Shown here: piece by piece, positions 1 to 64,000 of the stretch
Layout of the letters: each line of letters begins with the position of its first letter
Position numbering within the stretch: position 1 is the first letter of the stretch
NCBI RefSeq assembly: GCF_004570385.1
Contig: NZ_SPQL01000007.1
Span: 1 to 64,000 of the forward strand
Direction of reading: 5' to 3'
Length of the DNA stretch: 64,000 bases
Source: Blastococcus sp. CT_GayMR19
GTDB lineage: Bacteria > Actinomycetota > Actinomycetes > Mycobacteriales > Geodermatophilaceae
Made by a program: the position numbers and the translations under genes
The notes under the pieces: model-generated
The model's input: the letters and a program-made list of their open reading frames with translations, nothing else
The model's database searches: none
Told to the model about the DNA's origin: nothing

Positions 1-126
1 CGTCCCCGAAGTTCCACGCCCACGACGTCGGCGACCCCGTCGACGTGTCGGTGAAGGCCACCGTCAACGGCACCGTCCCCGACGCCGGCGACCTCGTGAA
101 ACTCGCCACCGGAGCGGTCGGCCCCG
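1..126 (-). repeat. PKD-module repeat, near-identical to 907-1032
   Basis: Bases 1-126 match 907-1032 with one difference (position 44 against 950). Both copies encode the first part of a PKD domain in the same frame of the secreted protein, so this is a recent internal duplication of a domain. The first copy is truncated by the window edge. Confidence 0.9.
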
Positions 127-2324
127 GCTCGCCCGCGTCCCCCGGCCGCAGCGCGCGCAGCCATCCGGTCGAGGAGTAGGAGCCGTTGAACGTCCACACC
201 GCGTTCCCGGTGGCACCCGCGGTCGGCCGGGCCTGCCCGGCCACCTCGAGGTTCTGCCCGCCGGTCGGCTCACCCAGCTCCACCCAGCCGCTCGGCGGGG
301 ACGCCGTGGCGGTGGTGCTGTTGAAGCCCACCCCGCCGATCAGCATCGCCCCGGCCGTGGTCGTGGTCACCCCCGGCACCGTCAGCGACGTGGCCGCCGC
401 CCCGGTCGCCCCCGACGCCGCCGAATCCCACGGATTCCCGGAATCGACGCCGTGGAAGTCGGCGATCCCCGCGTTCCACTTCACCGCCGCCGACAACGTC
501 CAGGTGTAGGACCCCGGCTCCCCCGCCGCATTCGTGACCACCTTGTAGTAGGCGAACAACCGGTTCCCGGTCCCGTTCGACCGCGGCGCGATCACCGTCG
601 ACCAGCCCGCCGGCGCCGCCGAGACGTCCGGGTTCAGGTCCGCATTGATCTGCGCCACCAGCACATCACCGGTCACCACACCCGCCGGCTTGGGCACCGT
701 CACCGCCGTGCCCGCCGTCGCCCCCGACGCCGACGTGAACGACCCCGCCGTCACCGCACCCGACCCGCCACCGCCGCCCGGGTTCACCGTGACCGTCTGC
801 GCCGCCGAGGTGCTGGATCCGGCCGCATTCGTCGCCGTCAACGTCACCTGATAGGTGCCGGCGCTGCTGTAGGTGTGCGACGGGTTCTGCGTCGTCGCCG
901 ACCCACCGTCCCCGAAGTTCCACGCCCACGACGTCGGCGACCCCGTCGAGGTGTCGGTGAAGGCCACCGTCAACGGCACCGTCCCCGACGCCGGCGACCT
1001 CGTGAAACTCGCCACCGGAGCGGTCGGCCCCGAGCCGCTGCCGGGGACGACGTCGGCGTGCCAGTACCGCTTCATGCTGTCGTTGCTCGCCAGCGCGACG
1101 ATGCCCGAGACGCTCGAGGCGCTCTGCTTCGTCGTCGTGACGTTGTTCAGGTTCTCCGACGAGGCGTCCTTCATGATGATGGTGCCGACGCCGGTGGTGA
1201 ACGAAGGCGAGGCCATGGAGGTGGACTTCATGTAGATGGCGCCCGCACCGCTGGCGGTGCAGGTTCCCGTGCTTGTGGGACCGGTCGCGAAGACGTAGAC
1301 GTTCGATCCGTTGAGCACGACCTGCGGGCGGGTGTGGCAGTCCCGGATCCGGCCGAACATGGTGCTCCCCCAGCCGGCACTCGGCGACCAGCTGAGCAGG
1401 TTGATCTGGGGTCGGGTATCGGCGCCGGAGACGGTGTCCAGGCTCGTCTTGACCGCCGCGAAGACGCGCCCCGACGTATCCGCCTGGACCGACTTGATGT
1501 TCAGGTGGTCGTCGGCCATGCCGCTGCCCTGAACGGCGACACCGCCGTTCCACGTCGTCCGCCCGGCGCTGTCCGAGTGGATCGACCAGTACACCGTGCT
1601 GGTGCTCTGGTTGCTCCACAGGACGCCGATCCGGTTCCCGCCGAAAGCGACGAGCGTGGAGATGTCGTCGACGGCGACGGTGGCATTCGTACCGCCGGTC
1701 GTCGGCATGGTGAACGGAGTGCCCCACGTGGTGCCGTTGCCCGTCCCGTTGTTCATCATGACCGTACCGGTGGTCCCGGTCACCCTGGTCCAGGTCGCCC
1801 AGACGGTGCCGGCGGAGTCCCGGTCGATGGTGAGCGACTCACTGCTGTTCTGGCTGATGACCTTGGGGAAGCCGGAGCTCGGCACGAACCGGTCGGTGGT
1901 GGTGTTGTACGTGTACCGGTACAGGTTCATCGGCGCGGTGGTCGACGAGGCGTTGCTGCCCGTCCGGACCGCGTGCGTGCCGATGTACAGGTAGGTCCCG
2001 TCCCACAGCGCGTCGGACGACGACGTCGGCCGCCCGTCGACTGCGACCCCCGTGTCGACCCACGTCTGGGCGGCACGGTCCAGGTAGAAGATGTGCCAGT
2101 CGGTGGAGGTGGGGTCGAACATGTTGGCCCACCAGCGACCGTCGTGGAACCACAGCTTGCTCTGCGGCTTGTCGGCCGAGGGGGTGGTCGCCGTGCCGTA
2201 CGAGGCGCCTTCGAATCCGATATCGCCGGGCGCAGCCGAGGCGGCCGTCGGCACGGCCACCATCCCGAGCGCTACCAGCAAGGAGGCGAGAACGGCAAGG
2301 GCCGCCCTACGGATAACCACCATC
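1..2324 (-). CDS. Secreted PKD-domain protein (C-terminus beyond left edge)
   Basis: The frame is open from the left edge to an ATG at 2324. The protein begins with a signal peptide of about 29 residues (MVVIRRAALAV...ASAAP). About 400 residues follow that resemble BNR/sialidase-like beta-propeller or exo-glycosidase-type repeats, with many W, G, T and N residues and phrases such as LWFHDGRWWANMF. Next comes a PKD domain (PVASFTRSPASGTVPLTVAF...WNFGDG), a Ser/Thr/Gly-rich domain of about 170 residues, and a second PKD copy cut by the window edge. PKD domains are common in exported adhesins and polysaccharide-active proteins. The gene is last in line after the exopolysaccharide genes on the same strand but is separated from ugd by 411 bp. 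It is probably exported and surface-acting; no catalytic residues could be assigned. The ATG lacks a strong ribosome site but precedes a clean signal peptide. Confidence 0.8.
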
Positions 2325-2735
2325 GAACGACTCCCGTACACCCGTTGAGGTCCGCGAGCACGGGTCAGTGACCCGTCTCCGGACAGCGTGGACGCAACAC
2401 AATTGCGTCGACTCCGTGCCGGAACGTAAGCCACCGGAGCGCAGACACCAACAGTGCGGAGAGCCGTATCAGGGAAGCGGAACAAAAAACTACGGTACGA
2501 GCGGGTAGCGATACACGCAGCCACGAAGAAGGGCACAGTCAACTACAGAGACGGCCGACACCACTACGGCGCGTAGCCCGCGCTTCGCCCTCCCCGATCG
2601 GCCTGACTCAGCCGACCTGGAAGGCGACAACCGTGCGGGCTCCCGATGCCCCGCGGTCCGCGGTCCCAAACCTGGCGTGCCTGACGCGGGCTCGATCCCC
2701 GTACGGAACTGACCGTCCGCGCCCGCCGGTCGGGT
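2325..2735. other. Intergenic, upstream of the PKD gene and downstream of ugd
   Basis: This is 411 bp without a convincing gene. The stretch from about 2395 to 2560 is richer in A/T than its surroundings, which would suit a promoter for the PKD gene transcribed leftwards. No clear -35/-10 pair or hairpin could be singled out. Confidence 0.4.
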
Positions 2736-4055
2736 TCAGTCCGTGCGCCGGCCCAGGGCCCGGTAGCTCCAGCCTGCGGCGGTCCATGCCTCGCGGGACA
2801 GCGCCTGCCGGCCGTCGAGCACCCGCTTCTTGGCGACGATGCGGCCGAAGGCCACCGGGTCCAGGTCCTTGTACTGCTGCCACTCGGTGAGCACCAGCAC
2901 GGCGTCGGCCCGCTCGGCTGCTTCCTCCGCCGTCGCGGCGTAGTCCAGGTCCGGCCAGGCGCGGCGGCTGTTCTCGACGGCTGCCGGGTCGGTGACCCTG
3001 ACGACCGCGCCCTGGAGCTGCAGCTGGGCGGCGACGTTCAGAGCGGGCGAGTCGCGGATGTCGTCGCTGTCGGGCTTGAAGGCGGCACCGAGTATCGCCA
3101 CCCGCTTGCCGAGCAGCGAACCGTCGCAGACCTCCCGGGCCAGCTCGACCATCCGGATCCGGCGACGCATGTTGATGTTGTCGACCTCCCGGAGGAAGGT
3201 CAGCGCCTGGTCGGCGCCCAGCTCGCCGGCACGGGCCATGAACGCCCGGATGTCCTTGGGCAGGCAGCCGCCGCCGAAGCCGAGGCCGGCGTTGAGGAAC
3301 TTGCGGCCGATCCGGTCGTCGTGGCCGATCGCGTCGGCGAGCTGCTTGACGTCGGCGCCGGTGGCCTCGCACAGCTCGGCCATCGCATTGATGAAGGAGA
3401 TCTTCGTGGCCAGGAAGGAGTTCGCGGCGGTCTTCACCATCTCGGCCGTGGCGTAGTCGGTGACCACCTTCGGGGTCTCCGCCTCGAGGATGGTCGCGTA
3501 GACCTCGTCGAGCAGCTCCTGCGCCCGCTGGCCGGGCTCGCCCGGGGCGATGCCGTAGACCAGCCGGTCCGGGTGCAGCGTGTCCTGGACCGCGAAGCCT
3601 TCGCGCAGGAACTCCGGGTTCCAGGCGAGCATCGCGCCCGGCACCTTCTGCTCCACCATCTCGGCGAGCCGGGACGCGGTGCCGACCGGGACGGTGGACT
3701 TGCCGACGACGAGGTCGCCGGGGGCCAGGATCGCCAGCAGCCCCTCGGTGGCCGCCTCCACGTAACGCAGGTCGGCGGCGTACTCGCCCCGCTTCTGCGG
3801 CGTGCCGACGCAGACGAAGTGCACCCGCGCGCCGGCGGCGTCGGCCATGTCGGAGCTGAAGCGCAGCCGGCCCGAGCGCAGCGTGCGCTCCAGCAGCGCG
3901 TCCAGGCCGGGCTCGAAGAACGGCGCCCGCGCCTCGTTGAGCGCGGCGACCTTGCGCTCGTCGACGTCCACACCGATGACGTCGTGCCCGAGTTCGGCCA
4001 TCGACGCTGCGTGGACTGCCCCGAGGTAACCGCATCCGACGACGGAGATCTTCAT
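2736..4055 (-). CDS. ugd: UDP-glucose 6-dehydrogenase
   Basis: This 439-residue protein belongs to the UDP-glucose/GDP-mannose dehydrogenase family and is of normal length. It would oxidise UDP-glucose twice with NAD+ to UDP-glucuronate, a sugar donor for acidic exopolysaccharide. The N-terminal Rossmann motif GCGYLG lies at residues 7-12. The catalytic cysteine sits in GFGGGCLPKD (Cys264, with Lys267). The central helices (about 200-300) and the C-terminal UDP-binding domain (about 315-430) are present. The ATG at 4055 starts the Rossmann fold directly. The gene is downstream of the Wzx-like flippase on the same strand, separated by 247 bp, so it may have its own promoter. UDP-N-acetylmannosamine dehydrogenase is a less likely alternative. 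Confidence 0.93.
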   Translation of the reverse strand: MKISVVGCGYLGAVHAASMAELGHDVIGVDVDERKVAALNEARAPFFEPGLDALLERTLRSGRLRFSSDMADAAGARVHFVCVGTPQKRGEYAADLRYVEAATEGLLAILAPGDLVVGKSTVPVGTASRLAEMVEQKVPGAMLAWNPEFLREGFAVQDTLHPDRLVYGIAPGEPGQRAQELLDEVYATILEAETPKVVTDYATAEMVKTAANSFLATKISFINAMAELCEATGADVKQLADAIGHDDRIGRKFLNAGLGFGGGCLPKDIRAFMARAGELGADQALTFLREVDNINMRRRIRMVELAREVCDGSLLGKRVAILGAAFKPDSDDIRDSPALNVAAQLQLQGAVVRVTDPAAVENSRRAWPDLDYAATAEEAAERADAVLVLTEWQQYKDLDPVAFGRIVAKKRVLDGRQALSREAWTAAGWSYRALGRRTD

Positions 4056-4226
4056 GCCAAGCTCGCTTTCCTGGAAAAACCGGAGGGCGAGGGCGCACCG
4101 GTGACGCGACCGCGCCTGCCGTCGAGTGGAACTCGACAGGCCCGATCTCCCCGCCTGTCCCCGATGCGGCTCACCGGAGACATGTCGTTCGAATCATCTG
4201 ACATCCACAGGCTCCGCAACAGGCGT

Positions 4227-4242
4227 ACCCCTCGGAAGGGGT
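4227..4242 (-). terminator. Possible terminator hairpin after the flippase gene
   Basis: This is a perfect 6-bp stem (ACCCCT/AGGGGT) with a CGGA loop, 60 nt beyond the flippase stop codon. There is no T-run, as is common for actinobacterial terminators. A second small inverted repeat, GTCGAGT-GGA-ACTCGAC, lies at 4121-4137 closer to the ugd start. Confidence 0.35.
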
Positions 4243-4302
4243 GGCACGACGCCGGCAACGCCGCATGGCGGTGCCCTCGTGTGCCGACCGCTCCCCCCGG
4301 GA

Positions 4303-5802
4303 TCATCCGCGCCGCCCGCGCCGCAGCAGGGCGATCTCCTCGCCGAAGAACCGCCGGGTGAGCAGCAGGGTCAGCGCGGCCGCCGAGACCCCGGCCGCCA
4401 CCGTGGCGAGCCCGACGAGCGCCGCAGGCGTCGTCCCGCGCAGCCATGAGGCCAGCGGCCAGCACGCGGCGGCCACGACGAGCGCGAGCGGCAGCGACTT
4501 CGCGTAGGCGACGAGGACCCGTGCCACGAGACCGCGCTGGATCCGCGCGGAGAACTTCAGCATGATGGCCGTGTGCAGGACGATCGCGAGGGACGCCCCG
4601 ACGGCGACGCCGTTGATGCCCCATCGGCTGCCGACCGCGCAGCCGACCACCACCAGGCCCGCGTAGATCCACTGCCGGAGGGCGCCACCGACCACGGCAC
4701 CGGTCGCGCGGGTCAGCGAGCCGCTGATCTTGTAGGCGGTCCGCGGTAGCAGGACGACCGCGAAGATCTGCAGCGGCAGGACGACGGCCTCCCATCCCGG
4801 CCCGAGCAGGATCGCCACCACCTCCGGGGCGAGCACGAACAGCAGGACGCCGGCGGGCATCGTCAGCATCGCGATGAGGGAGTTCGCGGTGACGTACGCC
4901 CGGCTCAGCCGGGCGTGGTCGTCCTGGATGCGCGACATCGTCGGGAACAGGACCTTGTCCGCGACGCTGCCGATGAGGTTGGCCGGCTGGACCAGGAGCT
5001 GATAGGCGCGGGCGTAGATGCCGAGCGGGGCCGGGCCGAGCAGTGAGGCCACGACCAGGTTGTCGCCGTTGTTGGCCGTCCAGTTGCCCAGCTGCGCCAC
5101 GGAGTAGGCCGATCCGAATCCCAGGAGCCGGCGCGCACTGGCCAGCATGGCCGACGGGCGGCGCGGGCGGACCTCGTGCCGGACGAGGGCGTAGGACACG
5201 ACGGCCGCCACCGCCGCCTGGACGATCTGCCCCCAGATCAGCGACGCCGCCCCGAATCCGGCAACGGCCAGGGTCACGGCCGTGCCGAGGTAGCCGATGG
5301 CGTAGGACAGCAGGTCCACCAGGGCGAGGGCGCGGAACCGCAGCTGCCGTTGCAGCAGGCCCTGCGCGACCACGCTCATCGCGCCGAGCACCAGGACGAT
5401 GGACAGCAGCTGCAGATAGGAGGCATCGGCGGACAGTCCGACGAGCGGCCCGATCAGCGGCGCCAGCGCGATGAGCACGGCGGCGAGCACGAAGCCCAGG
5501 GCCGAGGCGAGGACGAAGGCGCTCGAGATGTCGTCGCGCTCGAGTCGGCGGGCCTGGACGACGGCGGCGCCGATGCCGAGCTGGCTCAGCATGACGGCGA
5601 GGCCGGTGACCACCGTGGCTGCCGCCGCGGTGCCGAACTCCTGGACCGTGACCAGCCGGGAGAGGACGGCGATGGCGACGAACTGCAGGACCGCCTGACC
5701 CATCGCCCCGAGGAAGGACCACGACATCCCCCGGAACGCCTGCCCCGTCAGGGACCGTTGGCCGGGCCCCGCGGAGGGATCGAGGTCGGTCGTTCGACTC
5801 AC
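4303..5802 (-). CDS. Lipopolysaccharide/exopolysaccharide flippase, Wzx/MOP superfamily
   Basis: This 499-residue integral membrane protein has about 12-14 hydrophobic helices. It opens with the family signature MSWSFLGAMGQAVLQF and has EFGTAAAATVV at the first helix pair, typical of WzxC-type oligosaccharide flippases. It would move undecaprenyl-linked repeat units across the membrane for assembly by the polymerase of this locus. The GTG at 5802 was chosen because the upstream gene's stop ends at 5805, so the two are almost abutting and probably co-translated. A much longer open frame continues upstream in this frame, but it lies antisense-in-frame over the neighbouring gene and has no merit. 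Substrate specificity cannot be read from sequence. Confidence 0.88.
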   Translation of the reverse strand: MSRTTDLDPSAGPGQRSLTGQAFRGMSWSFLGAMGQAVLQFVAIAVLSRLVTVQEFGTAAAATVVTGLAVMLSQLGIGAAVVQARRLERDDISSAFVLASALGFVLAAVLIALAPLIGPLVGLSADASYLQLLSIVLVLGAMSVVAQGLLQRQLRFRALALVDLLSYAIGYLGTAVTLAVAGFGAASLIWGQIVQAAVAAVVSYALVRHEVRPRRPSAMLASARRLLGFGSAYSVAQLGNWTANNGDNLVVASLLGPAPLGIYARAYQLLVQPANLIGSVADKVLFPTMSRIQDDHARLSRAYVTANSLIAMLTMPAGVLLFVLAPEVVAILLGPGWEAVVLPLQIFAVVLLPRTAYKISGSLTRATGAVVGGALRQWIYAGLVVVGCAVGSRWGINGVAVGASLAIVLHTAIMLKFSARIQRGLVARVLVAYAKSLPLALVVAAACWPLASWLRGTTPAALVGLATVAAGVSAAALTLLLTRRFFGEEIALLRRGRRG

Positions 5803-5804
5803 CG

Positions 5805-7721
5805 TCAGTCCGGACGGGCGAACAGCAGTGTCAGCGCCGCCTTGACCGACATCTTGACCCCGCGCCGGGCGCGGGTTCCGGCCAGCAGTACCGCCCCCCG
5901 CAGCAGCCGGGCGACGTAGAGGAGGACCATTCCCGGCTCGGCGAGGACAGGCACGACGCGACCCGGCATGTGCACCAGGAGCGCTCTCGGCACGCCCGTG
6001 TACAGCGGGCGGAACAAGGTGACCCGCCCCCCCGACGAGCCGCCGGCCAGCCCGACCGGACCGTCCGCCCTGGCTGCGCCGTCGGCCCGGCCGAGGACTG
6101 ACGGCGACCGATGGACCGGTGGCCGGTCTCCGGCGAAGTCCTGCAGGAACTCCCAGTCGATCACCTTGAGGCCGTCGACCTCGTCCGTCATCAGGTTCTG
6201 CGTGGAGAGGTCGAGGAGGTAGGCCCCCCGCTCGTGCAGGTCCCGGACCATCCGGGCCATCGCAGCCGACGTCCGTGGCGTGAGCTGCACGTGCCGCAGG
6301 CCGGGCAGCGCCCTCCGGACGTGCGCACCGGTGTCCCGGTACCGGGGCGAGAGCAGGTAGTTCGGCCCCGACTCGAGCAACGCAGGCATCTCGGGCAGGT
6401 GGGCGAACTCGGTCCGGGCACGCAGCTCGCGGTCCAGGAACCGACGGCTGCCGGGATAGAACAGCTTGCAGACGCACTCGCCATGCTCCGGATGGCGCAC
6501 CACGGCCGTGACCGCCCGGCGCTGGATGCTCGGCAGCACCTCCACCAGCGGATACGGGAAGGTCATGTGCTCCCGGAGTTCGGCGATACCCCGGCGCAGC
6601 CGGGTGACGATGCCGGGGTCCCCGAGCAGCGCCAGGTAGTCCAGCGCCTGCCGCGGGTCGTCCGAGCTGTGCAACGGGTTGAACCGCGGCCCGTCTCCGT
6701 GCGCCGCCAGGAGCCGCTCGCGGATGGCGAGCTTCGCGTCGTTCACCCGGAGCGGGTTGGCCGGCAGGGCGTCGTCGCCGAGGCTCCGGCTGAGGTCGTA
6801 GGCGATCACGTAGGCCACGGGACCCCCGCCGCCGACCGGCCACGGGCCCTGACCCCAGTTGCCACCGCGGACGCCCTCGGCCACCCGATCGACGACGTCC
6901 CCGGTGAGGTGCACGGTCTCGAGGACCTCGAAGCCCTCGCGGGCCAGCTCGGTGCCCAGCTCGTCGATCAGGTGCTGCGCGCGCTCCCGGAGGACGAAGA
7001 CCGCCAGACCGGGCATACCGGCGTCGGCCGGCCCCCACAGCTTCTCCAGCCGGGCACGCAGCCACAGGTTCGTGGCGCTCAGCTTGTCCAACGTGTCGAG
7101 CGGCGGGCGCAACCCCTTGTCGGCGAGGTAGCTGTCCAGGCCCTCGAGCGTGAGGACGACGGACAGCCCCAGGCGGTCCGCGAGAGCCGCCAGCACGGCC
7201 GCGTAGTCGTGCTCCGCCGGTGCGGCCGCCGGCTCCGCCGCGGCGTTCTCCGGCAGGCCCGACCGCTCACCCTTGTGGTACACGGCGTGGTAGGCCAGCG
7301 AGTCGAAGTGGTCCTGCTCGCTCGGCACCCGGTAACGGTCGCGCAGGAGGACGGCGCGGTCCAGCAGCCCGCTCGCGAAGCCGGACGTCATGTAGGGCAC
7401 CGCGAGGAAATCGGAGCCGGGCAGACCGCTGACGGAGTAGACGTCGAACTTCTGGGTGCCCATCGGCACCAGGTAGGACCGCAGGAACGGCCGCAGGCGG
7501 TGCAGGTCCTCGTCCGCGACGAGGATGTCGACGTCCTCCCCCGGCGCCACGTCCGGCAGGGTCTCGAACCAGCGGAGGACGGCGTACCGCACGCCCAGGC
7601 GGTTCAGCTCGTCGAAGAACTCCTCGAGGGGAACCCCGGGGCGCAGATGGCGCCGCGCCTTGTCCCGGCGACGACGGAGCAGATCACGGACGTCCACTCC
7701 CGGCCGGCTCAGGCGCGTCAC
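5805..7721 (-). CDS. Nucleotidyltransferase-fold plus kinase-fold protein of the polysaccharide locus
   Basis: This 638-residue protein appears to join two enzymatic folds. Residues about 30-160 look like a minimal nucleotidyltransferase: RLGVRYAVLRW leads into EDVDILV (Asp63 and Asp65), the usual metal-binding DxD. Residues about 385-530 look like an aminoglycoside-phosphotransferase or protein-kinase fold, with Lys419 in CVCKLFY, a catalytic-loop-like LLDLSTQN (Asp504, Asn509) and a metal motif VIDWEF (Asp522). The C-terminal 60 residues are hydrophobic/amphipathic and may touch the membrane. It lies between the Wzc-like kinase and the flippase. A role in modifying or phosphorylating a glycan or lipid carrier is inferred only; no named family was recognised with certainty. 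Confidence 0.7.
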   Translation of the reverse strand: MTRLSRPGVDVRDLLRRRRDKARRHLRPGVPLEEFFDELNRLGVRYAVLRWFETLPDVAPGEDVDILVADEDLHRLRPFLRSYLVPMGTQKFDVYSVSGLPGSDFLAVPYMTSGFASGLLDRAVLLRDRYRVPSEQDHFDSLAYHAVYHKGERSGLPENAAAEPAAAPAEHDYAAVLAALADRLGLSVVLTLEGLDSYLADKGLRPPLDTLDKLSATNLWLRARLEKLWGPADAGMPGLAVFVLRERAQHLIDELGTELAREGFEVLETVHLTGDVVDRVAEGVRGGNWGQGPWPVGGGGPVAYVIAYDLSRSLGDDALPANPLRVNDAKLAIRERLLAAHGDGPRFNPLHSSDDPRQALDYLALLGDPGIVTRLRRGIAELREHMTFPYPLVEVLPSIQRRAVTAVVRHPEHGECVCKLFYPGSRRFLDRELRARTEFAHLPEMPALLESGPNYLLSPRYRDTGAHVRRALPGLRHVQLTPRTSAAMARMVRDLHERGAYLLDLSTQNLMTDEVDGLKVIDWEFLQDFAGDRPPVHRSPSVLGRADGAARADGPVGLAGGSSGGRVTLFRPLYTGVPRALLVHMPGRVVPVLAEPGMVLLYVARLLRGAVLLAGTRARRGVKMSVKAALTLLFARPD

Positions 7722-7964
7722 GGGGCGGTGTCGCAGGTGAGGCGCACCTGGCCGGTACGGGACCCCCAGGGGTCCCGCGCCCCCGCCGGGCCCGATAGTC
7801 CACGTACCTGCTGCATTTCCGGACTCCTGTTGATCCGCGCGGACCGAGCAAGAATGCTGGGACCGTCATGATTTGACAACGCACGCGCGCGCTACGGCAT
7901 GGTGCCTGGCCGGTTCGGCCGGTACCGGCTCCAACCGGAGAACACGCGGGGAGAGGTTCTCGGC

Positions 7965-9329
7965 CTACCTCTGGTCGGGTTCGGCCTCGTAGCCGTACCC
8001 GTGACCCAGTGCCTGGGCGATCTCCGCCTTGGGCGGCACGATGTTGAGGATGATGCCGAGCGTCCTGGCGCCGACCCGCTGCAGCGTGGTGGCGGACTGC
8101 TGGAGCTGATCCTTCCGCGTGCTCCCGTACCGGACCGAGAGCAGGACCCCGTCGACGAGGACCGCCAACCCGGTCGAGTCGGCCACCGGGAGGATCGGCG
8201 GCGAGTCGACGAGGACGAAGTCGTTGCCGGCGCGCAGCTTCCCGAGCAGTTCGGCCATGCTCGCCGAGGCCACCAGCCCGCTGGGGTTCGGTGGGGTGGG
8301 GCCCGCCGCGATGACTGCCAGCCGGTGCTCGCCGTAGTACTGGGTGACGTCGGTGACATCGGCCGTGCCGGCCAGGATGTTGGTCAGGCCCACCCCGCCG
8401 ACCATGCCGAGGTAGCGGGTGATCTTCGGACGCCGGAGGTCGGCCTCCACGACGGTGACCTTCCGGCCGGCCTCGGCCAGCGCGAGCGCGAGGTTGATGA
8501 TCGCGGTGGTCTTCCCCTCCGACGGGAGGGCGCTCGAGACCATGATGACCTTGGGCGGCTCGTCGACGTCGAGGAACTGGAGGTTGGCGCGCAGCTGCCG
8601 GTAGTCCTCGGCGACCCGGGGCGGGCGGCCGCGGTTGGCGGCGTTGCCGGAGTCGAGATCCTGGTGCCGCAGGACGACGCCCATGACGGGGGCCCCCGCC
8701 AGCGCGGCTGCCTCCTCCGGCTTCTTCACGGACCGGTCGAGCCGGGCGCGGGTGATCGCGGCGACCGCGCCGAGGAGCAGTCCGGCCAAGGCGCCGAAGG
8801 CCACGTTCAGCAGGGTCTGCGGCGAGCTCGGCACCGTGGGGAGGCCGGCCTCACGGACGACGTCCAACTGGACCGGCAGGGCGCCGCTGGAGGTCGTCTC
8901 GAGCTCGGCCACCATCCGGGGGAACTGCTCGCCGATCTCCTGGGCGATGCGCTGCGCCTGCTGCGGGGAGGGGTCCGTGACCGTCACGTTGATGAGGACC
9001 GTCTGGGGAACCGTCGACACCCCGATCTCAGCGGCGAGCTCACCGGGAGACAGGTCCAGGTTCGCCGCGTCCACGACCCGTGCGGCGAGCTCCTCGCCGG
9101 CGAGCAGCTCGACGTAGGAGCTGACCCGGTCCTGGGAGAACTGGCTTCCCTGGAACACGGCGGACGTCGAGGAGGCGTCGTCGGTGGAGACGAACAGCTG
9201 CGTGGACGAGGTGTACTTCGGCGTCATCAGCAGGCTGCCGCCGAGAGCGGCCAGACCGCCGATGACCAAGCCCATGACGGCCAGCCACCAGCCGGCCCGG
9301 AGGGCGGCGAGCACGTCCCTGAACTCCAT
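7965..9329 (-). CDS. Polysaccharide-chain-length/BY-type tyrosine autokinase (Wzc-like)
   Basis: This 454-residue fusion carries an N-terminal Wzz-type domain with membrane helices at about 13-35 and 172-193, and a cytoplasmic BY-kinase domain. Walker A is at 267-275 (ALPSEGKTT), Walker A' at 293-301 (VVEADLRRP) and Walker B at 371-378 (FVLVDSPP). The tail has only two tyrosines (Tyr445, Tyr447, GHGYGYE) rather than a long Tyr cluster; these are the likely autophosphorylation sites. Such kinases control polymer length and export together with a cognate phosphatase, and one is encoded at the head of this locus. The ATG at 9329 is preferred over the TTG at 9335 because a GGGGA ribosome site sits 6 nt before the ATG. 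Confidence 0.9.
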   Translation of the reverse strand: MEFRDVLAALRAGWWLAVMGLVIGGLAALGGSLLMTPKYTSSTQLFVSTDDASSTSAVFQGSQFSQDRVSSYVELLAGEELAARVVDAANLDLSPGELAAEIGVSTVPQTVLINVTVTDPSPQQAQRIAQEIGEQFPRMVAELETTSSGALPVQLDVVREAGLPTVPSSPQTLLNVAFGALAGLLLGAVAAITRARLDRSVKKPEEAAALAGAPVMGVVLRHQDLDSGNAANRGRPPRVAEDYRQLRANLQFLDVDEPPKVIMVSSALPSEGKTTAIINLALALAEAGRKVTVVEADLRRPKITRYLGMVGGVGLTNILAGTADVTDVTQYYGEHRLAVIAAGPTPPNPSGLVASASMAELLGKLRAGNDFVLVDSPPILPVADSTGLAVLVDGVLLSVRYGSTRKDQLQQSATTLQRVGARTLGIILNIVPPKAEIAQALGHGYGYEAEPDQR

Positions 9330-9528
9330 GCGCAATCCCCGATCGTTCGTTCCCGCGGGCCCCGAGGGGCGGCGGCTTCACATTGGACGATAGGTGAGGA
9401 AACCGGCCTTGCCCATGGACACACGCTCGGCCTGGCACCTCCGAGTGAGTTCCGGAGGGTCCTCGAGGCCGGCGCCGGGAGGCCCCGGGCGACTGCTCAG
9501 CGCAGCGCCGGCCGTGTGTGCGGCCCGG

Positions 9529-11124
9529 TCAGCCCGGGTGCTGCTGCTCCCGGTCGCCGTTCTGGTCCGGCACCCCGCCCGGGACTGTCCCCCGCCGGCG
9601 AGCGCCTGCCGTGGCGGGGGGGCCCGCCACGCCGGCGAGCGCGGCACCCGGCCTCCCCGCGGCCGGCGGCGACCCGTCCACGGCGGCCGGGGTCGACGGC
9701 GAGCCGGTGAGGATCACATAGGCGATGGCGGCGAGGCCGAAGAGCAGTGGCGACGTCGGAGCCGTGACGAAGACGGGGAAGGCGACGCTCCCGATGAGGA
9801 CGTTGAGGGTCCATCCCATCCCGGTCAGGCCCAGCAGGGCCAGCGGCAGGTGGGTGCCGCGGCCGGCCTTCCGGAAGGTCATGAAGATGCGCGCCAGGCC
9901 CGCGGTGAAGAAGGCCGCTCCGACGATCCCCGCCTCCCCCACGATGGCCGGCCACTGCGTGTCGGTGAGCCAGCGCCCGTGGTTGTTGGGGTTGCTCGGG
10001 CCGCCGAGGCCCCGCACGGTGTCGTAGCCGAGGCGCGCGTACTCGGGGCTGTACTCGTCGGCCGCGATCGAGGAGCCGAAGCGGCCGAACCCCACTCCGA
10101 ACGGGAAGTGCTGGACGGCCAGGGTCACGCTGTCCACGGTCAGCCGGGTTCGTGCGGTCTCCTCCCCCAGCACGATGTAGTTCTCGTAGGTGGCGACCGC
10201 CACCTCCTGGAGCACCGGGTAGAGGACGATCCCGGCCAGGGGCAGGACGAGTAGTGCGGTGATCAGGAGACTGGCGTGCCGACGCCGGAGAGCCAGGTAG
10301 GACAGGCCCGCGAGCATGCCGACGATGGCCGTCCGCCGGAAACTGAGCACGACCGCGAGGGCGCTGGCGAGGAAGAGCCACAGCGCACCCTTCGCCTGCG
10401 TCCGGGTCTGTGCCCAGTACAGCAGCGGGGCGGCACACGCGATCGCCGCCATCGCCATGAAGTTGCCGAACTGCAGCGGGTGCGTGAACGGCCCGATCAG
10501 TGAGGGCAGGACCGATCGGTACTGCGCGTAGCCCGTGTTGGCGAACACTGCGGTCCACGCGCCGGGGAGCAGCAGGTTCACCAGGGCGCAGAGCAGCGTG
10601 ACGCCCACGGCCCAGGCAGCGGTCCGGGCGAGCCACGGGATGTCCTCACGGGTCCAGTCGACCTGAGCCAGGGCGAAGTACAGCAGGACGCCCTTGACCA
10701 CGAGGATCCCGCCGGCCGCGGCGATGCCGAACGGAACGGCCGATGCCACGCTGCTCATCGCCCCGAATGCGACGAACCCGGCGAACATCCAGCTCCCGGC
10801 GGGCCAGCGCAGGTGATGATGCGCCAGCAGGCGGCGCGCGACGAGCACCACGGTGACGTAGGCGATGACGATCTCGTCGATGTAGGCGGTGGCCGCCACG
10901 TCGGTCGCGATCTCGACCGTCCGCGCGAGCAGCACGGCGATCACGCCCAGGACAGCCAGCTTCTTGGGGTCGAGGCGCGCCGCGCCCAGCAGAACGACCA
11001 GTCCCAGCACCAGGGCCAGGCCCCGTCCCTCGGACACGGCGACGAGGACGCCGGCCGCCGCTGCGGCGACGGCGGTCAGCAGCCCGGCCGGAACGACCCC
11101 GGAACCGCGGCGACCACTAGCCAC
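9529..11124 (-). CDS. O-antigen polymerase/ligase-like membrane protein (Wzy type)
   Basis: This 531-residue protein has ten or more transmembrane helices. The large extracytoplasmic loop contains FPFGVGFGRFG and the NPNNHGRWLTDTQWP stretch, both of which recur in Wzy/WaaL-family proteins. It would polymerise lipid-linked repeat units outside the membrane. The last 55 residues are Pro/Gly/Ala-rich and probably disordered. The GTG start at 11124 overlaps the stop of the upstream glycosyltransferase by 8 bp, indicating translational coupling. The 199 bp between its stop and the Wzc-like gene hold no evident gene. Confidence 0.8.
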   Translation of the reverse strand: MASGRRGSGVVPAGLLTAVAAAAAGVLVAVSEGRGLALVLGLVVLLGAARLDPKKLAVLGVIAVLLARTVEIATDVAATAYIDEIVIAYVTVVLVARRLLAHHHLRWPAGSWMFAGFVAFGAMSSVASAVPFGIAAAGGILVVKGVLLYFALAQVDWTREDIPWLARTAAWAVGVTLLCALVNLLLPGAWTAVFANTGYAQYRSVLPSLIGPFTHPLQFGNFMAMAAIACAAPLLYWAQTRTQAKGALWLFLASALAVVLSFRRTAIVGMLAGLSYLALRRRHASLLITALLVLPLAGIVLYPVLQEVAVATYENYIVLGEETARTRLTVDSVTLAVQHFPFGVGFGRFGSSIAADEYSPEYARLGYDTVRGLGGPSNPNNHGRWLTDTQWPAIVGEAGIVGAAFFTAGLARIFMTFRKAGRGTHLPLALLGLTGMGWTLNVLIGSVAFPVFVTAPTSPLLFGLAAIAYVILTGSPSTPAAVDGSPPAAGRPGAALAGVAGPPATAGARRRGTVPGGVPDQNGDREQQHPG

Positions 11125-12184
11125 GGGGCGCCCCGTTGCCCGAGGTGGCCGGCGCCCCGATGAGCGTGGTGTAGGTGTCGGCCCACTGCCGGGAGACCGG
11201 TCCCGCGTCGAACCGCTCGGCGGCCCGGCGGCCGGCAGCCGCCGCGAGCTCCGCGCGTCGATGCGGATCGCTGATCAGGCCGGCGAGCGCCGCGCCGAGA
11301 GCATCGGCGTCGTCGGCAGGCACCAGGGCTCCGGCGTCGTCCATGAGTTCGCGTACTCCTCCGACGTCGGTGGCGACGATCGCGCAGCCGTGCGCCATGG
11401 CCTCCACCAGGAACATCGGGAAGGCCTCTTCTCTCGACGGCAGCACGGCGATCGACGCCGAGGCCAGTGCGTTCTGGACGACGGCCGGTGCCACCTCGCC
11501 GTGGGCACGGACCCCGGGGATGTCCTTCGGCAGCGGGAAGTCGGCGTCCGGAGGGCCGTACAGGGAAAGAGTCCAGCCTTCCGAGGGCAGAGACTGCCAC
11601 GCCTTCAGCAGCAGGTCCACGCCCTTGCGGGTTCCGACGACGCCGGCGAAGACGACGTCCTGCCGCCTGCTCGTTCCCGCACCGCGCTCGACCTCGACCG
11701 CGTTCGGGATCGTGACGTGGCGGGAGGTGAGCTGCCCGTACCGCTTCCGGTGGGCGTCGCTGAGGAAGTGCGCCAGGGTGGCAGCCCGGAGAACCAGCCC
11801 GGTCAGCAGGAACGGCACCCGGCCGTTGCTGAGGCTGGAGCTGCCGTGGAGCGTCACGACGACAGGGGTGCGGCGCAGCCGCAGCAAGAGGACGAGGAGC
11901 CCCTCCCGGAGGAGCGAGCCGCCCTGCGAGAGGTGGACGTGCGCGACGACGCTGCGCCCCCGACGGCCGGCGACGACCCGGCGCAGCGCACGTCCGTACG
12001 GGGCGTTGCGGCTCCAGTGGTTGCCACCGGCCGGGTCGTACGTGGCAACCGCCGAGACCGACAGGCGCGCGTCCGGGTTCGACAGGTGCTGGCGGATGAC
12101 CGCCGCGATACCCCCGCGGACGCTGCCCGCGTCGTTCCCCAGGTGCAGGACGGTGATCCGATCGTCATCCCGGCTGCGGCTCAT
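11117..12184 (-). CDS. Glycosyltransferase family 4
   Basis: This 355-residue protein is of normal GT4 length. The N-terminal nucleotide-binding-like half starts ITVLHLGNDAGSVRGGIAAV, and the C-terminal GT-B half carries the E-x7-E signature (Glu253 to Glu261 in EEAFPMFLVEAMA). GT4 enzymes retain anomeric configuration and use NDP-sugars. It overlaps the upstream gene by 20 bp and the downstream polymerase by 8 bp, so it is in the middle of a coupled operon. The sugar transferred cannot be predicted. Confidence 0.88.
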   Translation of the reverse strand: MSRSRDDDRITVLHLGNDAGSVRGGIAAVIRQHLSNPDARLSVSAVATYDPAGGNHWSRNAPYGRALRRVVAGRRGRSVVAHVHLSQGGSLLREGLLVLLLRLRRTPVVVTLHGSSSLSNGRVPFLLTGLVLRAATLAHFLSDAHRKRYGQLTSRHVTIPNAVEVERGAGTSRRQDVVFAGVVGTRKGVDLLLKAWQSLPSEGWTLSLYGPPDADFPLPKDIPGVRAHGEVAPAVVQNALASASIAVLPSREEAFPMFLVEAMAHGCAIVATDVGGVRELMDDAGALVPADDADALGAALAGLISDPHRRAELAAAAGRRAAERFDAGPVSRQWADTYTTLIGAPATSGNGAPRG

Positions 12185-13118
12185 GCGTCACCTCCCTGGC
12201 GGCGGCGATGGCGAGGTCGGCGAGGGTCAGCTCGTCGGCTTCGCGAACGAGTCCGATGCCGAGGTTCGTCACCAGTTCCGCGATCTCCTCCTGGTGGTCG
12301 TCCACGTGTTCCATGTGGGCCGATCGCCGGGGGACGACGACCGGGAAGATCCCGGACTCGATGAGCCCGATGACGGTGCCGACGCCGGCGTGGGTGATGA
12401 CCACGTCCGCGCGACGCGTCTCCTGGGTGAACTCGGAGGACGACATGAACTGGTGCACGGTGCCGCGCAGGCCCGGCGGCGGCTGCGTGACGCCCAGCTG
12501 CCAGACCACCTCGACGTGCGGCGGGAGAACGGCCGCCAGGTGCTCGACGAGTCGCCCGAACTGGTAGGGCTTGATCGTCCCGAGCGTCACGAAGACGCGC
12601 CGCACCTCCTTCTCCGTGCCGATCCTCGGCGCGAGCGTCCCGAGGACCGACCCGTGGTAGGTCCACCGCCCGGTCGCCCACCCCGGGTGCTGCGTCCACG
12701 TCTCGAACAGCCGCGAGGCGTGCACGATGCGCCCACTGAGCGACGGGCCGGTCACCCGGCTGACGCTCTCGATGTAGAGACGGCGCAGGCCGTGGCGCGT
12801 CGCCGGGAGGATGGTCGAGAGCGCGATCCCGGCGCCGGTGGTCAGGACCGCCTCGAACGACTCGTTCCTCAGCGCGCGATCGATCGCGACGGTTCCCGTG
12901 AGCACGCCGCGGAAGTCACGCGGGGCGATGTAGGGGACGTAGAGCACCCGCCGGCCCTCGAGGAGGGACCTCGCCTGCGGGGTGTCGAAGGTGACCCAGA
13001 GCGAGTCGTCGCGGACGTCGAAGGCGCGGGCGATGCGTTCCAGCTGCCAGAGGTGCCCGCCGGTCGACGCGCAGAGGAGGAGCTTGCGTCCCGCGAGGCC
13101 CGGATGCGGCTCAATCAC
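12165..13118 (-). CDS. Glycosyltransferase, fused Alg14-like and Alg13-like halves (GT28)
   Basis: This 317-residue protein has an N-terminal Alg14/PssD-like part (about 12-150, with CASTGGHLWQLE at 16-27) and a C-terminal Alg13/PssE-like GT28 part (about 172-310, with VFVTLGT at 176-182 and ITHAGVGT at 241-248). In many bacteria these are two separate proteins, the first anchoring and the second binding the donor sugar nucleotide. Here both lie in one chain. It probably adds an early sugar to the lipid-linked repeat. The GTG start at 13118 overlaps the previous gene's stop by 8 bp. Confidence 0.85.
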   Translation of the reverse strand: MIEPHPGLAGRKLLLCASTGGHLWQLERIARAFDVRDDSLWVTFDTPQARSLLEGRRVLYVPYIAPRDFRGVLTGTVAIDRALRNESFEAVLTTGAGIALSTILPATRHGLRRLYIESVSRVTGPSLSGRIVHASRLFETWTQHPGWATGRWTYHGSVLGTLAPRIGTEKEVRRVFVTLGTIKPYQFGRLVEHLAAVLPPHVEVVWQLGVTQPPPGLRGTVHQFMSSSEFTQETRRADVVITHAGVGTVIGLIESGIFPVVVPRRSAHMEHVDDHQEEIAELVTNLGIGLVREADELTLADLAIAAAREVTHEPQPG

Positions 13119-14181
13119 CGGTCACCTGCCGCTGGAGCACCCGTTCGAGGGTGGTCGTGCTCGCCTCAGGGCTGAACCGGTCGAGCCACCCGTCCACCTC
13201 CCACGCCGGGAGGCGGTCAGCAGCCTCCACGAGGTCGGCGAACTCCTCCGCGTCACGGGTTGCCGAGAGATAACCGGTGACCCCGGGGATGACGGCGTCC
13301 GCGACGCCCAGCGCGGAGCTCATGGTGACCACCGGGACGTTCATTGCCGCAGCCTCGACCAGGACATTGCCGAACCCCTCCACGTGCGACGGAAGGCAGA
13401 CGACCGAACCCGGCGGGCACAGCCGGAACCACTCTTCCTGCCACCCGGCCATGGTGGTCGCGACGCCTGCACGCTCGGCCTCGCGCACGAGCTGCTCCTC
13501 GAGCGGGCCCGCGCCGAAGACCGTGATGCCGACCTTCCGACCCCGTCGGGCCAGGATCTGCGCCACCGCGGGGAGGAGCAAGGGGTCCTTCTGCGCCACG
13601 AGCCGGCACGGGAGCACGAGGGTCAGGGACTCCCCCTCCCCGGCCTGCCGCGCCGGCCGGTCGGCACCGAGCTTTCCGGTCGCCGGGTTCGGCACCACCG
13701 TGCACCGGGCGGGGTCCACCGAGAAGGCGGCGACGAGGTCGGCGGCCACCGGGTGCGAGATCGCGACCACCGACGAGGCGTAGCGGTAGAGACGCCGCGC
13801 CAGCACCAGCTGCACGCGCTGGGACAGCCCCTGCTGCCGGAGCAGGACGCTTGGCACGTTGCGCTCGCTGATCACGACCGGCGTCCGGCGTCCGGACAGC
13901 AGCGCGGCGAGGAGCGCCACCAGGTTCGGGAAGGTCAGCAGCGACAGGACGACGTCGGGCTTCCACGCCTTCTGATAGGCGCGCAGCCGCTGCACCGCCG
14001 CCCACGTACCGCTGGCGGAGTCCCGCAGGTACACGACGCCGTCCACCGGCTCGCCCTGCGGCGGGGACGTGACGACGAAGGAGACCTCGTGCCCGCGCTG
14101 TGCCAGCCGGGCGGCCCACGTGCGCGCGACGAATTCCGCTCCGCCACCTCGATCGCCCTGCGTGAGGACTACGACCCGCAC
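13111..14181 (-). CDS. Glycosyltransferase family 4
   Basis: This is a 356-residue GT-B enzyme. It starts MRVVVLTQGDRGGGAEFVAR, with the Gly-rich loop typical of GT4 acceptor domains. Its donor-site residues are Arg193 and Lys198 (CRLVAQKDP), and the E-x7-E motif is EGFGNVLVE (Glu268 to Glu276). It is the first glycosyltransferase after the phosphatase gene and overlaps the next one by 8 bp. It works in the cytoplasm on the growing lipid-linked repeat; the sugar is unknown. Confidence 0.88.
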   Translation of the reverse strand: MRVVVLTQGDRGGGAEFVARTWAARLAQRGHEVSFVVTSPPQGEPVDGVVYLRDSASGTWAAVQRLRAYQKAWKPDVVLSLLTFPNLVALLAALLSGRRTPVVISERNVPSVLLRQQGLSQRVQLVLARRLYRYASSVVAISHPVAADLVAAFSVDPARCTVVPNPATGKLGADRPARQAGEGESLTLVLPCRLVAQKDPLLLPAVAQILARRGRKVGITVFGAGPLEEQLVREAERAGVATTMAGWQEEWFRLCPPGSVVCLPSHVEGFGNVLVEAAAMNVPVVTMSSALGVADAVIPGVTGYLSATRDAEEFADLVEAADRLPAWEVDGWLDRFSPEASTTTLERVLQRQVTGD

Positions 14182-14343
14182 CTCACCACTCCCCCGTGTC
14201 GGACATGCTCCCCGTCACGTCCGCGGCGGGTTGGATGTTATTGGCCGCCGGCCGCGGTCAGACGGCTCGGCGACGCGAATGCAATGGTCATGTACGTGCC
14301 CGCGCCGGGAGGAGCGGTGCACGCGGACGTCCGCGACGGACAC

Positions 14344-15000
14344 CTAGTGACGGCTGAGGTGGTACGCCCACGACTCCTGGTCCTCCCGGCCCGGGACGAC
14401 GCGAGGGACGGTGCTGAGGTCGGCGAACCGGCTGAACAGCCGCACGATGCCGTCCGCGATCGCGTCGCCGACCTCCTCGTGGAAGGCCTCGGACTCCCCG
14501 AACGGATCCGGGATGTCGTCGCGCACGTCGCTGGCCCTGCGCGACCGGGCAGCGGCCATCTCGCGGACGAGGGAACGGCAACGTTCGGCGAACGTGGCTC
14601 CCGGCAGCTCGGCGTCCATCGGGATGAGCGAGGCGAGGTCGGCAGCCTCGAGAACGGTGAACGTGCGCGACAGCCCGCGCGGCGAGCGCTTGAGCACCGC
14701 GCGCCGGTGGTTGCGGGTGAGCCCGAGCGTCAGGTCGGCCGCGACGGCCATGTCGTCGGTCAACTGCCGGGCGGCGAAGCCACCGCTGTCGCCGCCGAGA
14801 GACGTCAGGACGGCGGCGCTCCGTGCGTGCACGCCGGAGCCGACGACCGCCTGGGTGCCCGCGCTCCCCAACCGGACGCAGTCGGCATCCGGCCCCAGAG
14901 CGGCGTCGAGGTAGCTCCGCGTCACCCGCTCGGCGATCGGAGACCGGCAGATGTTGCCGGTGCAGACGAAAAGCACCGTGAAGGGTGCCTCCGCAGACAT
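14344..15000 (-). CDS. Low-molecular-weight protein tyrosine phosphatase (Wzb-like)
   Basis: This 218-residue protein has the P-loop CTGNICRSP near the N-terminus (Cys13, Arg19) and an acidic Asp-Pro loop (DDIPDPFGES) in the C-terminal half, as in the LMW-PTP family. It is about 60 residues longer than the classic 150-residue members. It heads the polysaccharide operon and most likely dephosphorylates the BY-kinase encoded at 7965-9329, setting the phosphorylation cycle needed for polymer export. The ATG at 15000 lacks a strong ribosome site; an in-frame GTG at 15012 is possible. A 162-bp gap separates it from the next gene. Confidence 0.87.
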   Translation of the reverse strand: MSAEAPFTVLFVCTGNICRSPIAERVTRSYLDAALGPDADCVRLGSAGTQAVVGSGVHARSAAVLTSLGGDSGGFAARQLTDDMAVAADLTLGLTRNHRRAVLKRSPRGLSRTFTVLEAADLASLIPMDAELPGATFAERCRSLVREMAAARSRRASDVRDDIPDPFGESEAFHEEVGDAIADGIVRLFSRFADLSTVPRVVPGREDQESWAYHLSRH

Positions 15001-15185
15001 GTATGACGCCACGCGACCAGTGTTGCATCCGGTTTTCCCGGCGCCGGTCCCTTTCCGGGTGACCTCACCCGAGACGGTGAGGTCTTCCAGCAGGCACCGA
15101 GCGCCACAACTCCGGCTCCCGTGCCTGGCCGATTCTTCGACGGCCGCTCGCGATGTGGACCGCACCGGTGGTGCGGCGTGGGCGC

Positions 15186-16022
15186 TCAGCCGCCTGGCGA
15201 CGCGCCGGCCGCCGACGTAGAGGTCGTCGCTGACGTGGAGGAGGTCGACGTCGACGTCGACGTCGACGTCGACGTCGACGTCGACGATTCCGCACTCGAA
15301 GAAGTGCTCGACGACGAGATGGACGACGGCGGCGGGTCGGACGACGGCGGCGGCTCGGAGGACGGCGGCGGCTCAGAGGACGGCGGCGGGTCGGAGGACG
15401 GCGGCGGGTCGGACGACGGCGGCGGCTCGGACGACGGCGGCGGCTCAGAGGACGGCGGCGGCGTCGTCGTCACCGGGGGCGGCGTCGTCGTCACCGGGGG
15501 CGGCGTCGTCGTGACCGGCGTCGTCGTGACCGGCGTCGTCGTGACCGGCGTCGTCGTGACCGGCGTCGTCGTGACCGGGATCTGCGTGATCGGGGGCAGC
15601 GGCACCAAGGGTGTCGAGGAATTCGACGTGACGACGAGTGGGCCGACCGCAGCACCGGTGCGGGCGGCGCTGCTCGTCGTTGGGCGCCGGGCGGCGACCA
15701 CCTCTCGCCGCGAGGGAACCGCCGCCGCCACGACGCGGGCTCTCGTGCCGGCGGGCGCGGCGATCGTCGTCGGTCCCGGCGCGGCCGGCGCGGAGGACTC
15801 CTGCGTCGAGACCTCGTCGGCGACACTCTGCGGCGCCTCCGCCTTCGACGGCCGTGCCGTCGTGGGCGTGGCGGCCTGGATCTCCATGACAGGGTTCGGC
15901 GCTTCCCCACTCACGCCGCGGTTGATCGCAACGGGAACGAGCCCGGCGAACACTGCGGACCCGACGACGATCACGGTCACCCCCCACCGGGGGGCGCCGA
16001 CGGGGGGCGGTCTGCGCGGCAT
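15186..16022 (-). CDS. Membrane-anchored Pro/Ser/Thr-repeat surface protein
   Basis: This 278-residue protein is of unknown function. A basic/proline N-terminus precedes one hydrophobic segment (about 14-34, WGVTVIVVGSAVFAGLVPVA). The rest is extracytoplasmic low complexity: Ala/Pro-rich to about residue 135, then PVTTT repeats, then eight PPPSSE/D units, then a Ser/Thr dipeptide run encoded by seven tandem GTCGAC hexamers. It may be a stalk-like or O-mannosylated wall-spanning protein. The opposite strand is also open here, because the repeats read through in several frames. The minus strand is preferred for its anchor segment and orderly repeats. Confidence 0.6.
   Translation of the reverse strand: MPRRPPPVGAPRWGVTVIVVGSAVFAGLVPVAINRGVSGEAPNPVMEIQAATPTTARPSKAEAPQSVADEVSTQESSAPAAPGPTTIAAPAGTRARVVAAAVPSRREVVAARRPTTSSAARTGAAVGPLVVTSNSSTPLVPLPPITQIPVTTTPVTTTPVTTTPVTTTPVTTTPPPVTTTPPPVTTTPPPSSEPPPSSEPPPSSDPPPSSDPPPSSEPPPSSEPPPSSDPPPSSISSSSTSSSAESSTSTSTSTSTSTSTSSTSATTSTSAAGASPGG
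15244..15285. repeat. Seven tandem GTCGAC hexamers
   Basis: The hexamer GTCGAC is repeated seven times without error inside the C-terminal coding region of the repeat protein. Because the unit is six bases, gain or loss of copies keeps the frame and would only change length of the Ser/Thr tail. Confidence 0.9.
15318..15590. repeat. Tandem 18-bp and 15-21-bp coding repeats
   Basis: About eight imperfect 18-bp units, each encoding PPPSSE or PPPSSD, are followed by three units encoding PPPVTTT and about five 15-bp units encoding PVTTT, all read on the minus strand. The array makes the surface protein variable in length by slippage in multiples of three. Confidence 0.85.
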
Positions 16023-16395
16023 GCCGGGGAAGCTACGTGAAGATCATCCCATTTGGGTAACTCTGCGTCACGGCCGCCGTGGCCACTACATGCAGTGATG
16101 CTCCTGCTACAGGCTGATTTTGAGCGACGCGCCGTTCCAGGTCTGTGACAGTGCGTGACCACCTGCCTGCGTCGGCGCGTCATGGCGACACCCCGGCGGT
16201 GAACGGGCGTGATTCATGTCGCATAGTTCCCCTGCCGTTGGGAATCATTCCGATTCGCAGCGGAGAATTCTTGGGGCCGTGTCGCATGACACCGCTCGCC
16301 CGGGGGAAAGCAACCGCAAGGTGCTCGTTCGTCGTACCACCACTGGGGGAGCCTCCCGAGACCTCGAGGGGCACGCACCTACCTGAGAAGGACCT
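16023..16395. other. Intergenic between divergent genes
   Basis: This 373-bp divergent region should hold promoters for the repeat protein (leftwards) and the small membrane protein at 16396 (rightwards). It includes a short palindrome GGAATCATTCC near 16239-16249 and an A/T-richer stretch around 16090-16125. No promoter boxes could be assigned firmly. Confidence 0.35.
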
Positions 16396-16704
16396 ATGAG
16401 CTGGGTTCTGGTGATCGGGGTCACCTGGGTCGTGCTCGCCGCCGCAGCCGCCGTGCTCATCGCAGGCGCGGTCCGCGTCGCGGACAGGCAGGCGAGCGAC
16501 ACCGTCGTGGGCGATCTCAGCGCGGATCAGCCCAACTTCGTCGTCGATCGACCGGTCGTGGATCGACCTTCTGCCGAAGTGACGCGGACGACCGACCCAC
16601 CCCGCGAACTCAGCGTGCCGACGCCTCGTGGCGACCAGGCGACCAGGACCGCGGCTCCGCACCCGCGCCCGTCGGCCCCTCCGCCGACGACTGGTACCCC
16701 GTGA
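16396..16704 (+). CDS. Small single-pass membrane protein
   Basis: This 102-residue protein has one N-terminal transmembrane helix (about 3-26, WVLVIGVTWVVLAAAAAVLI) ending in AGAVRVADRQ, then a polar Asp/Arg/Pro-rich tail. The AGAAGGA ribosome site three bases before the ATG is strong. The function is unknown. The helix and its basic-acidic end resemble segments of the proteins at 16883 and 17114, suggesting a local paralogous family. Confidence 0.7.
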   Translation: MSWVLVIGVTWVVLAAAAAVLIAGAVRVADRQASDTVVGDLSADQPNFVVDRPVVDRPSAEVTRTTDPPRELSVPTPRGDQATRTAAPHPRPSAPPPTTGTP

Positions 16705-16882
16705 CAGCCGCGCAGACGTGTAGGTCTACGTTCCGCATCGGCCCTGTTGGCCAACCCTCGCACCCCGTGGATCGGCACTTCGGCGCTGCGCCGACCGGCA
16801 CCTCCCGGTCGGTGGCCGCGTGCGGAAGGTCATCGACGGATACGGCCGCTGAGGTTCCCGACTCCTGACGGAGGAGACCCCG

Positions 16883-17023
16883 ATGACCCGGGTGGTGTTC
16901 CTTCTGTTCGTGTGGCTGCTGCTGGCCGCACCTCTGGCTGTGCTGGTCGGGAGCGCGATCCACAGGGCCGAGGAGTCGCGGCGACCGGGGTCGTCCGAGG
17001 GGCTCGCCGAAGCACCCCGGTAG
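16883..17023 (+). CDS. Very small membrane protein, 46 residues
   Basis: MTRVVFLLFVWLLLAAPLAV is followed by LVGSAIHRAEESRR and a short tail ending APR. A GGAGGAG ribosome site lies at 16870-16876, 6 nt before the ATG, which makes this tiny gene convincing despite its size. It is one transmembrane helix with a short basic/acidic cytoplasmic tail. The function is unknown; the pattern W-(L/V)-rich helix, then G/A-S/A-x-R/H-x-A-D/E, is shared with its neighbours. Confidence 0.65.
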   Translation: MTRVVFLLFVWLLLAAPLAVLVGSAIHRAEESRRPGSSEGLAEAPR

Positions 17024-17113
17024 CTGGGCGTCGGCGCGGGGAGGACCCAGCGCCCGATGGGTCGTTCGCCCGTCGATCCATGAAATTCCGGTCGAGGGCG
17101 GAGCTTGCGCGCC

Positions 17114-18172
17114 TCACGGCGCAGTGAAGCCGCCTCCGGCCACCGTCTGCCCGGGCAGGCGCTCGGGCAGGTCGAGGGTGTGCGCGTCGGCCTCGCGTCG
17201 CAGTGCCCAGCGCGCCGGCAGTGCGAGCCGGGGGGCCACACCCACGAGCACGGCCACGAGGAACGCGACACCGGCCAGCGCCTCACCGGTCTCCTCGAGG
17301 AACGTCGCACCGGCCGCCCACTTGCTCGCACTCCCGTAGGCGCCGGCCGCCAGTGAGGACACGGCCGACAGCCCGACCGAGGCCGCGGCGTAGAGCGCCA
17401 GGACGCCGAGCACCCGGCGCCGGTCACGGCGCTCGGTGCGGCTGAGAACCCACAGCGCGCCCACGACGGAGCCGGCGGCGAGAGCGCTCACCAGCATGGT
17501 CAGGCCAGTGCCGAGCGAGTCGTCGAGCAGCTTCAGTGCGTCGGCGTGGATGCTGCCACCGGCCTTGACCATGGCGATCCCCCCGGCGATGGCGCCGACG
17601 GCGAGCCACCACGTGCGGCGTCCGGGAACGGCGCCGGCACCGGCGACGGCCGCGAGCGCCGCGGCCGCGAAGAGACCGGCCACGAACATGCGCGGCAGCG
17701 AGAAGGGGCTGTCCATCGACAGCAGCTGCGCCGACGCCCCGGTAGCGCCGGTGAGCCGGAGGACGTAGCCGGTGGTCTCGAGGGCCAGCGCGACGGCGAC
17801 GAGGACGACGGCGAACGTGGGCAGCGGCACAGCACGCCGGCGCTCGCGAACCGGAGCGGCCGCTGCCGTGGCGGCCGCCCGCGCCGGAGCGGGGACATTC
17901 GCCGTGGTCAGCACGGCCGGGGCCCCGGAGCGCTGATCGGCCAGCCGGACGCTCCGCCCGATGATGACGGCGAGGGCACAGGCCACCACGATCCACGCGA
18001 CCAGCCCGCCGACAACCCAGAGCCACCACACGCGGTGATCATCGGCAGGTTCGGGACCGAACCTGACCACGCCGTCACGAAAATCTTCGGTGTCGGCCCC
18101 TGTGGTCCCACCGGACCCAGGAGCCCCCTCCGCCCAGGGGAGACGCTGCGGGGGAGCATGCCGAACCGGCAT
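17114..18172 (-). CDS. Polytopic membrane protein of unknown function
   Basis: This 352-residue protein has a polar N-terminus of about 45 residues and a first helix (about 49-72) ending VIIGRSVRLADQ. An Ala-rich linker follows, then five or six more helices between about 118 and 320, and a short tail. No enzymatic motif was found. The first helix closely resembles the single helices of the proteins at 16396 and 16883. It converges on the 46-residue gene and is divergent from the LCP-family gene, with 134 bp between the two starts. A role at the cell envelope is only a guess from location. Confidence 0.65.
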   Translation of the reverse strand: MPVRHAPPQRLPWAEGAPGSGGTTGADTEDFRDGVVRFGPEPADDHRVWWLWVVGGLVAWIVVACALAVIIGRSVRLADQRSGAPAVLTTANVPAPARAAATAAAAPVRERRRAVPLPTFAVVLVAVALALETTGYVLRLTGATGASAQLLSMDSPFSLPRMFVAGLFAAAALAAVAGAGAVPGRRTWWLAVGAIAGGIAMVKAGGSIHADALKLLDDSLGTGLTMLVSALAAGSVVGALWVLSRTERRDRRRVLGVLALYAAASVGLSAVSSLAAGAYGSASKWAAGATFLEETGEALAGVAFLVAVLVGVAPRLALPARWALRREADAHTLDLPERLPGQTVAGGGFTAP

Positions 18173-18306
18173 CGGGCCGGAAGCCGGGAAGGCTGATCCT
18201 CTGCTCCGGCACCCTCCCGAGCTCTCACCCGCCGGGGGTGGACGTACCCCCGGCAGGCCGACCCGCGCCGTAGCCTCGGACGTTCATCCGACAGACGGGG
18301 ATCTGA

Positions 18307-19464
18307 ATGAGCGTCGACGGCACGGGCGGGCGGGTCGCCGCTGCCACGCGGACCGCGGACGATGCCGAGGCCCTGCCCCGGCTGGAGACGACCGACGTTC
18401 CGGACCCCGCTACCGACGCCGGACCCGACGGCGATGATCCGACCGGCCCCACCCGTCCACGGCACCCCCTCCGGCGCGTGCTGATCAGCCTCGCCGCGAT
18501 CGCCCTGGTGCTTGCGCTCCTCGTCGGCGGCGGGCTGTGGTTCCTGGCCGACCGGTGGGCGGGCAACATCGACCGGGTCTCCGACGTGTTCGCGTCGCTC
18601 GACCAGGCCGCACGCCCCGCTGCTGCGACGCCTGCCCAGAGCGCGCCGCAGGACCCGGTCACCTTCCTGCTGGTGGGCTCGGACACGCGGGACGAGGTGG
18701 CCGCCGGCGAGGACCCCGACGGCCGTTCCGACGCGATCATGATCGCGCGCTTCGCGGCGGACCGGACCCACGCGCAGCTGATCTCGATCCCGCGCGACTC
18801 CTGGGTGGACATCCCCGGCCACGGCCGCAACAAGATCAATGCCAGCTACGCGTTCGGTGGCCCGTCCCTGCTGATCCAGACGGTGGAGCAGCTCACCCAG
18901 GTGCGGATCGACCACTACGTCGCGATCGACTTCGCGGGCCTCATCCAGGTGACCGACGATCTGGGTGGGGTCGACGTCGTGGTGGCCGAGACGACGGAGA
19001 ACGGGCCCTTCACGTTCCCGGCCGGGCCCAACCACCTCGACGGCGAGCAGGTGCGCTGGTACCTGGCGCAGCGCTACGGGCTGCCCGGGGGCGACTTCGA
19101 CCGGGTCAAGCGGCAGCAGCAGTACCTGCGGGCGATGTTCGCGAAGCTGTTCAGCTCCGACACCTTCACCGATCCGGCCAAGCTCGATGCCGCGATGCTC
19201 GCGGTGACCAGCGCCGTCACCATCGACGACACACTCGGCAACGGCGACCTGGTGTCGCTGGTCTACTCGATGCGCGGCGTGCGGCCGGACAACATCCAGT
19301 TCTTCACGGCGCCAGTGCTGGGCACCGGCATGGAGGGCCCGGCCAGCGTGGTCTACCTGGACAACGTCACCGGCGAGCGGATGTGGTCGTACCTGCGCAG
19401 CGACTCACTCGCGAGCAACGGCGCGGAGTTCTCGAAGGAGGCCCTGCCCGACGTCCCCCGCTGA
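18307..19464 (+). CDS. LytR-CpsA-Psr (LCP) family cell-wall polymer ligase
   Basis: This 385-residue protein has an acidic/Pro-rich cytoplasmic part, a membrane helix at about 57-80 and an external LCP domain (about 115-285). Recognisable family motifs are VGSDTRDE (123-130), GRSDAIMIAR (139-148), SIPRDSWVDIPG (160-171) with RNKINASYAFGG (174-185), and DFDRVKRQQQ (263-272). These supply the Arg and Asp residues that bind pyrophosphate lipid. LCP enzymes attach undecaprenyl-linked glycopolymers to peptidoglycan (arabinogalactan, teichoic acid or capsule). It may anchor the polymer made by the locus at 2736-15000. The C-terminal LytR_C domain seen in some members is absent. Confidence 0.9.
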   Translation: MSVDGTGGRVAAATRTADDAEALPRLETTDVPDPATDAGPDGDDPTGPTRPRHPLRRVLISLAAIALVLALLVGGGLWFLADRWAGNIDRVSDVFASLDQAARPAAATPAQSAPQDPVTFLLVGSDTRDEVAAGEDPDGRSDAIMIARFAADRTHAQLISIPRDSWVDIPGHGRNKINASYAFGGPSLLIQTVEQLTQVRIDHYVAIDFAGLIQVTDDLGGVDVVVAETTENGPFTFPAGPNHLDGEQVRWYLAQRYGLPGGDFDRVKRQQQYLRAMFAKLFSSDTFTDPAKLDAAMLAVTSAVTIDDTLGNGDLVSLVYSMRGVRPDNIQFFTAPVLGTGMEGPASVVYLDNVTGERMWSYLRSDSLASNGAEFSKEALPDVPR

Positions 19465-19810
19465 CCCGGGTTGATACGCCTCCGCGTGGACGGACGCGGT
19501 GTCGTCCGGTTCGTGCGGGGCAGCGATCAGCCCCGCCTGCACCACCGGCCGGAAGATCCTCGTGAGGCCCACACCGGCAGCCATCGCCGATTCCGCGAAG
19601 GCGAACGGCAGCTCCTTGTGCGGCGCGCCACGACGGCCCGCCATCTTGGTCAGCATTCCACTGGGCCACCGAGGGTGCCACCGCCTGCGCAACATCCACC
19701 GCAACCTCGGAGACAAGCACAGCCGGTCAAGCGCTGCTGTCGCGGCCCTCCGAGAGCTGCGAGCGGGATGGCCTACGCCCCTCGATAGCGGTGATCCGAT
19801 CGTCTGCCGG
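19465..19810. other. Gene debris between LCP gene and beta-helix gene
   Basis: No intact gene is present. On the minus strand 19540-19640 is clearly related to the nrfD gene at 32864-33904 (see separate entry). On the plus strand about 19664-19770 reads LRNIHRNLGDKHSR, reminiscent of the last helix of a LuxR-type DNA-binding domain but without the rest. The region therefore looks like a scar of rearrangement. Confidence 0.5.
19535..19645 (-). pseudogene. Fragment of an nrfD-like gene
   Basis: Read leftwards, this encodes GAPHKELPFAFAESAMAAGV followed by GLTRIFRPVVQAG. The intact NrfD-like protein at 32864-33904 has APHEQLPFVFAGSAMAAGGG then LTMIFTPVAEAG at the matching place. The DNA is also visibly similar to about 33235-33340. 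Only about 35 codons remain, without start or flanking helices, so it is a broken remnant, possibly of a former duplicate of the formate dehydrogenase membrane subunit. Confidence 0.7.
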
Positions 19811-21388
19811 CTAGGGCCCTTGGTAGACGGTTGCCGTGCCGACGTCCCGAATGGGGCCTAGCCGGTTCCCGGCGAAGTTGTTACCGGAGCCCACCACCGT
19901 CCGGTTGCACAGTGCGCTGGCGATGTTGAGCCCGTACGACTGAGTCTTCGTCGCCTGATTGTCGGTCGCTGTATTGCCCGACACCGAGTTGTCGTCACAC
20001 GTCAGCCCTGCGACCACCGAGGTGATCCGGATACCGTCACGGCTGGCCACGCGGTCTGAGCTGTTGGTGATCGTGTTGTTCGTGATGCTGTTCCGGTCAC
20101 CGTTGCTGATGTAGACCCCGTCGCCACCGGCCTGGTCGATCGTGTTGTTGCTGAATGTGTTGTCCGACGACTTCTTGTTCGGTTGCGCAGCGGTGCTCGA
20201 CGACTGCTGGGCGTAGATGCCGGGGCCACCGGTCCCGCTGATCGTGCAACCAGCGACCGTGTTGCGGCTGGAGGCGAGGAACTGCACCGCGGCGCCTGGG
20301 ATGCCGCTGATCTGACAGCCACGAACCACGTTGTTCTCGGCCGTCGCGCCGGCGTCCTTACCGTCGAAGACGATCCCTCTCGAACGCGAGCCCGTGATCT
20401 TGACGTTCTCGACCAGTGAATTGTTGCCCTTGTCGAAGTCCAGCGCATCGCTCGACGTGCGGGCCGAGCCCGCGGCGACGATCGTCATCTCGCGCACCTT
20501 GACTCTGTTCGTGCCGGTGAAGCTGAAGGGTTCGGTGTCGGCAGCGGCGCTCGAGTTGTTCCTGATGATCGTCGCGTCGATACCCGCGCCGACGAAGTCG
20601 ATGTCGGTCAGGTTCGACAGCACGAAATACTCGGATCCGAAGTCGAAGTCGCCGGAAGTGAAGCGGACAGTCCCACCGCCGCCCGCCTTGAGTTTGGCGA
20701 CCGCGCTCTGCCCAACGGTCTTCAGTGTCCCGGTAAAGGTGGCCGTGGTTGAGACCGCCTGGTAAGTGCCGTCTCCCACCGGGCTAACCAGGAACTCCCC
20801 GGGTGGTGGCGGCGGCGGCGGAGGGGTCGTGTCGCCGATGACCAGCTGCGGCTTGTTGGCGCCTTCCTTACTGGTGATGCGCAGCGACGTGTTGCTTGTG
20901 GTCTGCAGAGCGAGGCTGACCGGTCCGGTCGATCCGACGACCGACGTCACGTCTATCTCCTTCCAGGTCGACGCGGTGAGCGCACCGCTCTTCCCGGAGG
21001 CGGGCCCCAAGGCGGGCCTGTTCTCGTAGGTGATGCCGGTCTCCGTCCAGGCGGTGTCCGCGACGCCGTAGGCGGTGACGCCGGCGGTGTGCGTCGACTG
21101 AGCGAACACCCTCAGCTTGACGCCCCCGGTGAGGTCGGTTGCTGCCGGGATGTCGAACCTGAGGTACGCGATCTGTTGTGGACTCGCATCGATCAGGTAC
21201 GACGTGCGCGTGCCGAAGTTGGACGTCGGCAGCGCCGCATCGACGTAACTGTCGGCCGCGGCCGTGACCGTCACTGGCTCCGCGGCAGACGCGGACGGCA
21301 GACTCAGACCGGTACCGATCGACATGACCGCTGGGCCGAGTAGTACGGCGAATGTCAGGCCGATCGCGCGCCTCATGATCGCGGACAT
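19811..21388 (-). CDS. Secreted DNRLRE-domain / parallel beta-helix protein
   Basis: This 525-residue exported protein has a signal peptide at residues 1-36. A DNRLRE-type beta-sandwich (about 37-185) contains ADSYVDAALPTSNFGTRTSY and IAYLRFDIP, as in carbohydrate-associated domains. A poly-proline linker follows (about 189-196). A right-handed beta-helix (about 200-525) carries repeated N-N-T-I / GDGVYISNGDRN-type turns typical of NosD, pectate-lyase or alginate-epimerase folds. It probably binds or cleaves an acidic polysaccharide, perhaps the polymer made nearby, but no catalytic residues were fixed. The ATG at 21388 was chosen because TGAGGAGAG ends 6 nt before it. A longer upstream frame would bury the signal peptide. 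Confidence 0.82.
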   Translation of the reverse strand: MSAIMRRAIGLTFAVLLGPAVMSIGTGLSLPSASAAEPVTVTAAADSYVDAALPTSNFGTRTSYLIDASPQQIAYLRFDIPAATDLTGGVKLRVFAQSTHTAGVTAYGVADTAWTETGITYENRPALGPASGKSGALTASTWKEIDVTSVVGSTGPVSLALQTTSNTSLRITSKEGANKPQLVIGDTTPPPPPPPPGEFLVSPVGDGTYQAVSTTATFTGTLKTVGQSAVAKLKAGGGGTVRFTSGDFDFGSEYFVLSNLTDIDFVGAGIDATIIRNNSSAAADTEPFSFTGTNRVKVREMTIVAAGSARTSSDALDFDKGNNSLVENVKITGSRSRGIVFDGKDAGATAENNVVRGCQISGIPGAAVQFLASSRNTVAGCTISGTGGPGIYAQQSSSTAAQPNKKSSDNTFSNNTIDQAGGDGVYISNGDRNSITNNTITNSSDRVASRDGIRITSVVAGLTCDDNSVSGNTATDNQATKTQSYGLNIASALCNRTVVGSGNNFAGNRLGPIRDVGTATVYQGP

Positions 21389-21903
21389 GACCACTCTCCT
21401 CAGGGGCGGATTGGGGACGGTGCCGGATCGCTTCCGGTCACTCGTCCAGTTCGCTCGAGGGGGCGAGTGATGACACCCCGGCGCCGGTGAGACGATATAT
21501 GTTGTCAAACTCTGGGGGAAGACCCTCACTGACCGGCAATAAGTTGACCAAGATCCAAGAGGCAGCAGTGGATCGTGTCCTCACCGCGCAGGAAGGTCTT
21601 GACGAACGGCGTTCGTCGTGCTGACCGCGGCGGACCCCGTAATGTCGTTAAGCGCCATGTGAAGACTCAGTGAAGGAGCGACACCAGCACCGACCGACGA
21701 GAGGACTTTAGCGGCGCGCCGAGCACGCACGGTCACGCGCAGACAACCCCGAGCAATCGTTGCGTCGCCATGCTTCAAGGCCGATTCCCCAAGCTCTTTT
21801 CTTTGCGCTCCGGATGGTTAATGGTGCTCGGACAGCCGACGGAACCCCGCGGCGGCGCCGAGGCGCTTTCGACGCTGACCACCCTCAGGGAGTGTTTCGC
21901 CGG
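21389..21903. other. Intergenic between divergent genes
   Basis: This 515-bp divergent region lies between the beta-helix gene and the five-gene operon. It has A/T-rich patches (for example around 21487-21510 and 21535-21560) and a perfect inverted repeat at 21601-21617. No coding sequence is convincing upstream of the ATG at 21904. Confidence 0.4.
21601..21617. promoter_or_regulatory. Palindrome in divergent intergenic region, possible operator
   Basis: This is a perfect inverted repeat GACGAAC-GGC-GTTCGTC, directly preceded by TT to give TTGAC. It sits in the middle of the region between two divergently transcribed surface-polysaccharide genes. The size fits a TetR/LacI-type operator half-site pair; no regulator is encoded beside it. 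Confidence 0.35.
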
Positions 21904-23547
21904 ATGACGGTTACGAGCGGCCGGGTGGAGCCGCCGGATGACGGTTTTCACGGGGCGCTCCCCCTTGCCCCGGAACGCCAACGGAACGCTGGCAACGTCG
22001 TGGCGACGGGCGTCGTCCGCAGGGTGCTCAGGCGGCCGGGATTCCTGCCCACCGTCGTTGTCGCCCTGCTCGTGGCGGTGCCGGCACTGGTGCTCCGCGT
22101 ATGGGCACTCGACTCGCTGGGCCTCAACAGCGACGAGGCCGTCTACGCGGGACAGGGGGCATCACTGGCCCGCGACCCGGCCTTCCTGCCCTACTTCCCG
22201 GTGTTCCGCGCCCACCCACTGCTGTTCCAGTCGCTGCTCTCGCTGGAATACCGCATCTTCGGGGTCTCGCCACTCGGTGGACGCCTTCTGTCGGTCGCCT
22301 TCGGCTTGGCCACGGTCGCGCTGACCTATGCAATCGGCAACCGGCTCTATGGGAAGCGGGTGGGTGTCCTCGCCGCACTCCTGATCGGCGTCATGCCTTA
22401 CATGGTTGTGGTGAACCGTCAGGTCCTGCTGGACGGCCCGATGGTCTTCTTCACGTCTCTCGCCCTGTACCTGCTGATCCGCTTCGTCCAGACCGAACGG
22501 GCTGGCTGGCTGTACGCCGCGGCGGTAGCCCTAGGGCTGGCCACACTCACGAAGGAGACCGCCATCCTGCTGGTGGGCGGGGCCTACGCCTTCTTCGCCC
22601 TGACTCGGAAGACCAGACTGCGCCTGACCCAGGCGGCGCTGGCTCTCGGCGTGCTTTTCCTGACCGTCCTGCCCTACCCAGTCTCACTCAAGCTGGCCGG
22701 CAATTCCTCCACCGGCGGCGCTTTCCTGGTCTGGCAGTTGTTGCGCCGCGCCAACCACTCCTGGGGCTTCTACCTGGAGGTCGTCCCGCCTGCGCTGGGG
22801 CTGGGCGTAGTCGGTGTCGTCGTCGTGGGCCTGCTGCTGCTGCGCCGGTCGCTCACCTGGTCGGAACACCTGCTCGTCAGCTGGATCACGGTGCCCAGCC
22901 TCTTCTTCACGATCTGGGCGGTGAAGGGCTTCCAGTACCTGCTGCCCATCGCCGTACCTATGGCGGTGCTTGCCGCGATGGTGGTGGTCAGCGTGCCCTT
23001 ACCGCAGGTCAACCGGAAAGCCGGCGCCCACAGCGTCACCACGGCGGGACTGCGCGGTGTCGTGGCGGTGGCGCTGGTTGCCAGCCTCGCGGCTACGTCC
23101 TGGGTTCGAGTGCAACCCTCGACCGCGGGCTCGAGCTTCCTGGCCGGTACGGGCGGCGTGCCTGGCGGACGGGAGGCCGGGCAGTGGGTCGACGAGAACC
23201 TTCCCGAGGGCGTGACCATGCTCGCGCTGGGGCCGTCGATGGCAAACATCATCCAGTTCTACGGGCAGCGCAGGGTGTACGGCCTGTCCGTCAGCCCCAA
23301 CCCACTGAGCCGCAATCCCGTCTACGACCCCGTCCACAACCCTGACTTGAGCATCCGGCACAGCGACCTTCAATTCCTGGTCTGGGACTCGTTCTCTGCG
23401 GAACGGTCACCATTCTTCTCGGACCGTCTGCTCTCCTACGCGGAGCGCTACCACGGCAGGATCGTCCATCAGGAGTTCATCAACGTGGAGACCAACCAGG
23501 GTTCCGTGCGCAGACCAGTGATCATCATCTATGAGGTGCGACCGTGA
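21904..23547 (+). CDS. GT39/ArnT-type membrane glycosyltransferase (GT-C fold)
   Basis: This 547-residue protein has about 11 transmembrane helices. After the first helix comes SLGLNSDEAVYAGQG (residues 71-85). The Asp77-Glu78 pair sits where GT-C enzymes (protein O-mannosyltransferase, ArnT, arabinosyltransferases) hold their catalytic acid in the first external loop. The C-terminal 120 residues form a soluble external domain. It should use a polyprenyl-phosphate sugar donor outside the membrane. It is the first gene of a five-gene operon in which each stop overlaps the next start by four bases. The ATG at 21904 is preferred over upstream starts because the protein is then near the usual length; the ribosome site (GGGAG) is 11-12 nt away. 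Confidence 0.82.
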   Translation: MTVTSGRVEPPDDGFHGALPLAPERQRNAGNVVATGVVRRVLRRPGFLPTVVVALLVAVPALVLRVWALDSLGLNSDEAVYAGQGASLARDPAFLPYFPVFRAHPLLFQSLLSLEYRIFGVSPLGGRLLSVAFGLATVALTYAIGNRLYGKRVGVLAALLIGVMPYMVVVNRQVLLDGPMVFFTSLALYLLIRFVQTERAGWLYAAAVALGLATLTKETAILLVGGAYAFFALTRKTRLRLTQAALALGVLFLTVLPYPVSLKLAGNSSTGGAFLVWQLLRRANHSWGFYLEVVPPALGLGVVGVVVVGLLLLRRSLTWSEHLLVSWITVPSLFFTIWAVKGFQYLLPIAVPMAVLAAMVVVSVPLPQVNRKAGAHSVTTAGLRGVVAVALVASLAATSWVRVQPSTAGSSFLAGTGGVPGGREAGQWVDENLPEGVTMLALGPSMANIIQFYGQRRVYGLSVSPNPLSRNPVYDPVHNPDLSIRHSDLQFLVWDSFSAERSPFFSDRLLSYAERYHGRIVHQEFINVETNQGSVRRPVIIIYEVRP

Positions 23548-24929
23548 GACGGCTCTCAGCCGCCCTGGGGGTGCTGGCCACGGCCGGCTGGATCGTGGCG
23601 GTGCCGGCTTCAGCAGCAGCTGAGGATTTTGTTCCGGCTGAGCAATTATCCACCACGACTCCGATCAAGCACTTCATGGTGCTCATGCAGGAGAACCACT
23701 CCTTCGACAACTACTTCGGCACCTATCCCGGGGCGGACGGCATCCCGGATGGAACCTGCATGCCGGTCGACGCCGTCAGCAGGCCCGGCGAGACGCCCGC
23801 GAACGATGACTGCGTCGAGCCGTTCCACATCGGGGATCGGGCGATCCTGGACCTCGGACATAGCGGGGACGTGCACGAGCGCCAGTACAACGACGGGCGT
23901 ATGGACGGCTTTCTTGAAGCCTTCGCTGAGCGACGCGAACTCAAGGGTCAGCCGATGGGTTATTACGACGACCGCGATATTCCTTTCTACTGGAATGTTG
24001 CCGACAACTACGTGCTCTTCGACAGGATGTTCACGTCGGCCGCCGGCGGAAGCGTCTGGAACCACATGTTCTGGGTGACCGGAACACCCGGCAACCCCGA
24101 GGGAGACCTACTCCTTCCCGGCGGCTTCGACCACGTGCCCACCATTTTCGACCGCCTCCAGGAGGCCGGCGTCTCGTGGAAGTTTTACGTGCAGAACTAC
24201 AAGCCGGAAATCAACTTCCGCACTCCCGGGAGCGGGGATGAGGGAGCCCAGATAGTCTGGGTGCCGCCGCTCAACTACAACCGCTTCCTCGACGACCCGG
24301 ACCTGTCCAGCCGGATCGTCGACATGAGCGAGTACTACCAAGATCTGGCGGAAGGGACCCTGCCGGCAGTCAGCTTCATGGTGCCCTCCGGCGCCAGCGA
24401 GCACCCGCCCGGCAGCATTCAGGCTGGAGAGCGCTTCGTCCGGTCACTGACCGACTCCCTCATGACCAGCTCGGCGTGGAGCTCGTCCGCGTTCATGTGG
24501 ACGTACGACGATTGGGGCGGTTGGTACGACCACGTCCCACCTCCCCAGGTGGACGAGTACGGGTACGGCTTCCGCGCGCCGGCGCTCCTGGTCAGCCCCT
24601 ACGCGAAGAAGGGGCACGTCGACTCCACGACGTTGGACTTCACCTCCCAGCTCAAGTTCATCGAGAACAACTGGGGCGTGCCACCTCTCGGCGACCGCGA
24701 CGCGGCGGCCAACGACATCACTTCCGCATTCGACTTCGCGGCCGGTCCGCGCGAGCCCTTCCTGCTCAGCCGCAGCCGCTCATCGGAAGAGCTGCCCGAG
24801 ACGAACACTGGCGTCGTTTATACCTCCTACGGGGCAGCACTCTTCGTGTTTCCCCTCGTCGCCGCCGCGCATCGCCTTGTCGCCACGCGCCGTCGACGCG
24901 GGCGACACCTGAGGAAGGTCGCCCCGTGA
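23544..24929 (+). CDS. Secreted phosphoesterase (phospholipase C / acid phosphatase family)
   Basis: This 461-residue protein has a signal peptide (about 1-26). Its catalytic-site motif is HFMVLMQENHSFDNYFGTYP (residues 43-62), the hallmark of the PF04185 phosphoesterase family that includes bacterial phospholipases C and AcpA. The C-terminus carries LPETN (417-421), a hydrophobic stretch and an Arg-rich tail (ATRRRRGRH), i.e. a sortase-like or transmembrane anchoring tail. It would hydrolyse phosphoester bonds in lipids or polymers at the cell surface. The GTG start overlaps the previous stop by 4 bp. The substrate is unknown. Confidence 0.85.
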   Translation: MRRLSAALGVLATAGWIVAVPASAAAEDFVPAEQLSTTTPIKHFMVLMQENHSFDNYFGTYPGADGIPDGTCMPVDAVSRPGETPANDDCVEPFHIGDRAILDLGHSGDVHERQYNDGRMDGFLEAFAERRELKGQPMGYYDDRDIPFYWNVADNYVLFDRMFTSAAGGSVWNHMFWVTGTPGNPEGDLLLPGGFDHVPTIFDRLQEAGVSWKFYVQNYKPEINFRTPGSGDEGAQIVWVPPLNYNRFLDDPDLSSRIVDMSEYYQDLAEGTLPAVSFMVPSGASEHPPGSIQAGERFVRSLTDSLMTSSAWSSSAFMWTYDDWGGWYDHVPPPQVDEYGYGFRAPALLVSPYAKKGHVDSTTLDFTSQLKFIENNWGVPPLGDRDAAANDITSAFDFAAGPREPFLLSRSRSSEELPETNTGVVYTSYGAALFVFPLVAAAHRLVATRRRRGRHLRKVAP

Positions 24930-26053
24930 CACCATCAGCCGGCCGCCAGGGACGCCACAGAGTCCGACCGTCGATCCTGGCCGCCGTCGCCCTCGTCGTA
25001 GGGATGCTGGCCGGACCGACGGCGAACGACGGTTCACGACTACGCCTCGCAGCCGTACCGAGCGGCCCGCTAGGCGCTATCACCATGAGCACGGTCCCCG
25101 CGGTACCGGGCTTCCCGGTGACACTGGACGGCGTCACCGTACTCACCGACGTCAGCGGTAACGCGTCCTTCACCGCCCCGGTGACAGATCGGGAAGACCT
25201 CAAGCAGCGCATCACGCTGAACACAGCCATGGTCCCCATAGGGACACAAGAGGTCCGCGTTCGGGCCGACCGGGTCTACTCGTCTGGCCCCCAAGAGGCT
25301 CGAATCGCCCTCGGCCTGAGCTATCTAGTCCAATTCGGATTCAGCGGAGTCGATGGGGCCCCTGTCGACGCGTCGGCCGTCAAGTCGGTCCGCCTCAAGA
25401 GCGAGGTCGGCGAGATACTCGAGGCACCGGCACACGAGGGTGCATGGCTCCAAGGGAGCCGTGTGGTCCCGCGGGCTGGCGCGCTGGAAGTCAAGGAGCT
25501 TCTCTGGAGCGTGCAGCGGGTCGAGTACGCGGGCTCCAACGTGGTCAACGTCTCGCAGCAGCGCTTCGTCCCCGCACAGCAGCAGGCTGTGGACATCGAA
25601 TTGCTGTTCTTCAAGTTGGACGCCCGTGTCCACGACGCCATCTTCGATTTCGCCTACGGCGGCGCCATTGAACTCACGTACCCCGACGGGGCCACCAGGC
25701 GCTTTGGTCTCGATGACAACGGGCAGCTGAGCCTGCCTGCGCTGCCGCGAGGCGATTACTCGATCGCTATTGACGGGCCGGGTCCCTCGATGCCGCGCCC
25801 TCTGGCAGTCTCACGCGACCAGACCATCGAGCTCGCCTTCTACAGTTGGCTGGACATCGTCGTTATCCTCGTCGGCATATTCGGCTTCGCAGGGGGGCTC
25901 GCCTGGGCGGGTCGGGTTCGGCGGCGCCGCGATGACACGGACGGACGCGTGCCATCGCGCAGTAGCGCTTCCTCCCTAGCCGAGACACGAAGGCCTACGG
26001 AGAGCACGCAGGAGACGAACACCATCCCGTCCTCCGAGCAGCTGACCGGATGA
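24926..26053 (+). CDS. Membrane-anchored surface protein of unknown function
   Basis: This 375-residue protein has an N-terminal hydrophobic signal segment (about 16-34) and several Ig-like or PEGA/carboxypeptidase-regulatory-like beta modules (about 50-295, with repeats such as FPVTLDGVTVLTDVSGNASF and LTYPDGATRRFGLDDNGQL). A C-terminal helix (about 301-323) is followed by RVRRRRDD and a Ser/Thr-rich tail. No family was recognised with confidence. The GTG at 24926 has a GAGGAAGG ribosome site 7 nt upstream and overlaps the previous stop. Its position between a phosphoesterase and a glycoside hydrolase suggests a structural or substrate-binding partner. Confidence 0.72.
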   Translation: MTPSAGRQGRHRVRPSILAAVALVVGMLAGPTANDGSRLRLAAVPSGPLGAITMSTVPAVPGFPVTLDGVTVLTDVSGNASFTAPVTDREDLKQRITLNTAMVPIGTQEVRVRADRVYSSGPQEARIALGLSYLVQFGFSGVDGAPVDASAVKSVRLKSEVGEILEAPAHEGAWLQGSRVVPRAGALEVKELLWSVQRVEYAGSNVVNVSQQRFVPAQQQAVDIELLFFKLDARVHDAIFDFAYGGAIELTYPDGATRRFGLDDNGQLSLPALPRGDYSIAIDGPGPSMPRPLAVSRDQTIELAFYSWLDIVVILVGIFGFAGGLAWAGRVRRRRDDTDGRVPSRSSASSLAETRRPTESTQETNTIPSSEQLTG

Positions 26054-27216
26054 GGGCCCTAGGCCCGAGATGCGGCACTTGTCTCCTAGCACTGACGACG
26101 GCGCTCTGTATCCTGCTGCCAGCTGCCGGCCGGAACTTGGAAGCAGACGCTCAAGACCAGACCCCCTCGGCGCCCGCGATTGCGAACGATTGCCCGGCGC
26201 ACACCACCGTGCAGCCTGGGCAGGCGCCAGTTCTCGCTCACTTCTACATCTGGTTCCAACCTTCGTCGTGGAACCGGGCGAAGACCGACTTCCCGACCGT
26301 CGGGCGGTACTCCAGCAGCCAGACGAGCGTGATGAGGCAGCAGGTCGCGCAGGCACGCGCCGCCGGGATCGACGGCTTCATCGTCGGCTGGAGGAGCACC
26401 GACACGCTCAACCCCCGACTCGCGGCGCTGCGCAGCGTCGCTGAGGACAACGACTTCAAGCTGGCTATCACCTACCAGGCACAGGATTTCAACCGGAACC
26501 CGCTGCCGGTGGCCCAGGTGCAGCGGGACCTGGAGGAGCTGGCCGCCACCTACGCCGACGACCCCGTGTTCCACCTGCTCGGGCGCCGGCCGGTGGTCGC
26601 CCTGTCCGGAACTTGGCACTACACGGAGGAGGAGCTGCGGTCCATCACCGCACCGGTGGCCTCCCGACTACTGGTCCTGGCGACGGAGAAGAACGTCGCG
26701 GACTACGAGCGGGTGGCCGCGACCGTGGAAGGCGAGCTGTACTACTGGTCGTCAGGGGATCCCGAACAGACCCGCGGCTACCGGGAGAAGTTGCTCGACA
26801 TGGCCAATGCCGTCCGGGAGCACTGCGGTGTTTGGGTGGCCCCCGTGATGCCGGGTTACGACGCCCGCGAGCTGGGGGGCACCCGCGTCGTGGTCCGCCG
26901 AGACGGTGAAACGCTGCGCAGCTCCTGGGAGGCGGCGCTGGCCACCGTTCCCGACGCGATCGGTGTCATCTCGTGGAACGAGTTCAGCGAGAACACCCAC
27001 ATCGAGCCCAGCACCGGCTTCGGAACCCGGTACCTCGACGTCCTAGGTGATCTAACAGGGGCCCCGCCACCCCCCGGCAAGGAGCTCGACTCCAGCGATC
27101 CACAAGGAGTCGGGTCCCCTGCCCGGGCAGCCTTCACGGTAGGGACTGTCGTTGCGCTCGTGGCCCTCCTCGCCGTCCTGGGGATTCGGCGGCGCCGCCA
27201 GGGCGGTCAACTGTGA
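26050..27216 (+). CDS. GH99-like endo-alpha-mannosidase/mannanase, membrane anchored
   Basis: This 388-residue protein has a signal segment (about 10-27) and a (beta/alpha)8-type domain (about 55-340) with VLAHFYIWFQ and GIDGFIVGW. The glycoside-hydrolase family 99/71 signature SWNEFSENTHIEPS lies at about 308-321, where the two catalytic glutamates of GH99 reside. A C-terminal helix (about 362-380) ends RRRRQGG. Known GH99 enzymes cut alpha-mannans from inside the chain; here the target may be a cell-surface mannan or glycoprotein glycan. The ATG overlaps the previous stop by 4 bp. It differs from animal enzymes in being anchored from both ends of the chain. Confidence 0.8.
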   Translation: MRALGPRCGTCLLALTTALCILLPAAGRNLEADAQDQTPSAPAIANDCPAHTTVQPGQAPVLAHFYIWFQPSSWNRAKTDFPTVGRYSSSQTSVMRQQVAQARAAGIDGFIVGWRSTDTLNPRLAALRSVAEDNDFKLAITYQAQDFNRNPLPVAQVQRDLEELAATYADDPVFHLLGRRPVVALSGTWHYTEEELRSITAPVASRLLVLATEKNVADYERVAATVEGELYYWSSGDPEQTRGYREKLLDMANAVREHCGVWVAPVMPGYDARELGGTRVVVRRDGETLRSSWEAALATVPDAIGVISWNEFSENTHIEPSTGFGTRYLDVLGDLTGAPPPPGKELDSSDPQGVGSPARAAFTVGTVVALVALLAVLGIRRRRQGGQL

Positions 27217-27755
27217 GGCTAGGGCCCGCCCACTCGGGCCCACTGTGGAGGTACGGGAGCGCATTGGTAGTCGCCGGCTCGCTGCTGGCGACGGCCGGTT
27301 GCGAGGGATCTGTCGGGACGAGCGCCACTGGCAGCCAGGCCACGTCATCGCCCAGGCCCGCCGCCAAGAAGACCTGTCCCGACGTTTCCTGGGATCCGCC
27401 CGCCTCGCTGCACGTGGTGCAGACCAGCCGTGAACTCGTCGGGTTCAGTCCCACGGTTCTCGGGGTGGAGAGCACGTGGGCCGGCGACGGATTCACGGCC
27501 GTGACCGTCGCCGGCGGGTACGTGGACGACCTCACGGAAACCTACGACGACCTGCACGTCACCTCGTCGCGCGTCCTCGATAACGGGGCAGAGGCTGAGA
27601 TACTCCAGGGCCAACTCCTGGACGAACCGGTGCTCGTCGTCGTCTGGCGCGACCCAGGCGTGGACGTCCCGTGCGACGTCCACGCCCTCGTGGTCACCGG
27701 CGCTGACGCCGCGCTGGAGGAAGAGCTTCTCCGCGGTCTGCAAGCGGGCCCGTGA
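27213..27755 (+). CDS. Lipoprotein of unknown function
   Basis: This 180-residue protein is the last gene of the operon, with a GTG start overlapping the previous stop by 4 bp. A hydrophobic N-terminus ends in the lipobox LLATAGC, so it should be lipid-modified and exported. The mature part (about 55-180) is a compact alpha/beta domain with two further cysteines (in KKTCPD and DVPCDVHA) that may pair. No family was recognised. Context suggests it assists the neighbouring surface enzymes. Confidence 0.75.
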   Translation: MRLGPAHSGPLWRYGSALVVAGSLLATAGCEGSVGTSATGSQATSSPRPAAKKTCPDVSWDPPASLHVVQTSRELVGFSPTVLGVESTWAGDGFTAVTVAGGYVDDLTETYDDLHVTSSRVLDNGAEAEILQGQLLDEPVLVVVWRDPGVDVPCDVHALVVTGADAALEEELLRGLQAGP

Positions 27756-27756
27756 A

Positions 27757-27800
27757 TGATGTGGTGAAGGAGTGCATCCCTCCGCTTCTTCACCACATCA
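27757..27800. terminator. Strong hairpin terminator between convergent genes
   Basis: Arms TGATGTGGTGAAG and CTTCACCACATCA pair perfectly over 13 bp, and the stem extends inward through G-T wobbles to a short loop. It starts two bases after the lipoprotein stop codon and lies 26 bp before the convergent DUF1996 gene's stop, so it can serve both transcripts. There is no U-run. Confidence 0.85.
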
Positions 27801-27825
27801 GCTGTCGTGCGCCGTTCGAGACTTC

Positions 27826-29094
27826 CTACCGCAGTTCGACGGTGTTTCGAGCCGACAGCTTGCCGGCGTTGGCGGTCACGGACACCTCGGCGGATCCGGA
27901 CCACGACCCAGGAATGCTCAGCGAGGCGGAGAAGGTCCCATCATGGCCCGCCTCCACCACAGCACTGCGCTTGGAGCCGCCGAACGATACGACGACCTTC
28001 GCCGAGACGTGCGCGGGGAAGCGGGCACCATCAACTGCAAGTCGCGTGCCCGACCGCTGAGCCGGGGTGATAGCAGGCGCTGACGACGACGCGGTAGCTG
28101 ACGGGGACTTGGTCGGAGCCGGAGCAGCCGTGGCCGTGGGGCGCGGGGCCGCCGCCGAACCGGACGGCACCGTCGTCTTCATACCAGGAGGCATCCGGCT
28201 GTCGGACACGGTCTCGCAGAAGCGATGAGCGTAGATGCAGTGCTTCATGAGTTCGGCCATGGCCGCGGGCTTCCAGGCGTTCAGGAAGTCCGCGTGCAGC
28301 GTCATCGGACTGTTCATCGAGGCCAAGGTGATCTTGCCGCCTGTTCGCCCCTTGGTGAACCGCTCGGCCAAGGTCAGCTGCGGGATTTGCACAGGGTGGG
28401 CAGCGTCGCACTTGAAGTCCTTCGCGTACGACATGTGCGACTTGTGATCGGCGGAATCGAGGTTCTTGCCGTCCCAGCAGTTGGGGAAGACCACAGAGGC
28501 TTCCAGCAACGCGCGGGGACCGCAGTTCGGCGGCAACGACTGCTTTCTCACCGTCGCACCCTCTCCTTCGATGCGGCACTGGAAGCCCGCGATCCCGGCA
28601 CTCTGGGGCGATGTGGCCATTGCATCGCCCGCGAGGATCTTGAGGCCGAAGGGGATGGCGACCAATTTCGACGTATCCCTCGTGGCGGCACGGTAGTACG
28701 CGCGCACCTGATAAGGATTCAACGGTTTGCCGTCGACCAAGAGGGTGGGCATCCAGTACGAGGCGGTGTCCCCGGAGTTCGTGCAGTTGGTGCGCTGGTT
28801 GACCAATTGCTCCGCTGTGGAATAGGCGTTGATGCTGGTATTTCCGCTGAAGGTGTGGTCGTGGGCGCGCCCGGGCATGCCGGGGAAAACGATCGGATCA
28901 TCCGGAGCGTTCTTCGTCACCTGGCATGTGGTGACCCAGTCGACGTGCTGGGGGAAGTCGGACGCGGACGGTGACAGGATCCGGAAGCCGTCCGCGGAAG
29001 CCGGGTTGTTCGTTCCGTCCAGAATTGTCAGGACACCGAACACCGTCGCGGCAAGGGCGGCCACCAACAATCTGGATCGACCTACACGGGACAT
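27826..29094 (-). CDS. Secreted DUF1996 protein with C-terminal Ig-like domain
   Basis: This 422-residue protein has a signal segment (about 8-34). The DUF1996 domain (about 40-300) has family features HDHTFSGNTSINAYST, YWMPTL, LPPNCGPRALL and VVFPNCWDGKNLD, with paired His and several Cys. A Pro/Ala/Ser-rich linker follows (about 310-345), then an Ig-like module (about 350-422). DUF1996 proteins are exported and of unknown function, common in fungi and actinobacteria, often beside polysaccharide-active genes. The His/Asp cluster suggests metal or glycan binding but that is inference. The ribosome site GAGG is 11 nt before the ATG. Confidence 0.82.
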   Translation of the reverse strand: MSRVGRSRLLVAALAATVFGVLTILDGTNNPASADGFRILSPSASDFPQHVDWVTTCQVTKNAPDDPIVFPGMPGRAHDHTFSGNTSINAYSTAEQLVNQRTNCTNSGDTASYWMPTLLVDGKPLNPYQVRAYYRAATRDTSKLVAIPFGLKILAGDAMATSPQSAGIAGFQCRIEGEGATVRKQSLPPNCGPRALLEASVVFPNCWDGKNLDSADHKSHMSYAKDFKCDAAHPVQIPQLTLAERFTKGRTGGKITLASMNSPMTLHADFLNAWKPAAMAELMKHCIYAHRFCETVSDSRMPPGMKTTVPSGSAAAPRPTATAAPAPTKSPSATASSSAPAITPAQRSGTRLAVDGARFPAHVSAKVVVSFGGSKRSAVVEAGHDGTFSASLSIPGSWSGSAEVSVTANAGKLSARNTVELR

Positions 29095-29650
29095 GACAGC
29101 AATCGCCTCATCTTGAGCTCAGGGTTTGGAGTCTTGGTCACGAGCGCCTCTCACCCCCCGACACGAGGCAGCCCGAATCGTCATCTGCGTCGGCGAGGTC
29201 CTTGTCACGGAGTCGCTCGGCGAACCACTTGGACTGGACGTGTAGCACAGAGCGCGGCCATACGGCACCTGTGAGCGCATTCGTCCCAGGAGGTCTCGGC
29301 GCGTGATCCGCCGGACAAGCCAGGCAATGCCGAGCTGATGGCCAGATTCTTGTCGGCGGCCTGCGCGCCAGCGCAAACTGCCCAGCGCGGTCTGGCTCGG
29401 ACGCAGAGATGTGCAGGAGACGTGGGGGTCAAGAAGGCCTCTGATGACCGTGACCGCCTTCGAGGAACTGTCGGCAGTTTCAACGTGCTGCCGGCGCGAC
29501 CTCCATTCGAATCGACCTCGCTCGAGTGCGATGCTCTCACGTCTATCTCACTGTGTGCAAGTGCGCCATCACGCAGAGGCCGGGGCGGATCAAGCCGCCG
29601 CGCGAACGGATCCGAGGAGGGGGCCGTCGCGACGGGCCGGTCACGAACCG
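29095..29650. other. Intergenic without recognised gene
   Basis: More than 550 bp lie upstream of the DUF1996 gene. Base composition is lower in GC than the flanking genes and no frame shows actinobacterial codon bias, a ribosome site and a sensible protein together. It may hold the DUF1996 promoter and decayed sequence. Confidence 0.4.
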
Positions 29651-29690
29651 CCGCGGCGCCCTGCTGGAGATCTCCAGCAGGGCGCCGCGG
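29651..29690. terminator. 40-bp perfect palindrome, likely terminator
   Basis: Two 20-base arms (CCGCGGCGCCCTGCTGGAGA and its exact complement) abut with no spacer. The palindrome lies 20 bp beyond the stop codon of the fusion protein at 29711 and would fold into a very stable hairpin at the end of that transcript. No U-run follows. Confidence 0.75.
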
Positions 29691-29710
29691 GCGGCTTGGC
29701 GCGGGATCGC

Positions 29711-32215
29711 TCAGTCCGCCGCGCTACGGCTACGGGGGTGCGCCTCGGCGCCGCCCCAGGTGCGGGGCCTTGACACCGGGGAGCGAGGTGCCTCTGGAAC
29801 TGCCGGAGCGGTGCGCCGATCCTGCTCGAGCAATGCCGGGATCGTGTCAGCCCAACCGAAGGACGGGGAAGCGATCCTGCGCAGGCCCATCCGCGATACC
29901 GCGGACGTCAGGACCGCCCGCTCCATTCGCTGCAGCTCGGCGTAGTCACGGTCACCCAGCACCCACACGGGCGCCAGGTACTGGAACGGCGGGAAGCCGT
30001 ACGCATCTGCCGTGTTCACCATCAGCTCATCAACGGCTTCGGTGGCCGTGACCTCGCTGAGCCTGTCGTCGCCACGCTCAATGAGGAAGAGATCGCGCAC
30101 CGTCGTCGAGGATCCGGTCCGGCAGGGGACCAACCGGTCCACGTTGTACTTCGGTGGCGGGACCAGGATCTGGGTGATCGAGTTGATCGCCATGATCGGC
30201 AGGTTGTACCGGGAGAGCACGAGGGCCAGCGAACGCCCCTCCTTGGAGTGCAGCCGGCTCTGGATCCGCAGCCGACGCCATTCCGCGGGACTGAGGTCGC
30301 TGGCCTCCACGGCGCGCAGCGTGTGCTGGCTGATAGTCAGGGGCTTCGGGAACGACAGCGCCGTAGCCTGGGGGTCGAGGATTGTCATGTCGTCGGACAG
30401 GAACTCGCCGCCGTGCTCGCGCAGCAGCCGGAGGATCGTGCCCGTCTTTCCCGTGTCGGTGCGCGCGGAGAGCATGATGCCGTGACCATCGAGGTTCAGG
30501 CATGCCGAATGCAGCAACATCCGGCCACGGTCGGCCACTACGAACCGGAGCAGCGCCTCGAGGATGTTGGTGTAGACCACGTGCGGTGACCGGGCCAAGA
30601 GCGGCCCCACGGTGACCTCGATGGTCGAGCCCATGTCGATCCGGAAGTTGGAGCCCAGCCGGCCCAGGTGTTCCTCGTAGCGCAGCGCCCTTGGGTTGAC
30701 GAACTGCGTCACGACGGCCCGGCCGATCGGCATGCCACGGCCGACGTCGCCAACGCGTACTGCGATGTCCATGTCCCCGTCGAGCCACTGAGCCCGGAAG
30801 TACTCCAACTCCGGCAGTCGCACCTGCGAGCCGATGGTGATCATGCCGGCGACGTCGTAGCGGTAAGGCAGGTACCGGATCCGCTTCGCCCGAGCGCGGT
30901 CGACCTTCGACCCGTCCGCCGCGAGGTCCACGAGGTGCTTCACGGGCTCGACCGGCGGCAACTCTGTCTGCACGGCTATCGCCTCCGCGCGGCGGCCGAA
31001 GATCAAGCGGTCACTGATCACGTAGCGCGCCGCGAAGAGCGCCACGAGGGTGATGAAGTTGGCCGACAGCACCCCCAAGCCGACATGCACGAGAGTCCAC
31101 AGCAGCGGTAGCCGTAACAGCAGCGCGAGGTTGTTCATCGCGGCGAAGCGCCACAGTCGTCCCCACGCGCCACCCTTGCCCGAGGTACGGAACACGACGC
31201 GGTCGGTGAGGAGGAAGTTCCACAGCGTGGAGACCTGCGTGGCCAGGGCTGCTGACAGGAGCAAAGGCAGCGCGAAGACCTCAAGGTGGAGCAGCCACAG
31301 CGCCGCCGAGTTGACGGCGATCCCCGACGCCCCGACGAGGCCGAACAGGATGAGCCTCGAGCGCGCGCGTGGTGCCCGGCGGGCCTCGGCGTTGCGCTCA
31401 CGCGCAATCTGCAGCCGGAGCCGCGCCAGGTGCCGGCCGAAGCGGAGCACCTCACGGACGGACGTCTTGCTCTCGCCGGCGTGTCGCGGAGCGAAGCGGA
31501 AGCTCACCTCGGCGGTGCGCAGATGCGGGTTCCGGACGATGAGCTCGAGAAGGATCTTGTAGCCGTAGGGCTGGAGGCGCTCGGTGTCGAGCGCCGCGAG
31601 GCGGACGGCGAAGAAGCCGCTCATCGGGTCGCTGACCCGCGCTGCGCGGCGGGGAAAGGCAACCTTCGCCACCCGGGTGGCGAACCTGGAGGAACCCTTG
31701 CGAGCACTGCCATCCAGACCGGTCGAGCTGCCGTGGCCTGCGTACCTGCTCGCGACGACGAGGTCGACGGCCTGTCGACGGGCCGTCGCAAACAGCTGCG
31801 GGACGATCTCCGGGGGGTGTTGTAGGTCCCCATCCATCACCAGGGCCCACGCGCCGCGAGCCGCCCGCATCCCACTGACGACGGCTGTGCTCAGGCCACC
31901 GGCCCGCTGGCCGGGCGCCCGCCGGAGGAGACGGACCGGTAGATCGAGCCGGCGCCCCACCCGGGCGACCTCCTCCGGGGTCTCATCATCGGAGTCGTCG
32001 ACGATGATGATTTCGGCGGCGGTCCCGGCCAGCGCAGCGCTTAGCCTGTCCAGCAACGGCTCCACGTTCTCGCGTTCATTCCGTGTCGGGATGATCACGG
32101 TGAGCTCCGGCCAGACTATGTTCAGGTCATCGTTGACCGTAATAATCTGAGGCTCAAACCCCACAGCCTGGTCTTGCGTGTTTCGATCAGAAGTCCGGAG
32201 ATCGTTTGAAGACAA
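29711..32215 (-). CDS. GT2 glycosyltransferase - GtrA - HPr-kinase-like fusion protein
   Basis: This 834-residue three-part protein starts with a GT2/DPM1-type polyprenyl-phosphate sugar synthase at residues about 37-265 (LTVIIPTRNERENVEPLL, DDSDDET at 73-79, DGD at 128-130, HAGESKTS at 245-252). A GtrA-type domain with four helices lies at about 287-408. Residues about 430-790 resemble the HPr-kinase/phosphorylase or PqqD-associated HprK-like fold: a Walker A SARTDTGKTG at 583-592 and an acidic FLSDDM at 606-611. DPM1 plus GtrA is known for making and flipping lipid-linked mannose or glucose; the C-terminal kinase-like part is unusual. The product could feed the GT39 enzyme at 21904. The only start is a TTG at 32215, so the exact N-terminus is uncertain. 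Confidence 0.83.
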   Translation of the reverse strand: MSSNDLRTSDRNTQDQAVGFEPQIITVNDDLNIVWPELTVIIPTRNERENVEPLLDRLSAALAGTAAEIIIVDDSDDETPEEVARVGRRLDLPVRLLRRAPGQRAGGLSTAVVSGMRAARGAWALVMDGDLQHPPEIVPQLFATARRQAVDLVVASRYAGHGSSTGLDGSARKGSSRFATRVAKVAFPRRAARVSDPMSGFFAVRLAALDTERLQPYGYKILLELIVRNPHLRTAEVSFRFAPRHAGESKTSVREVLRFGRHLARLRLQIARERNAEARRAPRARSRLILFGLVGASGIAVNSAALWLLHLEVFALPLLLSAALATQVSTLWNFLLTDRVVFRTSGKGGAWGRLWRFAAMNNLALLLRLPLLWTLVHVGLGVLSANFITLVALFAARYVISDRLIFGRRAEAIAVQTELPPVEPVKHLVDLAADGSKVDRARAKRIRYLPYRYDVAGMITIGSQVRLPELEYFRAQWLDGDMDIAVRVGDVGRGMPIGRAVVTQFVNPRALRYEEHLGRLGSNFRIDMGSTIEVTVGPLLARSPHVVYTNILEALLRFVVADRGRMLLHSACLNLDGHGIMLSARTDTGKTGTILRLLREHGGEFLSDDMTILDPQATALSFPKPLTISQHTLRAVEASDLSPAEWRRLRIQSRLHSKEGRSLALVLSRYNLPIMAINSITQILVPPPKYNVDRLVPCRTGSSTTVRDLFLIERGDDRLSEVTATEAVDELMVNTADAYGFPPFQYLAPVWVLGDRDYAELQRMERAVLTSAVSRMGLRRIASPSFGWADTIPALLEQDRRTAPAVPEAPRSPVSRPRTWGGAEAHPRSRSAAD

Positions 32216-32863
32216 GGCGACTACCCATTCTTGTCGAGGAGGCGCCGCACGCTAAAGTGGCGGCGAAAGTAGTTCCGCGGACGACTGGCGCCCGTCCGGC
32301 ATCATCGCCAGTAGCGCCTCACGGGCATGGTCGAACGTCACACCCAGCACGGGAAGTCCGGAGATCTGCGGCGATCAAGGTGAGCACGGACGAGCTCAGC
32401 GAAATGTCACCTGAGACGGGTTGCGACCTCCCTCATCAAGTGAATCCCGCGTGAACTATGCGGGAACACTAGGGGTCACCACCGTGACCGCACAATGGCT
32501 ACCGCCTCGAGAAATCTGACGTTTCCGAACGGCCATGTGCGCAACCGCGACAACCCTCGAAATACCTCTACAGCGGGTTACGTTACTGGTGCGTACTGTT
32601 CGATCATCCGGCCAGCCCGGGAAGTGCATGCTCTGCCCCGTGTCGCTGAGCTGCGCGGATCGTGGCCGGACGCCGGGAGACCTGTCGCGCGGGTCGACTG
32701 CCATCGCGCTCCACACCCAGACGCCGCCCGGGGCCGCCGTGCGCCGAACAGTTCCTCCGCCGGCGCCACCCTGAGGCCGCCTCGCCAGGCCAGGCAGCGT
32801 ACGAACGTCCGGGAGATCCGCCCGCGACGGGCACGGATACAAGCTTTCCGTGGAGCGGCCGGC
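32216..32863. other. Intergenic, mostly non-coding, 648 bp
   Basis: No convincing gene is present. A short minus-strand frame at 32252-32350 (33 codons, GTG start, reading LGVTFDHAREALLAMMPDGR) could be the tail of a lost gene or a very small protein just upstream of the fusion gene. Inverted repeats GTCAC-CACC-GTGAC and TCCCGC...GCGGGA occur near 32440-32495. No tRNA, including a tRNA-Sec, was found by eye. Confidence 0.35.
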
Positions 32864-33904
32864 TCAGCGGGTGACGGTAGGGACGTGCCCGTTCTCGCGG
32901 GCGACCATGCGCTCGCGCTGCGGGATCACCGTGTACTTCGGGTCTCGAGCGCTGACCATGCCGGCGTCGAAGACCCCGAAGCGGGTCAGCAGCGAGCCGG
33001 CGGCCAGGAGTGTTCCTGACGCGACCGCCCCGAGCCTGGTGCGCCCGGCCACCACGGTCAGCCCCGCGCCTGCCGCGGTGCACGCCTTCGCGGCTCGCAT
33101 CAGCTGTCCGGCCCGGCCCTCGTGATACGGCTCGCTGACGATCCCGTGGTCGTGCTCGACCCGGTGCACCACCGCCAGTTCGATGGACGCCCCGGCCACC
33201 GCCATCTTCCGCGACGGTCCGGCCTCCGCCACCGGCGTGAAGATCATCGTGAGGCCCCCACCGGCGGCCATCGCCGATCCCGCGAAGACGAACGGCAGCT
33301 GCTCGTGCGGCGCGCGCCACGACGGCACGGCCGTGTTGGCGAGCAGCACCGCGGTGTACGTCGCCATCGGCCCGCCGAACAGCGCCGACACGAGTCCACC
33401 GAAGCGCTTCAGCCGAGGGAACCAGCCGAGCAGCTCCACGGCCGCCGTCGCCCCCGCCGCCGCGCTGAACGGCGACAGGATGTACGTGCCCACCGACAGC
33501 GCGGACGTCGGCTTGATCACGCGCAACATGTGCAGGAACCGCTCCGGCCGGCCCAGGTCGTGCACCAGGAACACCACCGACGCGATCGACCCACCGCCGG
33601 CCACCAGCCGGGACGCGCGGGTCAGCGCCGGCCGGCCGCTGAGGTCGGCCATCGCACCCAGGATCGCCGACGTGCCCGCCGCTCCCCCGAGGAAGAGGTA
33701 GAGCGGCACGTCCGGCGACTTCCACACCGGCGCCTTGATGATCGGGCGCCCGTAGTAGGAGGTGAACTCGGCGTCGTCCACCATCGCGACCTCGCCGACC
33801 GCCCGGCGTCCGCTGCGGCGTCCCTTGCCGCCGCCTTTCTTCTTCCCGACCCAGCCGTCGGCCCGGCGCCAGCCGGCACCCGGCGTCGCCACTCCCTCGG
33901 TCAT
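32864..33904 (-). CDS. nrfD: NrfD-like membrane subunit of formate dehydrogenase
   Basis: This 346-residue polytopic protein of the NrfD/PsrC family has eight or so helices. It has the family stretches SPDVPLYLFLGGAAGTSAIL, VVFLVHDLGRPERFLHM and PMATYTAVLLANTAVPSW. Such subunits carry electrons from an iron-sulfur protein into the quinone pool. It lies 46 bp after the Fe-S subunit gene on the same strand, so the two are co-transcribed. The N-terminus (residues 1-40) is basic and Gly-rich and likely cytoplasmic. A decayed fragment of a relative lies at 19535-19645. Confidence 0.87.
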   Translation of the reverse strand: MTEGVATPGAGWRRADGWVGKKKGGGKGRRSGRRAVGEVAMVDDAEFTSYYGRPIIKAPVWKSPDVPLYLFLGGAAGTSAILGAMADLSGRPALTRASRLVAGGGSIASVVFLVHDLGRPERFLHMLRVIKPTSALSVGTYILSPFSAAAGATAAVELLGWFPRLKRFGGLVSALFGGPMATYTAVLLANTAVPSWRAPHEQLPFVFAGSAMAAGGGLTMIFTPVAEAGPSRKMAVAGASIELAVVHRVEHDHGIVSEPYHEGRAGQLMRAAKACTAAGAGLTVVAGRTRLGAVASGTLLAAGSLLTRFGVFDAGMVSARDPKYTVIPQRERMVARENGHVPTVTR

Positions 33905-33950
33905 GCCCGACCCCCCGCGGCCATCATGGCCATTCTGGCCGTCACGGACG

Positions 33951-35003
33951 TCACCGCTTCCGGGATCCGAGGACGGCGGACAGCGCCACCCCGACGATCA
34001 TGGCCGCGCCCGCGATGGCCGATCTCCACATCGCGGGCATGTCGTGGGCCGGGACGATCGGGTCCGGCGGCAGCCCGTAGACCTCCGGCTCGTCGAGCAG
34101 CAGGAAGAACGCCCCGTTGCCGCCGACGCCGTCGTTCTCGTCCCGGCCGTACAGCCGGGCCGTCTCCACGCCCTGCGACTTGAGCGTCGCCAGCCGGGCA
34201 TCGGCCCGCGCCTGCAGCTCGTCGAGGTCCCCGAACTGGATCGACTGCGTGGGGCACGCGGTCGCGCAGGCCGGCATCAGCCCGTCGGTCAGCCGGTCGT
34301 AACACATCGTGCACTTGAAGACCCGGCCGTCGCCCTTGCGCTGGTCGATGACGCCGTAGGGACACGAGGGCACGCAGTAGCCGCAGCCGTTGCAGATGTC
34401 CTGCTGGACGACGACGGTGCCGAACTCGCTGCGGAACAGCGCCCCGGTGGGGCAGGCGTCCAGGCAGCCGGCGTGCGTGCAGTGCTTGCACACGTCCGAC
34501 GACATCAGCCACCGGATCTCCCGGTCCCCCGACTGCGTCGTCTGCGGGTCGAACTCGGCGAGCGCCTCGGCGTTGAGCACGCTGGACTGGGCCTTGGCCA
34601 GGCTGTCCGGCTCGCGCAGGTCGAGGCCGAGGTCGGTCCCCGCACCAGCCCCCGGCAGGCCGACACCCGGCATCGGGAGGTCGACCGTCCGCGCCTGCTC
34701 GATGAAGGCGACGTGCCGCCAGGTGTTCGCCCCGAGCTGGCCGGTGTTGTCGTACGACATGCCCGACAGCCCGAGGGCGTCCCGGTTGCCGTGCGAGTCG
34801 TCCATCGGGAGCGTGTTCCACTCCTTGCAGGCCACCTCGCAGGCCTTGCAGCCGATGCACACCGAGGTGTCGGTGAAGAAGCCGACCCGTGGCGGGTGGT
34901 CCGGCTCGTAGCCGTCCACCTGCTGGACGTCGGGCAGCGGCCCGAACAGGCGGTTGCCGGGATCGTTCTCCTTGAGAGCTGGGCTCGCCGAGCTCACCGT
35001 CAT
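33951..35003 (-). CDS. Formate dehydrogenase iron-sulfur (beta) subunit
   Basis: This 350-residue ferredoxin-type subunit has four cysteine clusters: CIGCKACEVAC, CKHCTHAGCLDAC, CNGCGYCVPSC and CTMCYDRL...CATAC. They would bind four [4Fe-4S] centres as in FdnH/FdhH-type beta subunits. The C-terminus has a membrane helix (MWRSAIAGAAMIVGVALSAV) and a basic end. It takes electrons from the catalytic subunit at 46384-49662 and passes them to the NrfD-like subunit. The ATG at 35003 is preceded by GGGAG at 7 nt. No export signal is present. It is divergent from the NagZ-like gene with a 151-bp spacer. Confidence 0.92.
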   Translation of the reverse strand: MTVSSASPALKENDPGNRLFGPLPDVQQVDGYEPDHPPRVGFFTDTSVCIGCKACEVACKEWNTLPMDDSHGNRDALGLSGMSYDNTGQLGANTWRHVAFIEQARTVDLPMPGVGLPGAGAGTDLGLDLREPDSLAKAQSSVLNAEALAEFDPQTTQSGDREIRWLMSSDVCKHCTHAGCLDACPTGALFRSEFGTVVVQQDICNGCGYCVPSCPYGVIDQRKGDGRVFKCTMCYDRLTDGLMPACATACPTQSIQFGDLDELQARADARLATLKSQGVETARLYGRDENDGVGGNGAFFLLLDEPEVYGLPPDPIVPAHDMPAMWRSAIAGAAMIVGVALSAVLGSRKR

Positions 35004-35154
35004 CGTGAAACTCCCGGGCCGGTCGTCATCGCCACAGTATGTTGGAGCCGAAGATGGGCCGCCCGACGAGCGGTCCCCGCGGCGTCCCGGAGCCCTGTTG
35101 CGTGCACGGCCGGCGGGCTCCGATCCCGACGGTCGACGACGCGTGAGGAGTCGC

Positions 35155-36360
35155 ATGCGCCGGTCAGTGCCCCGACGATCCGCGCTGCTCGCCCTGCTGT
35201 GCTGCCTGGCCACCGCCTGCGCGTCGTCGCCCGTCCCCGAGGCGCAACGGACGGCGGAGCCGGCGCGGTCGTCCGCCGCGGCGACGCCGACCCCGGACCC
35301 TGAAGCCGCGCGGCAGGCGGCACTCGACGCACAGGTGACGGCGACGCTGGCGCGCCTGGACCGGGACGGGCAGCTGGCCCAGCTGTTCGTCGTGGGGGTC
35401 CATCTCGACGACCTCTCCGCGGCGGACCCTCTGGTGCGCGACACCCGGGTCGGCGGGATCTTCCTGCGTGGCCGGAGCACCGTGTCCACCACGGAGCTGG
35501 CCGCGACGACGGCCCGGTGGAGATCGCTGTCGCCGGGCGCAGCGCCCTGGGTCGCCGCGGATCAGGAGGGCGGACGGGTCCAGACCCTCAGCGGCCCGGG
35601 ATTCGGCGCGCTCCCCGCGGCGTGGGAGCAGGCGCAGCTCCCGCCGGCTCAGCTCGCCGCGGTCGCCGACGGGATGGGCGCCTCGCTCGCGAGCGCAGGG
35701 GTCACCCTGAACCTCGCGCCCGTCGCCGACGTCGTCCCGGCCGGGACGGAGGGTGGCAACGCACCGATCGGCGCCCTCGGCAGGCACTACGGCAGCACCG
35801 CCGCGACGATGACCCCGACCGCGCAGGTCGTGATCGACGGCCTCGCCGCGCATGGCGTGACGGCGACCCTCAAGCACTTCCCGGGGCTCGGGCACGTGCA
35901 GGAGAACACCGACAACGCGGTCGGCGTGACGGACACCGTCATCGGCGCGGACCACGAGCAGGTCGCTGCCTTCGGCCGGCTCGCCCGGTCGCCGTCGAGT
36001 CCCTTCGTGATGATGTCGTCGGCCACGTACGCGCAGATCGATCCCGCTGGCCAGGCGGCGTTCTCCCGCCCCGTGGTGACCGACCTCCTGCGCGGACAGC
36101 TCGGTTTCGGCGGTGTCGTGATCTCCGACGACCTGGGTGCGGCCATCGCCGTGCAGGACCTGCCCCCCGGCGAGCGCGCCGTCCGCTTCCTGGCCGCCGG
36201 CGGAACCCTCGTCCTCACCGTGGACTCGCGCGTCGCGCCCGAGATGCTGGCCGCCGTCCGCGACCGGGCGGCAGCCGATCCGGCGTTCGCCGCCGCCGTG
36301 GACGGCGCCGTGCGGACGGCCCTCCTGGCCAAGGCCCGCCTCGGGATGCTGCCGGGCTGA
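35155..36360 (+). CDS. GH3 beta-N-acetylhexosaminidase (NagZ-like) lipoprotein
   Basis: This 401-residue protein has an N-terminal signal ending in the lipobox LATAC. A glycoside hydrolase family 3 barrel follows, with AADQEGGRVQTLSG, the NagZ-type loop KHFPGLGHV (Lys240-His241) and VVISDDLGA (Asp325/Asp326), where the nucleophile lies. It would remove N-acetylglucosamine from muropeptides or wall polymers at the outer face of the membrane. A GAGGAG motif precedes the ATG at 35155 by only 4 nt, and an in-frame GTG at 35143 is an alternative start. It is transcribed divergently from the formate dehydrogenase beta subunit and convergently with the gene at 36392. Confidence 0.9.
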   Translation: MRRSVPRRSALLALLCCLATACASSPVPEAQRTAEPARSSAAATPTPDPEAARQAALDAQVTATLARLDRDGQLAQLFVVGVHLDDLSAADPLVRDTRVGGIFLRGRSTVSTTELAATTARWRSLSPGAAPWVAADQEGGRVQTLSGPGFGALPAAWEQAQLPPAQLAAVADGMGASLASAGVTLNLAPVADVVPAGTEGGNAPIGALGRHYGSTAATMTPTAQVVIDGLAAHGVTATLKHFPGLGHVQENTDNAVGVTDTVIGADHEQVAAFGRLARSPSSPFVMMSSATYAQIDPAGQAAFSRPVVTDLLRGQLGFGGVVISDDLGAAIAVQDLPPGERAVRFLAAGGTLVLTVDSRVAPEMLAAVRDRAAADPAFAAAVDGAVRTALLAKARLGMLPG

Positions 36361-36391
36361 GGGGCCCCTGGGACGGGTCGCCGGCCGCCCG

Positions 36392-37573
36392 TCAGTCGTG
36401 CGGCGAGGTCAGCGTCCGTGCGGCGCAGGCGTTGGCCAGCTGCTCGGCGGTGAGCGTCGGGTAGGTGCTGGCGCACCAGGACTTGACCTGGTCGCTGCTG
36501 GTGAAGCCCACGTCGACGAGGGTGATCCAGTACGCCTGGCCGTCCGCGGCCACGGAGCGCTTGCCGAAGTCGGTGCTGCGCAGGACGAGCACCGACGAGT
36601 CCGACACCGAGGCCACCGCCGCCCGGCTCTCGGCCAGGATGTCGACCGCGTAGAACGTGTGCGTCCCGTTGGCCGCGCTCTGCAGGGGGTCGGTGATGCC
36701 GACGCTCTTGCTGGCCACCTGCGCGACCCAGCGACCGTCGAGAACCAGCCGGGGCAGCGACTCGGTACGCAGCGTCTCGAGCTCGACCAGCGCCTGCTGT
36801 TCGGGAGTGACGGTCGGGCCGGCGGGGGTGGTCGTCGCGGAGCTCCTGGACGGCGTAGCGGAGGCGGAGGCGGACGCGTTGCCGTCCGCCTCCTGGGCCG
36901 CGTCGGCGTCGCCGGGCCCGGGCGCCGCCTCGGACAGCGGGGCACCGAACGCGACCGATGAGGCGTCGTCCTCGATGCCCTGCGGGCGCTGCAGGTACCA
37001 GGCGACACCGATGCCGGCGGCGACGAGGCACAGGACGACCGCCGCGATCAGCATCCGCCGGCCGCCGCTCCCGGCCGGTCCGCGGCGCGACGGCGCCGGG
37101 GGTGGCGGGACGGCCGGTCCCGGATAGCCGACCGGCATGGCCGCGGACGGATGCGTGGCCGCGGACGGTGGCGCGGCCGCGGACGGTGGCGTGGCAGACA
37201 ACCCCGTGGCCCAGGGGGCCGCATGCTTGGCCGGCTTCGCAGCCGGCGCAGGGGGCTGCATCGCGCCGTACGGGTGACCGGCGGGTGGTGCAGCGGGAGC
37301 CCCGCCGCCCGGCCGGCCACCGGAGAACGGTGCGTTGCCGCCGAGACCCGCCGGACCACCCTGCCAGCCGGCCTGCGCCGGCCAGACCGGCGGTGCGGCG
37401 CCCGCGGGTGGCCCGTGGGGCGGCAGGGCATGCCCCGCCGCCGCGGACCGGTCTGCCATCGCCGGCTCCGCGCCGCCGTTCGGACCACTCCCCCGGACGT
37501 CGTCCGTCATTCCGCCCCCGCCGTCCTGCGCCACGCTGCCCCCTGGTGCCGAGTGCCGGCGACGAGCAGCCAT
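36392..37573 (-). CDS. Proline-rich membrane-anchored protein
   Basis: This 393-residue protein has about 170 residues of Gly/Ala/Pro-rich cytoplasmic sequence, one helix (about 174-193, MLIAAVVLCLVAAGIGVAWY) and an extracytoplasmic part. That part comprises an Ala/Ser-rich linker and a compact domain of about 130 residues (from VTPEQQALVELETLRTE) with two cysteines near the end. No family was recognised. It is the last of a run of minus-strand membrane proteins (36392-42168). An internal ATG at 37510 is an alternative start; neither has a clear ribosome site. Confidence 0.65.
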   Translation of the reverse strand: MAARRRHSAPGGSVAQDGGGGMTDDVRGSGPNGGAEPAMADRSAAAGHALPPHGPPAGAAPPVWPAQAGWQGGPAGLGGNAPFSGGRPGGGAPAAPPAGHPYGAMQPPAPAAKPAKHAAPWATGLSATPPSAAAPPSAATHPSAAMPVGYPGPAVPPPPAPSRRGPAGSGGRRMLIAAVVLCLVAAGIGVAWYLQRPQGIEDDASSVAFGAPLSEAAPGPGDADAAQEADGNASASASATPSRSSATTTPAGPTVTPEQQALVELETLRTESLPRLVLDGRWVAQVASKSVGITDPLQSAANGTHTFYAVDILAESRAAVASVSDSSVLVLRSTDFGKRSVAADGQAYWITLVDVGFTSSDQVKSWCASTYPTLTAEQLANACAARTLTSPHD

Positions 37574-37680
37574 TGATACGTGCCGTTCCGGAACGCCGCG
37601 AGCCTAGGTGGCGCCACCCCGGTTGTGGAGCTTCCGCCGCCTCGCGCCGTGCACGGCGGGTCGCACCCGCCGTGCCGAAC

Positions 37681-39948
37681 TCATTGGGGGACGACGGTCA
37701 CGCGGAACGTGCCGGATTCACCGAAGTAGTCCTCCACGCTGAGTTCGTACATCTGGGCCGACGACTCGTAGTACGGGAAGACCGTGGCCGTCGAGTAGTA
37801 GTACCCGGGTGAGTCGCTGCTGACGGTCGACCCGTCCATGGTGAGCAGCTCCACGTACGGGTAGACGGATCCCTCGCCCTCGACCTCGATCGCCACCTCC
37901 TGACCGGCAGGGACGAACACCCGCATGGTGGAGGGCTGCGAGCCGGCGACCGTGCCGGTCACCGAGCTCCCCACCGTCAGCACGTCCGCGGGCAGCGTCT
38001 CGATGTCGACGTCCTGGTCAGCGGCGACGTTGAGGAAGTGGCGGCCGGTCTCGGCGGGCTCGAAGACCGAGGTCCAGACGGTCTCGCCGCTGGGCGTCAG
38101 GATCTCCACGAGGTCGTCGTTCCCGGTGCCGAACAGCACCACCTCGCCGGCCGTGGCGTCGAAGCTCAGCATCCGCGCACCACAGGCCCCTCCCCCTGCG
38201 GCGGGGACGGTCGACGGGACCGTCACCTCCTCGACGGAGGACAGCGTGGGGCTGATGCTGAACGACCCGGACTCCCCGCCGACCACCAGGACGCGGTAGC
38301 GACCGGCGTCCTCCGCGAGCACGGCCTGTGAACTGGTCGGTCGGCCGTCCGGCCCGTAGATCGACCATCCGGCGGAGTTGTCGACGCAGGGGGAGAACAC
38401 CTTCCCGGCCGGGACGTCCATCTCGTACAGGGCGTAGTCGTAGGGCTGCTCCACCGAACCGTCGAGCGTCTTGCCCTCCTCCAACTGCCCGTCGACCCCG
38501 CCGAACTGGGGCACGTGCAGGAGCGATGCCACGTCGTCGGCGTCGAGCCGCGCCACGAGGCGTCGCGTCTCGGCGACCACCGTCGCCATCGGGCTGAGGT
38601 ACCAGCGCCCGTCGACCTCCTGGGTGAGGAGCGTCAGGGAGGGGAACTCGGACGCGACCTCGGACCTGACTCCCGCATCGGTGAGTGCCTGATCGAGGCA
38701 GCCGCCCTCGGGGTCTCCGTTCTCGACGTAGCTGAGGCAGTTCCGGTCCAGCGTCCAGGTGATGAAGTCCCGGTTGCCGGCCAGGGAACCGTTCGCCGAA
38801 CGGATGGTCACCGGCACCCGGTCATCGACCTCGTCCCCCGCTGTGGCGTTCACGGCCTCGACCGTCAGCTGCGTCTCGGACTGCAGCTCCGCCAGCGCAC
38901 CGTCCTGGTGCAGCGACGAGACGATCGCGTCCCGGTAGTGGTAGAGAGCGGCGGCCTCGTCCGGGCTGAGCAGGTCGAGGAACCCGTCGACGTCGTACCT
39001 GGCGAGCGCCTGGGCCGCCTCCTCCACGGCCGCGGTCGCCGAGTCGGCACCGGTACCGGTGAGGTCGATCTCCTTCGAGAAGTCCGGAGCCGGCAGTCCC
39101 TGGTTCACCCGCCACAGCTCGAGCAGCGTGTACGTCGGGCTCACATACCACTTGCCGTCCCGCTCCACGGTCATCAGCCGCAGCGGCGCTCCCTCGGTGG
39201 CGTCCCGGGTCACCTCGACCAGGTCGGCCGAGCCCTCGGTCGCGCGCCGCACGTCGCCGTCGGCGATCCGCAGCGGCCCCTGCAGCTTGTCGGGGTCCAG
39301 CGCCCAGGAGACCGTTCCGCTGGTGATGGTCACCGACGCGACGTCCGGCCCCAGCTCCTCGGTCTGCACGGCGACGTCGTCGAGACGGAGATCGAAGCCG
39401 GCGAACGGGTTGTCCTTCGCGGCGACGCCGGTGCTCGTGGCCTTGGATTCGATGGTCTGGTAGAGGTCGACGATCGGGCCGACCTCGCCGGGGGGCAGCA
39501 GGCTGAGCGCGGTGACCGCGTCCTCGCCGTCCGCGGCGGCCGAGAGCTCGAGTACGGCGGCCGACGGCGAGTCGGCGCCGCCGTTGGGCCCGGTGAACTG
39601 GTCGTAGACGAAGTAGCCGACGACACCGAACACGCCGAACGCGGCCACGCCGCCGATGCCCGTCAGCAGACCCCGCCGGCTCTTCCGCGGACCGGCAGGA
39701 GACGCCGTCGGCCCGGCCGACCAGACCGGTGCGGTCCCGGCGTCGGCGAGCGGCGGCTGCTGCACGTACTGGGGTAGGGGCCCGGCGCCCTGCCGAACCG
39801 GCTCGGAGGTGGCGACGACGGGCGGCAGGGGCGCGCCGGCGGCAACCGGCGCCGCGACGGCGACCGGCACCCCGACCGGTGCGCCGCAGTTCTCGCAGAA
39901 CCGGGCACCCTCCGGGAGACGTGCTCCGCAACTGGGGCAGAACTTCAT
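37681..39948 (-). CDS. Zinc-ribbon membrane-anchored protein with external repeat domains
   Basis: This 755-residue protein begins with a zinc ribbon (MKFCPSCGARLPEGARFCEN; Cys4, 7, 18 and 21) and a Pro-rich linker, with a helix at about 93-115. About 640 residues lie outside: two similar NTF2-like/DUF4878-type modules (about 125-290 and 295-460) and C-terminal beta modules (about 480-755). The zinc-ribbon-plus-helix layout is common in actinobacterial proteins of unknown function. Its ATG overlaps the stop of the upstream gene by 4 bp. It may sense or bind something at the envelope; no enzyme motif was seen. Confidence 0.72.
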   Translation of the reverse strand: MKFCPSCGARLPEGARFCENCGAPVGVPVAVAAPVAAGAPLPPVVATSEPVRQGAGPLPQYVQQPPLADAGTAPVWSAGPTASPAGPRKSRRGLLTGIGGVAAFGVFGVVGYFVYDQFTGPNGGADSPSAAVLELSAAADGEDAVTALSLLPPGEVGPIVDLYQTIESKATSTGVAAKDNPFAGFDLRLDDVAVQTEELGPDVASVTITSGTVSWALDPDKLQGPLRIADGDVRRATEGSADLVEVTRDATEGAPLRLMTVERDGKWYVSPTYTLLELWRVNQGLPAPDFSKEIDLTGTGADSATAAVEEAAQALARYDVDGFLDLLSPDEAAALYHYRDAIVSSLHQDGALAELQSETQLTVEAVNATAGDEVDDRVPVTIRSANGSLAGNRDFITWTLDRNCLSYVENGDPEGGCLDQALTDAGVRSEVASEFPSLTLLTQEVDGRWYLSPMATVVAETRRLVARLDADDVASLLHVPQFGGVDGQLEEGKTLDGSVEQPYDYALYEMDVPAGKVFSPCVDNSAGWSIYGPDGRPTSSQAVLAEDAGRYRVLVVGGESGSFSISPTLSSVEEVTVPSTVPAAGGGACGARMLSFDATAGEVVLFGTGNDDLVEILTPSGETVWTSVFEPAETGRHFLNVAADQDVDIETLPADVLTVGSSVTGTVAGSQPSTMRVFVPAGQEVAIEVEGEGSVYPYVELLTMDGSTVSSDSPGYYYSTATVFPYYESSAQMYELSVEDYFGESGTFRVTVVPQ

Positions 39949-40403
39949 GACCGAACTCCTGAGGCTGCAGCGGCGTCGCGCCGTGTACGAGGGGACTTTC
40001 TGAAGGGGGCCGGAAGCGCCACCAGGGCGACACCACCGGCGAGGGCCAGGCCCGGGCCGAGCAGGGCGAAGTCCGGGCCGCCCCGGGGCACCGCGATGAG
40101 AACCGCGAGGACGACGAGGACGACCAGGACGAGAAGTGCTCCGAGGGCACGCAGGGCGAGAACGGCCCCCCGGCGGGGCAGCACGGCGGTCAGGACGAGC
40201 GCCGCCGCCGCGGACAGCGGCACCGCGAACCAGACGGAGGCCAGTGCGGTCAGCACCGGCTGGTGCACCACCTCGTCCAGGGCGAGTGCGAGAGAGGCCG
40301 TGTCCCAGCCGTTGCGGCCGACCGCGCCCGTGCTGCTCCAGGGCAGCACGGTCGCGATCAGTACCGCGGCGGCGGACAGCACACAGCCGAGCTGGCGCCG
40401 CAC
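39945..40403 (-). CDS. Small multi-helix membrane protein
   Basis: This 152-residue protein has about four hydrophobic helices and a basic C-terminus. It overlaps the zinc-ribbon gene at 37681 by 4 bp and starts 13 bp after the stop of the gene at 40417, so it belongs to the same operon. The GTG at 40403 is preferred; a GTG at 40451 would overlap the upstream gene by 35 bp and add an Arg/Ser-rich N-terminus. The function is unknown. Confidence 0.6.
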   Translation of the reverse strand: MRRQLGCVLSAAAVLIATVLPWSSTGAVGRNGWDTASLALALDEVVHQPVLTALASVWFAVPLSAAAALVLTAVLPRRGAVLALRALGALLVLVVLVVLAVLIAVPRGGPDFALLGPGLALAGGVALVALPAPFRKSPRTRRDAAAASGVRS

Positions 40404-40416
40404 CGACCGATGCCGG

Positions 40417-42168
40417 CTAGTAGACGGGCGGCGTCGGCTCGACCGCCGCACCGAACCGACGACGGACGCCTGCGACGAACCCGCCGGAGACCTTGGCTGC
40501 GACGACCGGAGCGAGCAGGCCGGTCAGCACACCCCAGATCGCGAGGACGAACGCCGCCATGAGGGGGTTGAACATGATCGATCCGTTGGCGGCGGTCGTG
40601 AACTCCGACGCCTCACCGTCGACGCCGATCCGGAGCAGCAGGGTGGCGACGAACGCGACGAGGGCGAGCGCCCCGGCGTACCGGAAGCCCTCCCGACGGG
40701 CGTCCTCGATCGTGTTCTGGCGCACCGCGAGGGCGGTGGCCACGAGTACCATCACTGCCAGGAGCAGCACGGGAGCGAGCCAGAACCATGCGCTGGTGTC
40801 GGTGAAGGTGAACAGGGTGATGCTCTCGGAGCCCTGCGGCGTGAACTGACCCAGCGGGGTGGCGGTCGTGGAGCCGTCCACGTTCATCGGCACACCCGCC
40901 GCCCACAGCACGCTGGCCAGGGCCCCGTTCCCGGCGCCCAGCACGGCACCCCCGAGCTGGGCGAGCTTGTTGTCCTCCTCGATGAGGCCGTAGATCAGCC
41001 CCGCCAGAACGGCGAGCACCCCGACCGAGAACACCGCCACGGCAGCGAACAGCGGGGCGAGCGCCTTGTCCCGGACCACGGCCCACCGGCCGGGCAGCAC
41101 GGTCGAGCGGTGGAGCAATGCGGTCAGGCCCAGCACCGCGACCGCGAACAGCAGCGCACCGATCACGGTGGAGACGACGCCGACACCGAGCCGCCCCACC
41201 AGCCCGATGACGTCGGTGGCCTCGGTCGAGTACCGGGTGAGGAGGGACAGCGGGAGGAAGAAGGCGGTGAACACCAGGGCCGTCCGCACACCGTGCAGCA
41301 CGACCTCCGTCGTGCTCGTCGGCCCGAGCTTCCGCACCTGCTTGGCGAACAGCCAGCCCAGGAGGCCCAGGCCCACCAGCGTGACGGTGAGCGGGAGCAG
41401 GCCCACGCTGAACGACGTCCCGAACGTCTCGGCGTCGGCCTCGGCGTACGCGTCTCCGCCGACGGCCAGGCACGCGCCGGCCAGGACGAGAGCCAGCGTC
41501 TCCCGGAAGCCGACGCCGCCCTCGGTCAGGAGGAGCATGCCGACCAGCGAGACGAGGAGCATCGCACCGACCGAGATCGCGGCGGTCCGGGCAGCACCGC
41601 CCCAGTCGCCGGTCAACAGTGCGTCGACGGCACTGCGACCGGGGGTTCCGGTCCGCGCGGGTCCGGCCGCGGGCGCTGCTCCCCACGGGGCGGAGGCCGG
41701 CTGGGCCGGCCCGGCCGGGTAGGACGCGGTGGCCGCCCACGGCTGCTGGGGCTGGCCGGCGTACTGCTGGTCCGCGTACGGCGACGGCTGGCCGGAGTAC
41801 GACCCCGGCTGGTTCGGGTACTGCGCCTGCTGACTCGGGTACTGCGCCTGCTCGCCGGGGTACGTCGGCTGAGCCGGGTACGCCGGCGGGACAGGCGGCT
41901 GCTGAGCGGAGTACGCCGGCGGGACAGGCGGCTGCTGGGCCGCGTAGATCGGCTGCGGTGGCGGCTGGTCGGCGCCGGCCGCGGTCGGGTACTGATCCCC
42001 GTCGTACTGCTGGGCCTGCGTCGTCCGGGCCTCGACGCTCCCCTGACCCGCGCCCGGCGCCGCCGGCTGTCCCACGGGAGGTCCGGCCACGGCTGCGCCG
42101 CAGTTGGCGCAGAAGCTGGCGCCGGGCACCCTCTCCGCACCGCAGCTGCTGCAGTAGGTCCCCGTCAT
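40417..42168 (-). CDS. Zinc-ribbon polytopic membrane protein
   Basis: This 583-residue protein has an N-terminal zinc ribbon (Cys6, 9, 20 and 23; YCSSCGAERVPGASFCANCG) and a long Pro/Gln/Tyr-rich cytoplasmic linker with repeats such as QQPPVPPAY (about 70-165). Eight to ten transmembrane helices lie between about 190 and 565. The function is unknown. It is first in a three-gene run with the genes at 39945 and 37681, two of which share the zinc-ribbon design, pointing to one membrane complex. Confidence 0.7.
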   Translation of the reverse strand: MTGTYCSSCGAERVPGASFCANCGAAVAGPPVGQPAAPGAGQGSVEARTTQAQQYDGDQYPTAAGADQPPPQPIYAAQQPPVPPAYSAQQPPVPPAYPAQPTYPGEQAQYPSQQAQYPNQPGSYSGQPSPYADQQYAGQPQQPWAATASYPAGPAQPASAPWGAAPAAGPARTGTPGRSAVDALLTGDWGGAARTAAISVGAMLLVSLVGMLLLTEGGVGFRETLALVLAGACLAVGGDAYAEADAETFGTSFSVGLLPLTVTLVGLGLLGWLFAKQVRKLGPTSTTEVVLHGVRTALVFTAFFLPLSLLTRYSTEATDVIGLVGRLGVGVVSTVIGALLFAVAVLGLTALLHRSTVLPGRWAVVRDKALAPLFAAVAVFSVGVLAVLAGLIYGLIEEDNKLAQLGGAVLGAGNGALASVLWAAGVPMNVDGSTTATPLGQFTPQGSESITLFTFTDTSAWFWLAPVLLLAVMVLVATALAVRQNTIEDARREGFRYAGALALVAFVATLLLRIGVDGEASEFTTAANGSIMFNPLMAAFVLAIWGVLTGLLAPVVAAKVSGGFVAGVRRRFGAAVEPTPPVY

Positions 42169-42527
42169 GCGTTCGTCCTCCTGGAACTGCCTGTTTGCGC
42201 CGATCGGCGCGACTGGCCGTCAGATTAGGGACTGCGTTTCGCGAACCCACGGCATTCGAGCCCGACGTGACCAGCAATTTCCCCCGGCCGACGTGATTCG
42301 CACCGTCAGCCCCTGCTGTCCCTCTCGCCGCACGGCCGATGCGCGTCCGCGGCGGCGGCCCCTGATGCAGTCGATCCCCACACCGGCTGCTCGGCCGGCC
42401 GAACACCTCGACGGCGGGCCCTTCCGCGACATTTCGGGAGCCCACCGGCTCGGTTCTCCACGATGAGCCCGCTGGTGATGCAGCATTCGGCTCCGCAGCG
42501 ATTCGATTCCGGACGAACGGATGTCAG
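42169..42527. other. Intergenic between divergent genes
   Basis: This 359-bp region is between the zinc-ribbon operon (leftwards) and the PASTA/vWA pair (rightwards). Both promoters are expected here. No convincing promoter boxes, hairpins or genes were identified. Confidence 0.35.
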
Positions 42528-43895
42528 GTGGACCCGCAGGACCGGCAGCCAGAGCAGCCCCAGCGACGCGCCTGGCCTCCGGCCGCGAACCCTCCCGTGC
42601 CTCCGGCCGCGAACCCTCCCGTGCCACCGCCGTCGGGCCCGCCCGGGAGCGAGGTGTTCCCGGGATCGTTCACAGCTTCCCCACCGCCCGCCGTGCCTGG
42701 GGTGCCTGTCGAAGGCACCCGACCGGCAGCGGCAGCCGGGACACCGGTACCCATACCAGGAGTTCCTCCCCGCCCGGAGGCCACCCAAGGGTGGGCGGCG
42801 CCGGTGGACGGCATCGGGCAGCCGGAGGCTCCGTACCCGCCGGACGGCGCGCTCCCGGCGGACGGCGCGCTCCCGGCGGACGGCGCGCCTCCGGCGGACG
42901 GCGAGGCGACCGCGCCTCCGGGCAAGCGACGACGGATCCCGTGGAAGCGGCTGGCGCTCATCGGGGTCGTGCTCATCACGCTCGGGGTGTTCTCGCTCGG
43001 GGTCGCCACCGGGTGGGCGCTGGGAAGTCGAAGTGCCGGCCCGAGCGGGGAGACGGTCACCGAGGTCATCGCCGCACCGACCGATGCCGCCGGGGGCGTT
43101 CCGGTGCTTCCCGACGTCCGTGGGCTGCTCCTGGTCGACGCGCAGCAGGCCGTGGTCGACGCCGGCCTGCCCGTCGACGTCGTCGAGACCGCCGACGCGC
43201 CCTCGGCGCTGGCCGCCGGCACGGTGCTGCGACAGGACCCCGTGGGCGGCACGACGAAGGTCTCGAAGGTCACGCTGTACGTCTCGGTGCCCGGTGCCGT
43301 GCCCGACCTCGTCGGCCAGACGGCGGACGACGCGCGCACCGCGCTGCTCCAGCTCGGTGCGGAGTTCCAGCAGGAGCAGGTGTTCGACCCCGCGGCCGCG
43401 GAGGGCACCGTGCTCGCGCTCGACCCGGCGCCGGGCAGCCCCCTGACCAGCATGATCACCGTGACCGTCGCGGGCCCGGCGGCCAGTATCTTCCTCGCCG
43501 ATCTCAACCCGGTCGAGGGCGGCTGCAGCAAGGACGACACGTCGATCAACGGCACGGACTTCCCGAACTCGTTGCTCTGCGGCGCCAGCTCGTACGAGAG
43601 CACGGCCGCCTATCTGGTCGACCGGGTGACCACGAGCCTGGACATGACCGTGGGGATCAGCGACGACAGCGACACCGACGTGTCGGTGCGCATGGTCGTG
43701 CTGGCCGACGGCCGGCCCGTGGCGTCCGTCGACGTCGGCTACGGGCAGTCCCGGGAGATCTCGGTGCCCACGAGCAACGTGCTCCGGGTCGAGATCCAGT
43801 ACTCCTCGACCGGCGAGGGCTCCGGACGCCTCGCACTCGGCAACGCGCGGGTGACCGGCAGCCCCGAAGGCATCAGCTCCCTGGACACGCAGTGA
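42528..43895 (+). CDS. Membrane protein with two PASTA domains and an NPCBM-like domain
   Basis: This 455-residue protein has a Pro/Ala-rich cytoplasmic region (1-130), a basic stop and helix at about 141-165, and two PASTA domains (about 192-254, VPVLPDVRGLLLVDAQQAVV; about 257-316, PDLVGQTADDARTALLQLG). An NPCBM-like beta-sandwich follows (about 318-444). PASTA modules usually bind peptidoglycan or muropeptides, and NPCBM modules glycans, but no kinase or transpeptidase domain is attached here. It overlaps by 4 bp with the vWA-SGNH gene, so the two are probably made in fixed ratio. The start codon is GTG at 42528 with a weak ribosome site. Confidence 0.75.
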   Translation: MDPQDRQPEQPQRRAWPPAANPPVPPAANPPVPPPSGPPGSEVFPGSFTASPPPAVPGVPVEGTRPAAAAGTPVPIPGVPPRPEATQGWAAPVDGIGQPEAPYPPDGALPADGALPADGAPPADGEATAPPGKRRRIPWKRLALIGVVLITLGVFSLGVATGWALGSRSAGPSGETVTEVIAAPTDAAGGVPVLPDVRGLLLVDAQQAVVDAGLPVDVVETADAPSALAAGTVLRQDPVGGTTKVSKVTLYVSVPGAVPDLVGQTADDARTALLQLGAEFQQEQVFDPAAAEGTVLALDPAPGSPLTSMITVTVAGPAASIFLADLNPVEGGCSKDDTSINGTDFPNSLLCGASSYESTAAYLVDRVTTSLDMTVGISDDSDTDVSVRMVVLADGRPVASVDVGYGQSREISVPTSNVLRVEIQYSSTGEGSGRLALGNARVTGSPEGISSLDTQ

Positions 43896-46339
43896 CGGTT
43901 CTCCGCCGCGCCGTCCTCGCCGCCGCGGCGCTGGTCATGGCGACCGGCGTGTTCGTCGTGCCCGTGTCGCCCACCGCCGCGGCGCCGAGCGACCCGATCC
44001 CGTTGGCGGCCTCGCACCCCGTGCTGCTGGTGGTCGACACCTCGGGGTCCATGGGGGACGACGACGTCGCCGGCGTCCAGAAGATCGAAGGCGCCAAGAC
44101 CGGACTGCTCCGCCTGCTCAACCGGCTGCCGCAGCAGACGGTCATGGGCCTGCGCCACTATCCCGCCGGCAGTGGAGGGTGCGACACCGGCGAGGAGGTG
44201 ATCGACGTCGCCAAGCGGGCGCCGGCCAGCATGAGCGCGGAGATCCGCACGCTGACCGCGAGCGGGGACACCCCGACCGCCGAGGCGCTGCAGGCCGCCG
44301 GGGAGGATCTGCTCAGGAACGGTTTCACGGAGGCGACGATCATCGTCGTCTCCGACGGCCAGAGCACCTGCGCCGACCCGTGCCCGGTGGCCCGCAAGCT
44401 CATCTCCAGCGGGCTCTCCGTGACCATCGACACGATCGGCTTCTCCCTCGCCGCCGACGACCCCGCCCACCAGGAGCTGACCTGCCTGTCGGACGCGACC
44501 GGCGGCACGTACACGCCGGCGGACAGCGCCGACTCGCTCGCTGACCGCCTCTCCCAGTTCGGCGAGGCGATCGTGTCCCTCGACGCGAAGGCCGCAGGCA
44601 CCTTCTACCCGGAGTCGCAGACCGAGCTGGAGGTCACCGCCACGGTGACCAACAGCAGCTCGCAGCTGGTGACGGACGTGCGCGTCGACCTGCGCTTCCT
44701 CCCGGGGGCCAGCGCGGGCGCCCCCGCGGTGGTGGCTCCCCTGCGGATCCTCGGCAACCTCGAGGCCGGCAAGAGACGGGAGGTCTCCTGGCGGGTGCCG
44801 ATGACCACCGCGAAGACCCAGGGCGAGCTGAAGTACACGGCCCGGGCGATCAGCTCCGGGGCCAGGCCGGTGGAGAAGGGCGGCACGGTGAAACTGCGTG
44901 CCGGCCTGTCCATCGACGACGCCGGCAAGCTGTTCCAGGACGCCGACCACGTCGTCGTGCTCGGTGACTCCTTCTCCTCCGGCGAAGGTGGCGGACGGTA
45001 CGAAGAAGCGATGGGGGCCTGCCACCGCAGCCCGAACACCTACGCGGTGCAGCTCTTCGGTCAGGCCCGGGTGACGAACCTGGCCTGCTCGGGGGCTGTC
45101 GTCAAAGATCATTCCGACCCCAATTACGGACGGGCTGAGGACGGCACATCACCACTGCGCAGCCAGCGCGCCCAACTGAAAGACGTCGATGACATCGACC
45201 TGGTCATGCTGACCATGGGTGGGAACGATGTGCATTTCGCGGACATCATCACGAACTGTGCCGCCGGTGTGGGCTGCGACGGCCTGCTGATCTGCACCGG
45301 AAGGCAGATACCGAGCCTGAAGGCTTCATGCGAGGCGGAAGCCTCCGCCAACCCGGTCTTCTGGGAATTCGCCCTGGGTGACCTCCGCACACAGCTCGTC
45401 GAGTACTACAAGACCGTTCTGGGGGAGACCGGCGCCGCCCCGGTGGTCGTGCTTCCGTACGTCAACGTCGTCCCGGTCGACGATCGCGGAGCCAACGCCT
45501 GCTTCTCGGGCCTTCCGGGGGTGTCCCGTCAGGAGCTGGAGCTGATCCGCTGGCTGCAGGGCGAGCTCAACCGGAAGATCGCTTCCGCGGTCGCCGAGGT
45601 GCGCGATTCAGGCACCGCCGACGCCGGCAGCCGTCTGCACTACGCGGCCGAGGTCGAGACGGCGGTGCTGCCCAACCACACCATTTGCGACACTCGGGAC
45701 CCCTGGGTCGTCCCGATCGGCGAAAAGCTGAACGGTCGCGAGAAGAACGAGCTGGTACACCCGACCGCGGCGGGATACCAGGCCATCGCCGGCGCCCTGC
45801 TGCGGTGGTCGTCGCGGGAGAACCCGCCGCCGCTGGACGACAGCGTGCCCATCCCGGCGTCGTACCTGAACACAGGCGTGAACGCGATCGGTGGCGCGGT
45901 CGACGGCGTCAAGGGCTGGATCGACGACCGCGTGGACGCCGTTCGGGAGATCGACCTGAGCGGACCGTTGCGGAACTTCACCGCGCCGGCCGGCCGGCCG
46001 ATCACTCTCTTCGGCAGCGGGTACGCGCCGGGTGTCCTGGTCACCGTCGGCATCGCCAGCACCATGCAGACACTCGGCAGTGCCTACGCCGACGAGAACG
46101 GCGAGGTGCGGCTCACGGTGACCGTGCCCGCAGAGCTGGGCGGCGACCACACGGTCTACGCCGCCGGTTTCGACCCCGACGGGAACTACCTGGTCCAGGG
46201 GCAGGCGCTCGAGGTGACCGACCCGCCGATCTGGGGTTCCCTCGGCGTGGGGCTGCTCGGCGCTCTCCTGATCCTGGGCGGCTGGCTGGTCGTCCGCGTG
46301 GCGTGGCGGCGCCGTCAGGCGGTGCCGGACGCGGCGTGA
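43892..46339 (+). CDS. Surface vWA - SGNH-hydrolase fusion protein
   Basis: This 815-residue protein has a signal segment (about 5-31). A von Willebrand A domain (about 42-225) carries the metal-binding DTSGSMG at 49-55, with further motif residues near TASGDTP and VVSDGQS. A beta-rich linker (about 235-335) leads to an SGNH/GDSL hydrolase domain (about 350-640). Ser360 lies in VLGDSFSSGEG, with LTMGGND (440-446) and His623 in VHPTAAGY. A C-terminal Ig-like module (about 690-775) and a membrane helix (about 781-803) end in basic residues. SGNH enzymes hydrolyse esters such as acetyl groups on polysaccharides; vWA domains bind proteins through a metal. The GTG start overlaps the PASTA gene stop. 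Confidence 0.82.
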   Translation: MTVLRRAVLAAAALVMATGVFVVPVSPTAAAPSDPIPLAASHPVLLVVDTSGSMGDDDVAGVQKIEGAKTGLLRLLNRLPQQTVMGLRHYPAGSGGCDTGEEVIDVAKRAPASMSAEIRTLTASGDTPTAEALQAAGEDLLRNGFTEATIIVVSDGQSTCADPCPVARKLISSGLSVTIDTIGFSLAADDPAHQELTCLSDATGGTYTPADSADSLADRLSQFGEAIVSLDAKAAGTFYPESQTELEVTATVTNSSSQLVTDVRVDLRFLPGASAGAPAVVAPLRILGNLEAGKRREVSWRVPMTTAKTQGELKYTARAISSGARPVEKGGTVKLRAGLSIDDAGKLFQDADHVVVLGDSFSSGEGGGRYEEAMGACHRSPNTYAVQLFGQARVTNLACSGAVVKDHSDPNYGRAEDGTSPLRSQRAQLKDVDDIDLVMLTMGGNDVHFADIITNCAAGVGCDGLLICTGRQIPSLKASCEAEASANPVFWEFALGDLRTQLVEYYKTVLGETGAAPVVVLPYVNVVPVDDRGANACFSGLPGVSRQELELIRWLQGELNRKIASAVAEVRDSGTADAGSRLHYAAEVETAVLPNHTICDTRDPWVVPIGEKLNGREKNELVHPTAAGYQAIAGALLRWSSRENPPPLDDSVPIPASYLNTGVNAIGGAVDGVKGWIDDRVDAVREIDLSGPLRNFTAPAGRPITLFGSGYAPGVLVTVGIASTMQTLGSAYADENGEVRLTVTVPAELGGDHTVYAAGFDPDGNYLVQGQALEVTDPPIWGSLGVGLLGALLILGGWLVVRVAWRRRQAVPDAA

Positions 46340-46345
46340 TGCTGC

Positions 46346-46383
46346 GGGGGTGGTTCGCGGCCGACAGGCCGCGAACCACCCCC
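46346..46383. terminator. Terminator between convergent genes
   Basis: A perfect 17-bp stem (GGGGGTGGTTCGCGGCC and its complement) with loop GACA fills the gap between the vWA-SGNH gene and the formate dehydrogenase alpha gene. It can stop transcription from both sides. Confidence 0.9.
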
Positions 46384-49300
46384 TCAGTCCTCCACCGGTG
46401 CCCGGCCGCCGACCGGGATGGCGCCGGACTCCATCCCCGCCCGCCGGCGGTACTCCTCCAGGAACGGGAGCAGCTCCGGTCCACGCGGACGGCGTCCCGG
46501 CCGGATGTCGCAGGTGGCGACCTTGCTCTCCTGGATGTGGGTGTTCGGGTCCAGGGTGATGCCGAGCAGGTCGTTGCCCGAGTCGCCGGTCGAGACACCC
46601 TGCGAACCCCAGTGGTAGGGGACGCCGATCTGGTGCACGATCCGTCCGCCCTTGAGCCGCAGCGGGCGCATGCGCTCCGTCACCAGCACGCGCGCCTCCA
46701 CCGCCGCGCGGCCGGTGACGACCGTCGCCCAGCCGCCGTTCTCGAGCCCGCGCTCGTCGGCCAGCTGCGGGCTCACCTCGACGAAGAACTCCGGCTGCAG
46801 CTCCGCCAGATACGGCAGCGTGCGGCTCATCGACCCGGCCGTGTGGTGCTCGGTGAGCCGGTACGTGGTGAAGGCGTAGGGGAAGACGTCGCTCTGCGGC
46901 GGGTGGGTCCGGTTCCAGGGCGCCCGGATCTGTTCCTTGGCCGGGTTCGACTGGACGCCGTACAGGGGGTTCTCGACCGGCGACTCCGCCGGCTCGTAGT
47001 GCGCCGGCAGCGGCCCGTCGACGACGCCCTTGGGCGCGAACAGCCAGGCCTTGCCGTCGCTCTGCATCACGAACGGGTCGGCACCGCCGATGGCGTCCTG
47101 CGCCCTGGCGCCGTCCGGCGGCACGTAGTCCGGGCGCTTGGTGGCCTCGAAGTCGGGCACGTCGCCGGTCGAGTCCCAGCGGCCGGCCGCCTCGTCCCAC
47201 CACACGTACTTCTTGCGCTCGCTCCACGGCTTGCCCTCGGGGTCGGCCGAGGCGCGGCTGTAGAGGATGCGCCGGTTGAGCGGCCACGCCCAGCCCCACT
47301 CGGGGGCCACCTCGTTCTGCTCCTGACGCGGTTTGCGCCGGGCGGCCTGGTTGACCCCGTCGGCGTAGACCCCGCAGTAGATCCAGCAGCCACCGGACGT
47401 CGATCCGTCGTCCTTCATCTGCATGTAGGACGACAGCGGCTCGCCGTCGGGGCCGAAGCCGTTGATCTCGCGCAGGATCGCCTCGGCGTCCGGGTCCGCC
47501 GTCTCGCCGTGCGTCGGGTATTCCCAGGTCAGGTCCAGCAGCGGCCGGTCCCGCGGATCCGTGGAGTCCTTCAGCCGCTCCCGCAGGATCCGGCCCAGGT
47601 GGTAGTAGAACCACAGGTCGCTGCGGGCGTCGCCCGGCGGCTCGACCGCCTTGTCCCGCCACTGCAGCATCCGCTGCGTCTGGGTGAAGGTGCCTTCCTT
47701 CTCTACGTGCGAGGCGGCCGGCATGAGGAAGACCTCGGTCGCGATCTGCTCGGTGACGAGCTCGCCGGTCTCGATCTCCGGCGCGTCGTACCAGAAGCTG
47801 GCCGACTCGATCTCCTGGAGGTCGCGGACGACGAGCCACTCGAGGTTGGCCAGCCCCAGGCGGTTCATGCGTGAGTTCGGGTGCCCCACCGCCGGGTTCT
47901 CCCCCACCAGGAAGTAGCCGGTCACCTTCCCCGCGACCATGTCGCTGATCGTCCGGTAGGAGCTGTGGTCCCCGTCGATCCTGGGCAGGTAGTCGAAGCA
48001 GAAGTCGTTCTCCGGCTGCGCCGCGTCCCCCCACCACGCCTTGAGCAGGCTGACCATGTACGACCGCTGGTTGCCCCAGAACCCGCCGGTCCCGGCGGCC
48101 TCGGCGGTGTACTCGTCCAGCGACTGGTGCTGGTGGGCGTGCGGCATCGGCAGGTAGCCGGGCAGCAGGTTGAACAGCGTCGGGATGTCGGTGGAGCCCT
48201 GGATGCTGGCGTGCCCGCGCAGCGCCATGATTCCGCCGCCGGGGCGACCCATGTTGCCGAGCAGAGCCTGCAGGATCGACGCCGTCCGGATGTACTGCGC
48301 GCCCACCGTGTGCTGCGTCCAGCCGACCGAGTACACCCACGCCGTCGTCCGCTCGCGGCCGCTGTTGGCGGTGACCCACTCGGCGACCTTGGCGAAGGCC
48401 TCCGGCTCGATGCCGCAGACCTCGCTCACCATCTCGGGCGTGTACCGGGCGAAGTGCCGCTTGAGGATCTGGAACACCGTGCGCGGGTGCTGCAGGGTCT
48501 CGTCCCGCTTGCCCTTGCCGTGCAGCGGCGGCCCGCCGGAGCCCGCGGCCTCCGCCTGCTTCGCGTCCTTCACCGCGCCCTTCTGCGAGAGCCGCTCCTG
48601 CTGCTGCGCCTCCCCCGGCTGGTCCTCGGAGATACCGTCGGCCCCGGTCTCGTCCGGCTCGTACTGCCAGCTCTTCTGGTCGTAGTGCTGCGTCTCCGGG
48701 TCGAAGCCGGAGAACAGTCCGTCGAGGTCCTCGGTGTCCTGGAACTCCGCACCGATGATCGTGGCGGCGTTGGTGTAGGCGACCACGTACTCCTTGAAGT
48801 ACAGGTCGTTGCTCAGCACGTGGTTGACCAGCGCGCCGAGGAAGACGATGTCCGAGCCGGCGCGCAGCGGGACGTGCAGATCGGCGACGGCGCTGGTCCG
48901 GGTGAACCGCGGGTCGATGTGGATGACCTTGGCGCCCCGCGCCTTGGCCTCCGTCACCCACTGGAAGCCCACCGGATGGCACTCGGCCATGTTCGAGCCC
49001 TCGATGACGATGCAGTCGGCATTCGCGAGGTCCTGCTGGGTGTTCGTGGCACCGCCACGACCGAACGAGGCGCCCAGACCGGGCACCGTGGAGGAGTGCT
49101 ATATGCGCGCCTGGTTCTCGATCTGAATGGCTCCCAGCGCGCTGTAGAGCTTCTTCATGAGGTAGTTCTCCTCGTTGTCGAGGGTCGCCCCTCCGAGGCT
49201 CGCTATCCCCATGTTCCGGCGCAGTGTCCGGCCTTCGGCGTCGACGTCCTGCCAGGTCTTGCGACGGGCCTCGAGCACCCGGTCGGCGATCATCTCCATC

Positions 49301-49662
49301 GCCGTGTCGAGGTCGAGGTCCTCCCACTCGGTCCCGTTCGGGCGGCGGTACCGGATCTTCGTCACCCGTGTCGGACTGGTGACCAGCGATTTGCTGGCGC
49401 TGCCCTTGGGGCAGAGCCGGCCGCGGTTGACCGGCGAGTCCGGATTGCCCTCGATCTGGACGATCTTCTCGTCCTTCAAGTACACGTTCTGCGCACAGCC
49501 GACGGCGCAGTACGGGCAGACGCTCTTCGCGATCCGGTCGGCGGTCGCGGTCCGCGACACCACCGCCTCGGTCGCCTTGCTGCGCGCGGCCTTGCCGCGA
49601 CCCAGGGGGTCGGATCCCGTGAGCTGCCGGTACACCGGCCAGGCGTCGAGCCAGGTCTTCAC
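46384..49662 (-). CDS. fdhA: Formate dehydrogenase catalytic (alpha) subunit, UAG-encoded selenocysteine
   Basis: This molybdo/tungstopterin oxidoreductase has 1092 residues including one inferred selenocysteine. The N-terminal [4Fe-4S] site uses Cys49, 52, 56 and 84 (CPYCAVGC, then RGRLCPKGSASKS). Codon 188 is TAG, and the frame continues unbroken for 904 more codons. The surrounding reading QARI-U-H-SSTVPGLGASFG matches family enzymes, which have Sec (or Cys) followed by His at this place. A SECIS hairpin follows. Formate oxidation occurs at Mo/W-bis-MGD with Sec as ligand; electrons go to the beta subunit at 33951. There is no twin-arginine signal, so the subunit should stay in the cytoplasm. 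The GTG at 49662 overlaps the previous stop by 4 bp. A plain nonsense mutation is the alternative but fits the hairpin poorly. Confidence 0.93.
49069..49087 (-). promoter_or_regulatory. Bacterial SECIS hairpin of fdhA
   Basis: On the mRNA the stem GGUGCCC/GGGCGCC (7 bp, one G-U) closes a GGUCU apical loop. Exactly 18 nt separate the UAG from the loop, the same spacing and loop sequence as known from the Escherichia coli fdhF SECIS. SelB would bind here to deliver selenocysteinyl-tRNA. Confidence 0.85.
49099..49101 (-). other. In-frame TAG read as selenocysteine
   Basis: This single amber codon lies at position 188 of the formate dehydrogenase alpha subunit. It is flanked by intact coding on both sides and followed by the SECIS hairpin. 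The usual selenocysteine codon would be TGA. Recoding requires a tRNA-Sec with a CUA anticodon, which is not in this window. Confidence 0.85.
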
Positions 49663-49856
49663 CCCGGGAACTCTGCCATCCCGCCCGGGGTCCGGCGCGG
49701 CGACGGCAGCCCCTGGAACCCGGTTCCCTCCGTCGCGTCGAACAGAGCCTCGCTCTGTCCGAAGTTCAACTCGTGGCTGCGGCGGACCACCAGCGACCAC
49801 AGTGCCGCGAACAGCACGGACACGACCAGCCATCCCATGAGCAGGGCCAGGATCAT
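49659..49856 (-). CDS. Small membrane protein upstream of fdhA
   Basis: This 65-residue protein has one helix at the N-terminus (MILALLMGWLVVSVLFAALW) and then a soluble tail VVRRSHELNFGQSEALFDAT ending MAEFPG. Its stop codon overlaps the fdhA GTG by 4 bp, so translation of the two is coupled. The helix could tether or assist the otherwise soluble catalytic subunit at the membrane, which is inference from position. The start is uncertain: there is no clear ribosome site, and a GTG at 49880 would run into the upstream gene. Confidence 0.6.
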   Translation of the reverse strand: MILALLMGWLVVSVLFAALWSLVVRRSHELNFGQSEALFDATEGTGFQGLPSPRRTPGGMAEFPG

Positions 49857-49863
49857 GACGGCA

Positions 49864-50202
49864 TCATGATCGACTTCCACTACCGGCGGGTGACGCCGCC
49901 ATGAACTGTCCACGGCGAGCAACCGTCGCCGTGTCCCGCTCGATCTGCTCGGGCGCGAGGGCCGCGCCCCTGGCAGCGAGCTCCTGCCGCAACCGCCCGG
50001 CCTCGTGGCGCCGATGCTCGGCCCGGCGCAGCAGCACCGGCACCTGAGCGGGGTCGGCACACCGCCGGGCGCGCGCCTCCAGGACCGCGGCGGTCTCCAG
50101 GAGCAGCACCATCCGCCGCAGGTCACCGGGGCTGCGCGGACCGGCCGATGGTCGTGACTCGGGGACCGTTGACTGCCTCCGCGCTGAGGTCATGCGCGAC
50201 AT
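49864..50202 (-). CDS. Small helical protein, first gene of the fdhA operon
   Basis: This 112-residue Arg/Ala/Glu-rich protein is predicted mostly alpha-helical (DLRRMVLLLETAAVLEARAR and RRAEHRRHEAGRLRQELAAR) and probably forms a coiled coil. It ends 7 bp before the small membrane protein, so all three genes look like one operon. No family was recognised; a maturation or assembly factor is possible but unproved. A start at 50193 is an alternative. Confidence 0.5.
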   Translation of the reverse strand: MSRMTSARRQSTVPESRPSAGPRSPGDLRRMVLLLETAAVLEARARRCADPAQVPVLLRRAEHRRHEAGRLRQELAARGAALAPEQIERDTATVARRGQFMAASPAGSGSRS

Positions 50203-50339
50203 CGTGGGCCGTGCGGCTCCGGAGCGCTACCGGACGGGTCAGGCACGGAACTCACCACGTCAGGCACGCGTCGCGACGACGAGCCCGGCGGCCGCGACGC
50301 GCTGCCCCGAGAACGCCCGGATGGCCCGTGCGCGCCCGC

Positions 50340-51446
50340 TCAACCGGGCAGCTTCACCGAGCCCTCATCCGTCGACGGCAGCGACTCCGACGCCCGCTCG
50401 ACCTCCCTCGACGCCTCCTCGACCACCGGCTCCGCCGTCTCGACCACCGGCTCCGCCGTCTCGACCACCGGCTCCGCCGTCTCGACCACCGGCTCCGACC
50501 TCTCGACCACCGGCTCCGCCGTCTCGACCACCGGCTCCGCCTTCTCGACCACCGGCTCCGCCGTCTCGACCACCGGCTCGGCCACCGTCGTCACCGGGGC
50601 AACGACCGGCTCCGCCTTCTCGGCCACCGGCTCCGCCGCCCTGGTCACCGGCTCGGCCACCGTCGTCACCGGGGCAACGACCGGCTCGGCGGCCCTGGTC
50701 ACCGGCTCGGCCACCGTCGTCACCGGCGCGACGACCGGCTCCGTCGCGTCGCGCCCAGGCACGGGCACGGCGGACCCGCCGCCGCCGGAGCTCCCGCCCG
50801 ACGGCGGCGGTGCGGACACGGGGTCGGCGACCACCGCCGGGGCCGCCGGCTGCGTTCCCGGGCCGGACGAGCCGCCGGCGCCGGACGCCGACGAGAGCGG
50901 CGTCGACGTCCACGCCGACGAGGACGGCATCCAGGCACTCGTCATCGTCGGGCCGCCCGACCCCCAACCGCCCGTACCAGCGGCTGCCGTCCTCGCGGTG
51001 CCGCCCAGAAGTCCGTCGCACAGCAGGGCCAGCACCGACGACGAACCGCCGGGGTCCTGCTGGAACAGCACGTCCCAGACGCTGCCGCCCAGGCTGTTGC
51101 CCATCCCACCGAAACCCGGCGAGGAACCCGCCAGGGCGATGTCGGCGTCCGTCGGTGCGCCCCCACGCGCGTTCGGCGACGTCGCCGAGGGCCGGGGCTC
51201 CTGCTGGCGGTCGGCGAACAGATGGCCGAGCGACTCCTGCTGTCCCGACAGGACGAGTGCCGTCAGCGCGGCGGCCGCCACGGCTCCGCTCGCCGTCAGG
51301 AGGGGAGGGATGGCTGCGCGCTGGACGGCGACCGCCCGGTGCCGCCCCTCGCGCTGCTCCTCGTGCCGATCCTCGTGCGGATCGCGGTGCCGTCCCTCGT
51401 GACCGTCGCCGGAGCTCCGGTGCCGTCCCTGGTGCCCCAGGCTCAT
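50340..51446 (-). CDS. Repeat-rich membrane-anchored protein
   Basis: This 368-residue protein has a His/Arg/Asp-rich cytoplasmic start (1-42), a helix (about 45-67) and a Gly/Ser-rich external region with SVWDVLFQQDPGG. A long C-terminal array of Val/Glu/Pro heptads (AEPVVET, AEPVVEK, AEPVVAPVTTV) covers about residues 245-350. The DNA repeats are about 21 bp. GGGAGAG precedes the ATG at 51446 by two bases. It is divergent from the c-di-GMP genes. The function is unknown; an extended stalk or cell-wall spacer is plausible. Confidence 0.65.
   Translation of the reverse strand: MSLGHQGRHRSSGDGHEGRHRDPHEDRHEEQREGRHRAVAVQRAAIPPLLTASGAVAAAALTALVLSGQQESLGHLFADRQQEPRPSATSPNARGGAPTDADIALAGSSPGFGGMGNSLGGSVWDVLFQQDPGGSSSVLALLCDGLLGGTARTAAAGTGGWGSGGPTMTSAWMPSSSAWTSTPLSSASGAGGSSGPGTQPAAPAVVADPVSAPPPSGGSSGGGGSAVPVPGRDATEPVVAPVTTVAEPVTRAAEPVVAPVTTVAEPVTRAAEPVAEKAEPVVAPVTTVAEPVVETAEPVVEKAEPVVETAEPVVERSEPVVETAEPVVETAEPVVETAEPVVEEASREVERASESLPSTDEGSVKLPG
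50398..50720. repeat. Tandem 21-bp coding repeats
   Basis: About a dozen imperfect copies of a unit close to CTCGACCACCGGCTCCGCCGT are interleaved with longer variants containing GTCACCGGGGCAACGACCGG. In the minus-strand protein each 21-bp unit encodes seven residues, so copy changes preserve the frame. Confidence 0.85.
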
Positions 51447-51749
51447 GTCTCTCCCCCAAAACCCGCCGCGCCGAGGCGCCGAGCAGCACGGACCCCTGCC
51501 ATCGGCGGCGCGGAACGGATCCGCCGGAGGACGGCGGCGTCCCGCGCGTGCTGCGAAGCGCGTCGCCGACGTACCCCTCGCCCGACGGAACACACCCGAG
51601 CCGTAACCCTCCCTGCACGAAAGGGCGGCGGGACGGCGCGTCGCGAAGGGACACGCCGTACTCCGCGCCCCGCGGAACGGGTCACCCGGACGGGTGAGGA
51701 GCCGGGAACGCGGCTGCAGCGCGGCCCCTCGCATCCCGACAGAGAAGAC
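51447..51749. other. Intergenic between divergent genes
   Basis: This 303-bp GC-rich spacer is between the repeat protein and the c-di-GMP operon. It should contain both promoters; none could be assigned by eye and no hairpin stands out. Confidence 0.3.
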
Positions 51750-53720
51750 GTGACCCTCCTTGGTCTGGGGCAGCCTGCGGCTGCACGCCCGGCGACGCCC
51801 GCGAACGGGCGCGCCGGGCTCCTGGCCGTTCCCGCTCTCGTGGTCGCCACCGCGGCGGTCCTCACCGTCGTCGTCACGGTGCCGGGTGTCCGTGGATCCG
51901 GGCTGCTGATCGCGTCCACCGGGCTGCTCCTGCTCGTCGCCTCGCAGGCCGTGCTCTGGCAGCGGCAGCGCCGGCTCGCGGGGGCCCTGCACCGCAGCCA
52001 GGTGTCGTTCCGGACTCTGGTGAAGAGCAGCGTCGACCCCGTAGTCATCCTCGACGCGCGCCTCCGCGTCACCTTCGTCTCCGAGGCCGTCACCGACCTG
52101 CTCGGCGTCGACCCGGCCGCTGCGCTGGGCCGGCCCATCGAGGCCGCCGTCCACCCGGACGACGCCCCCACGCTGCTGGGCGCGCTGAACGGGCCGCCGA
52201 GCCGGCACAACGAACTCACCGTCCGCACCGCCCGCGTCCGGCACGCCGACGGCCGATGGCGGCTGATCCAGGCCGCCGTCCGCGACCTGCGCTCCGACCC
52301 CGAGGTCGGAGCTCTCGTGCTGTACTGCCGCGACGTCACTCGCGCCCCGGTGGCCGACGTGGACCCCGACCTGCTCGAGCTCTCCCTCACCGACCCCGTC
52401 ACCGGCCTCCCCAACCGCGCCGCGCTGGTCCGCCGGCTGGGGGCGGTCCAGCGGGGGGCCCCGGACTCCCGCCATGCCCTGGCCCTCATCGGCATCGACG
52501 GGCTCGCCGACGACGTCCTCGCGCCCAGCACCGAGGCCGCCGTCCTGCGCGCCGTGACCTCCCGGCTGACCCGCGCCCTGCGCGGTGAGGACTGGCTGGC
52601 CCGGGGCAAGGACGGCGACTTCGTGGTCCTGGTCGACGGTGGCATCGCCGACGCCGAGATCGTGGCCGCCCGCCTGGTCGCCGCCGTCGGCCCCCTGCGC
52701 ACCCCCAGCGGCGGCATCCTGCGACTGACCGCGGCCGCCGGCGTGACCACGCTGTCGGAGGACGTCGACACGGGCGAGGCGCTGCGGCACGGCGACCTCG
52801 CCCTCCGCAGCGCGCGGGCCGACGGCCCCGGCTCGGTCCACCGCTACGACGACGCGCTGCGGCTCGAGCAGGACCGCCGCAGTGCCCTGCGCACCGACCT
52901 CGACGGCGCTCTCGCCCGCGGCGAACTGCGTCTGGTCTTCCAGCCCGTCGTGGACGTGGCGATGCAGCGCACGGTCTCCGTCGAGGCGCTGCTGCGCTGG
53001 CGGCACCCGCTGTTCGGCGACGTCTCCCCGGTCGAGTTCGTCCCGCTGGCGGAGGAGTCGGCGTTGATCACCGAGCTCGGCCGGTGGGTGCTCCGCGAGG
53101 CCTGCGTCACGATCGCCTCGCTCGGCGACGCAGGCCCGGGTGAGGAAGCCTGCAGCGTCGCGGTGAACGTCTCCGCCCGCCAGGTGCGCAGCGGTGAGCT
53201 CGTGCCCGACGTGCTGGCGGCGCTGGAGGCCAGCGGCTTGCCGGCCTCCCGCCTGATCGTGGAGATCACCGAGTCGGTGCTGCTCGACGACAGCCATGTC
53301 ATCGAGGACCTCACCGTGCTGCGCCAGCTCGGTGTCCGGATCGCCGTCGACGACTTCGGGACCGGGTGGTCGTCGCTGGCCTACCTGGTCGGGATGCCGA
53401 TCGACGTGCTGAAGATGGATCAGCACTTCCTGGCCAACGTCGAGAACGACCCGCAGCGCCGCGCGCTGTGCCGGGCGGTGCTGCAGCTGGGCGCCAGCCT
53501 CGGCCTGCCCGTCATCGTCGAGGGCGTCGACAGCCCCGCCGTCCTCGGCCTGCTGCGTGACATGGGCCACCGGTACCTGCAGGGGTACGTCTTCTCCCGG
53601 CCGCTGGAGGCGGCTCTGCTCGCCGACGGCGCCTGGGAGGCCTATGTCGAGCTGCCCGCGGCGATTCCCGCCCCGAGGTCCGCCACGGAAGCGGCCGCAT
53701 CCCTCACGATGCCTGCATGA
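51750..53720 (+). CDS. PAS - degenerate GGDEF - intact EAL protein
   Basis: This 656-residue protein has two membrane helices (about 23-45 and 51-69), a PAS domain (about 84-198), a GGDEF-like domain (about 210-370) and an EAL domain (about 380-640). The cyclase signature is KDGDF (287-291) instead of GGDEF, so synthesis is unlikely, but the inhibitory-site pattern R-x-x-D (Arg278-Asp281) persists. The EAL residues are all present: EALLRW (412-417), NVSARQ, EITE (505-508), DDFGTG (534-539), Lys555 and Glu591. It should hydrolyse c-di-GMP. The GTG start at 51750 has a weak AGAGAAG ribosome site. It overlaps the next gene by 4 bp. Confidence 0.87.
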   Translation: MTLLGLGQPAAARPATPANGRAGLLAVPALVVATAAVLTVVVTVPGVRGSGLLIASTGLLLLVASQAVLWQRQRRLAGALHRSQVSFRTLVKSSVDPVVILDARLRVTFVSEAVTDLLGVDPAAALGRPIEAAVHPDDAPTLLGALNGPPSRHNELTVRTARVRHADGRWRLIQAAVRDLRSDPEVGALVLYCRDVTRAPVADVDPDLLELSLTDPVTGLPNRAALVRRLGAVQRGAPDSRHALALIGIDGLADDVLAPSTEAAVLRAVTSRLTRALRGEDWLARGKDGDFVVLVDGGIADAEIVAARLVAAVGPLRTPSGGILRLTAAAGVTTLSEDVDTGEALRHGDLALRSARADGPGSVHRYDDALRLEQDRRSALRTDLDGALARGELRLVFQPVVDVAMQRTVSVEALLRWRHPLFGDVSPVEFVPLAEESALITELGRWVLREACVTIASLGDAGPGEEACSVAVNVSARQVRSGELVPDVLAALEASGLPASRLIVEITESVLLDDSHVIEDLTVLRQLGVRIAVDDFGTGWSSLAYLVGMPIDVLKMDQHFLANVENDPQRRALCRAVLQLGASLGLPVIVEGVDSPAVLGLLRDMGHRYLQGYVFSRPLEAALLADGAWEAYVELPAAIPAPRSATEAAASLTMPA

Positions 53721-56287
53721 CCGGGACGACCGGGATTCCCCGGGAGATCCGCTGGACCGTCGCGCTGGGGTTGATCGGCCTGGCGTTCGCGGTGCCGTTC
53801 AGCGCGCCGGACGGCACGGGCATGCAGTGGGACGAGCTCGTGCTCGCGTGCGTAGCCGGGTCCACCGTCCGGTCGGTCTTCCGGCGGATCCGGAGGATGG
53901 ACGCCGCGGTCGCCCGCCCCTGGTGGGCGATCACCATCGGCGCCGCGCTGTTCATGACCGCCCAGCTGCTCGCCGGCCTGTTCCCCGGGCCGGAGTTCGA
54001 CGGCTTCGGGATCGACGACGTCATCCTCTTCCTCGGCGCCTCCTCGCCGCTGGTCACGTGCGCGATGCTCGCCCGCCGGGTCCGCCGCACCCGGTGGACG
54101 GCGCTGGTCCTGGACGGCGCGGTGGTCACCGTCGCCCTCCTGGTGGTCACCGAGGTCCTGCGCACACCGCTGGTCAATCCCGCGGACGCGCCGGACGACC
54201 TGCGCACCCTCGTCCTGACCTACGGCGCGTACGCCGCCGTCATGCTCGGCGGGGCCGGCGCCCTGTGCACCGTCTCGACGGCGGCCCTGCGCCGCTCCGC
54301 CACGGTGATGATCGGTGCGGTGGGCTGCCAGGCGGCCGCCGCCTGCTCCGAGGCCATGGCCATCGTGGCGCCGTCCCCGGTGTGGGTCGCGATGTCCGAC
54401 GTCTCGGTCGCCTTCGGGCTGCAGGCCGTCGTCCTCGCCGCCGCCTCCGCGCCGCCGGCCGACGAGGACCGCAACGCCCGCGCGATCGCCCCCCGGGTCA
54501 GCCCCTGGGGAATGGCGCTGGTCGTCCTCGCCATGCTCGGGGTGCCGCTCGCGATCGGCCAGAGCCTGCTGCACGGCCGCTCGGTCAGCAGCGCCGCCGA
54601 CCTGGGCATCGCCGTGGTGCTCGGCCTCATCGCCGTCCGCCTGGGCCTGCGCATCCGCGAGGACGGTCGGGTCACCGAGGACCTCGTGCGCAACGAGGAG
54701 GACTTCCGGAGCCTGGTCGAGTCCAGCTCCGACGGCGTCGCCATCGTCGACGACGAGCTGCGGCTGCTGTTCACCTCGCCGGCCGCCCGCGCCATGCTCG
54801 GCCTGCCGCCCGACGGGGTCCACGACAGCTCCCTGCTGCTCCTGGTCGAGCCCGAGGACCGGCTGCGCGTCCGCACCTCGATCGAGGGCAGCGGCGACGG
54901 CGGTCCGGTGCTGCACTTCCGCGTCGACCGCGGGGAGGGCGACGTCGGCGAGCTCGAGGCCACCACCACCGTGCGCCCGGGCAGCGACCGTCGCGTCCTC
55001 TACCTGCGCGACGTGACCACCCGCCGCAGCCGGGAACGCGAGCTCGAGCGGATGGCCTACACCGACCACCTCACCGCGCTCCCCAACCGCGCGCAGCTGT
55101 TCGAGGAGCTGGCCGCCCCCGCGCCCACGCCCCGCTGCCTGCTCGTCCTCGACCTCGACGGCTTCAAGGCCGTCAACGACGTCGCCGGGCACGAGGCCGG
55201 TGACCAGCTCCTGGTGGACGTCGCCCGGCGGCTGAACACCGTCGTCCGCGACGACGACCTGGTCGCCCGCCTCGGCGGTGACGAGTTCGCCGTCGTGGTG
55301 ACCGGCTCGCTGGGCGAGGCAGCCGAGGTCGCGCAGCGCGTGGTCGACGTCCTGGGCATGCCGCACCGCGTCGGCGACTGGACCTTCGCCGTCGGCGCCT
55401 CCGTCGGTGTCGCCTCGCTCGAGGCGGCCGGCGGTCAGACCGCGTTCCGGGAGGCCGACGCCGCGCTGCGCGCCGCCAAGCAGGCCGGCAAGGGCTGCGT
55501 CCGGCTGGCCGGCGCGGACATCCCCTCGATCGTGCCGGACGGCCTGGACCTCGACGCCGTGATCGCCGAGGGCGACTTCACGGTCCGTCTCGACGCCGCC
55601 TGCGACGCCGAGGGCCGCATCGATCTGGTGCACGCCGTCCCGGTGTGGGAGCACGCGGTGCACGGCGTGCTGCGCGGCCAGGACCTCTGGGGCAACGCCG
55701 AGCGGCAGGGCCGGTCGGCGGAGCTGCAGCGCTGGCTGCTGCGCCGGGCCTGCGTCGAGGTGGCCGGCCTGCCCGACGAGCGGATCGCGGTCGCGGTCAG
55801 CCTGCCCGCGGGGCACGTCACGTCCGAGGGGCTGGCCGAGCAGGTCGCCGGTGCGCTGACGGACTCCGGTCTCGCCCCCTCCCGCCTGATCCTCTCCTTC
55901 ACCGAGGAGACGCTGCTGACGTCGTCGGCCGCCCTGGTGCCCGAGCTGGAAGCCGCCCGCCGCACCGGGGTGCGGCTCTGCCTGGACAACTACGGGATGG
56001 GCCACAGCCTGTTCGCGCTCCTGGCGCGGATCCCCCTGGACGTCGTCCGGATCGACCTTGCCGCCCTCGCCGCCCGCGACGACACCGACCGGGCGCTGCA
56101 GGTGCTGGCCTCGATCGTGCGCAGCGCCTCGGACTTCGACCTGGTCACGATCGCCGGCGGCATCGCCACCGCGGAGCTGCGCGACGCCGCCGTGGCGGCC
56201 GGCGCCGACCTGGTGCACGGGCGCAACCAGCCCTACGACCTGACCACCGCCGCCCTCGCCGGCCTGCTCGCCGCCGTCCCCGGCTGA
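53717..56287 (+). CDS. Membrane PAS - intact GGDEF - degenerate EAL protein
   Basis: This 856-residue protein has about nine to ten N-terminal helices (about 12-310, MASE-like sensor), a PAS domain (about 325-435) and GGDEF (about 445-600). RLGGDEF (518-524), DLDGFK (489-494) and an R-x-x-D inhibitory site (Arg511-Asp514) are intact. The EAL-like domain (about 610-850) has lost its catalytic residues: VWEHAVHG (643-650) stands where EALLRW is expected, and DNYGMG (757-762) where DDFGTG is expected. It should synthesise c-di-GMP and perhaps bind it through the dead EAL. Its ATG overlaps the stop of the phosphodiesterase gene, so the pair forms a coupled synthesis/degradation unit. Confidence 0.87.
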   Translation: MTGTTGIPREIRWTVALGLIGLAFAVPFSAPDGTGMQWDELVLACVAGSTVRSVFRRIRRMDAAVARPWWAITIGAALFMTAQLLAGLFPGPEFDGFGIDDVILFLGASSPLVTCAMLARRVRRTRWTALVLDGAVVTVALLVVTEVLRTPLVNPADAPDDLRTLVLTYGAYAAVMLGGAGALCTVSTAALRRSATVMIGAVGCQAAAACSEAMAIVAPSPVWVAMSDVSVAFGLQAVVLAAASAPPADEDRNARAIAPRVSPWGMALVVLAMLGVPLAIGQSLLHGRSVSSAADLGIAVVLGLIAVRLGLRIREDGRVTEDLVRNEEDFRSLVESSSDGVAIVDDELRLLFTSPAARAMLGLPPDGVHDSSLLLLVEPEDRLRVRTSIEGSGDGGPVLHFRVDRGEGDVGELEATTTVRPGSDRRVLYLRDVTTRRSRERELERMAYTDHLTALPNRAQLFEELAAPAPTPRCLLVLDLDGFKAVNDVAGHEAGDQLLVDVARRLNTVVRDDDLVARLGGDEFAVVVTGSLGEAAEVAQRVVDVLGMPHRVGDWTFAVGASVGVASLEAAGGQTAFREADAALRAAKQAGKGCVRLAGADIPSIVPDGLDLDAVIAEGDFTVRLDAACDAEGRIDLVHAVPVWEHAVHGVLRGQDLWGNAERQGRSAELQRWLLRRACVEVAGLPDERIAVAVSLPAGHVTSEGLAEQVAGALTDSGLAPSRLILSFTEETLLTSSAALVPELEAARRTGVRLCLDNYGMGHSLFALLARIPLDVVRIDLAALAARDDTDRALQVLASIVRSASDFDLVTIAGGIATAELRDAAVAAGADLVHGRNQPYDLTTAALAGLLAAVPG

Positions 56288-56442
56288 TCCCCGACCGCCG
56301 CCTACGCTGCTCGCGTGATCGAGCGACGGGGCCGGGCCGTGCCGCGGGCCCAGGTGTCGCCCGGCAGCATCCCCCGTGACGAACGGATGAACATCGCCGT
56401 GCCGTCCTGGCCGGTTCGGCTGCCCTGGCCGACAGTGGGCCG

Positions 56443-57432
56443 ATGAGACCCGACGCCCGCGCCTGGTTCCAGCACCGGACCACGTCGGCCACGACCGCGG
56501 CCGATCTCGACGTCCCGGCCCTGCTGCGCGCCAAGCGCCGCGGCGGGCACCGCATCAGCGTCGTCCTGCCCGCGCGGAACGAGGCGGCGACCGTCGGCGG
56601 GCTGGTCTCCGAGCTGCGGGAGCGGTGGATGCGGCGGGTGCCCCTCGTGGACGAGCTGCTCGTCGTCGACTCCGATTCCACCGACGCGACGGCGTCCGTG
56701 GCCCGTGCGGCGGGGGCCGACGTCGTGGCCACCGCCGAGGTGCTGCCCGCGCACGGCACGCGCCCCGGCAAGGGCGAGGCCCTGTGGAAGTCGCTGGCCG
56801 CGACCTCCGGCGACCTCGTGGTCTTCCTCGACGCCGACCTCATCGGTGACGTCGCCCACTACGTGCCCGGCCTGCTCGCGCCGCTGCTGACCGATCCGCA
56901 GGTGCACTACGTCAAGGGCTGCTACACCCGGCCGCTCGAGCTCGACGGCGGCACCCGGCCGGCCGGTGGCGGCCGGGTCACCGAGCTGACCGCCCGGCCC
57001 CTGCTCAACGCGCTGTGGCCGGAACTCGCCGGGTTCGTCCAGCCGCTGGGGGGCGAGTACGCCGGGCGGCGGTCGGTGCTCGAGCAGGTCCCGTTCGTGG
57101 CGGCCTACGGCGTGGAGGTCGGGCTGCTCATCGACCTGCTGGAGCTGGCCGGGCTGGCGGCGATGGCCCAGGTCGACCTCGGCGTGCGCCGGCACACCTC
57201 GCAGAGCGACGAGGCGCTCGGGACGATGGCCGGGCAGGTGGTGTCGACGGTGCTGGCCCGGGCCGGGAGCCGTCCGGGGCAGCCCCTGCTCGACGCCAGC
57301 GGGCTGCTCACCCAGTTCCGCCACGACGGAACGGCCTTCGTGCCCCGGAGCAGCGCGGTCGGCGTCGACGAGCGTCCGCCGATGGCGACGATCGCCGAAT
57401 ACCGCTCCCGCTGGGCCGGGATGGCGGGCTGA
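56443..57432 (+). CDS. gpgS: Glucosyl-3-phosphoglycerate synthase
   Basis: This 329-residue GT81 enzyme is of normal length. Its motifs include SVVLPARNEAATV (39-51), VDSDSTDAT, GKGEALWKSLA, the metal DAD within FLDADLIGD, and RRHTSQSD near 250. It transfers glucose from an NDP-glucose to 3-phosphoglycerate, the first step to glucosylglycerate and methylglucose lipopolysaccharides. Glucosylglycerate is a solute or primer in actinobacteria under nitrogen limitation. The partner phosphatase GpgP is not adjacent; the next gene is a phosphodiesterase. The ATG at 56443 precedes the family N-terminus. Confidence 0.9.
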   Translation: MRPDARAWFQHRTTSATTAADLDVPALLRAKRRGGHRISVVLPARNEAATVGGLVSELRERWMRRVPLVDELLVVDSDSTDATASVARAAGADVVATAEVLPAHGTRPGKGEALWKSLAATSGDLVVFLDADLIGDVAHYVPGLLAPLLTDPQVHYVKGCYTRPLELDGGTRPAGGGRVTELTARPLLNALWPELAGFVQPLGGEYAGRRSVLEQVPFVAAYGVEVGLLIDLLELAGLAAMAQVDLGVRRHTSQSDEALGTMAGQVVSTVLARAGSRPGQPLLDASGLLTQFRHDGTAFVPRSSAVGVDERPPMATIAEYRSRWAGMAG

Positions 57433-57547
57433 CGGCCTCCCAGCGACCGACATGGCCATTTCGGCCGCGGGGGTGGGTCGCGTCGCGGGGCGGCATCCCG
57501 ACACGGGATGATCACCGGGTGCCGACCGCCGCTCTGCCCCCAGCACG

Positions 57548-58384
57548 GTGAGCGATCCGGAGGTCGTCGCCCACCGGGGGGCGACCGCGGAGGCGCCCGA
57601 GCACACGCTGGCGGCCTACCGTCACGCAGCCGCGATCGGCGCCGACGCGGTGGAGTGCGACGTGCGGATGACGCGCGACGGCGTTCTGGTGTGCGTGCAC
57701 GACCGGAAGATCAGGAGCACCTCCAACGGCCGGGGGGTCGTCTCGGCGCTGCAACTGCGGGAGCTCGAGCAGTTCCACTTCGGTGCCCGCCGGAGCGGTC
57801 GGAGCCGGTGGGCCGACGACCAGATCAGGGCCGTGTCCGACGAGCCCGACGTGGAGAACGGCCTGGTCCTGACGCTGGACCGGTTGCTCGACTACATCAC
57901 TGCCACGCCCGGGACGGTGCGGCTCGCGATCGAGACCAAGCACCCGACCCGGCACACCAGCAAGGTCGAGGAGGAGCTGGTGAGCTGCCTCCGTCGTTTC
58001 GGTCTGGTGCGCTCCGGTGGACCGGTCGAGTGGGCGGGGAAGCCGGCGGTGCGGGTGATGAGCTTCTCGCAGTTCGCGGTGCGCCGGATGCACGACCTGG
58101 CGCCGGGGGTACCGACGGTGCAGCTGATCGGAAAGCGGCTGCGGGCTCTCCGCCGTGAGCTGCTGGCCGGATCGGCGACGGCGGTCGGCCCCGGCATCTC
58201 CGTGCTGCGGGCGGACCCGGAGTACGTGGCCGACGCCCACGCGGCCGGCAAGGAGGTGCACGTCTGGACGGTGAACCGGACCCGCGACATGGACCTCGCG
58301 TGCAACCTCGGCGTCGACGCGCTCATCACCGACCATCCCGACGAGCTGCTGCGCCGGCTCGGCCGCGACCTCCCGACGCCGTAG
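57548..58384 (+). CDS. Glycerophosphodiester phosphodiesterase
   Basis: This 278-residue cytoplasmic protein is of the GDPD family. It opens with VAHRGATAEAPEHT (catalytic His and Arg), followed by ECDVRMTRDG and HDRKIRSTSNG, then IETKHPT and a C-terminal VHVWTVNR...GVDALITDHPDEL. It would split glycerophosphodiesters into glycerol-3-phosphate and an alcohol, recycling phospholipid head groups. The GTG start at 57548 lacks a clear ribosome site. It converges on the HAD hydrolase gene. Confidence 0.9.
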   Translation: MSDPEVVAHRGATAEAPEHTLAAYRHAAAIGADAVECDVRMTRDGVLVCVHDRKIRSTSNGRGVVSALQLRELEQFHFGARRSGRSRWADDQIRAVSDEPDVENGLVLTLDRLLDYITATPGTVRLAIETKHPTRHTSKVEEELVSCLRRFGLVRSGGPVEWAGKPAVRVMSFSQFAVRRMHDLAPGVPTVQLIGKRLRALRRELLAGSATAVGPGISVLRADPEYVADAHAAGKEVHVWTVNRTRDMDLACNLGVDALITDHPDELLRRLGRDLPTP

Positions 58385-58452
58385 CGTTTCGTCACACGGG
58401 GTAGGGGCCCGGTGAGCGGCGCACGACCGTCCGCGGACCCGCCCCGGCAGGA

Positions 58453-59133
58453 TCAGGACAGGTCGGTCTCGTCGAGCGCGGCCATGAGGTCGGCCGGGGT
58501 GTCGTAGATGCCGATGGCCCCGGCGTTCCGCAGCTCGTCGTCCCCGAAGCCCCCGGACCGGACGACGATCGCCGGCATCCCCGCGTTCTTCGCGGCCTCC
58601 ACGTCGAAGACGGAGTCCCCGATGACGACGCTCGGGGCATCCACCGGCTCGCCGAGCTTCTTCAGGGCGACCTGCAGCAGGTCCGGGGCGGGCTTGGTCT
58701 CCTCGACGTCCTCACTGGTCGTCCAGGCGTCGGCGAGGTCACGCGCGTCCAGCAGGTCGAGGGCGCGCTCGACGTGATGCGGCTTGCCCGAGCTGGCCAG
58801 GACCACGCGGTGCCCGCGCTCCTTCAGCGCCACGATGAGCTCCCGCGCACCGGGCAGCAGCGCGGTCTCCGGCATCAGCGGGTCGAACTCCGCCACCCAC
58901 TGGTCGCGGGCCTCGTCGCCGATGCGGGCCTCCACCTCGTCCCCGCCGAGTGCAGCGACCAGCTGGTCGCCACCCATGCCGATGAGCCGGTGGATCCGCC
59001 AGATCGGGAAGGTCTCTCCCAGGGACCGGAAGGCCCGGTACCAGGCCAGGGCGTGCTGGTAGTTGGTGTCGACCAGGGTTCCGTCGACATCGAGGACGGC
59101 GATCCGCCGCGGCGCGTCGTGCGAGGTGCTCAT
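58453..59133 (-). CDS. HAD-superfamily hydrolase (phosphatase)
   Basis: This 226-residue protein has the four HAD motifs in order: LDVDGTLVDT (Asp15 and Asp17), the Ser/Thr motif VLASSGKP, the Lys motif KPAPDLL, and IGDSVFDVEAAKNAG. A helical cap lies between the first and second. It resembles phosphoglycolate-phosphatase or beta-phosphoglucomutase-like members; the substrate is unknown. The ATG at 59133 was chosen because a longer in-frame start would add about 130 Arg/Pro-rich residues with no HAD similarity. Confidence 0.86.
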   Translation of the reverse strand: MSTSHDAPRRIAVLDVDGTLVDTNYQHALAWYRAFRSLGETFPIWRIHRLIGMGGDQLVAALGGDEVEARIGDEARDQWVAEFDPLMPETALLPGARELIVALKERGHRVVLASSGKPHHVERALDLLDARDLADAWTTSEDVEETKPAPDLLQVALKKLGEPVDAPSVVIGDSVFDVEAAKNAGMPAIVVRSGGFGDDELRNAGAIGIYDTPADLMAALDETDLS

Positions 59134-59210
59134 GCGCCGGGGCTGCCCACCAGCGCGCTGGGCCAACCCCGCCGCCCCGTCCGGCCCCACGTTCCGCGTC
59201 CGGGGTCGCT

Positions 59211-59675
59211 GTGCGGCACCATCGGGTGGTGCCCTCCCCTGCCTCGTCCGGCCCGTCCGCCCTCGATGCGGGGAGCGCCAGCGAGGTCTGCCCGGGCTGC
59301 GGCGCGGTCCTCGCCTCGCTGCCGGACTCCGCGCCGACCCATCCCGGCGCGTCTGCCTCCTGCGCCCGCCTCTTCGAGGTGACGGTGCGGGGGCTGCGCG
59401 ACGAGGCGCAGGCCGATCCGTCCACCGCGCCGCTGATCCGGCTGGCCGACGCAACCTACGACGCTCAGCACCCGGTGGCCGCCGATCCCGGACGCCTGGA
59501 CGCCGCGCTGGACCGGCTCGCGGAGGGACTCGGGACACGCCCGGCCGTCGCGGATGCTGCCCCCAGGGTGTGGCGGGCCACCATCGCGGACGCAGCAGCG
59601 GACCTGGACGTCATCGACCTGCGCGTTCTCGTCGAGTCGTGGGCCCGCGTGGTGCAGGAGGACTGGCGCGCGTAG
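59211..59675 (+). CDS. Small cysteine-containing protein, DUF5946-like
   Basis: This protein of up to 154 residues carries CPGCGAVLASLPDSAPTHPG, then SASCARLFEVTV and ATYDAQHPVA, which recall DUF5946 proteins of unknown function. The N-terminus is uncertain: GTG codons at 59211, 59226 and 59229 are all in frame, and the later ones are near the conserved part. The Cys-x-x-Cys and later Cys may bind metal. It is followed by a TetR gene 122 bp downstream and is probably transcribed separately. Confidence 0.65.
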   Translation: MRHHRVVPSPASSGPSALDAGSASEVCPGCGAVLASLPDSAPTHPGASASCARLFEVTVRGLRDEAQADPSTAPLIRLADATYDAQHPVAADPGRLDAALDRLAEGLGTRPAVADAAPRVWRATIADAAADLDVIDLRVLVESWARVVQEDWRA

Positions 59676-59785
59676 TACATGGGTACCGGTCGCGGCTGGT
59701 GCACGAGGATCGGGTGGCGGGAGGCGCCACCGGGCCGTGACCCGTCCGTCACGCGATGCCTCAGGCGCCAGATACTTTCCGTTGC

Positions 59786-59791
59786 TACGCT
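59786..59791 (+). promoter_or_regulatory. Possible -10 box for a leaderless TetR transcript
   Basis: TACGCT lies 6 bases before the GTG at 59798, which is the usual spacing for leaderless actinobacterial mRNAs. There is no ribosome site before this start. Confidence 0.4.
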
Positions 59792-59797
59792 GACACC

Positions 59798-60529
59798 GTG
59801 GGTGATCTCAAGGACCGGCGTGCGCGCAAGAAGGCCCAGACCCGCGAGCAGATCCAGCGGGTTGCCCAGCGGATGTTCGCGGAGCGGGGCTTCGAGACGG
59901 TGACCATCGCGGACATCGCGGGGGCAGCCGACGTCGCCGTCCAGACGGTGTTCAACCACTTCGCCACCAAGGAAGAGCTCTTCTTCGCCGACCGCGCCGA
60001 GTGGGTGGACGGCGCGGCCGCGGCGGTCCGTTCCCGCCCGCGCGACGTCGAGCCCCTGACCGCGCTCCGCGAGCACTTCCTGGGGACGGTGCGCCTCTAC
60101 CTCCGTGCGCTCACGGAGCCCCACATGCAGGCCATGGTCGCGACCCTGGATGCCTCGCCGGCGCTGAGCGCCTACGAGCGCGAACTCCACCACGAGGCGG
60201 TCCGACGGCTCACCGCGGCCCTCATCGAGGCCTGCCCGGAGGGGAACTCCGCGGTCACCGGAGCCCCGCCGTCGGTGACCCTGCGGACGTCGGCCTGGCT
60301 GACCGCCTCGCTGTGGTGCGCCGCCGTCCGTGCCCTGCTGATCGAGCAGCGCGCCGAACTGACCGACGCCGTCGGTGCCGTCGAGGCGGCCGTCGCGGTG
60401 GAACGCCTCGCCGAGCATGTGCTGGGTCAGCTGGCGGAGAACCCGACGCTGCTGCAGTGCTGTCCGGCGGTCGCGCCACAGACCGCGGAGATCACCGGGT
60501 GGCCGGCCGCGGCGCGCCGGGCCGTCTGA
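59798..60529 (+). CDS. TetR-family transcriptional regulator
   Basis: This 243-residue protein has an N-terminal helix-turn-helix (about 15-60, MFAERGFETVTIADIAGAAD then VAVQTVFNHFATKEEL) and a variable ligand-binding C-terminal domain. The GTG at 59798 places the DNA-binding domain at the usual distance from the N-terminus; an upstream GTG would add a Cys-containing stretch unlike the family. It ends 6 bp from the stop of another TetR gene on the opposite strand. Targets are unknown; self-regulation is likely for the family. Confidence 0.85.
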   Translation: MGDLKDRRARKKAQTREQIQRVAQRMFAERGFETVTIADIAGAADVAVQTVFNHFATKEELFFADRAEWVDGAAAAVRSRPRDVEPLTALREHFLGTVRLYLRALTEPHMQAMVATLDASPALSAYERELHHEAVRRLTAALIEACPEGNSAVTGAPPSVTLRTSAWLTASLWCAAVRALLIEQRAELTDAVGAVEAAVAVERLAEHVLGQLAENPTLLQCCPAVAPQTAEITGWPAAARRAV

Positions 60530-60535
60530 CGCGGG

Positions 60536-61138
60536 TCAGGCCGGAGCCGTCGCCCGCGCGGGTGCCGCGCTGACGATCGGCAGGAGCACCTCGTCCACGA
60601 CGCGCTCCACCTGCTCCATCGCCATCCCGCCGTCCCCGGCAGTCGTGTAGCGCTGCCACCAGAACGCCTCGAGCACCGAGCCGAGCAGCGCCACGCGGGG
60701 GGCGTCCACCGGCTCACCCCGGCGGACGGCTCGGGCGCCGATGGCCTCGACCGCGTCCGCCAAGGGCCGGACCAGCGCCGTGTCGAGCCCGTTCCGGAGG
60801 TCCTCCTCGTGCCGCGCGACACCGACGAGACTCGCCACCGCCCGCTCCTCGCGATCCAGCGGCCGGCTCCAGCGGGCGGCGAGGGCGACGAGATCGCCGC
60901 GCAGCGACCCGGCGTCCTCGGGGACGGCGACCAGGGAGAACCGCCCGACCGCGTCCCGGGCGAGGGCCGCCATGGTGGGCCACCGCCGGTAGATGCCCGC
61001 CTTCCCGGCATGGGCCCGGGCGGCGATCCGGTCGCTGTTGAGCCTGCTCCAGCCTTCCTCGGCGAGGATGTCGACCGCGACGGCGATCAACTGCTCGGAG
61101 AGTTCCGCGCTGAGCGGTCGCCCCGGCGTTCCACTCAT
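60536..61138 (-). CDS. TetR-family transcriptional regulator
   Basis: This 200-residue protein has a helix-turn-helix of the type LAEEGWSRLNSDRIAARAHA followed by GIYRRWPTMAALARDAV, and a C-terminal domain of the TetR_C_11-like class. The ATG at 61138 gives GRPLSAELSEQLIAVAVDIL as first helix. It is 138 bp from the end of the gene at 61277. It may bind the paired palindromes at 61633-61686, but that is speculation. Confidence 0.85.
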   Translation of the reverse strand: MSGTPGRPLSAELSEQLIAVAVDILAEEGWSRLNSDRIAARAHAGKAGIYRRWPTMAALARDAVGRFSLVAVPEDAGSLRGDLVALAARWSRPLDREERAVASLVGVARHEEDLRNGLDTALVRPLADAVEAIGARAVRRGEPVDAPRVALLGSVLEAFWWQRYTTAGDGGMAMEQVERVVDEVLLPIVSAAPARATAPA

Positions 61139-61276
61139 GACAGGTGCCGGTGACGGCTGGTCATACGCACCGCGACATCCTGGCCTGATGATTGGAGTGA
61201 CCACAATGGCCAGACCATCACTTTTTCCCGTTTCCTCACGCTTGCGGGGGGCGCACCCCGGGTGGGGCGGCGGATC

Positions 61277-61609
61277 TCAGGCTCCGGCGGCGCTCTCCAC
61301 GTGCACCTGCAGGTTCGCGCCGTCGGCGGACAGCCAGCCCTGAGCGCGCGCCTTCGCGACCATGGCGTCCCACCGGGTCGCCCAGTCGGGGGCCGTCGCA
61401 CGCGGCTCGGCCGCCGCACGGAGGGCCGCGGTGTCGAGGTAGACGGTCTCGGAGTCGTGGAAGCGGCCGAGACCCGCCCGCTCCAGCACCTCGGCGGCCT
61501 CCTCGTCGGTGACCTCACCCAGCGCCAGGTGCAGCCGGCCGAGGTCGTCGATGTCGACCACCCGCGCCTCGGGGCGCTCCTCGGCGCCCCCGATGACCTC
61601 GACGATCAC
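61277..61609 (-). CDS. Small acidic protein of unknown function
   Basis: This 110-residue protein is rich in Glu, Asp and Ala (VIVEVIGGAEERPEARVVDI at the start, then LGEVTDEEAAEVLERAGLG), with two conserved-looking tryptophans (in PDWATRWDAM). The GTG at 61609 has GAGGAGG 5 nt before it, better than the ATG at 61630. Two palindromic repeats sit just upstream, between it and menB. No family was recognised. Confidence 0.6.
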   Translation of the reverse strand: MIVEVIGGAEERPEARVVDIDDLGRLHLALGEVTDEEAAEVLERAGLGRFHDSETVYLDTAALRAAAEPRATAPDWATRWDAMVAKARAQGWLSADGANLQVHVESAAGA

Positions 61610-61632
61610 GGCATCCTCCTCGTCCCTCATCC

Positions 61633-61686
61633 GCTTTCTGTACCGAAAGCTGCACTGTCCTCCGCAGCTTTCTGTACCGAAAGCTG
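61633..61686. promoter_or_regulatory. Two copies of a palindromic site, possible operator
   Basis: The 20-base sequence GCTTTCTGTACCGAAAGCTG occurs twice, at 61633-61652 and 61667-61686. It contains inverted arms GCTTTC and GAAAGC around TGTACC. The copies start 34 bp apart in the 89 bp between menB and the gene at 61277. The arrangement suggests a binding site for a dimeric regulator or a folded RNA leader. Confidence 0.55.
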
Positions 61687-61698
61687 GGCGGCCACTCG

Positions 61699-62586
61699 TC
61701 AGACGTGCCAGGGGAAGCGGCTGAAGTCCGGGTCCCGCTTCTCCAGGAAGGCGTCGCGGCCCTCGACCGCCTCCTCCGCCATGTAGGCCAGCCGGGTGGT
61801 CTCGCCGGCGAACAGCTGCTGGCCGACCAGCCCGTCGTCGATGAGGTTGAACGAGTACTTGAGCATCCGCTGCGCCGTCGGGCTCTTGGCGACGATCCGC
61901 CGTCCCCAGTCCAGCGCGGTGCGCTCCAGCTCGGCATGGGGGACGACGCGGTTGACCATCCCCATCGCGTGGGCGTCGGCCGCCGAGTACTCCTCGCCGA
62001 GGAAGAAGATCTCGCGGGCGAACTTCTGGCCCACCTGGCGGGCGAGGTAGGCCGAACCGAAGCCGCCGTCGAAGCTGCCGACGTCGGCGTCGGTCTGCTT
62101 GAACCGGGCGTGCTCGGCGCTGGCCAGGGTCAGGTCGGAGACGACGTGCAGGCTGTGCCCACCGCCGGCGGCCCACCCCGGGACGACGCAGATGACGACC
62201 TTGGGCATGAAGCGGATCAGCCGCTGCGCCTCGAGGATGTGCAGCCGGCCGCTCGAGCCCGCGGCGTGCTCGTAGCCGTACTTCCCGCGCACCCGCTGGT
62301 CCCCGCCGGAGCAGAACGCCCAGCCGCCGTCCTTCGGGCTGGGGCCGTTGCCGGTGAGCAGGAGGCAGCCGACGTCGGTGGACAGCCGCGCGTGCTCCAG
62401 CGCGGTGATCAGCTCGTCGACGGTCTGCGGCCGGAAGGCGTTGCGCACCTCGGGCCGGTCGAACGCGATGCGGACGACGCCCGCGTCGACGGCACGGTGG
62501 TAGGTGATGTCGGCGAAGTCGAAGGCGTCGACCGCCTCCCACGCGGCGCTGTCGAAGATCTCGGAGACGTCGTCACGGGCGGCCAT
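61699..62586 (-). CDS. menB: 1,4-dihydroxy-2-naphthoyl-CoA synthase
   Basis: This 295-residue crotonase-fold enzyme belongs to menaquinone synthesis, closing the ring of o-succinylbenzoyl-CoA. Diagnostic motifs are WAFCSGGDQRVRG, the oxyanion-hole stretch VVPGWAAGGGHSLHVV, FKQTDADVGSFDGGFGSAYL (with the MenB-specific Asp) and the C-terminal FSRFPWHV. Length and order are normal. The ATG at 62586 is clear. Other men genes are not adjacent in the window. Menaquinone is the likely acceptor for the formate dehydrogenase encoded here. Confidence 0.93.
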   Translation of the reverse strand: MAARDDVSEIFDSAAWEAVDAFDFADITYHRAVDAGVVRIAFDRPEVRNAFRPQTVDELITALEHARLSTDVGCLLLTGNGPSPKDGGWAFCSGGDQRVRGKYGYEHAAGSSGRLHILEAQRLIRFMPKVVICVVPGWAAGGGHSLHVVSDLTLASAEHARFKQTDADVGSFDGGFGSAYLARQVGQKFAREIFFLGEEYSAADAHAMGMVNRVVPHAELERTALDWGRRIVAKSPTAQRMLKYSFNLIDDGLVGQQLFAGETTRLAYMAEEAVEGRDAFLEKRDPDFSRFPWHV

Positions 62587-62620
62587 GGACCGAAACCTAA
62601 TCGGGCCGGTCGGTGCCAGC

Positions 62621-63445
62621 TCAGGGAAGGCCCGGCAGTGCGTTCGTCACGTCCTCGACGGTGTCCTCGACGACGTCCGTCGCGTCGGTGATCTTCTCGG
62701 TCACGTCCCTGCACACGCAGTCGGCTTCCTCGCCGTCGCCACCGCCCGAGGTGCCGCCCGAGGTGCCTCCCGTGCTGCCACCCGAGGTGCCGCCGGTGCT
62801 GCCCGACGTGCCGCCCGAGGTGCCGCCGGTGCCGCCGGTGCTGCCACCCGAGGTCCCGCCCGAGGTCTTCGTGGTGCCCGTGGTCCCCGTCGTCGTGCCG
62901 CCGGATCCGGCCGCCGTACCGGACCTCGTCCCGGAGCCCGCGGTGCCCGTTCCCGAGCCGGTGCCCGTTCCGGAGCCGGTGCCGGCCGTGCCGGTGCCGG
63001 CCGTGCCGCTGCCGCCCATGACCGAGCCACCGGTTCCGGCGCCGCTCACGGCGGCACCCGGCAGGGCCCCGTCGCCACCGGTACCGGTCAGCGCGTCGTC
63101 CGCACCCGCGGCCGCCCCGACCCCGGCCGGGCCGGCAGCACCAGCCGGAGCGGTCGTCGCTGCGGAGGGCGACGAGGACCGCGTGCCGATCCCGCCACCC
63201 TGACCGCCGGTCCCCCGCTCCGTCTCGTCGGAGAAGACGCCGTCGTCACCGCTGCGACCGCCCTCGTCCGGAGCGCCGGGAAACACCAGCAGCGGTACGG
63301 CGATCAGCACGCCGGCGCAGGCGAGCGCGAGCGCGAGCAGGATCGCGGACCGGCGTCCGGCCGCCCGGTTCCGGATGGCGTGGCGGGCGGCGCCGAGGCG
63401 GGAGGCCCCGCGGGTGGCAGTGCCAGGAGCGAGGTGGCGGGACAG
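62621..63445 (-). CDS. Gly/Ser/Thr-rich membrane-anchored protein, likely CTG start
   Basis: This protein of about 274 residues has a basic N-terminus, one helix (about 31-53, SAILLALALACAGVLIAVPL) and a long low-complexity region of GTG/SGT/GGTSGG repeats (about residues 60-240). It ends with a conserved-looking tail CVCRDVTEKITDATDVVEDT. No ATG, GTG or TTG occurs upstream of the helix in this frame. A CTG at 63443-63445 follows an AGGAG ribosome site by 7 nt and gives MSRHLAPG. Otherwise a GTG at 63310 would cut the helix in half. The function is unknown; surface localisation is likely. Confidence 0.55.
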   Translation of the reverse strand: MSRHLAPGTATRGASRLGAARHAIRNRAAGRRSAILLALALACAGVLIAVPLLVFPGAPDEGGRSGDDGVFSDETERGTGGQGGGIGTRSSSPSAATTAPAGAAGPAGVGAAAGADDALTGTGGDGALPGAAVSGAGTGGSVMGGSGTAGTGTAGTGSGTGTGSGTGTAGSGTRSGTAAGSGGTTTGTTGTTKTSGGTSGGSTGGTGGTSGGTSGSTGGTSGGSTGGTSGGTSGGGDGEEADCVCRDVTEKITDATDVVEDTVEDVTNALPGLP

Positions 63446-63536
63446 GACCGGGCTCCTAAGAGGGAAGAGGATTGCGCTGTGCGAGGTCGCGCCTACCCAG
63501 CGATCCGCGTCTCATGCCGACACGCGGACGACGCGA

Positions 63537-64000
63537 TCACTCCCCGGCGTGTCGCAGCAGCGGCCGGAGGCGGGCCAGCGAGGCCGCGAGCCCCGGATGC
63601 AGCTCGACCTGGTCGAGCCCGGCCAGCGGCAGCCAGGCGGCCCCGTCGCTCTCGCCGTCCAGCCGCAGGTCGGCGACGTCGATCCGCCGGACGGGCCTGG
63701 CCAGCACGGTCGTGTACGACCAGCCGCCGTGATCATCGACCGACACGGCCCCGAGGACGACGTCGTCCGGCGACAGGCCGAGCTCCTCCCGCACCTCGCG
63801 CAGCGCGCCGACGTCCGCTGGCTCGCCCTCGTGCAGCGCGCCGCCCGGCGTCCCCCACGTGCCGCCGTGGTGCGACCACCCCGCACGGTGCTGCAGGAGC
63901 ACCTCGGGTCCCTGCTCGCCGTCCCGGTGCAGCAGGAGCCCGGCCGCACCCGCCCGCCCCCAGTGCCGATGGCCCTGGGCGCAGGTCGCCCAGCCGTCGG
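63537..64000 (-). CDS. NUDIX hydrolase (N-terminus beyond right edge)
   Basis: The frame is open to the right edge, so the start is outside. It has the NUDIX box GALHEGEPADVGALREVREELGL split by its usual spacing (G-x5-E-x7-REVREELG). Upstream of it come DGWATCAQGHRHWGRAGAAG and LLLQHRAGWSHHGGTWGTPG. NUDIX enzymes hydrolyse nucleoside diphosphate derivatives; the exact substrate cannot be told. About 154 residues lie in the window. Confidence 0.88.
   Translation of the reverse strand, partial: DGWATCAQGHRHWGRAGAAGLLLHRDGEQGPEVLLQHRAGWSHHGGTWGTPGGALHEGEPADVGALREVREELGLSPDDVVLGAVSVDDHGGWSYTTVLARPVRRIDVADLRLDGESDGAAWLPLAGLDQVELHPGLAASLARLRPLLRHAGE

Follow-up and report, generated by a model that had tools for sequence, protein, structure and literature searches.

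A UAG codon proposed to encode selenocysteine in a formate dehydrogenase of Blastococcus sp. CT_GayMR19, and its occurrence across the Geodermatophilaceae

Introduction

The gene for the alpha subunit of a formate dehydrogenase, fdhA, in Blastococcus sp. CT_GayMR19 is interrupted by a single in-frame TAG, raising the question of whether this codon is read and, if so, as which amino acid. The gene (46384..49662, minus strand) lies in a stretch of 64,000 nt (assembly GCF_004570385.1, contig NZ_SPQL01000007.1, positions 1 to 64,000 of the forward strand) that we call the window. An earlier note, made from the letters alone, had proposed that UAG specifies selenocysteine (Sec) here, and had referred to a 2016 report of the same variant in Geodermatophilus and Blastococcus. 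Papers that cite this report attribute to Mukai et al. (2016) both a UAG-decoding tRNA-Sec and UAG-containing selenoproteins in the two genera (PMC5330540, PMC10778597, PMC8124441). In the Secmarker survey, three Geodermatophilaceae with a CUA tRNA-Sec are listed, together with an AhpC carrying a Sec-TAG in Blastococcus saxobsidens DD2 (PMC5330540). The use of UAG for Sec in this family has been in print since 2016-2017, and CT_GayMR19 adds another genome. The 2016 study by Mukai and colleagues reportedly included 75Se labelling.

Results

Translation of fdhA yields 1092 residues with one internal stop, the TAG at codon 188 (49099..49101, minus strand), and ends at a TGA terminator; the frame is thus continuous except for this codon, as the earlier note had claimed. 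The two sides of the stop match one and the same protein model, NF041513 (formate_DH_Act): the N-terminal part of 187 aa covers model positions 2-185, and the C-terminal part of 900 aa covers positions 192-1067 with 1570 bits against a cut-off of 1400. Together they span positions 2 to 1067, which places the product among the alpha subunits of the NF041513/FdnG type. A search of solved structures aligned the TAG residue with the Sec, printed "X", in two entries, 1h0h_A (QARI-X-HS) and 1kqf_A, which is E. coli FdnG (QARV-X-HG), so that codon 188 does occupy the selenocysteine/cysteine position of the family. His follows the TAG here as it follows the X in both structures, and in one homologue (L067) the codon at this position is TGC. 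Compared with six relatives, substitutions are in excess at third codon positions both before and after the TAG; since this enrichment persists downstream, the post-TAG part is under purifying selection as protein, with an NG86 omega of about 0.31-0.49 as against 0.16-0.28 upstream.

The genome also encodes a tRNA suited to this codon. With the Rfam tRNA-Sec model, a tRNA-Sec with anticodon CUA was found at positions 455087-455178 of another contig (G000:C14), scoring 66.7 bits against a cut-off of 47. It sits in a cluster ordered selB-selA-tRNA-Sec-selD, so that all three genes named by the earlier note adjoin it, and SelA, SelB and SelD each score above their NCBIfam cut-offs, completing the set for bacterial Sec decoding. 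The active-site residue of SelD is Cys, and selB itself terminates at TAG. The other match over the Rfam cut-off (C39:73061) was rejected as a second tRNA-Sec, being a tRNA-Ser with anticodon UGA. The CUA tRNA is therefore the sole genuine tRNA-Sec of CT_GayMR19, and no UCA tRNA-Sec was found in this genome.

Directly 3' of the TAG, a hairpin with the sequence GGTGCCC-GGTCT-GGGCGCC (49069..49087, minus strand) occupies nt 15-33, the T of TAG being nt 1, and starts 11 nt downstream of that codon. Its apical loop, GGTCT at nt 22-26, contains the G-U expected of a SECIS element, and in a direct comparison E. coli fdhF showed the same loop at the same spacing, as well as the T at nt 17. Across 35 distinct TAG sequences the stem positions pair in 99.6% of cells, compared with 29-59% when the stem is slid; over 35 distinct TGA sequences the figure is 94%. 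The stem covaries, with two-sided changes at pairs 18-30, 21-27 and 15-33. Stem and loop are both lost in the homologue of Actinomadura logoneensis, which has UGC (Cys) at the site and is a natural negative control. The folding energy of the fdhA hairpin is not unusual (z -0.74); we therefore rejected energy as evidence for a SECIS and used covariation in its place, making the support for this element comparative.

A second selenoprotein family in CT_GayMR19 has a TAG at its Sec site. A UGSC protein with the motif GD-TAG-GSC is encoded at G000:C41:181363-181782, inside a longer frame. Its match to NF041046 (103 bits) falls below the family cut-off of 125, and its motif and TAG position agree with those of members above the cut-off. 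The hairpin that follows this TAG has G23-U24 spaced as in fdhA. Among the UGSC matches listed in the family, those containing a stop all have one TAG, and none has TGA; the paralogues examined that lack a stop (L203-L210 and L268) carry TGC. In two genomes with the CUA tRNA (G031 and G032), the UGSC matches lack a stop, and the xGSC motif was not found in the stretch examined.

To describe how far this arrangement extends, we used 115 genomes from the GTDB family and 395 from the class. The core of the CUA tRNA was present without mismatch in 104 of the 115 family genomes, representing nine genera of twelve; the remainder comprise two incomplete genomes and nine MAG-like ones from three genera, and seven of these nine have a UCA tRNA-Sec. 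Exactly one TAG lies in a full-length or site-spanning formate dehydrogenase match over the curated cut-off in 100 family genomes, and no intact fdhA that spans the site in the CUA genomes departs from this pattern. Among the best 80 named FdhA relatives, the site was readable in 79, with TAG in 24, TGA in 54 and TGC in one (L067). All 24 TAG records are of Geodermatophilaceae type (Geodermatophilus, Blastococcus, Klenkia, and MAGs assigned to the family or labelled Frankiales) and make up the full set of such named loci spanning the site (24/24), while the 54 TGA and the single TGC belong to named relatives outside the family. Among the 395 class genomes, the TAG version of the formate dehydrogenase motif was confined to the two that belong to the family. 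One TAG in each of 100 genomes and in 24 of 24 named loci shows that the codon is neither a sequencing error nor a chance event. Further stops accumulating in relatives, which the earlier note had named as evidence against its reading, were looked for: the single TAG is kept, and broken copies were seen only in one genome, G080. In both fdhA copies of that genome (L263 and L264), the frame is disrupted in the region of the Sec site and the SECIS, reflecting either a real loss or an assembly artefact.

Aligned over the anticodon region, the tRNAs read CGGTCTTCAAAACCG (UCA) and CGGCCTCTAAAGCCG (CUA), and the switch amounts to two changes in the anticodon together with one in the pair that closes the anticodon stem. 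SelA from 14 rows with the CUA tRNA forms one clade with a support of 100/100; in the same tree, the placement of the UCA genera as sister to this clade is not settled. Three genomes of the same GTDB family (G071, G073 and G074; L125-L127) have a UCA tRNA-Sec with selA and selB, and no NF041513 formate dehydrogenase over the cut-off. One contig (C255 of G110; L122 and L123) holds two complete sel clusters, each with selA, selB, selD and a CUA tRNA-Sec, about 59 kb apart.

The remaining subunits of the complex are encoded at a distance from fdhA. The 4Fe-4S electron-transfer subunit gene fdhB (33951..34982, minus strand; start codon uncertain) and the gene for an NrfD-type membrane anchor (32864..33904, minus strand) follow closely behind fdhA in every relative examined. 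In the window, about 11.4 kb of unrelated genes (34983-46383), including zinc-ribbon, PASTA/NPCBM and vWA-SGNH types, lie in between. Beyond nrfD, the next gene matches the one at that place in a related locus (L010), and the simplest interpretation is therefore that DNA was inserted between fdhA and fdhB. With fdhA about 11 kb from fdhB-nrfD, it is less sure than in the relatives that the complete complex is expressed.

One genome, G059, whose formate dehydrogenase locus is identical to that of Geodermatophilus sp. LHW52908 in 5001 of 5001 bases, may use two Sec codons. The CUA tRNA-Sec and sel genes typical of the family are present, along with a TAG formate dehydrogenase and a TAG UGSC protein; in addition, contig C17 bears a UCA tRNA-Sec (81.8 bits; L120 1169-1263, minus strand). 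Beside this tRNA lies an AhpD-like gene with an in-frame TGA (L120 1579-2157, plus strand; TIGR01926, 112.6 bits against a cut-off of 81.8), which reads CFY-TGA-MESH and is followed by a hairpin. The case is weakened by this candidate SECIS, whose loop (GUU) has fewer nucleotides than the formate dehydrogenase loop and lies two nucleotides closer, and whose folding energy is ordinary. In the contig as assembled, the first 17 kb or so are lower in GC and contain transposases, and ordinary high-GC genes of chromosomal type follow; selA, selB and selD are all missing from contig C17. The six nearest AhpD homologues in the phylum sample, which are more distant, all have one in-frame TGA at the same position; in one of the six, a UCA tRNA-Sec and part of a selB also fall inside the same 3.4 kb. 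No close AhpD relative was found among the 395 genomes of the class, and no relative of the cassette among the viral contigs searched. Plasmid matches to the cassette cover the tRNA only, and the two examined lie in UCA sel-fdh clusters. On these plasmids, from Arthrobacter sp. YA7-1 (L277; typed conjugative) and Tsukamurella tyrosinosolvens (L278), the selB-selA-tRNA-Sec(UCA)-selD-nrfD-FeS-fdh cluster is complete, showing that a plasmid can bear the Sec trait together with its formate dehydrogenase.

Discussion

The TAG codon, the anticodon of the tRNA, the sel genes, the conserved and covarying SECIS and the family-wide concordance were all observed directly, and they point to Sec insertion in CT_GayMR19. 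FdhA is very probably the Sec-containing alpha subunit of a formate dehydrogenase, with UAG as the Sec codon and the SECIS, SelB and the CUA tRNA-Sec to decode it; this best explains the data, and the second TAG selenoprotein family lends further support to the proposal of the earlier note.

Other readings of the codon have to be weighed against this one. An automatic annotation would split fdhA, and both copies in G080 are broken, which would suit a pseudogene arising by nonsense mutation, or a TAG that is a misread TGA or TGC. That 100 genomes share one lone TAG in their site-spanning match refutes this through conservation across the family, and purifying selection downstream of the codon, the conserved SECIS and the presence of a CUA tRNA-Sec leave this explanation extremely unlikely. 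It is very unlikely, too, that a near-cognate or serine suppressor tRNA bypasses the UAG with a residue free of selenium. Partial conversion of Ser-tRNA-Sec could yield some Ser, but a full sel set with a matched anticodon, the SECIS, and the interchange of Sec and Cys at the same column (TGC in L067 and in the UGSC paralogues) favor selenium.

The existence of a CUA tRNA would also suit the decoding of UAG as pyrrolysine, and ARAGORN does label the tRNA as tRNA-Pyl. Rfam, however, assigns it to tRNA-Sec, it is located between selA and selD, and codon 188 falls where formate dehydrogenases have Sec or Cys. Since PylS was not found over its cut-off in CT_GayMR19, the better of two weak matches reaching 26.5 bits against 178.15 and both presumably being related class II synthetases, we give pyrrolysine a vanishingly small chance and exclude it. 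The same tRNA might be taken to mean that UAG has been reassigned genome-wide, to Sec or another amino acid. Yet TAG terminates 22 of 138 predicted genes (about 16%) in the loci of CUA genomes, compared with 53 of 352 in actinobacteria with UGA-Sec, selB of CT_GayMR19 itself ends in TAG, and the recoded sites bear a SECIS, making a general reassignment extremely improbable. With UAG remaining the terminator of about 16% of genes, a share equal to that in the UGA-Sec relatives, recoding must depend on context and on the SECIS.

For UAG-Sec decoding in CT_GayMR19, we propose the following model. SelA would turn Ser-tRNA-Sec into Sec-tRNA-Sec with selenophosphate from SelD, and SelB would carry the CUA Sec-tRNA, bind the SECIS and deliver Sec at UAG, presumably in competition with release factor 1; UAG elsewhere would remain a terminator. 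As to its origin, the anticodon would have changed from UCA to CUA with an adjacent stem change from U31-A39 to C31-G39, and the Sec codons would have changed alongside. Most likely, the switch from UGA to UAG happened once, in the ancestor of the nine genera, as the single SelA clade suggests. About five sixths of genes end in UGA, and we speculate that a shift of Sec to the rarer UAG may have eased the conflict with termination.

A whole bacterial lineage thus appears to have moved selenocysteine from UGA to UAG, with a matched tRNA, the machinery, the SECIS and a second gene in support, and the limit of the switch is located by the seven genomes of three other genera in the GTDB family that keep UCA. 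In these species, fdhA would be cut in two by annotation pipelines that allow Sec at UGA alone. For LHW52908, we tentatively raise a scenario that is plausible and somewhat short of probable, in which it uses both UAG (CUA tRNA; formate dehydrogenase and UGSC) and UGA (island UCA tRNA; the CxxU of the AhpD-like protein) with one set of SelA and SelB. If true, a mobile cassette brought the standard Sec codon back to a lineage that had given it up. The locus offers a natural test of whether a single SelB can serve two Sec codons in the same cell.

The nine-genus distribution, the UCA genera and the genome with two tRNAs were not found in the literature searched, in which Mukai et al. (2016) was represented by citing papers. 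As described there, those systems share with ours the CUA tRNA-Sec and a TAG at the Sec position of both formate dehydrogenase and the UGSC-motif selenoproteins; here, the known distribution grows to nine genera with 104 genomes, and its boundary with the UCA genera is located. The Secmarker survey (PMC5330540) concerns the same family and the same code variant, and the UCA/UGA cassette of LHW52908 was not found in the portion consulted. In pyrrolysine decoding, a CUA tRNA likewise reads UAG, but here the tRNA is of Sec type, PylS is absent and decoding is predicted to depend on a SECIS. Canonical UGA-Sec formate dehydrogenases (NF041513 of Actinomycetota; E. coli FdhF and FdnG) share the enzyme family, the Sec position, the loop and spacing of the SECIS, and SelA, SelB and SelD, and differ in pairing UGA with UCA, with release factor 2 as the presumed competitor, where CT_GayMR19 pairs UAG with CUA and would contend with release factor 1.
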